A stretch of DNA of 64,000 bases from Picochlorum sp. 'celeri'. Its lineage: Eukaryota; Chlorophyta; Trebouxiophyceae. The position numbers and the translations under genes are program-made. The stretch covers positions 186,001-250,000 of the forward strand of contig JAACMV010000004.1 of the NCBI GenBank assembly GCA_010909725.1. The letters are read 5' to 3'. Shown here in pieces: positions 1-64,000 of the stretch (within the stretch, counting starts at the first letter, position 1; each line of letters begins with the position of its first letter). The notes beneath the pieces are model-generated. The model had not been told where the DNA came from. It did no database searches and was given only the letters and a program-made list of their open reading frames with translations.

Positions 1-109
1 TAGAGAGAGCACCAAAGGAAGGAGAAGAAAACAGACTATCAATCAGTCAGTCAATTGGCAATTGGAATAATTCTTCTGGAAGAGAGCACAGGAGTTCAGG
101 CTGACGTGA

Positions 110-2137
110 ATGAAACGAGAGGTTGGGTTTGTATTACGTCAGATTGTAAGGAATGCATGTTCTCATGCGAAGGGTGTGCCCAATGTGAATGGCAGTGGAG
201 GAGGCGTGGTCTCGGAACCATGGCATAGGGCTTTTGGCTCTCGAGGAATCTGTCACGGTGGAGGGGGTGGCATGGGGTATCGGTCTGGTGATTCCCATGC
301 TTTTTATGGGCAATATGTGCATATGAATAGGTATCATGGTGGGCGGAGCAGCAATGGTGGAGTTGTTGGTGCCATGCGATTGTTGAACGACGGCATGATC
401 CCCCGCGGCTGTGGAGGGGAGTGCGTGGGGAGATCGAGGCCGTCGCATGTGTACATGGGGTATCGGGAGTACTATGGGACTCCTCATGATATGCGAGCGT
501 TGACGGCGGAGGAGGAGCAGGCGGAGCATATGGACCCAAGTTTTGCCAGGGGGACGCCGAGTGTGTGTGTGGATGCGCATGCGACCATGGTGGAGGAGAT
601 GGATGTTCCGCTGGATTTTGATGATCCGAAGGCTGCGTTTGCGAGTAAGACGACGTGGGAGATTATGCGATCGCTGATTGTGTTTCGAGTGTGCAAGATT
701 TCATGGTTGGTGCAAAAGGCTGATACAGCGTTGAAGTGGAGCAAGCGGTTGTTTACGCCGTACCTGGTGAACTTTGTGGTGAAGAATTCGTTTTATCAGC
801 AGTTTGTGGCGGGGGCTGATGCGGAGGGTATTCGGCCTGTGATGGAGCATTTGGAGAGGAATGGGATTCATTCTGTGTTGGACTATGCGGCAGAGGATGA
901 TGTGGATGAGGAGACTGGGGTGGCGCAGAGTCGAGCGTTGGGGGGTATTTCGAGTGCGGAGGATTTGAGGATCAGTACTGTTGTGGCGAGGACGTACAGA
1001 TATGAGGATGAGGAGGCTTGTGATCAGAGGATGAATAATTTCCTGAAGAGTATCAAAGCTGCTGGGTCGGTGGATAGGCAAGGGTTTACGGCCATCAAAG
1101 TGACGGCGTTGGGAATGCCGATGCTGTTGGAGAGAGTTTCGAATGCTCTTTTGGCTGTTCGAGACTTGTTCAAGCAGTTGGATGAGAATGGTGATGGTCA
1201 CTTGGATGTGGATGAGTTCAAGCGGGTGTGCAAAACCATTTTTAATGCAAGCTCTGATGATTTACACCGATTGTTTGACCGTTTGGATACTGATCGTGAT
1301 GGAAAGGTGGACTACTTGGCCTTTACAAAGGGGATTACTGTGTACAGAGGAACTGAAATTGCATCTCGTTGTAAAGAGGAGGGGCCGTTTTCGAGAGCGG
1401 CGTTGGACGACGAGGAGTTGCGGTTGCTCGATAATATGCTGCGGCGTGTAAATATTCTCGCCGAGGCTGCTGTGGATGCTGGAGTGAGGTTGATGGTGGA
1501 TGCCGAGCATTCATATTTCCAGCCAGCGATTGATTCTGTGGTGACGGAACTTCAGAGAAAGTTTAATAAGAACGAGCCACGCGTGTATAATACATATCAA
1601 TGTTATTTGAAGGATTCTCACGATAGAATTTTGGTGGATTTGGAGAGGTCTCGTCGCGAGGGATACAAGTTTGGATGCAAATTGGTACGAGGTGCATACA
1701 TGGTATTGGAGAGGGAGAGAGCGGCAGAAAAGGGGTATCCCTCACCCGTGTGGGATACCAAAGAAGAAACCCACGCATGCTATGATGGAGCTGTGGCGAT
1801 GCTGTTGCCGTGGGTAAAGAATAACGGTGCTGAATTCATGGTTGCCTCTCATAATCAGAGGTCTGTGGAGCTTGCGGTGGCAGGTATGAAGGCCAGTGGG
1901 TTGCCACCGGATGCACCAGTCTACTTTGGACAGCTCTTGGGAATGGCTGATAATTTGACGTATACGTTGGGCGCCCATGGGTATGGTGCATACAAGTATG
2001 TTCCTTTTGGAAGTGTCGATGAGGTCATGCCATATTTGATTCGAAGAGCTCAGGAGAATAGCGATGTTCTTGGAGGTATTGCAAAGGAGACGAATATGCT
2101 GCGATCTGAATTGAAAAGACGATTGCTTCCTTTCTGA
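110..2137 (+). CDS. Proline dehydrogenase with an internal EF-hand pair
   Basis: Mitochondrial FAD enzyme that oxidises proline to pyrroline-5-carboxylate, the first step of proline breakdown. The 675-residue single-exon ORF starts at an ATG followed by a basic, Arg-containing leader that fits a mitochondrial presequence, then a Gly-rich low-complexity stretch (about 20-130). The PRODH barrel shows the family motifs DAEHSYFQPAID, CKLVRGAYM, VASHNQRS, GQLLGMADNLT and YLIRRAQENSDVLGG in the C-terminal 200 residues. Between the N-terminal PRODH part and these lie two EF-hand loops: residues 358-369 (D-x-N-x-D-x-H-x-D-x-x-E, canonical) and 393-404 (D-x-D-x-D-x-K-x-D, but Ala at position 12). Calcium control of proline oxidation is inferred from these loops. 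TGTAA near 2246 is a plausible poly(A) signal. The enzyme call is firm; the calcium role is not proven. Confidence 0.93.
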   Translation: MKREVGFVLRQIVRNACSHAKGVPNVNGSGGGVVSEPWHRAFGSRGICHGGGGGMGYRSGDSHAFYGQYVHMNRYHGGRSSNGGVVGAMRLLNDGMIPRGCGGECVGRSRPSHVYMGYREYYGTPHDMRALTAEEEQAEHMDPSFARGTPSVCVDAHATMVEEMDVPLDFDDPKAAFASKTTWEIMRSLIVFRVCKISWLVQKADTALKWSKRLFTPYLVNFVVKNSFYQQFVAGADAEGIRPVMEHLERNGIHSVLDYAAEDDVDEETGVAQSRALGGISSAEDLRISTVVARTYRYEDEEACDQRMNNFLKSIKAAGSVDRQGFTAIKVTALGMPMLLERVSNALLAVRDLFKQLDENGDGHLDVDEFKRVCKTIFNASSDDLHRLFDRLDTDRDGKVDYLAFTKGITVYRGTEIASRCKEEGPFSRAALDDEELRLLDNMLRRVNILAEAAVDAGVRLMVDAEHSYFQPAIDSVVTELQRKFNKNEPRVYNTYQCYLKDSHDRILVDLERSRREGYKFGCKLVRGAYMVLERERAAEKGYPSPVWDTKEETHACYDGAVAMLLPWVKNNGAEFMVASHNQRSVELAVAGMKASGLPPDAPVYFGQLLGMADNLTYTLGAHGYGAYKYVPFGSVDEVMPYLIRRAQENSDVLGGIAKETNMLRSELKRRLLPF

Positions 2138-2288
2138 GGTTGGTGCATTTTGATGGTTGATCAGGATGGGCACTGGTTTCCAAAAGGAAAAATAAAGTTG
2201 TACAATAATTCATGTTTTGTATATCAGAGATATTTATCCCTGTTCTTGTAATTTTTAATTCAAAAGATCTTGTAGATAGTGAAGGAAT

Positions 2289-3224
2289 ATGCACACGACA
2301 GTAACGTCGCCCCGGCGATTCCCTGGTGGTGCAAGGAAGGGCATTCAAACAGCGCACGAGGTGTCCCACGTCACGCCTCAGAGTGCGCGATGCTTCAAAT
2401 TATGGTCTACTAAAAGGGATATTGATCTTATAATAACCGATGTGGATGGTACATTGTTGAATAGCGATCAGAAATTGACAGAAAGGACGGTGGAGCATAT
2501 TCGTTTAGCTGAGGATGCTGGAGTCCCTCTGATGATTGCCACAGGGAAAGCGTACGGGCCGTGGACGAATGAGATTCTTCCAGCATTAGCATCGCCGATG
2601 CCTCAGGTATATTTGCAAGGGCTCTTTATACGTGATGTGGATGGGAATGAAATGTCTAGTCGTGTTTTGGATCGAGACATACTATGCCAGGTTGTGGAAC
2701 TTGCCGCTGCATTGTCACTCACGCTGGTCTTGTACTCGAGCGACAGAATCATATGCGAAGAAAGGAATCATCAGACGGATCGCCTGATATTCTATGGCGA
2801 GCCGACCCCGGAGGGTGTTGGTCCAGTTGTCCCTTTTCTTGAATCGACAGACGTTCGGATTCACAAATGCATCTTCATGGCTGATGATGATGCTATTGCA
2901 GCTGCGAGACCTGTAGTACAGGATCAATTTGGAGACGAAGTATCTTTAACATCTGCGATATCGGGCATGTTGGAAGTATTGCCTGCTAATAGTTCTAAAG
3001 GGAGGGGTGTAGAGTTTGTCCTGAACACACTGAATATTGCACCAGAGCGATGCATGGCTCTCGGAGATGGAGAAAATGATGTAGAAATGTTACGCATGGT
3101 TGGTCTCGGGATTGCTGTGGGGAATGCGACCGAGAAGGCAAAAGAAGCAAGTGACATTGTGCTTGAGTACACAAATGACCAAGATGCAGTCGCTGAGGCA
3201 ATTACTCGTTATATTCTCTCTTAA
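2289..3224 (+). CDS. Cof-type HAD phosphatase, probably organellar
   Basis: 311-residue HAD-superfamily hydrolase of the Cof/IIB class, which in other organisms dephosphorylates sugar phosphates, pyridoxal phosphate or FMN; the substrate here cannot be read from sequence. Motif I is DVDGTLL (about residue 51), with the nucleophile Asp first. Motif II is the ATG of MIATGKAY. The C-terminal metal motif is ALGDGENDVEML, followed by GIAVGNATEKAKEASD, typical of the class. About 45 residues rich in Arg, Ser and Thr precede motif I and look like a plastid or mitochondrial targeting peptide. The gene lies only about 150 bp behind the proline dehydrogenase stop and converges on the polyamine gene. 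TGTAA follows the stop at about 3239. Confidence 0.85.
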   Translation: MHTTVTSPRRFPGGARKGIQTAHEVSHVTPQSARCFKLWSTKRDIDLIITDVDGTLLNSDQKLTERTVEHIRLAEDAGVPLMIATGKAYGPWTNEILPALASPMPQVYLQGLFIRDVDGNEMSSRVLDRDILCQVVELAAALSLTLVLYSSDRIICEERNHQTDRLIFYGEPTPEGVGPVVPFLESTDVRIHKCIFMADDDAIAAARPVVQDQFGDEVSLTSAISGMLEVLPANSSKGRGVEFVLNTLNIAPERCMALGDGENDVEMLRMVGLGIAVGNATEKAKEASDIVLEYTNDQDAVAEAITRYILS

Positions 3225-3274
3225 ACATGCTGTAGTACTGTAAAATATGATGGATTGAAAAATGCAGAATATCT

Positions 3275-5779
3275 TCATGGGTTCTTGGAGCACACGTAAA
3301 ATGTTGGAACATCAACTGCATTGATGCCATTGAATTTGGATGCTCCACACAATGTGTAGGCACCCATACCTGGGAACATGAGCCAATCCCCAACTTCCAT
3401 CTCAGGCAGGCTGTATTCTCGCAAGACTGTATCAAGTCCATCGCAAGTTGGCCCAAACACGGTCGAGCGTCTCAATGGACGCTGCTTGCCATCATCATTC
3501 AATACCAAGGCACGTGGTGCCAGGGTAGCATGATCATACATGAGACAATTCATCGAGCCATACAGTCCATCGGTGATCCAGTAATCAAAATCGATTGGGG
3601 AATTCTCCTCATACGTGTGTGGTCTTGAACGGCGCCCATACACCAACGTTCCAAGCGTGGCAATAGATTCAGCGAAGAAGCGGCCAGGTTCGGCAATGAT
3701 TGAGATACCAGAACTTTCTGGGAAGTGTTCATCCAATGCAGCGTTGAGGGCTGCTGGAACACCTTCAAGATCGACCTTGCCAAAGGAATTAAACTTTCCT
3801 CCGCAGAATCCACCTCCAACGTCCAGAATCCTCATATCAAACCCATATGATGATCCCAAGTCAAATGCCTTCCGTGCCAATTCAATGGCAAACGTGAATG
3901 CATTTGGATCCGTCGCTCCTGACCCGACATGGAATGACACACCATCGACAGGTATGTTGTGTCTTTGTGCTGCTGCAAAGAGCTCCTCCCATTCCCATTC
4001 CTCAGCTCCAAACTTGTTGCCAAGAGGGCAACGTGCAGATGGATCATCTGCTCGGATGCGAAGCAGCACTCTGGAGCCTGGTGCCCACCTGTTCAATTTG
4101 ATAAGCTCTGATTCTGTATCAAATGTACTGTGCATAATTCCACGCTGAGCAGATGCTCTGATATCCGAAGGCCTTTTGCATGGATTGGCAAAGATGATGC
4201 GATCAGCAGTAACTCCCAAGGACATCACTTGTTCCACCTCTGCCTCAGACGCGCAATCAAACCCTGCACCAAGAGATGCAAGAGCTTCAAGAAGGGCCCG
4301 ATCATTGTTGCATTTGACAGCATAATGTGGATGAATGCGAGGCATGGCTTCCTGCCATGCATGATACAACCTCCTCACAACTGCCAAGTCCATGATGTAA
4401 AAGTTGTCTTCAATCATATGTTCCTCAATCAACTTGCGAGCGAATCCATCAATTGTTGCTGGCAGGCAATTCTCCAACTGCGTTGCACCAACAGATGTCA
4501 TGACATCCTCAAACGTTCTGTTTGCATACATGGCAGTCACACCACAATCAGAGGAATTCTCCGAGGATGTGGCCATAAAATCTGAATCTTGCTGCAATGC
4601 AGAAACAAACGTCTTTGACGATGGAATCTGTTTCAAAACCGCTCTGGGACTTTGTTGCCCATCCGCATGCTTCTTCTTCTTTGCAGTCTCCACTCTGGAA
4701 AGGGTGAAAAAGGCCACTTCTCCACCGCAAGAGTCCTCTTGATAGGACGTGCAGCTGAATGTATATCCAGTTGGACAAATCAAGGATGCTGGGAAGTGTT
4801 GATGGTTTGCATCAACGGAAAATGCCACGGCTGCATACGTTGGCTCAAACGCCCTGACTGTCTTTGACACATATTCACTCACTGCAGCAGCGCTCACCTT
4901 TTCTCCACACACCTCGAATGACGCATATGAGAACTCCTCTTCTGGAGTAATATGAATGGTTGAAAACTCTGAACCACATGTTCCATTCATCGAATATCCG
5001 CATGGTTCAAACACATAATCATCAATGGCGTGGCTTGGTACAATGGACGAAATGCCTGATGACATGGTTGTCATCTGGGAAGACACAAAAGATTCTCCCC
5101 TCACAAACTGACTCGCCTTTTCTGGCGCCAGCCCAGTCATGCAAATCTCCAGAGTCTTGGTGCCAGCCACAGCACTGTTCTCTTGAGATGCATCACCGTC
5201 TTTGTCTTGCTTCATTCCAGCCACAAATACATGCCACTGCAGCCCACCCAACGCATCTCCGAGCACATAGGCAGACGTGGCATCCAAATGATTGTACAAC
5301 CCAAACATGTCCTTCAACATGGAGCACTCGTTATCAAACTTTTGATACGTCTCTGGCTGCTTCTCAGGAAACAGAAACGATGCACGCGAGTATTTCACGC
5401 GACACGGCTCCATTCCAATCCCATCTGCCGTTTCCAACATGAAAGGAATGCACGACAGCAACTTTGTCGTCCCACACGTCTTCAGCACAATCTTATCCGA
5501 GTACACAAACATTGACGATTCAGACAGCACATACGCATCCAAATCGGTATTCGATGTATGAGACACAACCTCACATTCTGCCATGCGAAGCATGGCATCC
5601 AGCGTGGACTGCGTCACATCTCTCCTCAGGCAGGGTTGACGCCGTGCACCCCCACCCTTGGTGTCCTTGCTCTTCTCCTGAAAACTCACTACAATTCTCT
5701 TCTCACTGCCTTCAAACACAGGCATAGGATACACCTCTTCAGCATAGACCTCACCGGTCGATTTCGCTCCAATACCCAT
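3275..5779 (-). CDS. Bifunctional S-adenosylmethionine decarboxylase / ornithine decarboxylase
   Basis: One uninterrupted 834-residue ORF joins the two rate-setting polyamine enzymes. Residues about 18-365 are eukaryotic AdoMetDC: the substrate-site motif FEGSEKR (22-28), the self-cleavage motif LSESSMFV with the pyruvoyl-forming Ser at about 88, then KTCGTTKLL. A Lys/Ser-rich linker (about 366-425) leads to a group IV ornithine decarboxylase: PLP Lys at about 489 in HYAVKCNND, then GSGATDP, DVGGGFCGG, EPGRFF and the catalytic-Cys motif GPTCDGLD. AdoMetDC makes decarboxylated AdoMet for spermidine and spermine; ODC makes putrescine. The order AdoMetDC-ODC matches the malaria-parasite fusion protein. 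The main ATG lies 79 nt downstream of a conserved upstream ORF (annotated separately), so translational control by polyamines is likely. Confidence 0.94.
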   Translation of the reverse strand: MGIGAKSTGEVYAEEVYPMPVFEGSEKRIVVSFQEKSKDTKGGGARRQPCLRRDVTQSTLDAMLRMAECEVVSHTSNTDLDAYVLSESSMFVYSDKIVLKTCGTTKLLSCIPFMLETADGIGMEPCRVKYSRASFLFPEKQPETYQKFDNECSMLKDMFGLYNHLDATSAYVLGDALGGLQWHVFVAGMKQDKDGDASQENSAVAGTKTLEICMTGLAPEKASQFVRGESFVSSQMTTMSSGISSIVPSHAIDDYVFEPCGYSMNGTCGSEFSTIHITPEEEFSYASFEVCGEKVSAAAVSEYVSKTVRAFEPTYAAVAFSVDANHQHFPASLICPTGYTFSCTSYQEDSCGGEVAFFTLSRVETAKKKKHADGQQSPRAVLKQIPSSKTFVSALQQDSDFMATSSENSSDCGVTAMYANRTFEDVMTSVGATQLENCLPATIDGFARKLIEEHMIEDNFYIMDLAVVRRLYHAWQEAMPRIHPHYAVKCNNDRALLEALASLGAGFDCASEAEVEQVMSLGVTADRIIFANPCKRPSDIRASAQRGIMHSTFDTESELIKLNRWAPGSRVLLRIRADDPSARCPLGNKFGAEEWEWEELFAAAQRHNIPVDGVSFHVGSGATDPNAFTFAIELARKAFDLGSSYGFDMRILDVGGGFCGGKFNSFGKVDLEGVPAALNAALDEHFPESSGISIIAEPGRFFAESIATLGTLVYGRRSRPHTYEENSPIDFDYWITDGLYGSMNCLMYDHATLAPRALVLNDDGKQRPLRRSTVFGPTCDGLDTVLREYSLPEMEVGDWLMFPGMGAYTLCGASKFNGINAVDVPTFYVCSKNP

Positions 5780-5858
5780 GGTCTTGTTTCTTCTTCTTGT
5801 TTCTTCTTCTTGATGATGTGTGTGAGTGTCTCCAAATATGTGACACTTCTACTATGTG

Positions 5859-6203
5859 TTATTTCGGCTTCTTCACGCAATCAGACGTAATCGCGCTGTA
5901 ATACTCTGCAACATACACATTCATATCATCACATCCCCTTCTCCACACACACACACACACACCGTCAACTCCAAACGCACCTACTCCCCAGGGCCTCAAG
6001 TCTTCCACAAGTGGCGGCAGCGGTGGCTCTCTAGATACTCGAGGAGCGCTCAAACAACACTCCCCCGCGCCTCTATTCAAATAAAAATCGCTATACTGGC
6101 TACTACTAACACCCCCTCCTTCTATTCTATCAATCTCAGAGGTGGGTAATCGACAACGCGAACGAGTCGACGACGGCGAATCTTCTTCTGACGATGCAAG
6201 CAT
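5859..6203 (-). CDS. Conserved upstream ORF (leader peptide) of the AdoMetDC-ODC mRNA, spliced
   Basis: Upstream ORF in the 5' leader of the polyamine gene. Read as one frame it contains LVEDLRPWG and, after a low-complexity (GT)n stretch, ends SAITSDCVKKPK-stop. Land-plant AdoMetDC small uORFs carry IEDVRPxGG and end SAAYSNCVRKPS-stop, so both conserved blocks match. A 75-nt intron (5906-5980) with donor GTGCGT and acceptor GCAG removes the (CA/GT)n repeat and keeps frame (phase 1): exon 5981-6203, then 5859-5905, giving 89 codons plus stop. The peptide stalls ribosomes when polyamines are high in plants; the same role here is inferred from the conserved C-terminus. The N-terminal start is uncertain: 6203 is the only in-frame ATG, but another 5' exon is possible. 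Confidence 0.78.
   Translation of the reverse strand: MLASSEEDSPSSTRSRCRLPTSEIDRIEGGGVSSSQYSDFYLNRGAGECCLSAPRVSREPPLPPLVEDLRPWGVGAFGVDGVCVCVWRRGCDDMNVYVAEYYSAITSDCVKKPK
5944..5962. repeat. (CA)n microsatellite
   Basis: Short dinucleotide repeat lying inside the proposed intron of the AdoMetDC leader ORF. In the unspliced frame it would encode a run of Val and Cys, which interrupts the conserved peptide and supports its removal by splicing. Confidence 0.8.
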
Positions 6204-6549
6204 GCTCTGATACCACCATAAATTTCTTCATATGTATTCGTATATATAAACCTGTCACTTCAAGATGAATGGATGGGTGGATGGATAGTCAACGCCTCAC
6301 ACACGGACTCTTGGTTGCTCAGTGATCGAGATGATCGACAACAACAACACCTGCTGTGAATCACAAATGCTCTCACACACAGTAACTTGTAAAGTTATTA
6401 CAATATAAATACAGGCAGGTCATGCCATGAGCAATATTCATCAGCCAACCACCACATCATGCAGCATGCCGCATGCGTGGGATTGTCGCAGACGCCGCGG
6501 TCTCTCGACAAGCTCCCTTCTCTTCGATCAAAGAGGAATGGCGCTCCAT

Positions 6550-6822
6550 CTATTCAGTATGCCTTGTCACACATGCATCCAATGCTCGACTCTCTTCATG
6601 ACACATCATAGAAGAAGAAGAAGAAGAAGAAGAAGACGATTCTTGGCACTGGTGTAGAGCATCCACCTCCTCTGGGCACATGGCCTTGAGTCGGCACCAC
6701 ACAAGCCTTGTGGCAAGATGCTTGCAAGGTCCATGCATTCCATCACCCGTAGTAGGTGGTAGTATCTTTTCCATTCTCTTCATACAAGATATATATGCTG
6801 CTTCGACTCGATCACAGCTCAT
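6550..6822 (-). CDS. Small CX9C (CHCH-type) protein with a polyserine insert
   Basis: 90-residue single-exon ORF with four CX9C motifs: Cys3-Cys13, one at PCKHLATRLVWC, one at CPEEVDALHQC, and one at CHEESRALDAC. Paired CX9C motifs form disulphide-linked helical hairpins and are typical of proteins imported into the mitochondrial intermembrane space by the Mia40 relay (respiratory complex subunits and assembly factors). A run of ten Ser between motifs three and four comes from the TCT/TCC repeat seen as GAAGAA on the plus strand near 6611. I cannot assign a family member: NDUFA8-type proteins also have four CX9C motifs but are longer. It lies upstream of, and on the same strand as, the polyamine gene. 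Confidence 0.6.
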   Translation of the reverse strand: MSCDRVEAAYISCMKRMEKILPPTTGDGMHGPCKHLATRLVWCRLKAMCPEEVDALHQCQESSSSSSSSSSMMCHEESRALDACVTRHTE

Positions 6823-7069
6823 GGCAGAAGAAGTACAGTCTCTCTCTCACTTTTCATATTTCATCTCAACAAGAAGAAGAAGAAGAAGAGCAGCAGGGTG
6901 TGTTGCATACCAAGAAGAAGACGGCAGAGAGACAGTGCTCTTGTATATAAAATATATGATGATGATAAATAAATTAATAATGTCTTTGGACTAGAAGAAG
7001 AAGCATTCTAATTTATGCTTGTGAAAAAGAATACCAATCCTTCTTGTTGTTGCAAAAAAAAGACAAGGA

Positions 7070-9772
7070 ATGAAGGGCAGATCTATATATGGCAGACAAG
7101 GGCATCCCATCAAAGGTATCCTTGGATGGTACATGAATGCCAAGATTGACGATGCATGGTACTGTGTCGGGATTCGCCCGATACCAACTATGCCTTACGT
7201 ACCTATGGTATGTATTCCAATAGAATTAGAAGTAATAATAATTAAAATGCAATTTACGAGAAAATCCTTCTCAAATCTTCAAGCCCTGGAGGATGGTGGT
7301 TCGATGGGCGAGCTTCAGGGTGGAGGACCATTATCATTCGAAGAAGGGAATTCGTATGCGACTGGGTCTCAAGCATCGATGGATAGCGATGTGGGGAAGC
7401 GAACGAAAAGGCTGGTGTTTGTATCGAACCATTTACCTTTGATTATGAAGCGAGATACGATACAAGGCTGGGTGTTTGAATTGGACGAGGATGCCTTGAT
7501 TGTTCAAGCACGGGAGGGGTTGCCGGATGATATGGAGGCAGTCTATGTTGGTTGTTTACCGAATGAAGTGGATCCTATGGAGCAGGATGAGGTTGCGTTG
7601 ATGCTGCAGAAGCAATTTGGGTGTTACCCTGTGTTTCTAGGGGCAGAATTGAAGGAGAATTATTATAAAAAGTTTTGCAAGCAGCAGTTGTGGCCGATGA
7701 TGCATTATCTGATTCCTTTGAATCCGTTGTCTCTTGGAAGGTTTGATCCGGCGCTGTGGTCGTCGTATGTGAGGGCGAATATGGCGTTTGTGAACAGATT
7801 GGTGGAGGTGTTGTCGTCGCTGGAGAATGATTTCGTGTGGATACACGATTATCATTTGTTGGTGTTACCGTCTTTGTTGAGAAAACGGTTTCATCGGATC
7901 AAGTGTGGTTTCTTTTTGCATTCACCGTTTCCGTCTTCTGAGATTTTTAGGACGTTTCCTCGCAGAGAAGAGGTGTTGAGGTCTCTGTTGAATGCGGATG
8001 TGATTGGGTTTCATACGTTTGATTATGCGAGGCATTTTTTATCATGCTGTTCTAGAATGCTGGGGTTGGAGCATAAGACGAGCCGAGGAAGTATTATTGT
8101 GGAATATTATGGGAGGGATGTGGGGATTAAGATTATGCCGACAGGGGTGAATCCAGAGAGGTTGTTGGCGGTGAGGACGTGGTCGGACACGGAGTGGAGG
8201 ATTGGGGAATTACAGGCAGAGTATAGAGGTAAAATGATTCTGCTGGGAGTAGATGATATGGATGTGTTTAAAGGTATTGAGCTCAAGTTGGCAGCGTTTC
8301 AAGAGGTGTTGATTCATCACCCAGAGTGGAGGGGGAAGCTGGTGTTGATTCAGGTGACATCGGCGCCTCGTGCGCCGGGTAAAGATGTGGAGGATTTGCA
8401 TGCGTATGCTCTGTCATTGGTGGAGGCGATTAATACGAGGTTTGGTGAGGATGGATATCAGCCTGTTGTGTGGCTGGAGAGGCCGGTGCCCCTGTATGAG
8501 AAGATTGCATTGTATTCGATAGCTGATGTGGCTGTCGTGACTGCGAGTCGGGATGGTATGAATCTGATGCCCTATGAATATATTGTGTGTCGCCAAGGGC
8601 ACGAGGAGAAGGAAGATGTCAAGCCTAGTATGTTGGTGGTGTCAGAGTTTGTGGGATGCTCTCCATCATTGAGTGGTGCTATTCGAGTCAATCCGTGGAG
8701 TATTGAGGCTGTCCGAGATGCGATTTATGCTTCTATTCGGTTATCTCCGTCAGAGAGATTGTTGCGTCATGAAAAGCATTGGAAGTATGTTGGGTCGCAT
8801 ACGGTGAAATTCTGGGCCAAGTCCTATGTGGCTGATTTACAGAGGATGACGCAGAATCACCGGAAGATGCAATGCTTTGATTTAGGATTCGCATTGGATA
8901 CATTTAGAATGGTTGCATTGACGTCGGACTTTAGAAAATTGAATCAGGAGGATGTTTCCAAGGGATACAAGGCATCCGAGAATAGAGTGCTGCTCCTGGA
9001 TCATGATGGAACTCTCGTTCCACAGAGCTCGATTTCGGCAAAGCCTGATGATCACTTGCTGCATGTGTTGACAGATCTTACAAGTGATTCGAAGAATCAT
9101 GTGTACATCATCTCGGGAAGGGCTCGTGCAGAGTTGGAGGAGTGGTTTGCATCTGTTCCTCGGTTGGGTTTGGCTGCAGAGCATGGGTTCTACATCAGAC
9201 ATCCGGGAGAAGGAGAGTGGACAGTTCAGGATCCTGATGCAGAGTTTGGATGGAAGGATATTGTCATGCCGATTCTCGAATTATATACAGAGTCCACCGA
9301 TGGGAGTCATATTGAAACAAAAGAAAGCTCTCTCGTGTGGCACTATGGGAATGCTGACCCAGATTTTGGTTCTTGGCAAGCCAAAGAGTTGCTGGACCAT
9401 TTAGAGGGTGTTCTGTTTAATGAGCCAGTTGATGTTGTTCAGGGCCAGACTATTGTGGAAGTCAAGCCTCAGGGTGTCTCAAAGGGAAGGGCAGCAGAGA
9501 GGTCAATCGCAATGACAAAAGATAAGAGTAGATTTATTCTCTGCATCGGGAATGATAAATCTGATGAAGAGATGTTTTCGTCAATTTTTCCGCACCATCA
9601 TGAAAATGATTCCGTCTTTGCGTGCACAGTGGGTCAGAAGCCGTCCAAGGCTCCATATTATGTGAATGACACGTCAGACGTGTTGCAATTACTGGAAAAA
9701 ATGGTTGGAGATGGACAGGATGACCAGCCGCAAAAGGCTCCTCCCACGAAAGAAGTGAAATTCTATATATAA
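7070..9772 (+). CDS. Class II trehalose-6-phosphate synthase/phosphatase-like protein
   Basis: 900-residue ORF with an N-terminal GT20 glucosyltransferase domain (about 110-600; LVFVSNHLPL, VWIHDYHLLVLP, GFFLHSPFPSSEIFR, MPTGVNPERLL, DGMNLMPYEY) and a C-terminal HAD phosphatase domain (about 640-880; nucleophile motif LLLDHDGTLVP, ISGR, and GNDKSDEEMF where the family consensus is GDDxSDEDMF). This is the two-domain layout of plant TPS5-11-type proteins, many of which act in trehalose-6-phosphate signalling rather than bulk synthesis; whether both activities survive here cannot be judged by eye. The start is uncertain: ATG 7070 opens the frame, but ATG 7247 (MQFTRKSF) also fits and drops a poorly conserved leader. 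It converges on the next gene with 22 bp between stops. Confidence 0.9.
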   Translation: MKGRSIYGRQGHPIKGILGWYMNAKIDDAWYCVGIRPIPTMPYVPMVCIPIELEVIIIKMQFTRKSFSNLQALEDGGSMGELQGGGPLSFEEGNSYATGSQASMDSDVGKRTKRLVFVSNHLPLIMKRDTIQGWVFELDEDALIVQAREGLPDDMEAVYVGCLPNEVDPMEQDEVALMLQKQFGCYPVFLGAELKENYYKKFCKQQLWPMMHYLIPLNPLSLGRFDPALWSSYVRANMAFVNRLVEVLSSLENDFVWIHDYHLLVLPSLLRKRFHRIKCGFFLHSPFPSSEIFRTFPRREEVLRSLLNADVIGFHTFDYARHFLSCCSRMLGLEHKTSRGSIIVEYYGRDVGIKIMPTGVNPERLLAVRTWSDTEWRIGELQAEYRGKMILLGVDDMDVFKGIELKLAAFQEVLIHHPEWRGKLVLIQVTSAPRAPGKDVEDLHAYALSLVEAINTRFGEDGYQPVVWLERPVPLYEKIALYSIADVAVVTASRDGMNLMPYEYIVCRQGHEEKEDVKPSMLVVSEFVGCSPSLSGAIRVNPWSIEAVRDAIYASIRLSPSERLLRHEKHWKYVGSHTVKFWAKSYVADLQRMTQNHRKMQCFDLGFALDTFRMVALTSDFRKLNQEDVSKGYKASENRVLLLDHDGTLVPQSSISAKPDDHLLHVLTDLTSDSKNHVYIISGRARAELEEWFASVPRLGLAAEHGFYIRHPGEGEWTVQDPDAEFGWKDIVMPILELYTESTDGSHIETKESSLVWHYGNADPDFGSWQAKELLDHLEGVLFNEPVDVVQGQTIVEVKPQGVSKGRAAERSIAMTKDKSRFILCIGNDKSDEEMFSSIFPHHHENDSVFACTVGQKPSKAPYYVNDTSDVLQLLEKMVGDGQDDQPQKAPPTKEVKFYI

Positions 9773-9794
9773 TAATTATTATTCTGATCTGATT

Positions 9795-10457
9795 TTAAAT
9801 GGATGGGTACCCCGGCAATTTTGTCACGTCAATACCTTTTAAGAATTCTGCATTTTGGATTGCTTCGAGGCCTCTCGGGGCGTCTTCAAAACCAACACAA
9901 TACTGTGGTGGGACTCCTAGTAACTCTGCTGCCTTGAGAAACGTCTCTGGATGTGGCTTACCGTGTGTCACCTCGTCCGCTGTCACAATCGCATCAAATA
10001 AATCGTCAACCATGGCTGCCTTCATGGCCTTTTCAACTTGGAGCCTTGTGCCACCAGTGGCAACGGCTATCGGCAAGCCGCGCTTTTTCGCCAGTTTTGC
10101 CGTCTCTACCACCATAGGAATGACTTCAGTTTCATGTGCTAATGATACATAGATCTTTTGTTTCCGTAATGCGGCTGCTTTTGTGTCAATGGTGATTTTC
10201 TGTTCTCTGGCCAACTGCTCCATGATGTGCTCCGATGGTGTGCCAGCCATTGATAACAGCGTCTCCTTTGTCAATTCAAAATTATACTCTATTGATACTT
10301 GCTCCCAGGCTTGCCAATGATGGTGCATTGTGTGTAAAACAGTGCCGTCCAGGTCGAAGACCATGGCCTTGACTTGATCTGGAATGCCTGGGATGGGATA
10401 CTCTTCACTCTCCATACTCAATAAATTCCTAATTCTGAATGGGATTTTTCGATCCAT
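9795..10457 (-). CDS. HAD subfamily IA phosphatase, YqaB / beta-phosphoglucomutase-like
   Basis: 220-residue HAD hydrolase. Nucleophile motif VFDLDGTVLHT (about 33-43); cap-domain signature SMAGTPSEHI as in YqaB-type sugar phosphatases; motif II ATGG; Lys-containing GKPHPETFLKAA; metal motif GFEDAPRGLEA. YqaB acts on fructose-1-phosphate and 6-phosphogluconate, so a small sugar phosphate is the likely substrate. The ATG at 10457 gives a 32-residue basic leader before the domain; an internal ATG (MESEEYPI) is an alternative. It shares a 300-bp divergent promoter with the first papain-like gene. Confidence 0.82.
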   Translation of the reverse strand: MDRKIPFRIRNLLSMESEEYPIPGIPDQVKAMVFDLDGTVLHTMHHHWQAWEQVSIEYNFELTKETLLSMAGTPSEHIMEQLAREQKITIDTKAAALRKQKIYVSLAHETEVIPMVVETAKLAKKRGLPIAVATGGTRLQVEKAMKAAMVDDLFDAIVTADEVTHGKPHPETFLKAAELLGVPPQYCVGFEDAPRGLEAIQNAEFLKGIDVTKLPGYPSI

Positions 10458-10580
10458 GTATGGCGCTAGTGATTTTCCCGCGCATTAGTGGAAGCACGCC
10501 AATGATGCCCTCAGGAGCAATGGTAGTGGCGGTAGACTGGGCGCCACCACTGCAGGGCCAAAAACTCGAGAGCCCATTGC

Positions 10581-10588
10581 TGACGTCA
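10581..10588. promoter_or_regulatory. TGACGTCA palindrome (bZIP/CREB-type site)
   Basis: Perfect TGACGTCA in the 303-bp divergent promoter between the YqaB-like phosphatase (start 10457) and papain-like gene 1 (start 10761), 173 bp upstream of the latter. It is the consensus target of bZIP factors. Function is inferred from the motif and position only. Confidence 0.4.
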
Positions 10589-10760
10589 TTCCTAGAAGAG
10601 AGGAGTAGGGGCTGATGTGGATGGAGGGATGCGGGTTTCACTATACAACGGCGACATAACAGGTTCTTCCAGCAGAAATAACAATATCAAATGCAAAAGA
10701 GTGAACTTTTTGGTGTCGGACCAGGTTTCTCAGTTCAAACTTGACACTATTGTGTAAGAT

Positions 10761-11951
10761 ATGACCATGACAGTGGTCAGAGTGCTCATTCTGTTGTTCG
10801 TGGCGCAATGCGCTGTCGCGAGGGTGAGGCCAACATTTTCATTCTCCAATCAAGAGGACGCTATCGCCTGGAGCAAAGAAGTCCTCAAGCTGAAGGAGCA
10901 GTATGACTCCAACAACGAGGAGGAGGCTCTTGCTGCGAGGAAAGAAGTCGCAACGCTCAGTCGGGAGTGGCGCAAAAGCTTTGACGTCAAATGGCCTGAA
11001 AAGCTATTATCGGAGAAATTCAGGATCTTCACGAACAATCTGTGGTATGTGGGGAAGAAGAATATCAGATTGGCAGAGGCAAAGAGTCCTTGGTGGGTGT
11101 CACAGGGCAAGTTTGCAGACCTGACCTTTTCTCAATTCAGGAGACAATATCTGATTGATGACCTTGTCAGACCCAGGAAAGATATTTTCTTGGACAAATT
11201 CAGAATCAGAATATTTAGGTGCTTTGACTGGAGGAATCGGGATGTTGTGACTGGTGTCAGGAATCAAGGAGCATGTGGGTCTTGCTGGGCCTTTGCCGCC
11301 ATCGCTACCATCGAGTCGAGGTACTTGATCGAGAACGGAGAGACTGTGGATGACAATCCGATCAATTTGTCCGACCAGCAATTGGTGGACTGCGTGAGAT
11401 CACCCAGGAGGGATTTCAGCAATGACAGGTATGACTCTGTTGGTTGCTCAGGAGGGTACTCCAACGAGGCGATGGAGTATGTTCGCCAGCACAATGTCAC
11501 CTATGAGTCAGTCTATCCATACACTGCGTCTAATGGTGTGTGCGATCAAAATCCGCGGGACGGGTCAAGTCCTGCACCAGCTATCGAACTGGGAGGTCCA
11601 ATTCCAGGATGGAGTTACTACTCAGGGGGCAACTCTACCATCATCAAATCGCTGGTTAATGTGGCCCCTGTGGTCAACTATATCAGGGTAGAAGCTGCTT
11701 TCCAGTTGTACAATGGTGGGGTGATGGATACAGCATGTGCCAACCAGGGAGTCAATCATGCTACTGCAATCGTTGGGTACTGCACCAGTCAGCTTTTGTT
11801 TGGAAACTTCAACTATTGGATTGTGAAAAACAGCTGGGGGACTGGTTGGGGAGAAAATGGATTCTATAGAATTCAAACTGTCCGAAATGGGGCAGGTATC
11901 TGCCAAAGCCAATCAAGCATTTTCCAGCCAACAGAGCCAAGGGATGCTTGA
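10761..11951 (+). CDS. Secreted papain-like cysteine protease, copy 1
   Basis: 396-residue C1A protease with a clear signal peptide (VLILLFVAQCAVA, about 8-20), a helical I29-type prodomain with many Lys and Glu (about 30-135), and a mature domain from about 153. Catalytic residues are visible: oxyanion Gln169 and nucleophile Cys175 in NQGACGSCWAFA, His333 in NHATAIVGY and Asn357 in KNSWGTGWGENGFYR. Disulphide-forming Cys in GCSGGY are kept. It should be an active vacuolar or extracellular endopeptidase made as a zymogen. It is the first of two tandem copies; the second starts 1,923 bp downstream with the same promoter element. A possible 3'-UTR intron ends near 12098 (TTTTCAG). Confidence 0.93.
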   Translation: MTMTVVRVLILLFVAQCAVARVRPTFSFSNQEDAIAWSKEVLKLKEQYDSNNEEEALAARKEVATLSREWRKSFDVKWPEKLLSEKFRIFTNNLWYVGKKNIRLAEAKSPWWVSQGKFADLTFSQFRRQYLIDDLVRPRKDIFLDKFRIRIFRCFDWRNRDVVTGVRNQGACGSCWAFAAIATIESRYLIENGETVDDNPINLSDQQLVDCVRSPRRDFSNDRYDSVGCSGGYSNEAMEYVRQHNVTYESVYPYTASNGVCDQNPRDGSSPAPAIELGGPIPGWSYYSGGNSTIIKSLVNVAPVVNYIRVEAAFQLYNGGVMDTACANQGVNHATAIVGYCTSQLLFGNFNYWIVKNSWGTGWGENGFYRIQTVRNGAGICQSQSSIFQPTEPRDA

Positions 11952-12461
11952 TTCAACCAATGCTTCCTTGAAAGTCAGAAAGAAAAGCAATTCACCGAGA
12001 AGATTATCAGAGGAAAAATGCCGGATGTTGATGAGATGAAGCACCCAAGAGAGAAATGTTGATGTATATTCTCCGTTGTTTTTTCCCTTATCTTTTCAGA
12101 GAGCACTCGCAGGAACCAGATGCTTGATTCATTGCGTTACAATCTGCATGCTGGATCCGCTTTTTCTTTGTTCGTGAGTATAAAAATTGTGCTTGAAGTG
12201 TAAGAATGTACGCCTTCAGTGATAGATATTGCTTTCTCATGCCTACTTATCCACCAGGTCGAGGCCACTTGTGACGGTATGTCGCTGAAACCCGACATTT
12301 GAACTGGACACTCATTCTTGACTTTGGAAATCGTGCCCCAAACCCAAAAGAAAAGTAATGAGTAATCATACTGCACTTGCCCTTGTCTGCTATCACTTTG
12401 GATTTTATTTGACACACTGAGAGAATTGTTTGGCCTGTAGCCCTAGGCCAGCCATGACTGA

Positions 12462-12475
12462 CCTGTGATCACAGG
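12462..12475. promoter_or_regulatory. 14-bp perfect palindrome upstream of papain-like copy 2
   Basis: CCTGTGATCACAGG reads the same on both strands, 209 bp before the start of copy 2. I saw no equivalent in front of copy 1, so it may be a copy-specific dimeric factor site or chance. The rest of 11952-12683 holds no gene I can support; a 92-codon minus-strand frame there looks fortuitous. Confidence 0.3.
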
Positions 12476-12683
12476 GCGCCCTCAGCCCACCTTAGGATGG
12501 TAATCGCGCCTGTTACCTAATTCATCCCCCCCCCCTCCTCGGGGGACCTTATGTATATGCAAGCGGTTCTTGCCTCGAATCACGATATTCGCTTTCGTAT
12601 TATTTGAAATAGGCATATTAAACGCAAAAGTGCACAACTTTTGGTGTCGCGCAGTCTTTGTCCTTTGAAACCAACGCTCAGCC

Positions 12684-13868
12684 ATGACAGTGCACCGAGT
12701 GCTCCTTCTGCTCTTCTTGGCGCAATGCGCTCTTGCGAGGCTCAAGCCAAGATTCTCATTCTCCGATCAAGAGGAGGCCGTCGCCTGGAGCGAAGACGTC
12801 CTCAAGCTGAAGAAGCAGTATGACTCCAAAAACGAGAAGGAGGCTCTTGCTGCAAGGAAAGAGGTCGCAACGCTCAGTCGGGAGTGGCGCGAAGAATTTG
12901 ACGTGAAATGGTCTACCAAATTACTTCAGAAAAAGCTCAAGGTGTTCACGGACAACTTATGGTATGTTGGGGAGAAGAATGTGGACTTGGCCAAGGCAAA
13001 GAGCCCATGGTGGGTGTCACAGGGCAAATTCGCAGACCTGACATTCTCTCAATTCAGGAGAGAATATCTGATTGAAGACCTCAAAATACCAAAATTTGAC
13101 TTTGATATAGAGGACTTGAAGATCAGGTTGTTCAGTTGCTTTGACTGGAGGGATGAAGATGTTGTGACTGGTGTCAGGAATCAAGGAGCATGTGGGTCTT
13201 GCTGGGCCTTTGCCGCCATCGCTACCATCGAGTCGAGGTACTTGATCGAGAACGGAGAGACTGTGGATGACAATCCGATCAATTTGTCCGAGCAGCAATT
13301 GGTGGACTGCGTGAGATCACCCAGGAGGGATTTGAACAATGGCAGGTATGACTCTGTTGGCTGCTCAGGAGGATGGTCCGAGGAGGCCATGGAGTATGTT
13401 CGCCAGCATAATGTGACCTATGAGTCCGCCTATCCATATACTGCATCGGATGGTGTGTGCAATCAAAATCCGCTGGACGGGTCAAGTCCTGAACCAGCAA
13501 TGACCTTGGGGGGTCCAAATCCAGGATGGAGTGGCTATTCAGGGGGCAACTCTACCATCATTAAATCTCTACTTGCTGTATCGCCTGTGGCAAACTACAT
13601 CAGGGTGGAGAATGGTTTCCAGTTGTACAATGGTGGGGTCATGGATACAGCATGTACAGGTCAGGGCATTAATCATGCTACTGCAATTGTTGGATACTGC
13701 AACAGCAAGCTTCTGTTTGGAAACTTCAACTATTGGATTGTGAAAAACAGCTGGGGGACTGGTTGGGGAGAAGATGGCTATTACAGGATTCAAACTCGGT
13801 CTAGTGGGGCAGGTGTTTGCGAAAGCCAGTCAAGCATTTTCCAGCCAACAATACCTACAGAGGCTTGA
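12684..13868 (+). CDS. Secreted papain-like cysteine protease, copy 2
   Basis: 394-residue tandem paralogue of the preceding gene with the same layout: signal peptide (VLLLLFLAQCALA), charged prodomain, then a mature C1A domain. The catalytic Gln and Cys (NQGACGSCWAFA), His (NHATAIVGY) and Asn (KNSWGTGWGEDGYYR) are intact, so both copies look active. The join between prodomain and mature enzyme differs most between copies (around 13080-13140), suggesting different processing. Coding sequence around the active-site Cys is identical to copy 1 at the DNA level, including silent sites, which points to recent duplication or gene conversion. Confidence 0.93.
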   Translation: MTVHRVLLLLFLAQCALARLKPRFSFSDQEEAVAWSEDVLKLKKQYDSKNEKEALAARKEVATLSREWREEFDVKWSTKLLQKKLKVFTDNLWYVGEKNVDLAKAKSPWWVSQGKFADLTFSQFRREYLIEDLKIPKFDFDIEDLKIRLFSCFDWRDEDVVTGVRNQGACGSCWAFAAIATIESRYLIENGETVDDNPINLSEQQLVDCVRSPRRDLNNGRYDSVGCSGGWSEEAMEYVRQHNVTYESAYPYTASDGVCNQNPLDGSSPEPAMTLGGPNPGWSGYSGGNSTIIKSLLAVSPVANYIRVENGFQLYNGGVMDTACTGQGINHATAIVGYCNSKLLFGNFNYWIVKNSWGTGWGEDGYYRIQTRSSGAGVCESQSSIFQPTIPTEA

Positions 13869-14300
13869 TGATTTTTTTGGGGGAGCCGTGTGTTCTGCAC
13901 GCCAATGACTTTTTCTGTCCTGCTCTCTTTCTGTATTTTCAGGAGTCGAATAACTTTCAGAGACGAGATGCTTGTGTTATTGTTTTGAAGCACTGTCACT
14001 GATGAGAGGGATGATCTTTGTTTGAACAGGCTAGTAGGTGACACCAGATGCTTGATCCATTGCCTTATGATTGGCATCTGTCTCATTCTATTCCTCTATA
14101 CGTTTCTCGGATTGAATAGATTGCGTTTCTCTGTTGATGTAATTTTAAAGATGTGATTTCACATTGCCTTTCCAGGCAACTTGATGATACCAGCAGGTGT
14201 ATTATGACCACATGTGGCACTAATTCAGAGTACAAGAAGTGCACGCTGACTGAATTCATCCAAGGCAAATGTTTAAAGTGAAGCGAGGACACATAAAAGC

Positions 14301-14304
14301 AAAA
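14301..14304 (-). terminator. Pol III terminator of the permuted tRNA gene
   Basis: TTTT on the minus strand, 8 nt after the last base of the 5' half of the permuted tRNA. A short T run is the normal RNA polymerase III stop signal; its place after the 5' half supports transcription in the permuted order. Confidence 0.55.
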
Positions 14305-14312
14305 GAAGAAGA

Positions 14313-14397
14313 TGGCAAGCGGACGTAATAGCCGTTATACCACTGGAGCTCAGAAGTAATTCTGCTCCAGCCCGGAGTCGAACCGGGGTATCCCGCT
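14313..14397 (-). tRNA. Circularly permuted tRNA-Gly (anticodon GCC)
   Basis: On the minus strand the 3' half comes first: A38 (14397), anticodon-stem strand GCGGG (14396-14392), variable ATAC, T-arm CCCGG-TTCGACT-CCGGG (14387-14371), acceptor CTGGAGC and discriminator A (14363). After a 13-nt spacer (14362-14350) comes the 5' half: acceptor GCTCCAG (14349-14343), TG, D-arm GTAT-AACGGCTA-TTAC, G26, anticodon-stem TCCGC, then TTGCCA (to 14313). Joined between 37 and 38, the pieces form a complete 72-nt cloverleaf: 7/7 acceptor pairs, 5/5 T-stem pairs, 5/5 anticodon-stem pairs with one G-U, loop TTGCCAA, anticodon GCC. The CCAGTGGT start and 4-nt variable loop match eukaryotic tRNA-Gly. A-box TGGTATAACGG, B-box GGTTCGACTCC and a TTTT terminator (14304-14301) are present. 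No CCA is encoded. The exact junction is inferred. Confidence 0.88.
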
Positions 14398-14718
14398 AAT
14401 TACTAAGTTGACAATTAGATGTAGAAAACGAATTTCCTATTCAATATGTAGCAAATGATTACATTACCCGGGCCTTTTGGCCCCCCATTTCGGGCCATTC
14501 ATGGGTTGAAATGATGACATCAAACTTATCAATGAGTTCTATATCATCGAAAGTGGTACCTGAGATGGTAGAGACACTAGAAACCACGGAGGAACGCGAA
14601 GCAGCTTTGAATACTCATCCAACTGATCGATTAGGTATGGATATACATGCGAAAAGAATTCGAGATTCTTTACATTGGTATGAAATTAAATCCGGGCATC
14701 ATGAAAGGCAATCAACAA
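14398..14718. other. Stretch without a supported gene; GC hairpin
   Basis: Lies between the permuted tRNA and ELIP. It holds a perfect GGGCC-TTTT-GGCCC hairpin (14470-14483) on the 5' side of the tRNA gene, and TTACA near 14670, which is a minus-strand TGTAA poly(A) signal for ELIP. A plus-strand frame from 14511 runs into ELIP antisense and has no recognisable product. Confidence 0.4.
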
Positions 14719-15198
14719 TCAAAAGAAACAAGCACCTCCAGCCTGGTGCTCCAAGGCCAACAGCACTGCCCACGCCAGCATGGCTGCCCGCCCATTCACC
14801 TTCTCAGCTCGAACCGACATAAATCCGAAATCTTCATCCTTAACATTCTTCAGAATCGGTATCATCGACGCCCAAATCATCAAGCAGCAAAGGGCAACGT
14901 AGCCATAGTTGGGATTCAAAAACTGCTCAACTATGGATTCAGAGGTTTCCATCTCCCGCAACGCCATGGGGAAAAACATAAGCATGGCTAACCTGCAGTT
15001 GATACGTTCCGGAGCGGGGCCAAATACTCCCATGGCTTCAAACAGTGACAACTTGTTTCTAGGAACCACGACGGAGCCAGTCGTGCCTGTGGTGCCATTA
15101 GAAGCTTTGGTCCTCATATTTTGTAATCTCACTAAATTTGGTACAGATTGTGTGGACCGGATCGGCAATGTGCGCAATCCTCGTGCCAACGACGACAT
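14719..15198 (-). CDS. ELIP / early light-induced-type chlorophyll a/b-binding-like protein
   Basis: 159-residue plastid protein with three predicted membrane helices. Helix 1 contains PAPERINCRLAMLMF and helix 3 contains AEKVNGRAAMLAWAVLLALE, the paired E-x-x-N-x-R-x-A-M chlorophyll-binding signatures of the LHC superfamily; helix 2 (YGYVALCCLMIWASMI) is more divergent. The length and the terminal Gly/Phe-rich tail fit ELIP-type photoprotective thylakoid proteins. The longer open frame overlaps the next gene upstream, so I chose the ATG at 15198, which leads straight into a transit-like sequence (SSLARGLRTLPIRST). Light-stress regulation is expected from the family; nothing in the 82-bp upstream gap proves it. 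Confidence 0.85.
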   Translation of the reverse strand: MSSLARGLRTLPIRSTQSVPNLVRLQNMRTKASNGTTGTTGSVVVPRNKLSLFEAMGVFGPAPERINCRLAMLMFFPMALREMETSESIVEQFLNPNYGYVALCCLMIWASMIPILKNVKDEDFGFMSVRAEKVNGRAAMLAWAVLLALEHQAGGACFF

Positions 15199-15280
15199 TG
15201 CTAAACTTTCTAAGTGCTCTACTATAATATGCTCTATATGCGTGTATACGATGGTATTCTTACCATATGAAATGCTATTC

Positions 15281-18173
15281 TCAATAAAAATTCTTGGTTT
15301 TTCCAACAATGGCCTCCAGAGATGCTCCCGGGCTGAACTCGGTGCCTCCATGGATCTTCTCGAGGACCACAAGTTCCTGGCCTGCCTCCTGAACGGTCTC
15401 AGGATTCAGGAAAAGGCTACCGCAGTGGGCCAGGACCATGGTTATGTCTTTCTCTATGGATGGGAATCTATTTGATTTGCACCGCATCAGAAAATCTCGC
15501 ACGAGCAGCTCACAGTAGTGGACCCTTTGGAAATGTGGGTTCTCCACCGAAGCACCTCCTCCCCATTCAATCTTCCATGGCGATTTGGGCACTTGGTATC
15601 CGACTCCTTGTCTCAATTTGAAATGCAATTTTGACGGACCTTCCCGTCGGGCAAGCATTGTCACTTTTCTACCTTCTTCCAGGCGTACAGCCCTGTCGAG
15701 GTACTGTACTGCCTGTCCCCAGTAGTGGCCATGCTCTGTAAAGGGATTGTTTGAAATTGTGTCAACATCATCCAAATGCAAGTCAAACCAAAACATGACT
15801 GCATTTAACAGTCCAGATGTTTTCACTTGCAACTTGAGGAGTTTTTCACGAATGTTTTTGCGGTCCTCTGAATCAAAGAACACCTCTGTAACCTTGACAG
15901 GATCAGTGATTGCTCTGTACTGGAAGTCCCTAGCATCCACAACCTCGTAGCTCGAATCCCATCGATACCTGTCAAAGCATGCCAGCTTCACACCTTCCAT
16001 GGGTCTGGTGACAGCCTCAATGCCCATGCAGTATACTGTTGCTGCCTGGGGAATGACTTTTGCGCCTGGTTGGACAACCTTTCTCCTTGCGAGGCTGAGG
16101 ATGTACTCAAACTGATTCCCCAACAAACCTGCATCAAACATGTCAGCAATGACCACGTTCGTTCCCAAGGGTCGCACTTCTTTTCCTCTTTGTAATAGGG
16201 CGGCATCCCGGTGTACTACTGATATCTTTTTTGAATACCCACTTGCTGCGGCAGTCTTCCTGGCAATATCACACAAAGAAGCATGCAAGTCACAGGCGAC
16301 GACAGACGTCGCTCCGGCTTTCGCAGCAGAAATGGCCAAGATACCTGTTCCAGTCCCAATATCAAGGACATGGGCTTCCCCTGATTCTTCCAATACTTGC
16401 TTGATTGTTCTGTCAATAGCTCTCTGATATCTCTGAATCCTTGACTCATCCCTCAACATTCCAAAGTGTTCATGTGGGAAGGATGCGTCTCTCTTGGCCA
16501 GACTAATATAATCAGCGCTTTCAATATCAAACTGCATCCTGACTGTATTGTGGGTCGCGAGGATTGGGATGATGGTGTCCTTGGCCACGCTCAACTCTCC
16601 AGCCAGATACTGGATACCTGGTTGGAGGGACTCTGATTCCAAGCTGCTCAGATACACGTCTCCATACAAATGTATTTCATACCAAAACATGATGGCGTTC
16701 AACCTTCCATCCTGCGTGAATGTGACGTCCAAAGTCTTGGTCTCACTCTTTGTAGGAGGATTGCCAAAGTCAAAGTACCATGCTTCAATGGGATCTGATA
16801 AGGCTTTGACGCAGTCTTTGTTCACTGTACCGCATGGAACTTGATTTGGACACCACCTGTACAAATTCGCTGCGCTCATATCGACACCCGCCACGTGGTT
16901 GACTCTCAATTCAACAGCCTGGGCATACACCGTTGCTGACGCTGGCATGATGATGTGACGCTCCGGGATCATCAATTCGCTCAGACTGTGCTGAATCGCC
17001 GGAATGAGACCACTAGAAAGAATTTCCTTGTCAAATATATTCGCAATGAGGAGATTGCAGCAGATTCCAACGTCAGTTTTGATTCTCAAATCCGTTGGCC
17101 TTTTGTACACAATACTGTACAAATCCTCATCAATTTCATTCTCCATCATCGTCTCTTTACACGCCAATGCCAGATACAACCATCTCTCGACGGCGGTCAC
17201 GTGTCTTGCGCCAGCGCGAAGGGCGTGTATCGCCTGCACCCCTGCCCCTGCCCCCAAATTCAAAACTCGGCAGTCTGTATCAGAGGATTCAAAGTAATCA
17301 ACTGCTTGCTCGATCGCTCGCCTATATTGTCTATTAAAATATGGATCCTGAAGCTGCTTAAGAATCCTTTTGGGCATTCGTATGTCCGATTGGACCGTCA
17401 TATAATTGTAGGTATCTTTGATATGATGATCATTTTCCGCTTGGAATGGCGTCAAGAGCTTCACTGGAAGCAAGTCATCCGTCTTAATCCTATGCAGTGG
17501 AGCTGCATATGGATGATAGGAAATCTTTTGAGAAGCGTGGGGATACGTAATCGTCCGATGCTCCTGGCTCTTTCCCTCTGCGAGGTCCTTGAGAATGGCT
17601 TGATTTGCCTTCTCTAGCCCCAGCTTGAGATCAGGATTAAATGCATCCATCGACAGTCCTTTTTCAAAAACCCCAACAGCCTCACGATATCTACCCAATC
17701 CCATCAACGCCGACCCTTTTCGATGAAATGCTTTGATGTACGACGACGACCCTTTGAAATTCCTCCGCAACGATGACTGTGCCAAAAGCATACTCCTCTC
17801 AGCATGCCACAGAGCCTCCTCATACTTTTCCAGTTTCAAATACGCTGCTGAGCAATTCCCATGGCATATGTACATCTCAGGATGCGTCAAATTGTTCTTC
17901 TTTGCCTTCTCAAACATGATGGTATAGATGGCAATGGCATCCTCCAACTTGTTCTCCTTGTACAGGGCAGTAGCCTTGGTATTCAGCGACGACAGGGGCA
18001 AATCCATGATTTTAACCTGTATTTAACAAACATATATGTGGTTGTAGGCACCCGAGGTGGCATTTTCAAGCTCTCTTCCTGACTATACGTACCTGTTGGG
18101 ACGCCATGTCCAGTTGACCAACACCGTCCTCGTCAAACTTGTCAGGAGTGTATGGCATATGCGGATTACCCAT
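15281..18173 (-). CDS. TPR protein with two arginine methyltransferase domains (PRMT9-like)
   Basis: Protein arginine methyltransferase of the tandem-domain type. Exon 1 is 18093-18173 (27 codons), intron 18017-18092 (GTACGT...ACAG), exon 2 15281-18016, 938 residues in all. After the short N-terminus come TPR-like helices (about 35-150), then two Rossmann domains: the first with VLNLGAGAGVQAIHALRAG and VERW, the second with VLDIGTGTGILAISAAKAG and VACDLH. TPRs plus two domains match PRMT9. The double-Glu loop is altered in both: IANIFDKEILSSG and IADMFDAGLLGNQ, so the usual catalytic Glu pair is not seen. PRMT7/9 family members also vary here, so activity is uncertain. If the intron is not used, the internal ATG at 18007 gives 908 residues. 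Intergenic 18174-18373 shows nothing I can support. Confidence 0.8.
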
Positions 18174-18373
18174 TAAATCTTATTACTACGGTGACTGGTG
18201 ATGGAAAATCTATACTCTTGGATCTCTACTCCAGGATTCGTGGTTTGAATCTTGTCAATCAAATGCTAATGCCGCGAAAAAGAACGCCGTTATCTCCTAT
18301 CGATCGTTTCAAAAGCAGTATTAGTAGTATTTGATATTCATAAATAGTCGAGAGTATATATGTGATCTTTCTT

Positions 18374-19683
18374 CTACAGATGAGGGATGGTCACTATTCC
18401 TTTGTTGACCTCCTCATCAGTCAACGCGCGCATCTCTCCTTTGATGAACTCGAAATCTAGTCCTCACATGATGCTACATTGTGCACCCTGGTCTACATGT
18501 GCTGCTTTCACGTCATCACCTTCATCATTGTACTTGGAAAGTATCATATCTAAGAGTTTCTTTGCTTCCTCATCGTAATCTACAGTCGCGCTCATCTCCA
18601 TACACGAGTCTATATCCCCACCTCGGTGCTGTGGTGGCTCATCTACATTGTCTTCGTCTTCATCATGAGAGTCCTCACCGGCCTGAATAATCTGTCGCAG
18701 CGATGCCATGACACCAAGGATAAAGTCCTTATCTTTATGGGACAAGGCCTCCAGAATCAGATTCTTCGTATTATCCAAAGTCATCTGGCAGAGCGTGTTG
18801 ACTGCAGCATCCTTGACCCTCAGGCTGTCAGCAAGTATCAAAATCTCCATGACTGAAAGTACACCACCCGCATCAACCAAATCAAACCTCAACGAAGGAT
18901 CTTTCTCGCATAGCGTACTAATAAGGCTCATGGTCAGGGTAATGCGCTCGCAGTCAAGGGATTGTTCATTACAAATCCTGTGCACAAGAGCAAGGCACCG
19001 GGGCCGCAGCAGACTCGCCAGCGCCTCATCAATCGTATCAATGGTTGCCACTGTCCTATCCAATAATTCCAAATATGTTATATTTCCATCGTCAATGTAT
19101 TCGCAGAGGTATTCTATGAGCGTCATCTTTGCATTCTTGTTGAAATGGCAAATATTTGAAATAGCTTCCATTGCTGTGGCTGATTTGATCTGACGAACAT
19201 CAATTGTCCACGGAACTAACGTCGGAATGGCATCTAAGAAATAATCCTGCACTGGATTGAATAATATATTGCAGCTCTGGTTTTCTAGTGCAGTCACTCC
19301 ACTGTACAGTCTCACTTTTGAGGACGAACAATGGTCCGTCAGTGCAGCAATCACAGTTGCTGCTTTGACTCCCACAGCTTCGCTCTCGTCGTTTAGAAAC
19401 TCCAAGAGGACATGGGCCACATCGGACTCCACAAGAATGAACTGATTCCTATAGTTTGGATCAGAGTGATCGATACATTGGATCACTCTGTCGAGAGCCT
19501 GCATTCAGGTAGACTTTCTTGTCACAGAGACATGGCTTGTGCAGGACGACAGCGACATCTCCATACCTTGAGTTTCACATCAATTCCTTTCCCAAATGTA
19601 GACCCAATCTCTAAAGCTATCTGAATAACCTCTTGGTCGCACTCATCGTCCTCTCGACTGCGCTTTTTTGATGGTAGTTGCAT
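18374..19683 (-). CDS. Armadillo/HEAT-like repeat protein with two possible C-termini
   Basis: All-helical protein with weak armadillo-like repeats; exact family not recognised (a PSMD5/proteasome-assembly-like protein is one guess). Exon 1 is 19567-19683 (39 codons, basic SKKRSR start), intron 19499-19566 (GTATGG...GCAG), then exon 2. If exon 2 reads through, it stops at 18464 and the protein ends in CSIM, a CaaX prenylation box preceded by an acidic stretch. If a 62-nt intron (18457-18519, GTGATG...CTAG) is removed, reading continues for 27 more codons (FEFIKGEMRALTDEEVNKG...) to a stop at 18374, and the CaaX box is lost. Both options keep frame. Only 52 bp separate its start from the subtilase stop. 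Confidence 0.55.
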
Positions 19684-19735
19684 CTCGGTATTTCTAAATC
19701 TTTGTCAGATATCATTTGCATACACTTTTACAGAT

Positions 19736-21806
19736 TCATATGTAATTATTAGGATCAGTCTTGCTACAATCTGACTTCTTGGTCTGTTTTTCATTCGCAT
19801 CGGACTGCAGACTGACATCGACTTCGCAGAGGGACAGGGCAGTTCTCTTCTTTGGAAGGTACACGGCAACATTGGTCCCTTTGAGTGGAGTGGTGCACTG
19901 GATAACGATTGGCGATCCTCTTTTCACTTTACTAGGTACTTTTCCACATAAAGAGAACCTCTTTCGATCTCCAGAGCCATCCCATGTCTGATTGCCCACC
20001 ATGATGTTGGCACCTGTGATGGAGGAGGAGCAGCAGTCTGCTCTCGTGGTGATGGTCACTGAAGTCACGACATCCTGTTTTGGAAGTGGAGCTGTCCACC
20101 ATGGATAACTGCGCTTAGGATCGGTGATGGCGCATGACTTGGCATGCCTTCTAGCATTGTGTCTGCAGTCTCCATTGTTCCCGTATGTAGCCACATACTT
20201 TTTATATGTGCTTGACTGTGTTGCTGGCCTCCCTCGAATGCTTGTCGTTCCACACTGTGGTGCTGCATCGGGTGATGATTCACCGACTTCAGGATTGGGC
20301 TCTTGAGGAATGTTTTCTGGATTCTTTGGAAGCCCTGGGACAACGTCTGCCTCCTTTGGAATTTTCAACCTGAGCTTCTTCACAGCCTCAAAGGTGTTGA
20401 GCCTTCCACCTGAAATGGTGTATTTGCTTCCATCTTGGAAGGGTGTTGCTGTCTCGACTAATAATGATTTAATTTCTGCTGGTTGAAGATCGTATCCTGC
20501 TTTCAGAGCAAGAGATTTCAAAAGCGCGGCAGCCCCACACACAATTGGTGCAGCCATGGATGTCCCGCTCATGACACCATACTCTCCGTCATTCGTGGTA
20601 CTGTAAATGGAGGAGCCAGGAGCTGCCAAATGCACAGTATTTCGCCCTATATTGGAAAACGCTGACATCAAGTTTGTACTCGTGGTGGATCCAATGGTTA
20701 AGACGTTGCTTTCCTTGTATGATGCTGGGTACAGAGGGGACCTGTCAAGGTCAAGGCCATTGTTATTCCCTGCCGCAACAACGAACAATGCGTTTTCACT
20801 GTTCAGCTTCTTGATTTCATCGTGAAGAATCTCAGAGTACCCAACGCCTCCCCATGAATTCGAGTATATGTGTGCACCCTCTTCTTGGCACAGTCTAATG
20901 CATGTGATGGCATCAGAGATGTACCCAGCTCCACTGGCAGTAATGAATCTGCAGGGAAGCAAACCCACTTTCCATGCACCGCCGGTTACTCCTCGTGCAT
21001 TATTACTCACAGCTCCAACAAGTCCTGCAACATGCGTTCCGTGGCCAAGGCTGTCGTCGAAATTGGCCCACTCAGCACTTCCTGGGGTTGGATAGCTCTT
21101 CCCATCAGACAGAGGGACAACATTCCATCCCTTGAGGATATTGCCAGCAACGTCAGGGTGATTCATATCAACACCACTATCAATCACACAGACTTTCACA
21201 TCAGCTGATCCAGTAGTCACGTCCCATGCTTTATCGTTACCAACCACACGGTGATGCCACTGATTCTGATACAAGGAATCTGAAGGCGTTTTATACAACT
21301 CAATTTCGTAGTCAGGTTCGGCGACGGCGACGTCTGCTCTCTTTTTCAGTTGTTCTACTTTCTTCTCAACGCTCATTCCATCAATAATGTCATATGCTAT
21401 AGGAACGTGATTCCTGGAGAAGTCGGTGGCCCCAGCTGCATAGGATTTGGTGCTCTTTCCAACATGAGCCAATCTCAAACCTAGGGACCGATCTTCCTCC
21501 TCGACGGATAAAACCGTGGCTCTAAAGCGAACTAATACTCTGTTTGGAGCATGCGGTTTGAGCACCTGCGCGGGCAAATCAAACACGAGTGTGAGCATGC
21601 TCTGTCCACAGGGGTTTTTAGATCACAACTATCCCTGGCCCGTCTTCTGCCTTTCATTCTTCATACCAACCAGCACGCACCTGCTTCGCTCCAAGTACTC
21701 CTGAGAGCTGGATGTATAGGAAAAACAATACAAGCAGCGATCGACAGTGACGCACGAGGCGAGAACCTGTGGTGCACTTTTGCCACGCTGCCAGGGTGCA
21801 AGACAT
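19736..21806 (-). CDS. Secreted subtilase with a C-terminal fucolectin-like domain
   Basis: S8 serine protease of 651 residues from two exons: 21681-21806 and 19736-21565, with a 115-nt intron (GTGCGT...GCAG). The first exon supplies the signal peptide that the main ORF lacks (RSLLVLFFLYIQLSGVLGA). An I9-like propeptide (about 45-130) precedes the catalytic domain: Asp171 in VIDSGVDMNHPD, His217 in GHGTHVAG, oxyanion Asn309 in AAGNN and Ser378 in MSGTSMAAP, all intact. After a Pro-rich linker, the last 150 residues (RGRPATQSSTY, PWWTAPL, TTRADCC, CEVDV) follow the F5/8-type fucolectin (FTP) pattern, a carbohydrate-binding fold. A secreted protease tethered to glycans is inferred. It would act outside the cell or in the cell wall. 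Confidence 0.88.
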
Positions 21807-23372
21807 GATCACTCTCAACAAACTTTGCAGATTATGATATTACCCAGTATGGCACGAGATCAAACTCTAATCTGCAACAACACACCAAGTTTTCAAACGT
21901 GAGAATACGATTCCCAGCAACAGAGGGTTGGTTGGTAGAGAGAGCTGTTGTTCTGGTGAGGCACAGACACTCTCTGGATCAGTTGGGTGTCAAAGGAAAA
22001 CCTATTCGTGATGATCAGCGTCGCTTGACAACGTGCGATTGCCTGATCAAAACTCGATCTCCCTCCTTCGCGAATGAAATATGTCGAATTGGAATTGTAT
22101 CCTCGGCATTGTGATCCCCCAATGTTGAAAGCAGGCTCTCATCTGCCTAATGCCCCCTCCCATGAGACCATCATAGATTCATCCCTCCCCTCCCATCCAG
22201 GCTACCTTTCAATGGTCATAAAAATTCAAATAGAGGGGATTGACACGGGCAGCACCCCTCCTCCTCGTCACACGCAAAAGCGATCTACTTTGGGAACGAA
22301 GACACCAAAGTTCTGGAGACGGCCTCGCACGCACCCCAGCCCATCGATTTTGACCACATATGGAGTTATAATGATGTCTATACTCCTGCCGTGGTCGATC
22401 ATCGCCCAGCAGCAGCGACACGCCTCGAGCGGAATGGCTCGGAGCAACCATCCCCCCAGTCCCCCACGTGTATCCACTATAGAGAGCAACGATCCCTTCC
22501 AACATGTTTGAAGACCATACTAAACCGACAGAACCCCAATTCTGGACCTTTCCCCGCACCTTGGATGACACCCCCCCAACTGATCCTTTGGAACCACAGA
22601 CTCGTGGCTTCTGCCTCGACTACCAACCTCATACAAACCCATCAATACAGGACACGCACGGGTACAAACACTTTCAACCAGTGAAAGAATGGTTCTGCAC
22701 GGGTACAGCACCTTGTAAATGAAATATCAGTCAACGAAAAGCTCTCTTCAAACCGCCGGCTCGAGTGCAGACAACGGTCAGCAGAGGACGCGTTAGCAGC
22801 GCCCTAGGTGTCTGGTTCCCCCTCCAAATAAATTTATAGTATAAAATTTTCAAATGTACATCTAATACACCTGAGATTCGGCCCATCCGCCCGTGATTGC
22901 AGCATTCAGTTCAAACCCCTTTCGGAGTCGGTCATGCGAGGTTGGTTCTGAAGCTGGCACCCGCCTCTTGATTCAGGTTGCATTAGGCCACCACAAATAC
23001 CTACCTTGGCATCGATATGACGTGAACACTAGTCAAGATGTCGTTTATTCTTCGAGTAGATGTATGAGGGCATCCCCTTGAACACAATAGGGGAGGTGGG
23101 CATGAGTGGTGACAAACCCAAGGTTTGAATATCTCAGCCGGGCGCCCCTCTCAGTATGGTTGTCAGTGTCTCAATTGAAGGGAAACGCGATTCTGCTCAG
23201 TATAATAAAAATTTTTTGTATCAAAAAGATACTGTATACTGTACTAGTAGAATGTGCTTTAGATTTGGATGAAAAGAGCGTTCACTGCATGGCACAACCC
23301 ACGTGTTGAGAATGGGAGTCTCTACTCGAAAGTCCAAGGTATGATGTTCAAATTACAAAATGTTTGATTGGA
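21807..23372. other. 1.57 kb with no supported gene
   Basis: The longest gene-free stretch in the window, between the divergent subtilase and SLX9-like genes. No frame here shows a domain or conserved motif that I recognise. A 72-codon frame (22504-22722) is followed by TGTAA-like sequence but has an unremarkable composition. I looked for tRNA B-boxes, snRNA cores and the SRP tetraloop motif and saw none that hold up. AT-rich 23200-23240 could be a promoter for the downstream gene. Confidence 0.5.
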
Positions 23373-24054
23373 ATGGATGATTGTTGTCCATACAACGCAT
23401 ACGATCCAAAGAAGGGAGGAACAAGTTTGTGGGACGCTGTGCTGCAGGCGACGTCACCGAAGAATGCTCGGCCGGAGAAAAGAGGGCATGGGTCGGTGCG
23501 ACAGAAGAAAAAGACAAAGATTCAGGCAAAGAAGGCTGCCTTTCGGGAGAGTGCGTGAGATGATGCTTGCTCCTGCTCACAGGAGGAGCCCACAAAGTTG
23601 TTTGTTACTGAACCAAGTTGTTGTCTGACACATTATATGTATATATTGTCATCACGATGCAGAATTAAAAGTTGAGCATGCGAGCAACGCATCTGGTAAA
23701 ACACAAATGAAGAAAAAGAAGAGGAATAAAAAGAAATATACTGCCCTTAATGATATGAAGAGTCTGGCTGAGACCTTGGGGGATTTTGGTCAACATGATT
23801 CACTTGCCATGAAGGTGACAACAGTGAAAACCGCAAAACACAGGGACAGAATTCTGTACGTCTTTTTTACTATATTTTTACATGGTGTGTATATTAATAC
23901 TAACGATATATGCGTATTGTTGTTGTTGTTGCTGTGCAGACAGGAGGAGAAGGAGAGAATGTCTCAGGTGTATGGCCATCCAGTTTTTCAATCAGATCCT
24001 CTCAAAGCTGTCCTGGGGCATTTAGAAGCCACGCTTCCGCCGCCTCCAGGATGA
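23373..24054 (+). CDS. SLX9-like ribosome biogenesis protein
   Basis: 161-residue, very basic protein from three exons: 23373-23550, 23663-23855 and 23940-24054. Introns are GTGCGT...GCAG (112 nt) and GTACGT...GCAG (84 nt, with a textbook TACTAAC branch site at about 23918). The N-terminus has the Lys-rich KIQAKKAAFREK, the middle has YTALNDMKSLAETL, and the C-terminus reads EEKERMSQVYGHPVFQSDPLKAVLGHLEATLPP, close to the HPxFQxDPLxAIxxHL signature of plant and fungal SLX9/FAM207-type proteins that act in 40S pre-ribosome maturation and export. Nucleolar location is expected. The assignment rests on the C-terminal block recalled from memory. It converges on the next gene with 7 bp between stops. 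Confidence 0.62.
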
Positions 24055-24061
24055 TGTTTTT

Positions 24062-25182
24062 CTATGCATGTATAGACCATGGATCTGCCTTCATCTCTGC
24101 TACATCTGTATAAAAATTTCTTCTCATGGGATCAACATCAACCAACCAGGACACATCTTTCCCTATTCCACTGTGTCCTATTTCTTCTTCTTTCGAAGTA
24201 TGTAAGATTGCTTTTTCAATCTGAATGGCTGTTAGGACAGGCCATTTTGCACGAGGTTCTAGTTCGTGTATCTCACCACACATGGTGAGTTCATCGCAAA
24301 GCATGTTGAGCACCCGAGTCTTCTTCTCCTCTTCCTGACTCGCGGAGCACTCTCGAACGTGCTGACCCAAGCACCCTAACAGCCACCTATGATAAAACCA
24401 TCCACTTTGATCCAGAGGATCCGTGTAGCAGGCTTGTCGAACAAATTGGAATTCTTCCTCCAGTGTGTCCAGGGGAATATCATGCACCGCTTTGGATGAC
24501 AAGTTCCCAACGCTCTTCTCAATCTCATCCTGCTCCTTACCTTGCAGCGGTAAAAGCGTACTTCTATGATGCCATGCAGAGTAATTTGAAAAGTTCTGTT
24601 CAATCTTTTTCCGAGAGTACTCTAGTTCTCGGGAAACAGGGAGTCCCATGTGCTTTGAAATACATCGCCTGTATCCCCATCCGTGGAAATTCCTATCATC
24701 AGCATCCAGCAACTTCTCCACAAGATCCAACTCATGCTCCAACGAACAAAACCCACTGGACACAACCCATCGCCTATGATGAAACGTAGCATATGACTTT
24801 GGGTTCTTGAACAATGCTCTTTCCGTCACAACCAGTTCCTCCTTCACCGCAGCCACAGCCTCATCACCACCTTTATCAATAATAGATTCTAAATACTCTC
24901 TCCTATAGTTCCATACAGTATACATTTCAGGATTCATCTGCAAGAGCTTGGAAGACATGTTCAAATTCTCTACAGTGAATTGTCTCTGCTGCCTTGCCTC
25001 CAACACACGGCGACACAGTTCTCCAAACAACTCTGCCTGTACAAGTATAGTATTGTTGGCCCTGTAAGGTTCCTCGTATACATATATGCAAACGTTCCTC
25101 CAGTACGCACCTTTTTCTCTGCTGCCTTGACTTTCTCAGGGTTCTGAGGACCCACATCCTTCACCCGTGGCCTTCCATGCAT
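24062..25182 (-). CDS. Rab geranylgeranyltransferase alpha subunit
   Basis: Alpha subunit of protein geranylgeranyltransferase II, which with its beta partner and Rab escort protein adds geranylgeranyl groups to Rab GTPases. Two exons (25111-25182 and 24062-25036, intron 74 nt, GTGCGT...ACAG) give 348 residues starting MHGRPRV, the near-universal start of this family, which fixes the start codon. Repeated prenyltransferase-alpha units are visible: VWNYRREYL, YATFHHRRWVV, FHGWGYRR, YSAWHHRSTLL and SGWFYHRWLLG. There is no sign of the extra Ig-like domain of animals. It shares a 241-bp divergent promoter with the Arp4 gene. Confidence 0.92.
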
Positions 25183-25423
25183 GATTACAATCTTTTCAGA
25201 TATTTCTTCATAAATGTGTTGTATCCTGTGCGCCACATCTCTCTCTGATTAGCATGTTGATGAGAATTCCCACCCAGACTGATCTTACACTCATTGCTCA
25301 TTTGTTGCATTAGATGTCTGCCGATCGCATCGCCAGGGATTTGTGGAATTATATTTTAAATTTAAGCATTAAGAGCGTGCTGAACATTGTATTATTACCG
25401 TGTTGTGTTGTTAAGACCGCAGG

Positions 25424-27987
25424 ATGTCGGGTCCTTTGATAGGTGGTGGTACGTCACTCCTGATCCATTCATTTGGAGACTTGATTGGACCTTTTGAATA
25501 TAGACTATATAGTTTTGGGCTGCATTAGTCTCATGTGTGGTTTTCATGGTTGACGGGAGGGATATCGAGGGATTGGTTTTCTTGCTTTTTCTTCTGTGCA
25601 ACGGAACGACCTGGGTATATCGTGATCGATTCATGGTGTACTGACGTTCATGAAATATATTTCTTGCAGATGAGGTGAATGCAATTGTGCTGGATGTGGG
25701 AACATACCAGGTGAAGGCTGGGTATGCTGGAGAAGATGCACCAAAGTTTATTTGTCCATCTGTACGTCTGGTATTGTTGTACTCTTTTGGCATTGCCATA
25801 GGTTTATCCCAATGTGTCTAATCAATATGCGCATCGTACAGGTTGTTGGTGTGGGTGGTGAGTCTCTTGCTGCAGCAAAGAAGGGTTCAGACAGTGCTGC
25901 AATGGAAACGGATGAGCGTATGATTCGAGCTGGAGTGAATGCGCTAGAAGTGCCACGAGATGATATGGAAGTAGTTTCACCTTTTAAAGATGGTCTTTTG
26001 GACGATTGGGATGCGGTAGAGGCGCTCTGGGACCACATGCTCAAGTACGGGGTGTCTTTGGGTCTGCACATGTTGTCTTGATATATATGGATTCCGATTG
26101 ACGATGCGATGTGTGTATGCAGGGATCAAATGAGACTGACAACGGATGAGCATCCTATGATGCTTGCAGAGCCATCACAGAATGAGAAGGCTGTGAGGGA
26201 GAAGATGGTGGAGATTATGTTTGAAAAGTATAATGTTCCAGGTGAGTATATATATTGGAACTACTACTACTACTACTGGTATGTGTAAATATATAATACG
26301 AATGGTGTATCATGTGGCTTATATAATGTGTGCAGCCGTCTTTGTTGCCAAAAATGCTGTACTAAGTTCATTCGCAATTGGAAGGCAAACCTCTCTGGTG
26401 ATTGATTCTGGACACGAGTCCACCGTTGGTGCGTGATTTTACAAGTATACTAGTATACACACATGGTTGTATATGGATACGGGGTATCCACGTACTAAAT
26501 GAGGAGCTTCTCAATGGCAAGCTTGAGCTGCTGAATCTGGTTCTTCAGCTGGCTTCCTTCATTTGTGGTGATGCTTGCTGCAATCACTGGTCTTGTGACT
26601 CCACAAGCACGACCAAGCGCAGCTTTGGATGGAACGAACACATATGGAACGTTCTTGTCCTCAGCAAGCAGGGGCAGATGAAGGAGAATCTCAATTGGCT
26701 CTGTGTCAGCAGCCATGATGACAACTTCACTGATTCCTCTGTTGAGAGTCTTTGTCGCTGCACAATATATCGAAGGTTAGCAGCAGAACAACCAGATTCG
26801 GATGCTATTTGAGAACGTACCTTCGTTTGCTCCCTTCTTGATTTGCTTATAGTTGGTGGCTTGTTGAACAAGATCCAGCAACGTGTTTGTCAGCTGCATG
26901 TATTGAATATATAAATAGTTATGGGTTGATTTGGGGGTCGAGGAATGCATATGGGAAGATGAGGTTTCCTTCGACGCATGGCATGCACATCGTACCTGAG
27001 CATCTGCGAGGGGGTATGCCTTGGGGTTCACAGCCTCACTCATTTTTCTTAGATCCTTGACCGATCACTACCCTTGTCGATAGAATTAGTCTGTTTTGTG
27101 TCGTATGGGTCTGGGAGGGGGGAATTCGACACTTGTGTGTTGCCGCAGATGGACTGTGGACAGAGTAATTCGTTAGTGCCTGACCATGGAGTACATGTTC
27201 TGTTGCAGTATCCGCTGTTCATGATGGTTACGTGCTGAAAAAGTCTATTATCAAGACTCCTATCGCTGGTCACTTCCTTACGAAATGCATGCAGCATACA
27301 ATCGAAGAGAAGGGGATTGCTGTGAAACCGAGATACTCTTTTAAACGGTTGGATACCGCTGGAGCTGCTCCAACAGTGGAAGATATAGACTGCTCGCGCA
27401 TTACAGACAGTTTTAAGGCATACCATATTGACGCTATTTGTCAGGATGCAAAGCATGCGGTGTGTCGCCAGCTCTCTGATACTCCATTTAGCCCAGAGGA
27501 GAATGCAAACATTCCAAACGTGACCTACGAGCTTCCAGATGGTCAAGAAATTCACATTGGGCCTCAGCGTTTCTCTATCCCAGAGTTATTATTCAACCCC
27601 TCTCTTGCAAATGGGTTTGGTAGTGTTGGTGAGGAAATCTTGAAAACTCCTGATGTAGAGAACAAGGGACTTTCCCAATTGGTGACAGAGTGCATAGGAA
27701 AGTGTGACATTGATGTGAGACGAGAACTGTACAATGGTATTTTGCTTACAGGAGGTACTTCCCTCTTTGCTTCTCTTCAGAAACGTTTAGAGGATGAGGT
27801 GACAAATTTGGCTCCATCCATGATGAAGGTTCGCGTCATATCACCAAGTAATGCCATTGAGAAGAGGTATTCTACTTGGATTGGTGGGTCAATCTTGGCG
27901 TCCCTTGGAACCTTCCAGCAAATGTGGATGTCCAAATCTGAATATAAAGAATATGGTGCAGGGTTAATTCACAAAAAAGCTCCCTAA
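25424..27987 (+). CDS. ARP4: Actin-related protein 4 (Arp4/BAF53 type)
   Basis: Nuclear actin-related protein of chromatin complexes (INO80, SWR1, NuA4, SWI/SNF). Six exons give 436 residues: 25424-25448, 25670-25761, 25842-26044, 26123-26241, 26336-26428 and 27209-27987; every junction has GT/AG and keeps frame. The 25-nt first exon encodes MSGPLIGG, which joins to [26 protein letters not shown]. Later blocks include [22 protein letters not shown] text, [40 protein letters not shown] and the C-terminus [20 protein letters not shown], which distinguishes Arp4 from actin. The last intron is 780 nt and contains the SNU13 gene on the other strand. Stop codons of this gene and the next are 12 bp apart. 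Confidence 0.93.
26495..27043 (-). CDS. SNU13: SNU13 / 15.5K snRNP and snoRNP protein, nested in the Arp4 intron
   Basis: L7Ae-family kink-turn RNA-binding protein of box C/D snoRNPs and the U4 snRNP. Three exons (26996-27043, 26821-26893, 26495-26757) give 127 residues, the normal family length: [15 protein letters not shown], then [24 protein letters not shown], then [28 protein letters not shown]...[21 protein letters not shown]. Identity to the eukaryotic protein is high throughout. The entire gene lies antisense inside the fifth Arp4 intron (26429-27208), leaving only about 66 and 165 nt on either side for its 3' end and promoter. Both genes therefore share a transcription unit in opposite directions. 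Confidence 0.95.
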
Positions 27988-27999
27988 ATATACATGTAA

Positions 28000-28980
28000 T
28001 CACCATTCTATGATGGATCTGTCCCAGGCAAAGAAATGCCCATTCTCATCAAGGGTACAACTCTCAATGATCTCTAAAAGCTGCTGCACTCCACGTTCGC
28101 GTGAAAACAGCTTTCCATCGGGAACATTACGATGCCAAGGTTTCGATAAATCTGTATCACACGTCCCAGGGTGCAGCAGAATAGCTGCGACGTTGTGGCC
28201 TCTCCTTGCCAGTTCAAGAGAGAGACATTTTGTCAATTGATTTAATGCTGTCTTCGAAGACCGATACGAGTACCAACCCCCAAGTCTATTGTCACTTATA
28301 CTAGATACTCTTGCAGACATATTTGCTATAATTGCTGGCCGCCCTGAATCTTTGCCGCCCTCTATCAACAAGGGTAGAAATGCTTGGCATGTAAGAATCG
28401 GCCCGACTGCATTTGTTTCAAAGGATCTCATCAAATTACGCCGATTCATTCTCGTATAACTCGTCTCTGGTTTCATTGAATCGTCATGCAAGATTGCTGA
28501 GCAGTTTATGAGGCGATCAAGCTTTCCATATCGTGACGAGACATGTTCAAACGCTCTCTGAATATCCTCATCACGTGTTGTGTCCAGGCAGACAATATCC
28601 AGTCTGTCACCATACAGTGATTTCAATTCTCTCAATCCCTCAGCTTTCGAAGGATTTCTACAAGATGCTATTACAGTCGAGTTGTCATATCGATTGAGAA
28701 TTTGACTCGCATATTCTAATCCCAAACCTGAAGAAGAGGACAACAGGAATATGAGGCCAGGATTGTCCCACCAAAGTAGCATGCACCGTTGAGAACAGCG
28801 TCATAATGCCATAAAATAATCGTTATAATTAACATTAGTACCTCTACTAGCGCCCTGAATGAGCCATCTCGTTGGTTCTGCCGAAGAAGAAGCAGACGAC
28901 GCATTCGCCCTATGCAACTGCAAACGCTTGCCTGCGATTGGCAGTCTATTGTATCCGAATGTCGACCAGAGTAATCTCAT
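28000..28980 (-). CDS. Short-chain dehydrogenase/reductase, C-factor-like
   Basis: 288-residue classical SDR from exons 28842-28980 and 28000-28727 (intron 114 nt, GTACTA...TCAG). The splice rebuilds the cofactor motif as QGASRGLGLEYA (TGxxxGxG type), split by the intron within the first Gly-rich turn. Further motifs: LDTTRDEDI, NCSAIL (NAG-like), Ser in NMSARVSS, and catalytic YSYRSSK (YxxxK). The C-terminus PGTCDTDLSKPW resembles CsgA/C-factor and plant short-chain reductases of unknown substrate. The first 40 residues are basic and Ser-rich, so an organellar location is possible. It starts only 56 bp downstream of the PLAC8 gene stop on the same strand. Confidence 0.86.
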
Positions 28981-29036
28981 GATTAAAAAAAAGTATAGAC
29001 AAACTTTTACAAGAGAAAAAGATTAGGGTAAGTCAA

Positions 29037-29777
29037 TTACACAGGTAGAGAAAGGTTCTCACTTGGATGCCTGTCCTCTTGTTCAGTTGAGTTTTCATCA
29101 CGATGACATGATCGGTCGCCAGCTGGTAGACTTGGTACTTACTTTTCCATGCTTGCTTGAGCTGGGGCTTGTGTTGTCTGAATTCCCCAGTCAAAGTCCT
29201 GTGGCTGGATCTTCTCAGCAGCCCAGTCCTGTCCACGTGCGATCAATTCCATATAATCTTGGATGATAGCCATCTGGCCCACGTAAGGGATGGTGTTCGT
29301 GGTGCAATCTGGGTTGCAGAAATTTCCGTCAGAACCACAGTTGGCGAGGCACCCTGGTGATACTGGGAGGTTGTACTTGTCGCGAATGGCCTTTCTTGTT
29401 GGACCTGCAACCACTCCGCAGAGGCAGATGAGGGAATACAACGTGTACTTCAGGCAATGATCCACCTGTCTTCCTCCATGCACTTTTTCGGCAATTTCTC
29501 CGTAGAGCATGCCATTACCGCAAAAGCCAACCAAGCCTGCATATGATGATGTAGCGGTCAGTGTCGAGGCAGCTCCGGTCGAGGGGGGTAGGTAACGGCT
29601 CGGCGACTTCCGTCCGACACTCGGAGCACGCAAGCGCAACAAACCATATCTCGTCGGGCAAGGAAACTTTTGGAAAAAAAATTAATAAAAATCTCAAGTT
29701 AAACAAAGGTGAAACGCACATACGACAGGATCGTCGAGGCAGCCAATAAACTCGTGGTTCCAGTTTCCAGTACTCAT
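29037..29777 (-). CDS. PLAC8-domain Cys-rich membrane protein
   Basis: 161-residue protein from three exons: 29720-29777, 29143-29536 and 29037-29070 (introns 183 nt GTGCGT...GCAG and 72 nt GTAAGT...ACAG). The join gives EFIGCLDDPVVCLVGFCGNGMLYGEIAEKV, the PLAC8 start with its Cys-rich membrane segment, followed by the hydrophobic YTLYSLICLCGVVAG and TRKAIRDKYNLP, then a second Cys cluster (CLANCGSDGNFCNPDC). Plant relatives (FW2.2, PCR, MCA) act in cell-size control, metal transport or mechanosensing at the plasma membrane. If the last intron is retained, the protein ends at MEK; splicing adds HPSENLSLPV. TGTAA on the minus strand near 29010 supports the spliced 3' end. Confidence 0.8.
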
Positions 29778-30150
29778 AGTGAGCGTAAATCAAGCGTATT
29801 TACAGGGATGTTGACAAAGCAAAAATCTTTAGATTTATGAATTCCTGTCGATTGGTGTGCAAAGCAATGTTCGTGATGATACGCCAAGGTTTCAGATTCA
29901 CCCGAGATCTTTCTGCCACGTCATCCACAGAAGAGAAATAGCATGATGCTAGATCCCTGTCCAACAACGTGCCCGATCGATGCCACTTGTTGTTGATCAA
30001 GACACCCAATCAATCCAAAACAGTCCATGAATGTATTACATATCTATGATTGATTTGATCTCAACAGTATACTTCTTCATGAAGACATACCACTGGATGA
30101 CGCCTTGCTCTACGACATAACCTGTAGAGAGACAGCATGCTCATGGCACA
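29778..30150. other. Promoter/leader region of the PLAC8 gene
   Basis: 373 bp between the GRXS16-like stop and the PLAC8 start, both on the minus strand. It contains a 62-codon open minus frame and a short LYR-like frame that could be spliced together, but these sit within 6-22 bp of the neighbouring stop and start, so I read the region as 3' UTR, promoter and 5' UTR. Confidence 0.4.
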
Positions 30151-31062
30151 TTATTGTTTCTGCTTGATACACTCTAGCAATTCACCACTGGCATGCATCT
30201 CCTCAATAATGTCAGCTCCACCCACAAATTCACCATCGACATAGACCTGAGGAATAGTAGGCCATTGGCTGTATTCTTTGATTGCTTCGCGAAGTCCAGG
30301 ATTGTAGACTTCATCAAGGACATTGACAACCTCAAAGTCTTGCCCAGAAATTTCCGTGAGCATGGTCAAGACTTTGTAAGAGAATCCACAGGCAGGCTCA
30401 TAACGAGTTCCCTTGACGAACGCAACCACACGATTGGTTTTGACCACCTGATCAATCAAGTCATCAATGGAGCATGTCAAATCTTCCAGTCCCTTGCCAG
30501 GAGTAAGCTTGATCTCTGGCTTGGCCATTCTACGGCGCCGTTGTTGCCACATTTTCTCTCCAGGAGCATTTCCTGGAGGAATAGATCCAGTGTCTTCGAC
30601 CGCACTTTCGATCCATGCCTTCCAAGCCTCTGTAAGCTCTTCCTTGCCAGCACCAGGCATCTCTCCAACCTTGACAGAAGAAACCATATCTGGGCCCAGC
30701 GCCTCGATATGCGTCTGAATACTAACTGCAACCTTGCGTGAAATTCCGATGTATTGCAAAGAATCGTCTTTGTCGTATACAGCGTAGACACCGGGCTCCA
30801 ATGTAATGTCAGCAGATATCTGCTGTTTGTCTGCAGTCAACACTGCAACTTTGTCACACTCTCCAAGCGTGGCAGAAGCCACAATGGAGCTGAGACGTGA
30901 ACCTTTTCTTGCAATAGTTTGGACCATTGGCTTGCAATGTGGTACCTTTGGTGCTCCCATTCTGGCGTACAGGGCAAGGCTTCTCTTGCCTCCTACAGTG
31001 CCAGGGTGCATTCTGGTCCCCATGCAGGACGCATTCTTCCATTGGCAATGCAACATTGACAT
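30151..31062 (-). CDS. Plastid monothiol glutaredoxin with GIY-YIG domain (GRXS16-like)
   Basis: 303-residue two-domain protein. A basic transit peptide (about 1-60) is followed by a GIY-YIG nuclease-type domain (GVYAVYDKDDSLQYIGISRKV, about 92-112) and a C-terminal CGFS glutaredoxin (KGTRYEPACGFSYKVL, about 217-232; WPTIPQVYVDGEFVGGADI). This fusion is typical of plants and green algae (Arabidopsis GRXS16), where it works in plastid iron-sulphur cluster transfer and redox control. The single active-site Cys of CGFS is intact. No intron is needed. Confidence 0.92.
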   Translation of the reverse strand: MSMLHCQWKNASCMGTRMHPGTVGGKRSLALYARMGAPKVPHCKPMVQTIARKGSRLSSIVASATLGECDKVAVLTADKQQISADITLEPGVYAVYDKDDSLQYIGISRKVAVSIQTHIEALGPDMVSSVKVGEMPGAGKEELTEAWKAWIESAVEDTGSIPPGNAPGEKMWQQRRRRMAKPEIKLTPGKGLEDLTCSIDDLIDQVVKTNRVVAFVKGTRYEPACGFSYKVLTMLTEISGQDFEVVNVLDEVYNPGLREAIKEYSQWPTIPQVYVDGEFVGGADIIEEMHASGELLECIKQKQ

Positions 31063-31400
31063 TGTTATGAGCTATAAGTCTCTATGAATATCTACTGTTG
31101 CTGGATGGCGATATTTTCGTTTCTCTTCCGTCGGTCTCGTCACACAGGTATGGCACGTGCCCACAGGTGGTTCGATTATGAGCGAAATATGCGTGATTTA
31201 ATACTCTTAAGAATCCAATATATATTTGAAATGCATCAAAACCGCACAATGAGCCTGCATCGATGGCATTGTGCCATGCACGTTTTGATCCCGTGATGGC
31301 CATGGGCTCTTTCATTTCCTTCATCCCAGTCGAAACCTGGGGTCATATTCCATGAGCAGGCCAGCCGAGTCCTCAGTTGAAGATAAAATATGAAGAATTA

Positions 31401-32558
31401 ATGGGGCAAGGGTCGAGTAAGCCTTCTGAGGAGGTTTTGAGGGACCTGCCAGACTCAGAGCGTTACTTTGGGTTCGAAAACTTTGGCAATACGTGCTACT
31501 GTAATAGCGTTCTTCAGTCCCTTTACTTTTGTAAATCTTTTAGAAACAGAGTACTGGAGTATAAGCAGGATATAGCTAATGGAACTCGCAGCCCTGAAGA
31601 GCAGGAGACGATTTTGAGTTGCCTTGCGGACCTTTTCGAGTTGGTACGTCACTCTCAAGGGTTTCAAAGGGATTGTTTTAATAGTTTCATGCCCTATGGA
31701 CAATACTGTGTCATGTAGGTGGCGAGAAATAAGAAGAAAAGTGGGTCTATTGCTCCCAGAAAGTTTGTTGGTAAAGTCAAGTCTGAAAATGAGTTGTTCA
31801 GGTCGTTTGCACATCAGGATGCTCACGAATTCCTCAGTTACTTATTGAATGATATAGCAGAAACTCTTTCATCTGCGAACAAAGCCCATGGAGAGGACGT
31901 CGGATCAGATGCGGCCCCCCAAACTTGGGTAGATGAACTATTCCGAGGAAAGCTTGTGACAGAGACAAAGTGCCTCTGGTGTGAGAATGTGACGAAACGG
32001 GAGGAGCCGTTTTACGATTTGTCATTGGAGATTGAGAAGAATTGTTCTTTAACGGCGTGCTTACAGCGCTTCTCATCCGCAGAGACGTTGCGAGATGATG
32101 AGAAATTTTTCTGTGATAGGTGTGGCAGGAAGCAAGAAGCTGTGAAGCGAATGAGGATAGGTAGCACACCTCGCGTACTCTGTTGTCACTTTAAGAGGTT
32201 TAAATATGTTGAAAGTGTGGGTCAGATGCGAAAACTGACGCATCGGGTTGTCTATCCATTTGATTTGAAACTTCGAAACACGACAGATACATGCCCAGAC
32301 ACAGATGCGAGGTTTTCCCTGTTCGCTGTCGTCGTGCATATGGGTGCCCATATGAATCACGGGCATTATGTAGCTCTAATAAAAAGTCATGATCAATGGC
32401 TCTGCTTCGATGATGACCAGGTCATGGCAGTCACTGAAGCACAGGTTCGCAGTACATTTGGCCACCCACAGGACCCCATCATGCGACCGAATGGGAGCAT
32501 GACTGGCTCCATGGATCATGGATACATTTTATTCTATGAGATGATGTCAGATGATTGA
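31401..32558 (+). CDS. Ubiquitin-specific protease, USP12/46 (plant UBP3/4) type
   Basis: Deubiquitinase of 360 residues, exons 31401-31643 and 31719-32558 (intron 75 nt, GTACGT...GTAG). The ATG at 31401 gives MGQGSSKP, a good N-myristoylation signal, as in plant UBP3/4; the upstream part of the open frame lacks an ATG. The Cys box is FENFGNTCYCNSVLQSLY (Cys32). The splice rebuilds LFELVARNKKKSGSIAPRKFV. A zinc ribbon is formed by CLWC and CDRCG, and the His box is MGAHMNHGHYVALIKSHDQWLCFDDDQV. All catalytic residues are present. Confidence 0.92.
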
Positions 32559-32604
32559 CCATTCTTCGTGGCGTTGATATTTTATATATTTACATATTTA
32601 CCCT

Positions 32605-33602
32605 TTAATAGCAAGCGGCACTTGGACGAGATGCCTTGTATGTGGTCTTGTAGACACGGCTACTTGGGCGAACCATTCTTCTTGGAACTGGGAAGCTGAT
32701 CTTTGAGTCGTGGAACTGAGTGATGTTTGGTCTCTTGCAATCAGCTGCCTTGACGGTGGCCGTCTTAATGATGGAGATGGCACTATGTCTAGCACGGTGT
32801 CTACTTCCCATTTCCTGGTACATTTGTTCTACAGCGCCGTTAAGTGTGGTATCTCTGTACTCCTTGTATGCATTATGCACTCCGGTACGAGAGTTATATC
32901 TAACCCAGATGCCATAATTCTTAATGGTGGTTGGGTTCTTCTCGAAAATTTCGTTCACTGCGAGAATCTGACCGTTAGCCTTCTTCACACGACGAAGCTT
33001 TCTCAAAAAGTACCAGAACTTGGACTTGGCCTTGACCTCGTCCCTAGCCCACATCTTCATCCTGTAAATCTGAGGGTTTGGATCCTTCTCAGTTGGGACG
33101 TGACGTCCAACAATCTGGAACTGACGGTACAAGAACTGCATCAACGAAAGAACAATATAACGGTGTTAGCATTGCACATGTATTCTTCTTCTACAAGATC
33201 AATGCTCAGATGAGAGGGGGGAGGAAGGGTTCCTCGCAACCATGGCCATGGCCATGTCTGCTGCCGATGCACCCGTGACCATCCATGCCCATCCATGCCA
33301 TTACTATGATAAAATTCAAAAAGAATTTATTCTCATATCCAAACGAGCATGCCATTCCCTGAGGAAGGCAGTCTGTTCGATGACAAGGTTCCTCGTCGGC
33401 GGACAAAGATACAGCGCTGCGGTCGCCTTTCCCCCCTCACAGCGTTGAATAACAATCGACGTATAGAATAATCCAATATTTCTACGCCCGATGTATTATT
33501 AGACGCTGACAGCACCCAATGTAGAGTTGCACTCTATATCTCAGCGGCGGCCAGTCCGAAGAGACCAGTCCACGCTTCTCTATTCATCCGTACCTTGACC
33601 AT
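32605..33602 (-). CDS. RPL18A: 60S ribosomal protein eL20 (L18a)
   Basis: 179-residue ribosomal protein. A 9-nt first exon (33594-33602) encodes only Met-Val-Lys and is followed by a 458-nt intron (33136-33593, GTACGG...GCAG, CTAAC branch site near 33168). Exon 2 (32605-33135) starts [19 protein letters not shown]. The joined N-terminus [14 protein letters not shown] aligns with plant L18a (MVTYRFHQYQVVGR). Diagnostic text includes [45 protein letters not shown] and [19 protein letters not shown]. The intron holds overlapping CCATGG repeats but no box C/D snoRNA that I can see. It shares a 330-bp divergent promoter with U2AF35. Confidence 0.95.
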
Positions 33603-33931
33603 CTTGTCAAATAGAATAATATATAGACTAATATAATATATTAATGGCCAGGCTGGCTGTTGTTTGTGAAACCTCTACTCCAGAGGGTGTTCTATGCGGC
33701 CGGCAAATTGCGACTCGCAATGTAATGTATACCCTTCCCATCCATGGGAGCATTTGACCGATGATAAGCATGTAGCCCACTCGCACCGAGCGAACGAGTC
33801 ATCTTTTGACATGTTTAGACAAAGAAGAGGGCAAATAATATTCCAAAAACTATATTTATCTTTATAGATACCTATTATATCGAATACTGGCGCATATTAG
33901 ACGGAATACTGCTACAGGAAAAGAATAGACC

Positions 33932-34872
33932 ATGGCTCAGCATCTTGCTACCATTTTCGGTACCGAAAAGGATAGGGTGAACTGCCCTTTCTATTTTAAA
34001 ATAGGGTATGTGGATTATAACGTATATTTATACTGTTGTTGGTGTCCTTTCTCGTGTGTATGCTGTTTTCCAACTCTTGTACTCATTTCCTATTCATCGT
34101 TTGCAGGGCTTGTCGTCACGGAGATCGATGTTCTAGAATACACAATAAACCAACAATTAGTCCGACCATTTTACTGCATAACCTGTACATGAATCCAGTG
34201 TTGAATGCTCCTCTTGGGCCGGATGGACTGCCCATTCCTGTGGATCCCCAAAAGGTTCAGCAGTTTTTTGAAGACTTTTACGAGGATGTATTTCTTGAAC
34301 TTAACAAGTATGGTCGGGTGGAGCACGTCTGTATCTGCGATAATTTAGCTGATCACATGGTTGGGAATGTGTATGTCAAGTACAGGGATGAGGAAGCTGC
34401 AGCAAAGGCGCTCAAGGGCTTGCAAGGACGATTCTACGCAGGGAAGCCGATTCAGGTTGAATTTTCACCCGTGACAGATTTTAGGGAATCTACATGCAGG
34501 CAGTATGAAGAAGGAACATGTACAAGGGGAGGGTATTGTAATTTTATGCATGTGAGACCAGTTTCCAAAGAGCTTCGAAAGCAATGTTTCGGTCGCTATG
34601 GCGATGGAACGACTGGTTCGACGCAATTCCATGTTGGAGCGCCATCTCGAGGAGGAGGCAGGAGATATGATGATCATAGACGGAGCTATGGGCGTCGGTA
34701 TGATGATCGCCGAGGATACAATAGTAGATCATACGATAGAAGAGACAGGCGGGATAGATATGACGATAGGCGTGGAAGAAGAGATAGATATGACGATGAC
34801 AGGCATCGCCGACGCGACGACTCGGCAGAGAGACGAGCTCGAATTGCTCAATGGAATGCAGAGGCTCGATAA
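33932..34872 (+). CDS. U2 snRNP auxiliary factor small subunit (U2AF35)
   Basis: Splicing factor that recognises the 3' splice-site AG. Exons 33932-34005 and 34107-34872 (intron 101 nt, GTATGT...GCAG) give 279 residues. The N-terminus [32 protein letters not shown] carries the first CCCH zinc finger, split by the intron. The UHM/RRM follows ([21 protein letters not shown]), then the second zinc finger [19 protein letters not shown]. The C-terminal 70 residues are rich in Arg, Asp and Tyr ([12 protein letters not shown] repeats) rather than a classic RS domain. TGTAA lies at about 34928. The stop is 23 bp from that of the convergent TraB gene. Confidence 0.94.
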
Positions 34873-34895
34873 TAATAATAATCCCATAATAACAA

Positions 34896-36044
34896 TCAAT
34901 GGAGTTGTGTCCATGACCACCATAATATTGTAAATATTCCTGTTTCCAAAGCTATTCTCCCAATAGTGTTTCGAACATCATCTGGTGATGGTTTCCTAGA
35001 GCCAGCCAAATCTCTAAACCTAAGATTTCCTGAATCATGTGTCAGTGCATAACAAACTCCACGCATGTGACCCTTCCCAAGCACACCCACAACACGCTTC
35101 GTTCCATTCACGGCCTTTGATCGCTTCAAACTCCATGCTAAATACAAATCTCGTTCAAACACAAGCGCTTCTGCAACCTCAGGAAAGGCATCGGCAAGGG
35201 CATACAGCATGGCATTGACTGCATCATCATCCTTCCTAATCTCCTCTAATTTCTTCACATCTACTAGACTGCTATTTGAATACTGAAACCCTACAATGAC
35301 AAGTTTCAAAAAATTGATCTTCTGTCTCAGTGAAAGACTTTCCCACGCCCTCTTGAGAGTCACTTCAATCGGCCTATCACCCAACACAACCTGCGCATCA
35401 ATCGCCTCCGCCGCCCTCCTCGCTGCAACAAACTCCATACCAGCCTCAACATCCAACCTATTTGCCATTCTTGAAGCCACTTGGCTCAACAACAGACGCA
35501 ACAGAAGTGCACTTTGACCTCCAAGCGCTACAGACCTCTGAAACGTCTCAATCATATTCTCACCAGTCATATCCAACAAATTCTTCCCAGAATTATCTAA
35601 TTTCCTGATCGCACTAGCCTCATACATCACTGATGATCTACTCTTACACAATTCCACCACAACATTCTCTGGTTGTATGGCAGATATCACCCTTTCTACT
35701 TCAGCTGCTGCTTGAACGGACACATGCGCCGTCCCTAACACAAACACAATCTCAGGCTCTCTATATCCATCAGTTCTCCGCTCTACGTAGTCATCAGGCC
35801 TCGGTATCGCCATTAACGTCCCTGGACACATTTGAAAGAGGAATTATAGTTGGGTCAATGCTTCACCACAGTCGGCTCCATTCGTACCTTCATCGGATAA
35901 ATCCTTCAATTCTGGATATTCTGATTCAATAATTGCTCGAGAACGCTGTTGTAGTATCCGTCTGTGGTCATAATCCTTCGGAGGACGAATGACCTTTCGT
36001 GGTTCTGCCACAGCTGCCACTACCACAGCCTTTAAAGAATTCAT
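34896..36044 (-). CDS. TraB/TRABD family protein
   Basis: 360-residue TraB/PrgY-family protein, exons 35888-36044 and 34896-35821 (intron 66 nt, GTACGA...CCAG). The domain starts with EIVFVLGTAHVSVQAAAEVERVI and PENVVVELCKSRS, and ends with VVGVLGKGHMRGV; the GTAHVS and GKGH motifs are the family signatures. A hydrophobic C-terminus (GIFTILWWSW) may anchor it in a membrane. Animal TRABD2 proteins are Wnt-cleaving metalloproteases, but plant TraB proteins have been linked to mitochondrial membranes and mitophagy. The exact role here is unknown. It starts 12 bp after the stop of the plastid NAD(P)-binding gene, which is on the same strand. Confidence 0.86.
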
Positions 36045-36055
36045 TTTACAAATAT

Positions 36056-37009
36056 CTATGGAATACCTAGCAGCTGGGCCATCGCCTCTTCTCTACCACG
36101 CAGGGATCCACCAACAGTGGATTGCTCCATGCTATTTGAAGAAGAAGTCAACCCAATCACTCCTTCTGGCTTTCTATTCATCGCCACCATGGCGATACAC
36201 AATGCCGCATCTTCCCTTGGAATACCACCAGACGCCTGTCCATCTTGTGATATTCCAACGGACACAGACCCACCAGGTGCATTGCTCAGCGCTGCAGCAT
36301 CCACCTGCACTATTGTGTACGTCAAACTAGACTCGCTCAACACAGTCTCTCGAGACACATCTGTCAATTCTCTATATTCTTTTCCAGGAAAGAAGGAGGC
36401 GATACCTGTCGGCTTGGATCCAGAACGGGCCCCTGACAACAACACTACGTGTGGAACCTTGGCCTTTTCCAACACAGCCACAAGCCGGGCTGACACATTT
36501 CCACACAGAACAACAGATTGACTGACACGACACGCTTTCAATACCCCATCAATGGATGTGCTCTGCACGACATCAACGTATGTTCCATACCCAGCTCGCG
36601 CCTGAGCAATATCCTTTGTTGCAACACATACAGGAGCTCTCATCAGAATGAGCTGAAGCAGCACCTGCTCCGCCATCGGGCTTTCTTCTGGATACAGTAC
36701 CATGATTTTATCTCGAGGCCCTTGCATCTCGTCTTCCATATCCCCATCATCCTGAACACCTCCATCCTTTGGTAACACCTGGCCCTCCTGACCATACCAT
36801 TTTCGAAGCTTCTTCCCAGCATACATGAAATCCAACAGCTCATCCCCAAAATTACCTTCTCCTCCATTACTACTACCCTTTTTGCTATGACATTGTACAA
36901 ATCGGTGCTGCAAAGGTGCCCGAGACAGTCTCCCTCCACACCCTACTCCTTGGGTGATGCAACCACCCATGGAGGGTCGATGAGACACACTCTGATATGC
37001 CATTGCCAT
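36056..37009 (-). CDS. Plastid NAD(P)-binding Rossmann-fold protein
   Basis: 317 residues. A transit-like N-terminus (about 1-50) is followed by LLDFMYAGKKLRKWYGQEGQVLPKDGG, a block I recognise from plant chloroplast NmrA-like/atypical SDR proteins, then a divergent Rossmann domain starting KIMVLYPEESPMAEQVLLQLILMRAPV. The usual Gly-rich GxxGxxG is degraded here (LYPEESPMAEQ), so NAD(P) binding is doubtful. The later part has VPHVVLLSGARSGSKP and YTIVQVDAA as in the family. Function in plants is poorly defined. The acidic linker (about 80-100) is unusual. Confidence 0.7.
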   Translation of the reverse strand: MAMAYQSVSHRPSMGGCITQGVGCGGRLSRAPLQHRFVQCHSKKGSSNGGEGNFGDELLDFMYAGKKLRKWYGQEGQVLPKDGGVQDDGDMEDEMQGPRDKIMVLYPEESPMAEQVLLQLILMRAPVCVATKDIAQARAGYGTYVDVVQSTSIDGVLKACRVSQSVVLCGNVSARLVAVLEKAKVPHVVLLSGARSGSKPTGIASFFPGKEYRELTDVSRETVLSESSLTYTIVQVDAAALSNAPGGSVSVGISQDGQASGGIPREDAALCIAMVAMNRKPEGVIGLTSSSNSMEQSTVGGSLRGREEAMAQLLGIP

Positions 37010-37275
37010 TTATAATTGTATACATGTGGAATATCTTGCCCTATAGGCAACCATATGCGCCCATGACAGGGTCTGTCGAAGAGGATATTCAACGTCCCAT
37101 CAAATGCTCATCTGGATGGGAAGGAGTCGCATCTCATTCGCGATCCCTCATACCTCCCGTCAGGAGGATGATGAAGACGATGTCAGTCTCAGGATAACTC
37201 CTCTCATTATTATTATTATTCTCTCTTTAGTATATAAACATCCATCTTGCAGTATATCATCGTCATAGCACCACC

Positions 37276-37536
37276 ATGTTGGAGGCAGTGTACAAGGTTT
37301 GTTGTTTGTGACGCTTTTTCTCTTTCATTCGACTATGGTTTACTAGATACTGACTGAATACCTGTTTTTTGTAGACATTTATGCGCAGAAATAGCGTATA
37401 TATAGCGTTTATTATCGCGGGAGCCTTTGCGGGAGAAAAAGCTCTGAATGGGACAATTGATTCCATGTGGGAGTCTAGCAATAAGGGTAAATTGTTCAAA
37501 CATATGGAAGCCACGCTGGAAAGCAACTCTGAATAA
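37276..37536 (+). CDS. Cytochrome bc1 complex subunit 9 (QCR9/UQCR10)
   Basis: 60-residue subunit of mitochondrial complex III. A 21-nt first exon (37276-37296, MLEAVYK) is joined across a 78-nt intron (GTTTGT...GTAG, a weaker donor than usual) to 37375-37536 (TFMRRNSVYIAFIIAGAFAGEKALNGTIDSMWESSNKGKLF...). The pattern VY-x-x-RRNSVY-x-x-F-I-x-AGAFAGE with one membrane helix and W-E-x-x-N-x-GK is diagnostic. Length matches the family. It lies within a 580-bp gap between two minus-strand genes, and was too short in each exon to stand out as an ORF. Confidence 0.88.
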
Positions 37537-37589
37537 GTATTATGATATTGTTTTTAAAGATTGAAAAAAAAGACAATGCCATAGTATTA

Positions 37590-38542
37590 TTATCGTGGTG
37601 AAATAGCCTGAGCTTCTGGGCTGAGGACTTGGTCCATGATTTCCTGAGGTACCAATTGGGCACCGAGTTTTGTCTCTGCCTCTAGCATAATCTTTTTCGC
37701 TTCTTCAGAGTCTGTTGCATAGAGAACCTGTTCGACGATTCGAAGAACTGGGACATCTGCAAGTTCAGGGGCTTGGCACAGAATCTCAATGTCACGGAGC
37801 TTGTCAAAGTAAAAGTCTCTCTCCCTCTCGGCTGTATCTACTTTGAGCCTGAGCTCTGTGACTTCTTCCATCAACGACTGCACTTTTGACTCCAACTCTG
37901 GATCGACAACGTGGACTATTTCCTTCTCTACTCTGGCAGCCTTGATGGTTGATTTTGCATTCCCTCGTGAGGATACCACGGCAGGGCTTTGCGCAACCTT
38001 CTTCGTTACTGCTGCAATTCGTCCTTTTGGAGCACTCGAAGTGCCGGTGGAGTACTTTTTCCAATCCCCAGTCTTGCAATTCTGCCTCCTCTCAACAGCA
38101 TTGTACTCACTTGCCACATCCTCCCCATTGGTGACGCTGTCCCAGTATCCTTTGAACCACTGCATGAATTCAATACTATCTTGACGCTTTCCTTTCGACA
38201 ATTGGTTGACGTTGAATGCTTTATCAACCTTCATCTTGGTGAAGGCCCTCTGAAGTTCTTTATAGTTGTTGACATACTCCCAATCGTTGCGAACGTTGAA
38301 GTCAACCCGCTTCATATTTACCGATCCAGGGAATAAGCAATCCATCAACTGGCATGCGACTGCTCCTGAACACGTCTGCAGAGATGAACACATGTAAGCA
38401 ACCGCATCGAGATTCATTCGAGTTTCATGCGTCATACCTCTTCAATCTTCTCAAGCCTCAAAGATAAAGTACTATTAAGCCATTGAAGGAGCTGGGATTG
38501 TCCCAAGAACATATTCTCTGCCATAAGGCCTCGATTCGCCAT
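37590..38542 (-). CDS. Microtubule plus-end protein EB1
   Basis: 296-residue end-binding protein, exons 38438-38542 and 37590-38375 (intron 62 nt, GTATGA...GCAG). The N-terminal calponin-homology domain reads LGQSQLLQWLNSTLSLRLEKIEE joined to TCSGAVACQLMDCLFPGSVNMKRVDF, then KELQRAFTKMKVDKAFNVNQLSKGKRQDSIEFMQWFKGYWD. A basic Ser-rich linker leads to the coiled-coil EB homology domain (LRLKVDTAERERDFYFDKLRDIEILCQ). The animal-type C-terminal EEY motif is absent. It tracks growing microtubule ends and recruits partners in mitosis. Confidence 0.93.
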
Positions 38543-38876
38543 GGTTGGTACAAGTGGTTGGTCGTTAGCAAGTCGGTATTCTTGGGTGGCACTGAAGGTA
38601 TCCTCTTGCTAAGTATTTCACACTTTTGTAATCATATACATGATTTGGTATGAGCCAGAGGGGTACTTAATGGCTTACGATGCCTCACGTGCGGCATGGT
38701 TGACGACGGTAGCGGTTACCTATCTACTCTCCCATCGACAAGAATGTTTGATCGGAGATACTGTGTTTTCTTCGGAATCTTGGCATCTTCCAGTGTTGGA
38801 CAGAATGATTCTCGATCAAACGGGTCAAACTCCCCAAAGATTGGCCTATGAAATGTAGTTTTTTTTTCAATCGACA

Positions 38877-39953
38877 ATGAGAGAGTCCACAAAGGTTGTT
38901 GTGTATACCCTGCCAGCAGGCAAGCAGAAACATCATGTTTTGCCGGCATGCGGGAACGACTTGGCAACAGCGCCATTATTGGGCGATTGCGACAATGCGA
39001 TATATGAACTGGGTGTAGTAGAGACAAAAAATAGATTGCCTGTGTTGGAAATCGCAAAGCGTCGACCGATTGCTTTGTTGGGGATGATTCCCCGGCCTGT
39101 AGTATTGTTTTCGGCAGGGGCGCTGTCTGGCGCAATCGCCAAGACATTAACAGCGCCACTTGATAGGGTGAAAATATTGTTACAGGTTCGAGGGGGGCTT
39201 CAGAAAGGGGCGATCGCGGAAGCTGCGCAGAGCGGATCGCTGTTGAAATCACTGATAGCTGTAGGAAAGCAGGAGGGTATTGGTGGGTTCTGGAAAGGTA
39301 ATCTTCCTCAGGTTCTCCGAGTTGTGCCATATTCTGCAGCTCAGTTATACTCATATGAGGTATTCAAGCAGCTTTTTGTGGACAAGAGGACTGGGGAGCT
39401 TAATGTACAGAGGCGATTGGCTGCAGGAGCATGTGCTGGTATGACTGCCACCATCCTGACACACCCACTTGATACATTGAGGCTTCGTATAGCCGTAGAT
39501 CCAAAATGTCGTAGTTTATTAGGCGCTGTAGCTATTCTTGCAAAGGAAGGTGGTTTGCCTGCATTTTATAGAGGACTCTGGGCTTCTATGGCAGGTATTG
39601 CACCATACATGGCTCTTGAGTTGGCAACGTATGATATTTTGCCCAAGAACATTCCATCGTTTGCCAGAGGATTCACATCTGCTTTGATTGCAACAGCGTC
39701 TTGCTATCCTCTCGATACAGTGCGCCGTCGCATTCAACTTGAAGCTGCAAAGTCCATTCCATGGGGTGTTGCAGCTGGTGCTATTCTTAGAGAGGAGGGC
39801 ATTGGAGGAATGTACAGAGGTTTCTTGCCAAATGCAGTTAAAAATCTTCCAAATAAAGGAGTCAAGCTGACAGTGTTTGACAAGGCCAAAACAGCCTACA
39901 GTGTTGGAACTAGTGCTCTTGAGGAAGAGAAAAAGGCATTGGGACTTGAATGA
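38877..39953 (+). CDS. Plastid/thylakoid ADP-ATP carrier-like protein (SLC25 family)
   Basis: 358-residue carrier with three SLC25 repeats: APLDRVKILLQ, HPLDTLRLRI and YPLDTVRRRI (P-x-D-x-x-R/K signatures), each followed by a Gly-x-x-x-x-x-Y/F-R/K-G block (GGFWKGNLPQVLRVVPYSAAQLYSYE, AFYRGLWASMAGIAPYMA, GMYRGFLPNAVKNLPN). It is closest, from memory, to Arabidopsis TAAC/PAPST1, which exchanges ADP/ATP or PAPS in the thylakoid and envelope. About 70 residues before the first helix serve as a transit peptide. No intron. TGTAA follows at about 40010. Confidence 0.86.
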   Translation: MRESTKVVVYTLPAGKQKHHVLPACGNDLATAPLLGDCDNAIYELGVVETKNRLPVLEIAKRRPIALLGMIPRPVVLFSAGALSGAIAKTLTAPLDRVKILLQVRGGLQKGAIAEAAQSGSLLKSLIAVGKQEGIGGFWKGNLPQVLRVVPYSAAQLYSYEVFKQLFVDKRTGELNVQRRLAAGACAGMTATILTHPLDTLRLRIAVDPKCRSLLGAVAILAKEGGLPAFYRGLWASMAGIAPYMALELATYDILPKNIPSFARGFTSALIATASCYPLDTVRRRIQLEAAKSIPWGVAAGAILREEGIGGMYRGFLPNAVKNLPNKGVKLTVFDKAKTAYSVGTSALEEEKKALGLE

Positions 39954-40215
39954 TAGAAACATTTGATTATGACCTACCATGATATTCATGCACGCATATT
40001 GATTCTGCTGTAATGCTCCAACGAGATGGATGATTATATTGATGTATGATTGTGTGTGTGGTTCAGGGACGGTTGTGTGCAAATTGTCCTCACCCCATTC
40101 TTGCATAGACAAGAAGTAGTATTGGCACACACACATGGATCGATTGAGGGGATCCAAGACTAGGCGGTGCAATTATGTAATTGATATAGAACAAAGAAAT
40201 ATATAAGTTTTTTTA

Positions 40216-41166
40216 ATGTTGAGATTGCCAAAACGAGCAGGCATGGCCAAACAGGGCCTGTCGGGCCTCGCTCTTAAACTGACATGTCAGAGACATGTGA
40301 GCCAGGTATTCTCAACCACGAATTTTGGGAGACATGCGTCTATAGGATACGGCTTTCATAAAAATAAGAGTATATCTCAGTATAGAATTAGATCGAATGA
40401 ATCGAATGATGATCGGTCAGCATTGTCAAGGCAGTTGTCTCAGGACGAACTCATAGTTGTGTCAAGTGCTCTTGGCCTTTCCTTGCTCACAGCGATTGGT
40501 ATTATCGCCATCCCTGGATACCTTGAACAGTCCGATGGGTATTATTTCGATTCTGGATTTTCATCAGAGGATATGGTGGGATCTCTACTCTGGGCGACAA
40601 GCTATTACTTTTGTTCTCCCTGGCAATTGCTCTTGCTCTTCTTGGGCAGGATTGATACCGAGCGGCCGAGCGACTGGCTGATGCGAGTCACGGGTCGAGT
40701 GATGGGTTATGATGTGGATGGGTTGGGGTACGAGCCCCCAGTAGCTTTGAAAATCGCTGCAGTGGCCATGGCAATCCTTTGGGGTGTTTTAACAGCGTCC
40801 ATCCTTGAAATTTCGTTTGGTGACGGATCTTGGTCGGTATCAACAGGCATTGGAGCATGTTTCGCTGCTTTTGTCTATGAAGTAGGTCGACCAAAGAGAC
40901 TATCGTCCGAGGAGGCAGTGCTTTTGGAGAAACAGTGGGTAGACTTCAAAGCATTTGCAGATGCTTCCCTTAGTCCAGCAGGCAGATGTCATGAAACAGA
41001 AATAATGAGAGAATTCCGCAAACGATTTGGGAAATATAGAAGTGAAGAATCTCTCTCTGATGCGAGAATCAGAGATATGATCTCGAACTGGAACAGCAAT
41101 GTCAAAAGATCCAGAAATGGATACTACACCAACATTTCAATCAAGTCCTCCATTGATCAGATATAA
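40216..41166 (+). CDS. Conserved green-lineage plastid membrane protein, unknown function
   Basis: 316 residues, single exon. A basic N-terminus (about 1-75) is followed by hydrophobic helices (about 82-102 IVVSSALGLSLLTAIGIIAIPG; 122-142 SLLWATSYYFCSPWQLLLLFLG; 178-200; 206-222). The soluble C-terminus has WVDFKAFADASLSPAGRCHETEIMREFRKRF and DARIRDMISNWNSNVKRSRNGYYTNISI, which resembles hypothetical chloroplast proteins in plants and algae. I do not know a function and see no catalytic motif. Confidence 0.6.
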   Translation: MLRLPKRAGMAKQGLSGLALKLTCQRHVSQVFSTTNFGRHASIGYGFHKNKSISQYRIRSNESNDDRSALSRQLSQDELIVVSSALGLSLLTAIGIIAIPGYLEQSDGYYFDSGFSSEDMVGSLLWATSYYFCSPWQLLLLFLGRIDTERPSDWLMRVTGRVMGYDVDGLGYEPPVALKIAAVAMAILWGVLTASILEISFGDGSWSVSTGIGACFAAFVYEVGRPKRLSSEEAVLLEKQWVDFKAFADASLSPAGRCHETEIMREFRKRFGKYRSEESLSDARIRDMISNWNSNVKRSRNGYYTNISIKSSIDQI

Positions 41167-41198
41167 GCAATCCATTACCAATATTTCATATATTCATT

Positions 41199-43340
41199 CT
41201 ATAAATAATCGCTATGTTGCCAATGATCTCCCTTCTCGATGAAGATGTTCTTCATAAAGTCGACAAATCGGTCAGCATAGTGTTTTGGATCTGACACTGA
41301 GACCCCATCTCCATGCAAGGTTTGCTTCCATACCTTTTCAACCCTTTTGCGAGTATTGTATTTCTGCAAAAAGTCTATAATGCCAAAATAGAGCAAAACA
41401 GGTTGCCTGTGTTCGTTGCCATCACTATCTACCTGTATTGCAACAGCAGGTGTCCCCCAACCGATCGGATCACTAAACCTCAGGTCGTTCACATTCAAAC
41501 TGGAATTACTACCGCTGGTGTCTGTAAACTTTCTCGTCAAATTTCTCGATGGCATTCCTCTGACTTTTGTTTTTGACACCTCGAGAGACGAAATTCCAGA
41601 AGCTGCAGATGATCGTGCTGCATCCCTGACTGAATTGGCCGAGGCAATCAAATTTGCAGCATCCTTTGCATAGTCTTTTGCCTGCTCATCCTCCAGATAC
41701 TCCTCCATATTCTGCAACATATTTCTACTAAACGCAAGGCTTCCATGAAATTGTCGCTGTTCCAACGCAATCAGCTTGGCTCGAGAAGATGGGCCCCATA
41801 CTTCTCCTGGCGGATACCATACTGTATCCCCCCACGCTATAAAATGCACCCCGAGCAGAAGTGAATAATCAATCAACCTCCTTTTTGACAAAAAATGAAC
41901 ATCCTTTACTATCATATGCATAATCGCCTGATATCGTTCCGTTGTAATCTCGAATTTCATATCAATATCCAAATCTTTGAGTGTCGCATCTGGGTCCTTC
42001 ATCTTCTCCGCCCCCACCGTCCTCTTATACGTGCTTCCCTTCAGATCATACTTTCTATGCATTCGCTTGCCAGTTGGTAGAACATTCCCCATCACAACGA
42101 AACGCGCGTTCTGCCCAAGCCACGGACGCACTCTATGGATTCCATAAAACTTGACAAGCAGTGTCATTGGGTTTGAACACACATATTTCTCATACTGCTT
42201 CATGAAATGCAGAAATATCCCCATCTCTTCCTTTCGAACAGACTTGATCAAAAACCGATCATCCTCTGATAAAAAGAAAATACACCCTGATGACCCAGGA
42301 GAGGGCATTTCTCTCAACGCAGGACCCCCTGTCAAACTCACTAAATAATCAGCACTATCAATCCCACAACTCTCCCGTAATCGCTGGAAAACCTTTGGTA
42401 AATATTCTTTATACTTAAACCCCGGCACATCCCCGATATTCGGAAAGTTCTGCACCACAGCTGATGAGTAATCCTTCCTCCTCAATGAATCTACTGGACT
42501 TTCCTGCGCAATCCCATACATGATCCCAACCTGAAGCTGCCTCATCAAATCGTACGAATGATGCCCTTTATAAATAACCTCACCAGGCTTCAAAGGCCTC
42601 GAATCCATATGATACTGCTTCTTAATCTCCTTCAACTGCTGCTTATCCTTCTTTTCTTTCATCCGCAACCCTATATTCTTCACCAACTCCCCATTCCTAT
42701 ACGTCCTCAAATACACCATGGGATCTGACTCACCCACATCTCCGGGCGCCGGTCTATACACCCCATCCCCATCCTTGACACCATTCTTCCACCCACCATA
42801 ATACACAGAACCATCCACAGCAGCGTACGTCCCCTGTCCATTCTGCAAATCATCCTTCCACTCACCCTCAAAACGATCCCCATTAGCCCATAAAAACACG
42901 CCTCTCCCATGTATTCGCCCATTCTTCCATTCACCACTATATGAAGACCCATCATCAAACAGAATAGCATGCTCCCTCTCCTGCTTCTCATCAGATCGCG
43001 CATCCACTTCCTCGCTACCCTCAGCAATAGACCCACTCCTAGGCAAAGAATGTCGCATCTTGTCCATCTCATTCCCACCAACAATACTGCGTATCCTTGA
43101 GTTGGTCACCTTGTATGACTTTCTAAAAAACTGCTGAGGCTTTACACCACCCTCCCGCCAAGGCAACCTCCAAGGTCTAAACTTGCCATTTCTCTTGGAA
43201 GCTACTTCAAAAGGAGACCCAAGGTCAAGCTCCTTGGCATCCTGCGGCTCCTCTGACGACCCATTGCATTCCACAACACCGCCTTGGAATGTCCCTTTGG
43301 GAGACCCAGGTATAGATGACGACGACAACGTCGCCGTCAT
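41199..43340 (-). CDS. Phosphatidylinositol-4-phosphate 5-kinase with MORN repeats
   Basis: 713-residue lipid kinase that makes PI(4,5)P2 at the plasma membrane. The open frame runs further upstream, but ATG 43340 is the likely start, because the upstream part overlaps the divergent MUB gene and is rich in Trp, Phe and Cys. Three MORN repeats (YSGEWKNGRIHGRGVFLWANG, FEGEWKDDLQNGQGTY, YYGGWKNGVKDGDGVY; about 135-210) precede the kinase core. Motifs: GSSGCIFFLSEDDRFLIKS, YDLKGSTYKR, RRLIDYSLLLGVHF and LYFGIIDFLQKYNTRKRVEK, then DPKHYADRFVDFM. This is the MORN-PIP5K layout of plants, which have seven or eight repeats, so three is short. Confidence 0.92.
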   Translation of the reverse strand: MTATLSSSSIPGSPKGTFQGGVVECNGSSEEPQDAKELDLGSPFEVASKRNGKFRPWRLPWREGGVKPQQFFRKSYKVTNSRIRSIVGGNEMDKMRHSLPRSGSIAEGSEEVDARSDEKQEREHAILFDDGSSYSGEWKNGRIHGRGVFLWANGDRFEGEWKDDLQNGQGTYAAVDGSVYYGGWKNGVKDGDGVYRPAPGDVGESDPMVYLRTYRNGELVKNIGLRMKEKKDKQQLKEIKKQYHMDSRPLKPGEVIYKGHHSYDLMRQLQVGIMYGIAQESPVDSLRRKDYSSAVVQNFPNIGDVPGFKYKEYLPKVFQRLRESCGIDSADYLVSLTGGPALREMPSPGSSGCIFFLSEDDRFLIKSVRKEEMGIFLHFMKQYEKYVCSNPMTLLVKFYGIHRVRPWLGQNARFVVMGNVLPTGKRMHRKYDLKGSTYKRTVGAEKMKDPDATLKDLDIDMKFEITTERYQAIMHMIVKDVHFLSKRRLIDYSLLLGVHFIAWGDTVWYPPGEVWGPSSRAKLIALEQRQFHGSLAFSRNMLQNMEEYLEDEQAKDYAKDAANLIASANSVRDAARSSAASGISSLEVSKTKVRGMPSRNLTRKFTDTSGSNSSLNVNDLRFSDPIGWGTPAVAIQVDSDGNEHRQPVLLYFGIIDFLQKYNTRKRVEKVWKQTLHGDGVSVSDPKHYADRFVDFMKNIFIEKGDHWQHSDYL

Positions 43341-43382
43341 ATTTAAATTTTGCAAAAATAATGCCAATCTGTTGCCTTTTTT

Positions 43383-44060
43383 ATGGACGAAGTAGTTGAA
43401 ACACGGGCGGTCAAAAGGCTCCAGTCGACCACCATGAGCAGATGTGAAGCACCTTCCGATCCAAGCGATACGTTGATGGGAACATGGGTTGGACCGTGTC
43501 CATCGACATGGAATCCTCATGGGATTCGTCCATGCACACCACATATGGATGTAAATGAAACAAAAGAAATAGTCATCATGCCAGTGGTACGTAAGGTACG
43601 ACTGAGGCACGTATGCGGAGACTTGGGTCCGTTTGACGTGGAATCCACTGCCCGCGTGGAAACCTTGGCAGAACAGGCATACAAAGAATGGCCGAAAGGT
43701 GGGTTTTAAATACATGTGGTTTATAACGGGGCGAATCTGATGTTACGGTTGACCTCTGCAGAAGGGCCCATAGCTGTGGATCCTCCCTTGTCTCCAGAGG
43801 AAGTTGGATGCATCGTTCAAGGGAAGATATTGTCTGGATCACAGGATGTAGAGAGTGTGTATGAGAGGTATTTTGGAGGGTATGAGGAGGAGCAGGAGGA
43901 GGATGTGGTGATGACGATGCATGTTGTTGTCAGACCTCCAAAGCCCCCATCAAAGCATAGGAGTAAGAAGAAGAGTCAACGAGGGTCGCGGTCGAGGCAG
44001 CAGGGTGGAGCGGCGACGTCGCCTTCATCGTCTGGTTCACAGTGCTGTGTTGTCATGTGA
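43383..44060 (+). CDS. Membrane-anchored ubiquitin-fold protein (MUB/UBL3)
   Basis: Ubiquitin-fold protein held to the plasma membrane by a C-terminal lipid. Exons 43383-43698 and 43762-44060 (intron 63 nt, GTGGGT...GCAG). The fold is visible in VRKVRLRHVCGDLGPFDVESTARVETLAEQAYKEWPK joined to EGPIAVDPPLSPEEVGCIVQGKIL, and TMHVVVRPP; the tail is a basic stretch ending CCVVM, a CaaX prenylation box with an extra upstream Cys for palmitoylation. Plant MUBs dock group VI E2 enzymes at the membrane. The first ATG leaves only 42 bp to the PIP5K start; ATG 43545 (MDVNETKE), giving 150 residues, is more likely. Confidence 0.86.
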
Positions 44061-44198
44061 TGTCTGAATGAATTATTGAAGCTTGGGGCAATACGTGTGT
44101 GATTATGTACAACGTGAGGAGTTGCGTACTGCTGGAATAGATTTGTTTATGTGAATTCGTTACATATTTATTTTTAATGTCTACCTATCGTATATTTC

Positions 44199-47100
44199 CT
44201 ATGATGCTGCTAGAATGTCGTCAAGATCTTCATCTGAGGAGGAAGAGGAGGAGGACTCGTCATCACCTTCTTCCTCATCATCATCTTGATTGTCGCTGCT
44301 GCTGCTACCACTTGCGTGTTCTTGTGCTGGCTGAAGTTCCTGGAGTTGTTGGTCAATGTCTGATTCTTCCTGGTCGATATCCATGATTCCATCGTCACTG
44401 TCGCTTTCATCACCGAGTTCGAAGTAACTCGGTTTGAGACCAAGAGAGAGTTTACCACCCTCTGTATCGACAGTGATGACACGAGCTTTGACATCCTGTC
44501 CAACGCTGAATAGTTTGAATACGTCTTGCACATACCCGTCTGAGAGTTCACTCACATGAGCTAGACCAGTCACGGGAGAGTCTTTGATGGACACAAAGAT
44601 GCCGAATTTTTCTATCCGTTTGACGACTCCATTGACAATCTGTCCCTCAGAGAATCCTTCAACGCTCACGGTTGTCTTTCGTTTCCGTAATGTGATGTCA
44701 ATGTTGCCATTTTGAATGGTCATTACTGTGCCTTGCACGAATAGTCCTGGGGGATATGATGCTTCTGGGTCTTCGACAAAGTCATCCTGGAGCTGTCTCA
44801 GTTTTATTCTGGCTTCCACAGCTCGGCCCAGGGAGACAAAGACTCCCATTTTCCCTGCAGACTTGACATATCCTGATACGGCCGATCCTACAGAGAGATC
44901 TTTTGCCTTTAACGATGGATTTGGGATAAGAGCACCGTCGATGACGTCGAGCGTGCCTTCGTCTATATCAGAGACTGCTCCTGATGAGGGCCTCAAGGAT
45001 GCGCTATACTTGTTGCCTGTTTGGGACACGATGGATACCTGTACAAAGCGATCCGTTTTGATGGCATCCAATGCGTTTTTAACCGCAACTGAGTAAATAT
45101 CTGTGAGATTGACGACTCCGAATGTGTTCCAGGATAATTTGACAGTCACGCCATGACTGTTTGCTTTGGTGATGTATCCAACTGCCAATGTGCCTGGTTT
45201 GAATCTGTTCTCTCTGTCTACTGGCATGCCATCACGCTCTAGCGATACTTCCAATGAATGCTTTTTGGGATCCACTGACAGCACTCGCGTTTTTACTCTC
45301 ATTCCTGTTTTGAATGTGGAGGAGGCAGTTTTGCACTCGTGCAATGATTCAATCTGGTCTGGAATGAATGCTCTGCCTTTGACAAAAGGACTGTATGCTA
45401 TCAAAATATTCTCATTCTTAATGCCATGTACATATCCCGTCAATGTGTCATCTTTGGAAATTGTCTTCCATGTGACAGGGTCTGGAGAGGTCAAGGAGAT
45501 GTGTACCAGACCAGGCTTGGTTGTTTTTCCTCCTGCCATGCCAATGACAAATCCTTTATGGGTCGATCCTGGCTCCAGTTTTCGTAGTGGATTGTCAGAG
45601 GTGTCATCTGCATCATTTGCTTGAACTTGGGAGATGTGGATTGTCCCCTTCAAGTTGCTCTCCTCCAAGGTGACATCGGCATGTGTAGCATGCACTGAAT
45701 CAATCTTGATGTCGACTTCGGTTCCGCGCTTTAACGATGTACGCTTTCTTCCAGATTTTTGAGTCTCATTATTCTTCGACTTCATCTGGTTCTTAGGGAC
45801 GAGGAGTAATCTGTGACCTGTGTCTGCTGACGGTGTGCTTGTCACCCTTGCTTCCAGTTTTTGACCAATGTTGAATTCTTTAACCGATCTATCGTTGAAA
45901 TCGGCGACGCAAAGGTATCCTATAGGCGGATATGTTCCTTTAGGGAGTGATACGATGTGATACCCCTCCTCAGACTTGCATTGTCTGAGGACAACCTCCA
46001 GTTCCTGTTCCTCCTTGACAGGATTTTTTGGATCAGAGCCCTGGACGGCGGATTTCACATTGTTGAGGCTGCATAAATCGATGATCCCGTCTTTTTTTGA
46101 AACGTCCATGACAATTGCTGAAACCGAAGAGCCTTCTTTGATCTTGTCTTCGTCTTGAGCCTGCCCATTTGCAAGAAGGCCTACCAAATCTGGATACTCC
46201 TCAAAGTCGCACAAGACTCCATACTCTTTCCTGCCGTGTACAACCACGTCAACTGCATCGTATATATTAATGTATTAGGTGCTAAAATGTATGTGATTGT
46301 GCGTGAAAAATATTCGTACCTGTAGACCCAAATGGGAATGTCCCAGCCCAGTCCATGTTTTCATCATGATCTTCATCAATCTTGTATGCCACGTCCATGT
46401 CTCTGATATATGATTTTATGTATGATGCGTCTCCGGAAGCACAAATACTTTGTTTCAGGGATGCTGAGAACTGTTGTTTCTGTGTGTCCACTCCGGTCAC
46501 ACATGCCCTGACTGACATGTTCACGTGGAAGAGAGACAAGGGATTTGCCACAAACGAATCTGCAAGCTGAGAGAGACCGACTCGGCCACTCAAATGATCC
46601 AAAAATCTAATGAAAACTGCATTGGAAGATAAGGATGCAATATATCCTGGAATGACGTTCCCTACTTTCAAATCCTCAAGCTTGTCTGGCATTGTTCCTG
46701 AAACAACTGCAGTTCTGATTGAATTCTTATTTGTGATTTTGACCTGTTGAATTGAATCTAAGCGTTCTAAAACCACCAAGTCTTCCAATTTCGAGCCTAT
46801 TGTGAGCGAATCACTCAACGCTTGACAAGCCGCTGGGTGGTCAGATAGATGACCAACATCGAGTCTACCCAAGATGCCCTTCTTGTCTGGTACATCAAGT
46901 TCAAATACGTAACCTGTGGCTTCTTCCTCATTGTCCTTACCTTTCAAAATATTCTTGACAGTTCCAGAATACATTTCACCAGGTTGAATATTCATGAGCA
47001 CGCCATTTGCGGACGCAAGGTCGGCAACTTGCTGTTTGGTCAGCAATGTGAGCTTCAACCGCTGTGTACGCTCATTGACTCCTAAAACTCGAACTTTGAT

Positions 47101-48973
47101 GATCTGCCCCAAAGTAAACACCTCATGTGGAGTTTCACTAGATTTGATTCCAAGATGATCATTTCCTATCAATCCAGAAAGGCAGTTGAAGAATGTGACA
47201 AAAATACCATGATCTTTGATTCCCGTCACAACACCATATGATTTCATTCCTGCACTGGCGTCCTTGATGGAGGCTAAAATGGGTAGCTTGCTATCCACAA
47301 GAGTCTTTTTCAATGTTATGACGATCTTTTTCTTTCGCTTGTTGACTTCGAGGACTCTACCCGAAATTGTCTGGCCAACTTTGAACTTCTTATGAGACTT
47401 CTTGTGGGCTGCATCTGAGAAATGGATTGCAGGGACAGATGCCTTGAGAGTTGGAGATAGCTTCACAATCATCGAATACTCGTCCACTTTCTCGATTACT
47501 GCTGAAACTTTCAGACCAGGTTGAATCGCAGAGATATCCAAGAGGCTTCCATCTACAATGGTGGGTTTTAATGACGCACTTGCAAGCCCATCAATTGGAC
47601 GCAATCCAATCACTCGACATTTCACAATCTGTCCTGATTTGAAACGAGACTCTATATCATCTATTTTACTGTCACTCAAATCCGATATGTGTGCAAACGC
47701 TGAGTAGAAATCAGGACCATCTTCAGCCTTTTTGCATGGCAGATTCAGACTGACACCAAGGCCAGGATACACCCCCTTTACTATTGCATCATCATACACA
47801 TCCCCTTTGGAGGGGAGTTTCGGAATAACAGACTTGACCAAGTGTGGTAAGAGCGATAGGCCAATCTTTTTTGCCTCCACATCACAGAATAATATCCGTG
47901 CCTTGACCTTTTGACCTTCCTGAAACTTTGCCAAGTCCTGACCAAGGTGGAACGGGTCTACCGTTCCGTTGAAAAACGTTAAAAATGACACAACGATCCC
48001 ATCGGATAATATTTTCCCCACTTTCGCATTTACCATATAACCAGGCAGGAGCGAGCCTATGTTGACTCCAGACCATTCAGTGGTCATGGATGTATCAACA
48101 TCTTTTGGGATACCAGTGACAATAGCATGCCCTTCATGCTTCATACTCTTCACCATAACATCCAGTATACTACCTTCCAGATACTTTTTTACTGTATTCT
48201 TCTTCATCAGAAATCCCGTGGTACCTTTGATCCCAAAATCAACAATATACCCATGGTCTTCCACACTCTTCACACATGCTGTCAAGCAAGACCCCTCCCG
48301 TACAGCATCTCTATCAAGCCCTTTGTTAACACTAGATACTTTTGTACTCAGAAAAATCTTCTTCTTTTCTTGCTTTCCACTCCCTTGCCCCGCGACATCC
48401 ACAACAGAGCACCTCACATAGCTCCCAAGTGAAAAATATGCATTCAAGTGCAAAGACTTGGTTCCCAAAGCATCCGCTCCACGTGGAATGTAGTCCGAAG
48501 CATTTTCTAAAATCACAGTACCACGTAGTCCGTGAGGAAGACTCACCGCCATTGACGTTGGTGATATCTCTGTAATCATCCCCCAAAATTTCATGCCTGG
48601 CTTGACAGCTTTGAATTTCAAGAGTTCCACAAACTTTGGAACTTTCTCCATGACTGACAGCGATTTGAAAAAATCATCCTCGTCCACATCAATTGAACTC
48701 TTGTCGCTCTTTCGCTTCTTCCTTTTCTTTAAATGGCCACCAATCTCACGCTCGACTTCTGCCTCTGCCTCCTGCATGTCGTCCACGGCAGCAGTCATTC
48801 CGATGCCCTCGATTGGGTTTTACCACTATATATTAATGACATACCTCTCTAATTCGTTTCAATTCAACCGGAGCTATACCAGATCCTCCCCCTCGGGGAA
48901 AATTCTCTTCCTCCTCAACAGCATGACCGTCATGCATGGCTTGCGCAACCTTCTTGCCCTTTTTCATCTTCAT
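44199..48973 (-). CDS. RRP5/PDCD11, S1-repeat ribosome biogenesis factor (no C-terminal HAT module seen)
   Basis: Large nucleolar protein for 18S and 5.8S/25S pre-rRNA cleavage. Three exons: 48845-48973, 46320-48771 and 44199-46252 (introns 73 nt GTATGT...GCAG and 67 nt GTACGA...GCAG), 1,544 residues. The N-terminus has NFPRGGG and the basic KKRKKRKSDKSS, followed by a long series of S1 OB-fold repeats (for example PGMKFWGMITEI, KVGQTISGRVLEV, IVNGVVKRIEKFGIFVSI, VGQDVKARVITVD). The protein ends in an acidic Ser-rich tract and stops, with a minus-strand TGTAA soon after. Yeast and animal RRP5 continue with about 250-300 residues of HAT/TPR repeats, which are missing here. Confidence 0.9.
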
Positions 48974-49086
48974 TGACAGTCCTAATAGATTTTTATGATC
49001 TAAATTAAATTCATATTTTCAATATGACATGCAAGAACGGCAGTAATGGACGACATCGTGTCCATTTTGATGACAACACTGTCTCA

Positions 49087-50691
49087 TCACTTGGTTGAGA
49101 GGGGGGAGGCCAATTTGCTTTGAAGCATGAGTAACCCAACATCAGAGAGAACAGCTTTGAAGTTGACTGATGGTTTACTCAATGTTCCCCTGATTGCAAT
49201 GGAAAAAGGTTTTAGATCCTGGATATTCCTACCAATAACATGCTGTAATGTAGAGGAAGAAATCTGCACTATTGTGTCCATGGTTGCATCAGGTCCTGTC
49301 CCATTGATGGTTGCGCGAACACCAAGTTCAATTGGATACGATATTCCAGGAACCTGGAGGGATAGCGATGCAATATCTGATGCCACGGATGCTCCATTGT
49401 CGCTGACAATGACGGATGCTTCTGAAGATGAAATGGATACACTCATGTCCTTTTCAAGAGCGTGGCGAAACCCAGGATATTTTGAACCCATGGAGGCGTC
49501 GCTCAACATGGTTAAAACTCGGATCACATCCCGCAAGAGAGGCCCCTGCTCTACCTGAGCACTCCATGGAGCAACTTTGGCAATCATCCGTGTCGCCGGA
49601 AGAACCCCATCTTCCGAGGTGATTGACATTTTTATTGGCGATTCAGATATAACATGCACACCTCCAATAAATAAAGGGTTGATGAGTGCCATCACTGCAT
49701 CCGAAAATGCTTGTGTGACTCTAGTATCAACATGGACTGGGGACTCTTCATCCAAGTATAACTCATCATTATTGGTTTGAGACCCTTTCAGATCCAAATG
49801 AAACGCCGGAGAGTCCATATCAACCGCAACTCGGGACACGAGGCGTCGGTTTTTGTCGACACGAAGTGCTTGTTGAGACACTGACATGAACAGTCTTCCA
49901 CCCATCAGTCGACTTATTTCTTCATTCAAACGAAGACGCCCCTCAGAAACAAAACATGTAATTGTATCATCAATCACAATTTCTGCCGAGAAAGGATGGT
50001 TGACATGGACAGACCCTCTAAAAGCTTCTGGTAGCACTGGTTGTTCAATTGCTCCCAGCACCCCCGTCTTTTCTAATTCATTCAGAATTCTAATCTGCCC
50101 CCTCTCATCTGTTTCTAGATTCAAAACTGGATTATGAAGGAAAACCTCAGCCTTTTGATGCCGTCCAAGCATCTGCCATAGACTTTTTGAACTCTGTATG
50201 CGATCTATGGACAAGCACTCCTCTGCTCCGCAACCAACCCGTATATTCTTCACATAAGGTTTTCTTGTACGCCACCTCATATCAACAGAATCCACATGTA
50301 TGCTCACCGGTGCGACTTTATTGGCAACATACAGCGCAGCCCTCAAACCTCTTCTGCTTGAAAGAGCACAAGGCAAAATCCAGGCCATGGCAGCAGTACA
50401 CGCAAGCACCCCAAGACTGACTCGACCCAATACAACACCAATCTTTGATATTCTTCCACGCATCCTCCCATGATGAGCACCATCATCATGAGAAGAAGAC
50501 TGCTCTGCAAAGACAACCAGACCCACCACCCTTGTGTTCCTTCTTTTCAGTCTCGATGGTACTACATTGGCGACACAATGTCTGCTCGGACCCATTATTC
50601 TGCTTCTCGAATGCGTTGAGACGCATGAAACCCGACACAGACCTCGTCTGCACGAGGGGTGTACAACGTGTGTACCCATAGAGACTTGCAT
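49087..50691 (-). CDS. AsmA-like, single-pass organellar membrane protein
   Basis: 534 residues, no intron. A Ser/Arg-rich N-terminus (about 1-80) that fits a transit peptide is followed by one hydrophobic helix (about 90-112, VSLGVLACTAAMAWILPCAL). The rest is mostly alternating beta-type sequence (VHVDSVDMRWRTRKPYVKNIRVG, AEVFLHNPVLNLETDERGQI, PFSIAIRGTLSKPSVNF), the feel of AsmA/TamB-type periplasmic proteins, which in plastids and bacteria handle lipid transfer. The AsmA-like reading rests on pattern only; no signature motif was confirmed. Divergent from the small gene at 50797. Confidence 0.5.
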   Translation of the reverse strand: MQVSMGTHVVHPSCRRGLCRVSCVSTHSRSRIMGPSRHCVANVVPSRLKRRNTRVVGLVVFAEQSSSHDDGAHHGRMRGRISKIGVVLGRVSLGVLACTAAMAWILPCALSSRRGLRAALYVANKVAPVSIHVDSVDMRWRTRKPYVKNIRVGCGAEECLSIDRIQSSKSLWQMLGRHQKAEVFLHNPVLNLETDERGQIRILNELEKTGVLGAIEQPVLPEAFRGSVHVNHPFSAEIVIDDTITCFVSEGRLRLNEEISRLMGGRLFMSVSQQALRVDKNRRLVSRVAVDMDSPAFHLDLKGSQTNNDELYLDEESPVHVDTRVTQAFSDAVMALINPLFIGGVHVISESPIKMSITSEDGVLPATRMIAKVAPWSAQVEQGPLLRDVIRVLTMLSDASMGSKYPGFRHALEKDMSVSISSSEASVIVSDNGASVASDIASLSLQVPGISYPIELGVRATINGTGPDATMDTIVQISSSTLQHVIGRNIQDLKPFSIAIRGTLSKPSVNFKAVLSDVGLLMLQSKLASPLSTK

Positions 50692-50796
50692 CCCTTTTTT
50701 CCAGCACTTTGATATGCCAGTAGAAGCAATACCTCTAGTAGTAGTATCAATGCCAATTCACATCAGTCACCTGCTCTCATTGTTTTTTCCAGTTGT

Positions 50797-51078
50797 ATGC
50801 ATCGCCATCCGCCTTTCGATCTTCTTGCTGCCTTTCGACCGGGTGAGCATGGCAATCCTACAGATGAGCGTCCCGAACGCCCGTCGTGGTACTGCACACC
50901 ATCATCATTTGCATCACAGCCAAGCGAAGGACCGAATCAATCAATACTAGTACTATTGGAAATATATATTCTGAAATTGTATTTTTGGGATTGGTTATCG
51001 GCATTATTTTTGCGTATGGACACGCGTAGCTATTTGACAAGGCCCAGCGCCCCATGCGTGTTCTGGTATTTGTATTAG
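50797..51078 (+). CDS. Small hypothetical membrane protein
   Basis: 93-residue ORF in a gene-poor gap. The N-terminus is compact and Pro/Arg-rich (PPFDLLAAFRPGEHGNPTDERPERPSWY), followed by a Trp/Leu-rich membrane segment (LVLLEIYILKLYFWDWLSALFLRM) and a tail ending in LTRPSAPCVFWYLY. The amino-acid pattern looks like a real protein rather than noise, but I do not recognise a family. TTTTTTCCAG just before the ATG could be a 3' splice site, so a 5' exon is possible. The remaining 51079-51444 shows only a probable promoter and leader for the next gene (GATGCAG at 51430 may be a 3' splice site). Confidence 0.42.
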   Translation: MHRHPPFDLLAAFRPGEHGNPTDERPERPSWYCTPSSFASQPSEGPNQSILVLLEIYILKLYFWDWLSALFLRMDTRSYLTRPSAPCVFWYLY

Positions 51079-51444
51079 AACAGTATTAACGGTTCCGTTT
51101 TACCCACAAAAGTTTCTAGGTGCGTTATTATATGTACTTAATGCCTCTCTGAGACTTTTGGGTGTCTTGCTCGATTAAGCGTTTTTCTCTGTTGGGTACT
51201 GCTGCTCTGCGTTTCTTCCAAGCGCGTGGCCAGCAATGCTTGAACAATTCTACATAAATTTCCAATTGTGGAGACGTCACGGGGTGGGGAATGACTGGGG
51301 CGTATTTGTATGAAAGGGCTGCCCTAGGTCTCCACTGCCCTAGTGGTCGACACCTGTAACGACAACCTTAGGGTATCTCAGGGTTTTATGATGTATCAAA
51401 CTCACCATGTGATGTCTATGTCTATGTGATGCAGTGGTATTGTC

Positions 51445-53601
51445 ATGGAGAATAGTGGTTCGAGAGAGGGCTCTTCGTATGGTGGTGGTTGGAAGTATCC
51501 TACGTCTCCTGTGCAGTCATTGGATAAAAAAGGACATGGGTCCTCATTGGCGTTGGCAGCACTTGCTGAGGCGAACGCCAGTATGGCATCATCAGAGGGT
51601 CTTCATATAGGAATGATGAGCAGCCCTGACTATTCAAGGAATCAAGTTTTTGGTTTTGGTCAGCAGGATGGTGGTGGTCCGTTTGCATCTGCATTTCACA
51701 ATGAAGAAGATGAGCAGTGTGATACGATTTCTGATAAAGTCACGGTGCATAAAGTGGATGTGGCTGTTCGGATGGGATATTCTTGTAGGAAAAGGGACAA
51801 GGGGGTGGAGGTGGGAGCCTGCGAGAGTGAAGTGGTCTCTGTCACGGGATTTGCAGGCAATCCTTCCATCACCTTTGTTGGAGTTTTTGAGGGTCATGGT
51901 GAGTATGGCCGCCATGTTGCGTTGCTTGTGGCGTCTTTTGTGACCAAATATTTAGAAAAAAGTCTTAAAGAGATGGGCTTGTTGAGCGATGAAGGAGTCA
52001 AGGCAGCTTTGCATGATGTTTCCAGTGCTGCAAACAAGCACCTCATCTCGTCAGGTATTGATGTGTCGGCTAGTGGCAGCACGGCATGTTTTGGGCTTCT
52101 TTTGTCAGATAAAGCATTTGTTGCTAGTATTGGAAATGCTCGATGTCTTGTTGTGTCGGATGATGCGTTGGGTAGAAGCCTTGTGGTGGAAAAGATTTCA
52201 TGTGATGCAAACCCTAGCTCACCTGTGGAATTGGAACGAATACAAAATGCTGGAGGAATTGTCGGTCGATTTGAGAATGAAGATGGGATTCCGTATGGAT
52301 CTCTGAGAATATTTAAGGATGGAAGTAAAGTCGTTCCAGGCGTGACCTCGTCTAGGATACTTGGGCATGAATCTGCACATTCTTGTGGCGCTGTTGCTGA
52401 ACCTCTTGTTTGCGAGTATACTTTGAATGATAGGAATAAATTTGTTATTTTTGCCACAGAAGGAACATGGAATGCAATCCAAGACGAGGATGCTGCGAGA
52501 GTTGTCGCTCAGTTTGGAAAGTATCCTGTGGATGGTCTCACTGCTGCCGACCTGCTGAGTCATTTTGCTCAGAGTGCAAGCGAGCAGAAAAGTAGAGATG
52601 AAGAGATATCAGACGTTGCATTGGCAGTCATATATATGGGTACTTCGTTTGCTAAAGCAAAGCCTTCCAAGGATCTGCATGAAATGGATCTTGCTGTATT
52701 TGCTGCTGCAACCTGCAATGAAGATGCATACATGTCTTCCAGAGAGCTGCAATATGCTGGTTGTATGGGTGAACAGAAATCAGCGGCTGATCGAACGTTT
52801 GTATTACTGGAGGCTTTGTGTCATTTGAATGAGAAGGAGATGTTTGAGATTAGTGAAAGGACGTCAAGTTTGACACTTGCTATGAGAGGAGAGTCTGGGG
52901 ATTTACCAAATGCGCGCCAACCTGGCAGTACTTCTGAAGGAACCAGGCAGCCTAGCTTCGCGAGAGGGTCACAAGATGATACTTTTATTCCATCCCAAGC
53001 CATTGGGGTTCCTATATCGAAAGTTCGGATCAATTCGCAAAAGGCACATCAATCAGCACCAATGAGCAGATTGTTATCAGGTGAAGAGGATCTCCCACCA
53101 ATCAGGAAGGCTCAGCTGTCGTATATGAATTTAAATGGATCCCTTGAAGGGAATCATTTATATTCGCAAAAGTCTCAGCCCGAAGCCTGGATGTTGGATG
53201 GCGTGGAAACACCAAGAAGCTCAGATAGCTGTGGATCAGGGTTGAAGGACGAAAAACCTCACAGGGGGGAATTACGCCATGAAGGAAAGGTACACAGAGG
53301 GATCCCATGCTCTATCTCGTCCGTTGGCTTGCGTCTCTCATCAGACTCTGACGGCAGCATCAGTCGCTTGGGTTCGCTTGATGAATCGCTGTCCCTTGGG
53401 CTCCGCTCACTGGATATCTCAAGTCCAATGAAGGCTCGCACTGGCAGTGGATCTATTCATAAAGGCGAAGTATCACCATTGCGTCACTCATCATTGTCAG
53501 TGCCAAAAACGTCAAAAGCGTTAGAAGGAACCAGTAATAACCAGGGATATCCCATCAGCAGGTCTTTTAGCAACGTCGTGGTGCTCAAGGACTTGCAGTG
53601 A
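51445..53601 (+). CDS. PP2C-fold protein with altered metal ligands, long Ser-rich tail
   Basis: 718 residues, no intron. A disordered start (1-90) precedes a PP2C fold (about 95-415), then a long Ser/Arg-rich tail. The four usual metal-ligand motifs are changed: FGVFDGHGG becomes FVGVFEGHGE, NVGDSRAV becomes SIGNARCL, ASDGLWD becomes ATEGTWN, and SxDNIT becomes EISDVAL. Three acidic ligands are thus replaced (Asp to Glu, Asn and Glu), so catalysis is doubtful and a scaffold or regulatory role (pseudophosphatase) is likely. The structural strands (SGSTACFGLLLSDKAFVASIG) remain. The Ser-rich tail with many SxxR-type sites could be a phosphorylation target. Confidence 0.78.
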   Translation: MENSGSREGSSYGGGWKYPTSPVQSLDKKGHGSSLALAALAEANASMASSEGLHIGMMSSPDYSRNQVFGFGQQDGGGPFASAFHNEEDEQCDTISDKVTVHKVDVAVRMGYSCRKRDKGVEVGACESEVVSVTGFAGNPSITFVGVFEGHGEYGRHVALLVASFVTKYLEKSLKEMGLLSDEGVKAALHDVSSAANKHLISSGIDVSASGSTACFGLLLSDKAFVASIGNARCLVVSDDALGRSLVVEKISCDANPSSPVELERIQNAGGIVGRFENEDGIPYGSLRIFKDGSKVVPGVTSSRILGHESAHSCGAVAEPLVCEYTLNDRNKFVIFATEGTWNAIQDEDAARVVAQFGKYPVDGLTAADLLSHFAQSASEQKSRDEEISDVALAVIYMGTSFAKAKPSKDLHEMDLAVFAAATCNEDAYMSSRELQYAGCMGEQKSAADRTFVLLEALCHLNEKEMFEISERTSSLTLAMRGESGDLPNARQPGSTSEGTRQPSFARGSQDDTFIPSQAIGVPISKVRINSQKAHQSAPMSRLLSGEEDLPPIRKAQLSYMNLNGSLEGNHLYSQKSQPEAWMLDGVETPRSSDSCGSGLKDEKPHRGELRHEGKVHRGIPCSISSVGLRLSSDSDGSISRLGSLDESLSLGLRSLDISSPMKARTGSGSIHKGEVSPLRHSSLSVPKTSKALEGTSNNQGYPISRSFSNVVVLKDLQ

Positions 53602-53668
53602 CACCATGTATAATCATTATACGTCTCATTATTTGTTTGTTTGTTTCGTGTTACAATATTGATATGGA

Positions 53669-55246
53669 TCACATATTTTCAAAATTCGTGCCACTGAGTG
53701 CTTGCAGCTGTCGAAGCTCCGATTCTGTGATGCCCAGCAAACAGTCGAACGATGCTCTCGTAACAAGTGGCTGAAGAATATCACTCAAATCCATTGGCTG
53801 ATGGATCATCCTTTTCCACGTCTCATTCGACTTCTCATACACGTCTCCACCAAATGCACTCTTGAAAACATGCGCAATCTGCTCCTCTCCAACATCCCGA
53901 GACACTGCAGCATCAAATGCCTCACAAAAGCTAGATGCAACACTATGCAGCATCCTCTCTCCTGCAAGACTCAAACTCCTCGCCGCATTGTCAGGCTCCA
54001 TCTCAAACGGATCTCGAATATACAGATGATATGCTCTATACGTATCCATATCGTATTCATACGTGAATGCTGCATCCCAGCAATCAATCCTTAAATTCTG
54101 CATCAGAGAATCAGTCCTAATTGTACGCGGCATTGGTGGCAGCGAATCAGAATCAGAACTATGCGGCGATTTTGGCATCACGAATAGTATATCATCAGGG
54201 TCGAATCCAGGATACTTGTTCGTGTAAAAATCTTTCTGCAGCCCCGTGAAGTGTTTCACAAACCTCACAAATGTGACAAACAACTCTGACAGAGTTTCCC
54301 TGTTCCTTGGCCTTTTACCTGACTCTCTATCTTTCACGAAATCAACAGCATATGACTGAAACTCTTTAATATACCGACGCATTCTCTCTCGAAAACGAGA
54401 AAGCGACTGGTCCCCATCATTCTCAATGGGTCGACGTGATCCTCCCTCTGCCAACGGCACCACGTCCAACCTCGGCAACACAGGCACAGGCCGAGTTTGT
54501 AAATGAAACAGCACCAATAGCTTGAGCGTATACGAATTCAGCATACCATGAGGAGCATCAACAAGCCCATGATGCTCTGCCCACAGTTTCACCAACCTCA
54601 CAAGTGCCAAATATTTGCTATCAATACTGCCAAGAATGGCCAGAATTGTAGATTTGAACCGAAACGATTCACCCCCAACAATCACATCACAATGCACACC
54701 AGTAACAGAATCAGTATAATGAAACACCGGAACCCGAGCATATATAATTCTCTCCAAGTCCTTTGCCACAGCAGAGGAAATCAGGCTATCTGCAAGCTCA
54801 TGCAGAAATTTCTGCTTTGAAAACCTCGCCACATCGGCCAACCTCCCCTCCTCCCCCACGCCATCCCATGTATTTTTAGGAGCATCATCAATCTTTCCAT
54901 CAATGCATATATCTAAATCAGCCTTGCGATTATGCATCCCACAGGACGTTGAGCCAAACGCATAGCACACCAGCCGACTGCATGAGACGGGTCCAAATTC
55001 ATATGTCCGATCAAGAATCGCCTGTAAACGATCCAAACACTTGGCATGGTTCTCACTCAATCCTTTGCACGTCTCATTCCGAAGCAATGCGTATAATAAA
55101 TAGTCCATGGCCGTCAGAACCACTGCCTTGCTCTCTACTCCACTGCTCGACTCTGCCTGTGCCTTCAACGACTCATTCAAGAACTCCACAGCCTCTGATC
55201 CAGCTCCATAATCATCCATACTGGTATATTCGCGTACAATTGTCAT
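53669..55246 (-). CDS. Terminal nucleotidyltransferase (TUTase / non-canonical poly(A) polymerase)
   Basis: 525-residue DNA-pol-beta-fold nucleotidyltransferase that adds U or A tails to RNA 3' ends. The catalytic signature is AFGSTSCGMHNRKADLDICI (GS motif plus D-x-D), with a third Asp in GVHCDVIVGG. The central domain reads ALVRLVKLWAEHHGLVDAPHGMLNSYTLKLLVLFHLQTRP, the usual PAP-associated helix with NSY. The start is uncertain: the first ATG in frame is 55246 (MTIVREY), but the frame stays open upstream to 55379, where TTGTAG could be a splice acceptor, so a 5' exon may exist. The C-terminal 100 residues do not match a domain that I know. Confidence 0.85.
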   Translation of the reverse strand: MTIVREYTSMDDYGAGSEAVEFLNESLKAQAESSSGVESKAVVLTAMDYLLYALLRNETCKGLSENHAKCLDRLQAILDRTYEFGPVSCSRLVCYAFGSTSCGMHNRKADLDICIDGKIDDAPKNTWDGVGEEGRLADVARFSKQKFLHELADSLISSAVAKDLERIIYARVPVFHYTDSVTGVHCDVIVGGESFRFKSTILAILGSIDSKYLALVRLVKLWAEHHGLVDAPHGMLNSYTLKLLVLFHLQTRPVPVLPRLDVVPLAEGGSRRPIENDGDQSLSRFRERMRRYIKEFQSYAVDFVKDRESGKRPRNRETLSELFVTFVRFVKHFTGLQKDFYTNKYPGFDPDDILFVMPKSPHSSDSDSLPPMPRTIRTDSLMQNLRIDCWDAAFTYEYDMDTYRAYHLYIRDPFEMEPDNAARSLSLAGERMLHSVASSFCEAFDAAVSRDVGEEQIAHVFKSAFGGDVYEKSNETWKRMIHQPMDLSDILQPLVTRASFDCLLGITESELRQLQALSGTNFENM

Positions 55247-55848
55247 ATCTTGGCACCCATATTCACCAGAAGCCAACAGCAAGGCATCGCCTTCCTGGCG
55301 TAGAATTTCTTTATGATGAAACGCATCAATCGTATCATCAGTCAGAATTTCAGATAAAGAATGTATTTTATATACCTACAAGGACACGGAATCATCGATG
55401 AATTGAAATCAGTCCAACATGTTGGAATTGTCACCACATTTTCAAATTCAAGCCAAAACCCACCGGTTGGCGCGACATCCAATCTCTTCTATCTAGATAA
55501 ATATTACTATTGTAGCAAGTGATATAGGAATAGGTATGACAGACTGGTCATCTGGAGGTTTCTCATCAAGGAAAGTCTTGTGCTTTTTTTTTCAAGGACA
55601 GCCTGGCCAGCCTGGGCATCAATTTAGATTCCATATCTTGCTTGCCAGGGCAGTTTGAAAAAAAAAAGACATCCATCCCATACTTCTAGTATACAGATAA
55701 TGTGGAATAGTTGATACTTGTCACATAGAAGAATCAAATGATAATAAAACAAATACGCAAGGCATACATGCTGATGCAGCAGCAGCAACAACAACAACAA
55801 GGACATGTAATGTACATTGTATTTTTTTCGCAAGACAACAAACGGGTA
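55247..55848. other. Intergenic; CAG/CAA triplet repeat
   Basis: Gap between the nucleotidyltransferase start and the SLC25 carrier stop. It holds a run of CAG then CAA triplets at about 55774-55800, A/T runs and no gene that I can support. The upper part, 55247-55379, may be exon or leader of the nucleotidyltransferase. Confidence 0.4.
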
Positions 55849-56999
55849 TCAATCGTATCGCCCCATGGGAAAGAATTTAATCATCTCATATGCACTCAGA
55901 ACAATGGCACAGGCTGGCACAGCCTTGGATGATCTCGCACTCCACCCTTTAAACAACCCAGCAAGCCCTTCAGATACGAAAATATCCTTCATCATGCTAA
56001 ATGTCTTGACATTATTGGTATTGTACACCTGCATCCTTGTCTTGACGACATCAAATGGGGTGGTGATGGCACCTGCTATGGCACCAGACACTCCACCAGC
56101 AATCGCATTTGCTTCAAATACTTGCCATTCGGATGTAGGACCATCTTTAGGTACTAATTGCTCTCGCATAGGTTCTACCAGCGCCCAATACAGGCCTGAG
56201 AAGGGCACATCTCTCCACAACGTTGCCCCAACACCCCTCCATAAATGCTTCATCTGCCCCACGCGAGATGCTAACGGCATCTTGGTATTGGTATTAGTAT
56301 TGCTAGGAAGCATACGCCGATAATCCGTCATCGCATGCGACGACGAATCCAGCTTGTTGTGTTGAATCACACTCTGCACTCGCACCCGCATCAGCTCAAT
56401 CGGACTGGTACAATACACCGCCACAGACCTCGCCGCTGTCCCTGCCAACAGCGGTGCATAATACCCTGTCCCTTGTTTCTGCGCATATTCCAACATGGCA
56501 TCATACAAGGGCAAATAAATGCCCACCATTGGCACCGCCATTGTCAGAGACAGCCCAGTACCCCTCCACAACACACCAACACCTTCCTGACGAGCAATGC
56601 GTGTCAGCGCATCAATCGTTCCTCTGAATGGAACAGCTCCAGCGCCACCTGATGGTACTATTTTGCTCGATGACGTGCATGCATCTCCATGGCCAGCCAA
56701 CAGGGGTGTTGTCATCTGTCGAGACAATGCTTCTGGGTTCATCACATGGGATTGGATTCTCGTCTACACGATGATGCATTATTTTTGATATCATGAGAAT
56801 ATGTACAATCAAAGAAAAAACACTCTCACATACATACCTTGGCAACATCCAATGGATTCACAACAACTGCAGATACAACAGAAGCCCCTGCTGCTGCAAT
56901 ACCTTGGTGAACCAAACTAATATGATGATGATGGTGATGCTCCTGTGCTGAACCTCCTCCTCGCCCTTGTTCTTCTATATCTGACCCATGTTCTACCAT
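55849..56999 (-). CDS. Mitochondrial carrier, SLC25A39/40 (MTM1)-like
   Basis: 358 residues, exons 56838-56999 and 55849-56763 (intron 74 nt, GTATGT...GTAG). The first PxDxxK repeat is rebuilt by the splice: NPLDVAK joined to TRIQSHVMNPEA. The others are SPIELMRVRVQS and TPFDVVKTRMQV, with matching RGTGLSLTMAVPMVG, WRGVGATLWRDVPFSGLYWALVE and FKGWSARSSKAVPACAIVLSAYE. The second repeat has Glu in place of Asp and the DVPFSGLYW block, as in SLC25A39/40 and yeast Mtm1, which import glutathione into mitochondria. That identity is from memory. A His-rich stretch (HHHHHH) precedes the first helix. Confidence 0.84.
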
Positions 57000-57230
57000 A
57001 CTGTAGACACAACGGCGTCAAAGAAGACTGTCAAACCTACCACCACCACCACCACAGAAAGAAAGAGACCACTCGTCCTCGTCTGTAATACGTTTTCTAT
57101 TAGCTCTGTACTCCTATGCACACAGACAAGGTGAACTAATGTAATAAAATATTTGATTACTGTTGAATGCAGGTGCTCAAATGGGAGGTGCACGCGTGAC
57201 GTACAGACATGCGTTGTCTGTCTAAAAATG

Positions 57231-57256
57231 TCTAATCAAGGAATTCCTTGATTAGA
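57231..57256. repeat. 26-bp perfect palindrome
   Basis: Half-site TCTAATCAAGGAA is followed immediately by its exact reverse complement, with no spacer. It lies in the 357-bp divergent gap between the SLC25 carrier (start 56999) and the TFxP-repeat gene (start 57357). Length and exactness make chance unlikely; it could be a dimeric factor site, a cruciform, or the footprint of a small inverted element. Confidence 0.8.
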
Positions 57257-57356
57257 AAACAGAATTCGAACGTCGACATGTGTGGTTGGTTACTGCATAA
57301 TGCATACATACCTCACTATTGCAAAGTATTAATACAAATTAAATGGTACTGTACCA

Positions 57357-59018
57357 ATGAGGCTGGAGGAAAAGGATGAGGATACACTGATGACGATGGA
57401 TAGGTTGTTGGTTGACGTGTTGTTGCCAACGAATTGTGGAACAGAAGGGACTCGACGGGGTCCCGTGGAATTGGATCCAGAACTCTTGTATGGAAATTTT
57501 TCATATAATCAAGGCGATATAGGGCGAGATGATGTGTCTGTGCAACAACAAAAGGTGTCTCGTGTGCAGAGCAGAAACCACACGGAGAGTCGTGGTGATG
57601 GTTGCCTTGAAGGAAGGATTGGTACGCGCGTGTATCACGATGGTATAGTAGATGCAAAACATTCGAGTCGATTGAAAGAGAGATTGGAAGAGTTGAGGAG
57701 AGAACGGGATGGGAAGGAAATGAAAGAGTGTACGTTTAGGCCAAAGGTTGGGAGGGGACCGAGGGAGGGGGTGTGTTGCAATGGTGCGGAGAGGTATATG
57801 ATTCGATCGGGTAAGAGGGAGAAGGATGTTCAGAGATGGAAAGAGGAGGAGGAGGCTCGGTTGAAGGAGGAGTGTACGTTTGTTCCATTGTTGAGAGAGG
57901 ACTCGGTGAAGAAGGAGCTGGGTGCGAGGGGTGTTTTCAAGGTACCTATCCAGAACCGTTTGGCAACGGAGAGGAGGAGAAAGGAAGAGCGATTGCAGAA
58001 GGCCAAGGAAAAGGTGGATGCCGATGTGACGTTTCAGCCAAAGATTGATCTCATGTCGAGAAGGATTGCAGAGAGGCGAAAGGAGAGGGGCGTGCGGGTG
58101 TGTCGGAAGGATTGCCATGTTCCGGAGGAATCCTCCGGGGAGCCGCGGTTTCGATGTGCGAAGAGTGACAAAATTCTGGAGAAGAGTGAAACCATTCCGT
58201 TAGATTTCAAAGAGAGGCAGGAGTATTTTTCGAACAAGTATAGGGAGAAGCAGGAAGAAGGCAAGAGGAGAGAGGAGTCTACAAAAAGCACGGGAAGACC
58301 TGCGAAAATCCCGGCAGAGTTGTTGATAGGATCAGAGAGATTGGTACGTCAAATGTTGGAAAGTGAGGAGGAGCGAATAGAGAGAATGTGCTTTGGCGAG
58401 CATCGTCGGATTGAAGAACAGAGGCGACAGAGGAAAAAGGAGTTGGAGTCTCAGTTTCGATTCAAGCCAGAGTTGAATAAACGATCGCTTGAGATGAGCA
58501 AGGATGCTCAGAATGTGGTACCAAGGTTTCAAAAGGATTTGGAAACGTACAAGAGCGAAAAATATCGCGACTGTACGTTTCAACCAGATGTATCAAAACC
58601 ACGAGTGTATGGGTATCATGATGTGTATCAAGTTCCTCAGGGGCAGGCGCCGTTGGCCGTATCTCGAGCGCTGCAGCATGGTTCCATGGATACATTTATG
58701 GAAACTATAGCAGAGTATGAAGCCAAAAAGAAGGAGAAGGCAGCATTGATCAAAAAAGAGCAAGAGGCAAAGGAGATTGAAGGATGCACATTTGCTCCAA
58801 AAATTAATAAACCTGGTAGCATTCACTCCGATTTGGAGATTCTCGAGACATTGCCAGGAATGGAAAAGTATTTTGAAAAGATGTTGAGGATTGAACGAAA
58901 GGTTGAGGAAAAAAAGGAGCGGGAAAAGCAGGTTTTTGCCGATGGGTCCTCTTGGGTCAATCAAGTGACTGTCCCAGAACCCTTCTCTCTGGCATCTTCC
59001 AGAAGGATCCACGTATGA
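57357..59018 (+). CDS. Coiled-coil protein with TFxP repeats (ciliary/centriolar style)
   Basis: 553 residues, no intron. Almost the whole chain is charged coiled coil (Lys, Arg, Glu), broken by six short motifs of the form C/V-T-F-x-P-x-V/I at about residues 125 (CTFRPKV), 172 (CTFVPLL), 224 (VTFQPKI), 368 (RFKPEL, degenerate), 406 (CTFQPDV) and 477 (CTFAPKI). Such TFxPxI(N) repeats occur in algal and protist proteins of flagella, basal bodies and centrioles. I cannot name an orthologue. Divergent from the carrier across the 26-bp palindrome. Confidence 0.6.
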   Translation: MRLEEKDEDTLMTMDRLLVDVLLPTNCGTEGTRRGPVELDPELLYGNFSYNQGDIGRDDVSVQQQKVSRVQSRNHTESRGDGCLEGRIGTRVYHDGIVDAKHSSRLKERLEELRRERDGKEMKECTFRPKVGRGPREGVCCNGAERYMIRSGKREKDVQRWKEEEEARLKEECTFVPLLREDSVKKELGARGVFKVPIQNRLATERRRKEERLQKAKEKVDADVTFQPKIDLMSRRIAERRKERGVRVCRKDCHVPEESSGEPRFRCAKSDKILEKSETIPLDFKERQEYFSNKYREKQEEGKRREESTKSTGRPAKIPAELLIGSERLVRQMLESEEERIERMCFGEHRRIEEQRRQRKKELESQFRFKPELNKRSLEMSKDAQNVVPRFQKDLETYKSEKYRDCTFQPDVSKPRVYGYHDVYQVPQGQAPLAVSRALQHGSMDTFMETIAEYEAKKKEKAALIKKEQEAKEIEGCTFAPKINKPGSIHSDLEILETLPGMEKYFEKMLRIERKVEEKKEREKQVFADGSSWVNQVTVPEPFSLASSRRIHV

Positions 59019-59113
59019 TGAATTTCGATTGGCCATAGAATTTTATGTTGATTTCCTAGGGGACTCGAAGGATCTAGAGCATTCTCGAATGGACCAGGAT
59101 GGTGCACGTGACC

Positions 59114-59131
59114 GAATTTTCTAGAAACTTC
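59114..59131 (+). promoter_or_regulatory. Heat-shock element of the HSP20 gene
   Basis: Four alternating units in perfect phase: GAA (59114-59116), TTC (59119-59121), GAA (59124-59126), TTC (59129-59131). A further TTCTCGAA pair is at 59082-59089. Target of heat-shock factor trimers; located 166-183 bp before the HSP20 ATG. Confidence 0.85.
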
Positions 59132-59164
59132 TCTGGTCAGAAATGCTGCCACATCAGCATTTTG

Positions 59165-59170
59165 TATAAA
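59165..59170 (+). promoter_or_regulatory. TATA box of the HSP20 gene
   Basis: TATAAA, 34 bp downstream of the heat-shock element and 127 bp before the start codon, a normal place for a TATA box with a leader of about 100 nt. Confidence 0.7.
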
Positions 59171-59296
59171 GGTGTGACAACCTCCGAGACGACGCCATAT
59201 GAAAATAAAAGTTTCGTTGTGGTATACCATATATTGATATTACTCCTCTCGTTGTAAAACGTGAAGACATTAACAGTTCTGATACGCAGACAAAAA

Positions 59297-60010
59297 ATGC
59301 AGACAAACACAGTGTTGCGAAGAAGTTTTCCAGTGCTCTGCAAGGCTGCTATGCAGGGCCCTCGTCGCATGCGCCGCTTTGCGCACGTGACACCAAGGAT
59401 TCAGAATCAACCATCTCGAGCTGTGCAGTCCGATGCCGCGGTTCCAGAAGAGCCCAGCAAAGCCGTGTCCAAGGGACGTGGAACAGGCATGGGACGTGGC
59501 ATGGGCAAGGGCCTCGGCAGAGGCAGGAACATGATGAGTCCTTTCAGGATGATGCAGGAATTCGAGCGCGATATGGATGACATGATGAATGCATTTGGAT
59601 TCATGAATCTTCCAAAAAGACAGGAGATATTCCGTCCCGGATCCAAGGCATTGGCCATTGACATTGTTGAGGAAAAGGATGGATTCCTGATCAAGGCTGA
59701 CATCCCAGGTCTTAGTGCTGAAGACGTCAACGTGCAGGTATCTCCTGATCATATTCTCACAATTAGTGGAGAGAGAACAAATGAGTATTCCTCCAAACCA
59801 GAAGACGAGGGACCACATGTGATGGAGAGATTTTATGGCTCTTTCTCAAGATCGTTCAAGCTCCCAGACCATGTGGATGTCCACGCAATCAAAGCTGAAG
59901 CATCTCATGGAGTGTTGCAATTGACCGTGCCAAAAGTAGTCCATGAGGAAGCAGAAAAGCGCGTTATTTCAATCCCAGTTTCATCATCAAGCTCTCCAAC
60001 CCAAGAATGA
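59297..60010 (+). CDS. Organellar small heat-shock protein (HSP20)
   Basis: 237-residue small HSP. ATG 59297 opens a mitochondrial or plastid leader (QTNTVLRRSFPVLCK, RRMRRFAHV). A Met/Gly/Arg-rich stretch (GMGRGMGKGLGRGRNMM) and the helical FRMMQEFERDMDDMMNAF precede the alpha-crystallin domain: LAIDIVEEKDGFLIKADIPGLSAEDVNVQVSPDHILTISGERT, then ERFYGSFSRSFKLPDHVD and the end GVLQLTVPK. The domain is complete. The Met-rich part recalls plastid HSP21. The gene has a perfect HSE and TATA box, and TGTAA follows the stop at about 60044. Confidence 0.92.
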   Translation: MQTNTVLRRSFPVLCKAAMQGPRRMRRFAHVTPRIQNQPSRAVQSDAAVPEEPSKAVSKGRGTGMGRGMGKGLGRGRNMMSPFRMMQEFERDMDDMMNAFGFMNLPKRQEIFRPGSKALAIDIVEEKDGFLIKADIPGLSAEDVNVQVSPDHILTISGERTNEYSSKPEDEGPHVMERFYGSFSRSFKLPDHVDVHAIKAEASHGVLQLTVPKVVHEEAEKRVISIPVSSSSSPTQE

Positions 60011-60061
60011 TTATGTAAATGTTGTACAGTACCAATATCTTTGTAACATCATAGTCTATCA

Positions 60062-60904
60062 CTACAGTTTTGATGATATCTTTCGCAATTTGGCTTTTGC
60101 CATCTTGATAACGTCGGGCCTACTGAGGAGGTATACCTGATGGGAATTCTCTGCCGTGATGACACTCTTCAAATCTCCATGTCCCAGTGATGCTTGAATT
60201 TGCCTTTTCGTAATATACAACCCCCAAGGAGACGTCGACAAAAGCGATTTCACAATAGAATCTGACTTTTGCTTGATTTCATCGACCGAATCAGCTATAT
60301 GATTTAGGAGCCCCCAGGAAAATGCTGTTGAACCATCAATGGTTCGGCCAGTCAGCATCAATTCTGTTGACCTACCACTCCCAATTATCCGAGGCAGTAA
60401 ATACGACGTGCCCATGTCTGTACCAGATATACCTAGAGATATAAAAGCAGCTGAAAAACTAGAGGAAGTAGTTCCTATTCTAATATCACATGCTAATGCC
60501 AAACTAAGACCAATCCCAACTGCTGGACCAGCAATACAGCACACAACTGCCTGAGGCAACGCATACAGCTTCTCTACAAGACTAGACAAAAGATGCTGAG
60601 AGTGCCACGATCGATAATCCCACTTGCTTTCTTTGGAATCCGCGTCGACAATATCAACACCAGCACAAAAGGCAGGGCCTGCTGCCTGCAGCAACACTAC
60701 CCTGGGAAAGGATTCCGCATCAGATGTGAGAGGATCGTCTGTTCCACGGGGTATCTCTGATAAAAAGTCAAGCACCTCGTGCAGTTCCGTCAACATGCGA
60801 AAGTTTATCGCATTATATCGCTCTGGAGAGTGGAGAGTGACTGTCGCCACCCTGTCCTCCAAAGAGACTCTCAAATGCTGAAAATGTCGATTGATTACAG
60901 ACAT
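60062..60904 (-). CDS. Peroxisomal enoyl-CoA hydratase/isomerase
   Basis: 280-residue crotonase-fold enzyme ending in SKL, the strong PTS1 peroxisomal signal. Fold motifs: VATVTLHSPERYNAINFRML, oxyanion-hole LLQAAGPAFCAGVD, and CIAGPAVGIGLSLALACDIRIGTTSSSFSAAFISLGISGTDMGTSYLLPRIIG. The Asp in the GTDMG turn and the LGLISGD-like pattern suggest dienoyl-CoA isomerase (ECI/ECH1) rather than hydratase; the usual hydratase Glu pair is not obvious. Likely acts in fatty-acid beta-oxidation of unsaturated chains. Confidence 0.86.
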   Translation of the reverse strand: MSVINRHFQHLRVSLEDRVATVTLHSPERYNAINFRMLTELHEVLDFLSEIPRGTDDPLTSDAESFPRVVLLQAAGPAFCAGVDIVDADSKESKWDYRSWHSQHLLSSLVEKLYALPQAVVCCIAGPAVGIGLSLALACDIRIGTTSSSFSAAFISLGISGTDMGTSYLLPRIIGSGRSTELMLTGRTIDGSTAFSWGLLNHIADSVDEIKQKSDSIVKSLLSTSPWGLYITKRQIQASLGHGDLKSVITAENSHQVYLLSRPDVIKMAKAKLRKISSKL

Positions 60905-61116
60905 TGATGCCTCATTTAATTTTTAATCAAGATTAATTTGTCGTCACTCGATCCTGTTGGTTTCTAATCGGCCGACTCGGCACCACCGTAGCCCACGGGA
61001 AATTGCGAGTCGACTCACGTTTGAATTTGAAAATTGAACATTTTGAAAATCGCATCTCGAGCCAGTCACAGACTATACGCCATCTACCCATCCATAAATG
61101 GTACAATATATCCGAT

Positions 61117-61709
61117 ATGTCGATTCATATTCTCATAAGAGCCGTTATTTCAGATACGGGCACAGGTTGGAAGGAGGCATGGCAATCTTTAGTCCAAGGC
61201 TTCGACCTGGAAGACACGCTGCTGGACGTTTTCTATCGACATGACGCCGAAAGATCCGATCCCAAGCATAGGATTATACCGTTTTGGAAATCGAGACGAG
61301 AGGATAGTCCATTAAACAAGGTGAGAGTTTTGCAAGTTTTCAACTTGGAAACTGAATTTCTTCTCACACAGACTACAATGTCGTCATACAGATCGTTCTG
61401 AAAACCACACATGGAGATGTAGAACTATCAAATACTTTAGATACAGATTTAGATATTCTGCATGACGTGAATGGTGGGATAAGGATTATAAAGCTTGGTA
61501 TAAGGCTTGAAGTTGGTTGCACCACGAGTGCTGTGCAGGCTCCCAGTGCATGCAATGTGTCCATCTCTCAGGCAAGCTCGGATGGTGTGATGAAAAATCA
61601 AAGAAGGAAGCATCAGAGAAAACGGACGTATGAAAGTTTGGAGCTTTCTGAGAAGGGAGAAGACCAGGAAGGCAAATATACTGTGGAGGACATGTTTGAG
61701 TACTATTGA
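61117..61709 (+). CDS. Unknown protein, two exons
   Basis: 173-residue protein from exons 61117-61320 and 61392-61709 (intron 71 nt, GTGAGA...ACAG). I do not recognise it. The N-terminal half is mixed alpha/beta with IHILIRAVISDTGTGWKEAWQSLVQGFDLEDTLLDVFYR; the second half starts with IVLKTTHGDVEL and GGIRIIKLGIRLEVG, then becomes basic (KNQRRKHQRKRTYE) and ends in the acidic VEDMFEYY. The splice is supported by frame and signals. The alternative ORF from 61003 shares the frame, so the start may be earlier. It converges on 5-oxoprolinase. Confidence 0.5.
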
Positions 61710-61797
61710 CCAAAGTTCTGACCGATATATGGTACTATCGGTTACCTCGATAAGAGCGGTCTTACAATACAATAATGTAATGCGCAATAGTATTCTT

Positions 61798-64000
61798 TTA
61801 TGCTGCGTGCTGTTGTCGAATGTATTCATTCACTCGCCCTCCATCCTTTGGCTGCTGAGTGTTTGATGAAGCGGCGCCTTTATTCTTTTGACGCAGACTA
61901 TACATACTGTCTACACATTCGAGGATACTCTTGAATTCTTCAGAAATAGAAAATGCATCTTTTGAGGCGGGAGGACCATACCCGGCGCCTCCTGGAGATG
62001 CAAGTTTTAGCCTGTCACCTGCCTGCATGTGCACTGACGCCTTTCCACCAAGGTTCACCTCGACCCCTTCCTTTTTCTTGATCCATACATTGTAACCTCT
62101 GGCACCATCAAGTCCACCAAGAAGTCCAGGAGGTGCGGTTGCTCGTCTTTCCGAGAGAATCGATACTGTCATTGGCCTTAAAAATTCCAGCTCTCGGACA
62201 ACGCCATCGCCTCCTTTCCAACGACCGTCGCCTCCTGAACCTGGGCGCAGAGTGAATGATTTCACAACAACTGGGTACCGGCGTTCTAAAATTTCAGTGT
62301 CCGTTATTCTCGTATTCGTCATATGCGTATGGACACCAGATTGGCCATGCCATCCTGGGCCTGCACCTGCTCCTCCAGCAATGGTTTCATAGTAGCCCAT
62401 ATTGCTGTCACCAAATGTCAAATTATTCATACATCCTTGAGAAGGTGCAGCTGCATTGAATGCACTCAATGCAACATCAGTCACCCGTTGACTGGTGAGG
62501 ACATTGCCACCGACAACTGCAGCATCAGCAGATGGGTTTAAAATAGATTTGGGAGGGATGATTACCTTGACTGGGGCCAAGCAGCCATGATTCAGTGGTA
62601 TATCTTTCTGTATCATAGCCCTCAAAATGTAGATGATTGCTGATTGAACGACAGCAGGGGGCGCATTGGTGTTTCCAAATACTTGGGGGCCAGTGCCCGT
62701 GAAATCAAAAATGGCAGTGCCCTCCTTGCGGTTGATAGTCACTGCCAGGCAGATGCGAGTCCCGTCATCCATTTGATCCTCTGCATGGACCTGGCCAATT
62801 TCAGGAAGATTCATTTTCTCCGAGAACATGGACAGCATGTTCCTCACAGCCTCCTCTGCATTACTTTGAATGAATTCCATGTATGACTGAACTACAGAGA
62901 GGCTGTATTCTTCAATCAAATCTTTCACCAACTTGATACCACAGTTGTTTGCCGCGACCTGTGCTCGCAAATCTGAAATGTTGTCCTCAAGGTTTCGAGT
63001 ACCAACAACCCCTGGAATGCCACTCTTGCCTGGCAGTTTGAGCAGCTCCTCTAAACCTTGTTCATCAAACTGGCCTCCTCGTACAAGTTTGAATGATACA
63101 ATCGCTGCTCCTTCTTCTGCTAGACTGTGGGAATTTGGTGGCATGCTCCCTGGAGATATCCCTCCAATATCAGCATGGTGTCCCCGTGAGGCAACAAAGA
63201 AAACCACCTTGCCTTGCTCAAATACTGGGGTCATCACTGTAATGTCTGGAAGATGAGATCCCCCTGCAAGTTGGGGGTGATTCGATATCAAGACGTCTCC
63301 TGGAACAAGCGGATGGGATTCCCCAGCACCTCCAGCCGAATAATGCTTGATCTGATACTTGACAGCCTCTGACATGGCTCCCAGATGCACTGGTAAATGT
63401 GGCGCATTCGATACCAAATTACCTTGACTGTCAAATAGAGCACACGAAAAATCTAGACGTTCCTTGATATTGACAGAGATTGACGTGCGTTGCAAAACTC
63501 GCCCCATTTGCTCTGCAATGCTCATGAACCGATGGGAAAAGACGGCAAGCTGAATGGGGTCACATATCACCTCTTCATCTCCTGCCTCGTTCGACGTGTC
63601 AACCTCTTCCACATGTATCATCATACTTCCGTCTCTCATGATGATTGCACGGCACGATGGCTCCACCACAATTGTGCTGATGTCATCAATCACAATTGCA
63701 GGTCCATCAATGGTATCCCCAGCAGTGAGGTCATTCAACACAAACACAGCTGTATCCTGTACTCCTAGTGGCTCGAAGAATGCTTTAGTATATTTAACAG
63801 GCTTTGGATTGGACGTATTCAGATCGGACGGCATCTCTTGCTGGCTCAAAGCACCATGTTGACCAACAGCTCGAACTCTCACATCATCAACAACAATTTT
63901 TCTCCCACTAATAAGGAAACCGAATTCTCTCTCATAACACCTTTTAAATTCTTCCTCACAACTATCATGTGACTCGCATGCCGTCATGATGGGAACGTCC
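61798..64000 (-). CDS. 5-oxoprolinase (ATP-hydrolysing), 3' part, runs off the window
   Basis: Opens 5-oxoproline to glutamate, the salvage step of glutathione breakdown in the cytosol. The visible 734 residues are the C-terminal end of the HyuA half ([38 protein letters not shown]) followed by the HyuB half ([108 protein letters not shown]). The frame is open to the window edge, so the N-terminal HyuA actin-like domain lies beyond 64000. The ATG at 63987 is internal. Confidence 0.93.

Follow-up and report, generated by a model that had tools for sequence, protein, structure and literature searches.

A short locus on the minus strand of a 64-kb window from the green alga Picochlorum celeri (the window being the whole stretch of DNA analyzed, 64,000 nucleotides) raises the question of whether a tRNA-Gly(GCC) is encoded there with its 3' half in front of its 5' half, as a first-pass annotation had proposed, and whether such a gene stands alone or is one of many in this genome. 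As of 2014, permuted tRNA genes had been described in six unicellular algae and in a single archaeon. The 34 genes tabulated then included 11 from Cyanidioschyzon merolae, at most six per green alga, two from a nucleomorph and two from Thermofilum, and no Gly-GCC was among those 34 (PMC3978253; here and below, statements on published systems refer to the available parts of the cited papers). The distribution originally suggested, Cyanidioschyzon and some prasinophytes, named two groups in which such genes are indeed known but was incomplete, because the Bigelowiella nucleomorph, Thermofilum, and Auxenochlorella also have them.

The gene spans positions 14313-14397 of the window with coordinates exact to the base, A38 being located at 14397 and A37 at 14313. 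Read 5' to 3' on the minus strand, a leader is followed by tRNA positions 38-73, a spacer, positions 1-37 and a trailer, the 3' and 5' halves being 35 nt and 37 nt long, respectively (Table 1). The proposed order of the halves, the 13-nt spacer, the A and B boxes, the downstream T run, and the lack of an encoded CCA in the spacer were all recovered. The spacer, which is free of terminators, falls inside the 1-74 nt span of known permuted genes. The order of the halves is reversed relative to a linear intron-containing tRNA gene, and the only matches to the two halves lie at this locus and its allele, in this reversed order. Rejoining at 37/38 gives the predicted 72-nt tRNA, which ARAGORN read as tRNA-Gly(gcc) from position 1 to 72. 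The assertion that all stems are paired held for the acceptor stem (7/7), the T stem (5/5), and the anticodon stem (5/5, with one U.G at 27-43) but failed for the D stem, which carries a T.T mismatch at 13-22. The conserved bases T8, G18G19, T33, T54T55C56, and A58 were identified by eye. The Levitt pair A15/C48 is unusual and corresponds to R15:Y48 formally only. No reading frame of at least 80 aa overlaps the gene, which is flanked by a frame ending at 13868, presumably encoding a papain-like protease, a smaller minus-strand frame at 13790-14086, and a frame beginning at 14511. Nearly every sequence feature tested supports a type II (37/38) circularly permuted tRNA-Gly(GCC) gene at this locus.

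Table 1. Features of the permuted tRNA-Gly(GCC) locus, in window coordinates.
Feature	Position	Strand	Remark
Candidate Pol III upstream promoter element, GAAATTC, at -39 to -33 from position 38	14430..14436	-	putative function
Leader bases -6 to -3 (GUAA), 4/4 pairs with U32U33G34C35; hBH central helix	14400..14403	-	predicted pairing; covariation over 18 genes
3' half, tRNA positions 38-73, first in the gene; B box GGTTCGACTCC	14363..14397	-	allele 100% identical
Spacer, 13 nt, from discriminator A73 to G1; without CCA or TTTT	14350..14362	-	one SNP on the other haplotype
5' half, tRNA positions 1-37; A box TGGTATAACGG, anticodon GCC	14313..14349	-	allele 100% identical
First TTTT, 9 nt past position 37; candidate Pol III terminator	14301..14304	-	

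We then consider whether the genome also holds a conventional version of this tRNA. The phased diploid assembly of P. celeri amounts to 27.43 Mbp, divided into two sets of 15 scaffolds each (PMC7225527), and the genome searched here comprised 27,412,692 bases in 30 contigs, with most tRNAs located on contig pairs. The 131-base Gly-GCC locus matched only itself and C30:205640-205770, with 99% identity. When the rejoined 72-nt sequence was used as the query against the whole genome at E ≤ 10, only two halves on C4 and two on C30 were returned, each at 100%. The halves of the two alleles are identical, and their single base difference lies inside the spacer. Gly-GCC was absent among the 34 matches returned by the tRNA model, for which 63 of 866 candidates were scored, and no linear Gly-GCC occurred among the 94 listed canonical B-box places on C1-C15. 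Since the rejoined sequence matches only its own locus and the allele, the intact linear gene that would speak against the proposal was found by none of the three routes (72-nt query, tRNA model, and B-box screen). A divergent linear Gly-GCC could have escaped, given the 63 of 866 candidates scored and the three B-box forms sought.

These searches bear on the possibility that the locus is a silent, rearranged tRNA pseudogene, with the halves swapped by duplication or inversion and another tRNA decoding GGC/GGU. The mismatch in the D stem and the unusual Levitt pair would suit such a relic. No linear Gly-GCC that could take over the decoding was found by these three routes, however, and the two haplotypes have kept the halves identical around a spacer that differs by one base. 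Further evidence against a dead copy came from the rest of the genome.

We screened for tRNA genes by three B-box forms, GGTTCRANYCC, CGTTCRANYCG, and AGTTCRANYCT, with 187, 105, and 166 matches genome-wide, respectively. On C1-C15, which, judged by the coordinates of paired matches, contain one partner from each of 12 large contig pairs, 94/94, 53/53, and 75/86 of the listed places were screened, and the resulting counts are lower bounds. At least 18 permuted tRNA genes were identified on one haplotype, compared with at least 23 linear kinds, and all 18 are split at 37/38. Besides the Gly-GCC gene in the window, they are Ala-AGC, Ala-TGC, Ala-CGC, Leu-AAG, Leu-CAG, Leu-TAA, Ser-AGA, Ser-GCT, Arg-TCT, Arg-CCT, Thr-AGT, Thr-CGT, Val-AAC, Val-CAC, Cys-GCA, Tyr-GTA, and elongator Met-CAT. 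Initiator and elongator Met were told apart by what we take to be their typical sequences. With G.U counted, the acceptor (7/7), T (5/5), and anticodon (5/5) stems are complete in 18/18, including Thr-CGT and elongator Met, which were parsed with a variable loop of 5 and had their stems rechecked. The spacers are 11-58 nt long. After rejoining, ARAGORN reported the expected anticodon for all 18, the parse itself being anchored on that anticodon; as a control, 39 of 306 joins between halves of different genes were also called, some of which share stems by descent. With the covariance model R1, whose training set included the Gly-GCC gene of the window and none of the 17 others, the window gene scored 75.8 bits and the others 27.3-72.0 bits. 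Two rejected loci reach 27.5 bits with R1, and the lowest-scoring gene, Ser-AGA (27.3 bits), was therefore accepted for its pairing and not for its score. At those two loci, which are oppositely oriented copies of a T-arm-like 3' half on C8 (L093 287-366 and L096 246-325), neither the acceptor nor the D arm is convincing, and the rest of the tRNA is missing. L050 (acceptor 6/7, T stem 4/5) was also rejected because R1 listed nothing at that place at E ≤ 1.

A query made by joining the 17 other genes retrieved 34 places at E ≤ 0.01, namely the 17 genes themselves and 17 places on paired contigs. The partners are 94-100% alike in 14 of 17 cases, and the three Ala partners reach 80-83%. The Ala-AGC partner is a partial match on the opposite strand, and the Ala-TGC partner had its best alignment with the Ala-CGC segment of the query. 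The Ala partner places are C16:932338, C30:784064, and C30:266426, one of them on the opposite strand. Their low likeness possibly reflects turnover or movement of these genes. At C5:52583-53017 (L209), an interval of about 440 bp holds permuted Val-CAC (+) and Val-AAC (-) as a convergent pair.

Among the 23 linear kinds read on the same chromosomes, 13 have introns. The anticodons of the intron-bearing Arg-CCG, Leu-CAA, Pro-TGG, Ser-TGA, and Arg-ACG were read by hand against other ARAGORN labels. Linear Ser-TGA has one unpaired stem position. A linear look-alike (L111) was excluded from the count because, by our own reading, its anticodon loop has 4 nt. The B-box screen of C1-C15 did not find Gln-TTG, and a D-arm search for it (29 places, two examined) together with the last 17 tRNA regions yielded no further tRNA. 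As Gln-TTG is expected to be necessary for CAA, the tRNA set is incomplete. Of the 41 tRNA kinds read on one haplotype, 18 were found only in permuted form. All of the Ala, Thr, Tyr, and Cys genes found belong to these 18, and the permuted kind is unusually abundant in the Picochlorum genome. The surmise that this genome may depend on an unannotated class of genes is upheld by these 18. The expectation that standard finders miss them was likewise sustained by ARAGORN, which on unrejoined sequence got 0 of the 18 right and made one false call. With at least 17 further genes permuted, a standard finder misses a large part of the needed tRNA set.

Additional evidence came from the leaders. In the Gly-GCC gene, leader bases -6 to -3 can form all four pairs with positions 32-35, leaving 3-nt bulges of -2, -1, 38 and of 36, 37, +1. 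Cleavage at such motifs takes place after the second bulge nucleotide, so that the cuts would fall at 37/+1 and -1/38. This central helix comprises 59 of 72 possible pairs over the 18 genes. When the leaders were permuted among the genes, the mean was 43.1 pairs (s.d. 3.3), and 0 of 10,000 permutations reached 59; the 17 other leader offsets tried gave at most 36 pairs. Anticodon positions 34-35 alone account for 26/36 pairs versus 14.9 expected, with 0 of 10,000 permutations as good. The offset of the helix was chosen on the window gene; without this gene, 55/68 pairs remained versus 40.5 expected (0 of 10,000 permutations). Two genes, Ser-GCT (1/4) and Cys-GCA (2/4), fit the helix poorly. 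The covariation supports the predicted hBH motif, in which the leaders would pair with the anticodon loops where the tRNA-splicing endonuclease would cut. An hBH type at 37/38 has been given for green algae (PMC3978253). Dead relics would not keep intact stems and a splice helix covarying with the loop, as the 17 sister genes do, and a pseudogene is hence quite improbable.

The surroundings of the permuted genes are consistent with transcription by RNA polymerase III. Runs of T4 or longer start 4-36 nt past position 37 in 18/18 genes, compared with 16% of random 39-nt windows drawn from fetched loci of the same genome. No T4 run occurs within any of the 18 spacers, and only one 5' half (Leu-TAA) contains one. 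Upstream, the word AAATTC was found within 110 nt in 11/18 permuted genes, compared with 0.75 expected on the basis of random windows and with six of the leaders being shorter than 110 nt, and in nine of the 18 it lies 29-43 nt before position 38. It takes the form GAAATTC in the Gly-GCC gene (Table 1). Because the word was picked from the permuted set, the linear genes offer a cleaner test, and 9 of the 20 examined (one with 31 nt of upstream sequence) have it upstream versus 4% of background windows. AAATTC/GAAATTC may accordingly belong to an upstream promoter for Pol III. In the 110 nt upstream of the Gly-GCC gene, a search for TATA words found none. The genome also encodes, by sequence match, the TFIIIC subunit Tau95, and the idea of unused internal boxes, as argued for Cyanidioschyzon, is therefore not secured here.

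Regarding the processing machinery, Sen34-like and Sen2-like frames are present in the genome, and a match to RtcB reached 535 bits. A search with PF09511 gave no match, its control searches being equally empty. The Sen34-like domain occurs at one place per haplotype. The Sen2-like domain was found at seven places with equal score, on C10, C16, C21, C25, C9, C12, and C26, and at the same position of C9, C12, and C26. C12 is 25 kb long, and the seven places could represent either amplification or duplicate small contigs.

We propose the following route for the Gly-GCC gene. RNA polymerase III, guided mainly by the upstream AT-rich/GAAATTC element, would make one RNA consisting of the leader, 3' half, spacer, 5' half, and trailer, and would stop at the T run. 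The precursor would fold into a cloverleaf, leaving its two ends free in the anticodon loop, where leader bases -6 to -3 and loop positions 32-35 would create a bulge-helix-bulge-like (hBH) site. Sen2/Sen34 would cleave this site at 37/+1 and -1/38, and RtcB would ligate 37 to 38, producing a circle closed via the 13-nt spacer. RNase P and tRNase Z would take out the spacer, after which CCA would be added. This route is identical to the one published for algae, from which a permuted precursor, a circle, and a mature tRNA have all been reported, with the enzymes given as probable (PMC3978253). We consider it highly probable (roughly 0.92) that the locus is a functional nuclear type II permuted tRNA-Gly(GCC) gene in a diploid green alga with at least 18 such genes per haplotype read, and that its product is matured via Pol III, Sen2/Sen34, RtcB, and a circle. 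The permuted cloverleaf, its presence on both haplotypes with no linear copy detected, the splice-motif covariation, the T run, and the Sen2/Sen34, RtcB, and Tau95 matches support this reading at the sequence level. Transcription of the Gly-GCC gene, a promoter function of the upstream element, formation of the circle, removal of the spacer, and charging are inferred.

A route lacking the circle is conceivable, in which the transcript yields two separate tRNA halves that are then joined in trans, as happens with the split tRNAs of Nanoarchaeum. The same Sen and RtcB enzymes would serve it, and a covalent circle is not visible from sequence alone. The spacers of all 18 genes, short and free of T runs, instead fit a single transcript, and trans-ligation is very improbable.

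We also scored the locus with a covariance model (R2) built from 11 linear tRNA kinds of the same genome reordered as permuted, with the Gly-GCC gene of the window left out and Gly-TCC omitted for a stem that parsed as 4/5. With filters off and both strands of the window searched, R2 identified exactly 14397-14313 with 51.1 bits (E 6.5e-14, E-values of R1 and R2 being rough), and the next-best match in the window scored 13.6 bits. A cmscan search of 13900-14800 against Rfam reported no tRNA; a sub-threshold lncRNA match in this interval (21.4 bits against a gathering score of 40 bits) was taken as chance. Applied to the unrejoined window, ARAGORN called only a tRNA-Cys(aca) at 14362-14453, a misreading built of the leader and the 3' half. 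The notion that T-arm-like and D-arm-like stretches lie together by chance, or that this call marks an ordinary tRNA-Cys, has a negligible likelihood given the E-value of the held-out model, the 17 sister permuted genes, the restriction of the call to the leader and 3' half, and the fact that ACA is no anticodon for Cys codons.

The permuted genes of Picochlorum resemble those of prasinophytes (Ostreococcus and Micromonas) and the Bigelowiella nucleomorph, where nearly all are likewise split at 37/38 with an hBH motif and a short spacer, and some have an AT-rich region upstream (PMC3978253). These genomes contain at most six permuted genes each, whereas Picochlorum, a trebouxiophyte, has 18 on one haplotype. 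C. merolae shares with Picochlorum the leading 3' half, the downstream T stretch, and the lack of an encoded CCA; its genes include a permuted tRNA-Gly(CCC), and a circular intermediate has been demonstrated (PMC3978253). The 11 genes of C. merolae use junctions at 20/21, 37/38, 50/51, and 59/60, in contrast to 18/18 at 37/38 in Picochlorum. TFC1/TFC3 were not identified in C. merolae (PMC3978253), whereas a Tau95 match is present in Picochlorum. The closest relative found reported is Auxenochlorella UTEX 250-A (2025), a diploid trebouxiophyte with permuted tRNA genes, for which the tRNAscan-SE set was incomplete and the permuted genes were then detected (PMC12633428, PMC12636532). The extent seen in Picochlorum could be matched in Auxenochlorella, compared here by main-text passages alone. 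In the open-licence papers searched, permuted tRNA and Picochlorum occurred together only in the Auxenochlorella work and, through its reference list, in a Cyanidiophyceae paper; reports elsewhere are possible. As far as our searches reach, the organism, the extent, and the covariation support for the splice motif are new, the kind of gene itself being known.

Permutation may be a main route by which tRNA genes are built in this lineage, an idea we hold to be somewhat better than an even bet. Pol III would then work with reversed A and B boxes and an upstream element common to linear genes, despite the presence of a TFIIIC subunit, and the transcripts would be circularized by Sen2/Sen34 and RtcB. 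If true, 18 permuted and 13 intron-bearing linear kinds would make 31 of 41 dependent on splicing. An alga with 18 of the 41 kinds found being permuted, and with a Gly-GCC for which no linear copy was detected, makes the start of Pol III on a turned-round internal promoter, the opening of the circle, and the origin of permutation testable. As standard finders miss permuted genes, the tRNA annotations of such genomes are probably incomplete. The Picochlorum SENEW3 assembly was annotated by tRNAscan-SE, and the word "permuted" is absent from the available text of its paper. P. celeri is of commercial interest for biomass (PMC7225527).

Two further sequence features were noticed around the tRNA genes. 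Permuted Ala-TGC and linear Asn, Asp, and Phe genes (L069, L005/L006/L066, L058/L027/L028, L146, and L034) are preceded, at a distance of roughly 85-160 nt, by a similarly oriented repeat whose end reads CCTTGGCGTGCAGAAAACACGGCT. A poly(A) tract follows the repeat in all except L034, whose copy has 5 mismatches. The repeat looks like the 3' end of a retroelement inserting upstream of permuted and linear tRNA genes alike. In the window, a stretch resembling this retroelement end with 2 mismatches lies at 13884-13907 on the minus strand, just past the protease frame and about 400 nt downstream of the Gly-GCC gene. Furthermore, a B-box/T-arm-like stretch, GGTCCCGGGTTCAAA, directly precedes position 1 of linear tRNA-Asn and tRNA-Phe on both haplotypes (L015, L016, L031, and L034), and could be either an additional promoter box or what remains of a former 3' half.
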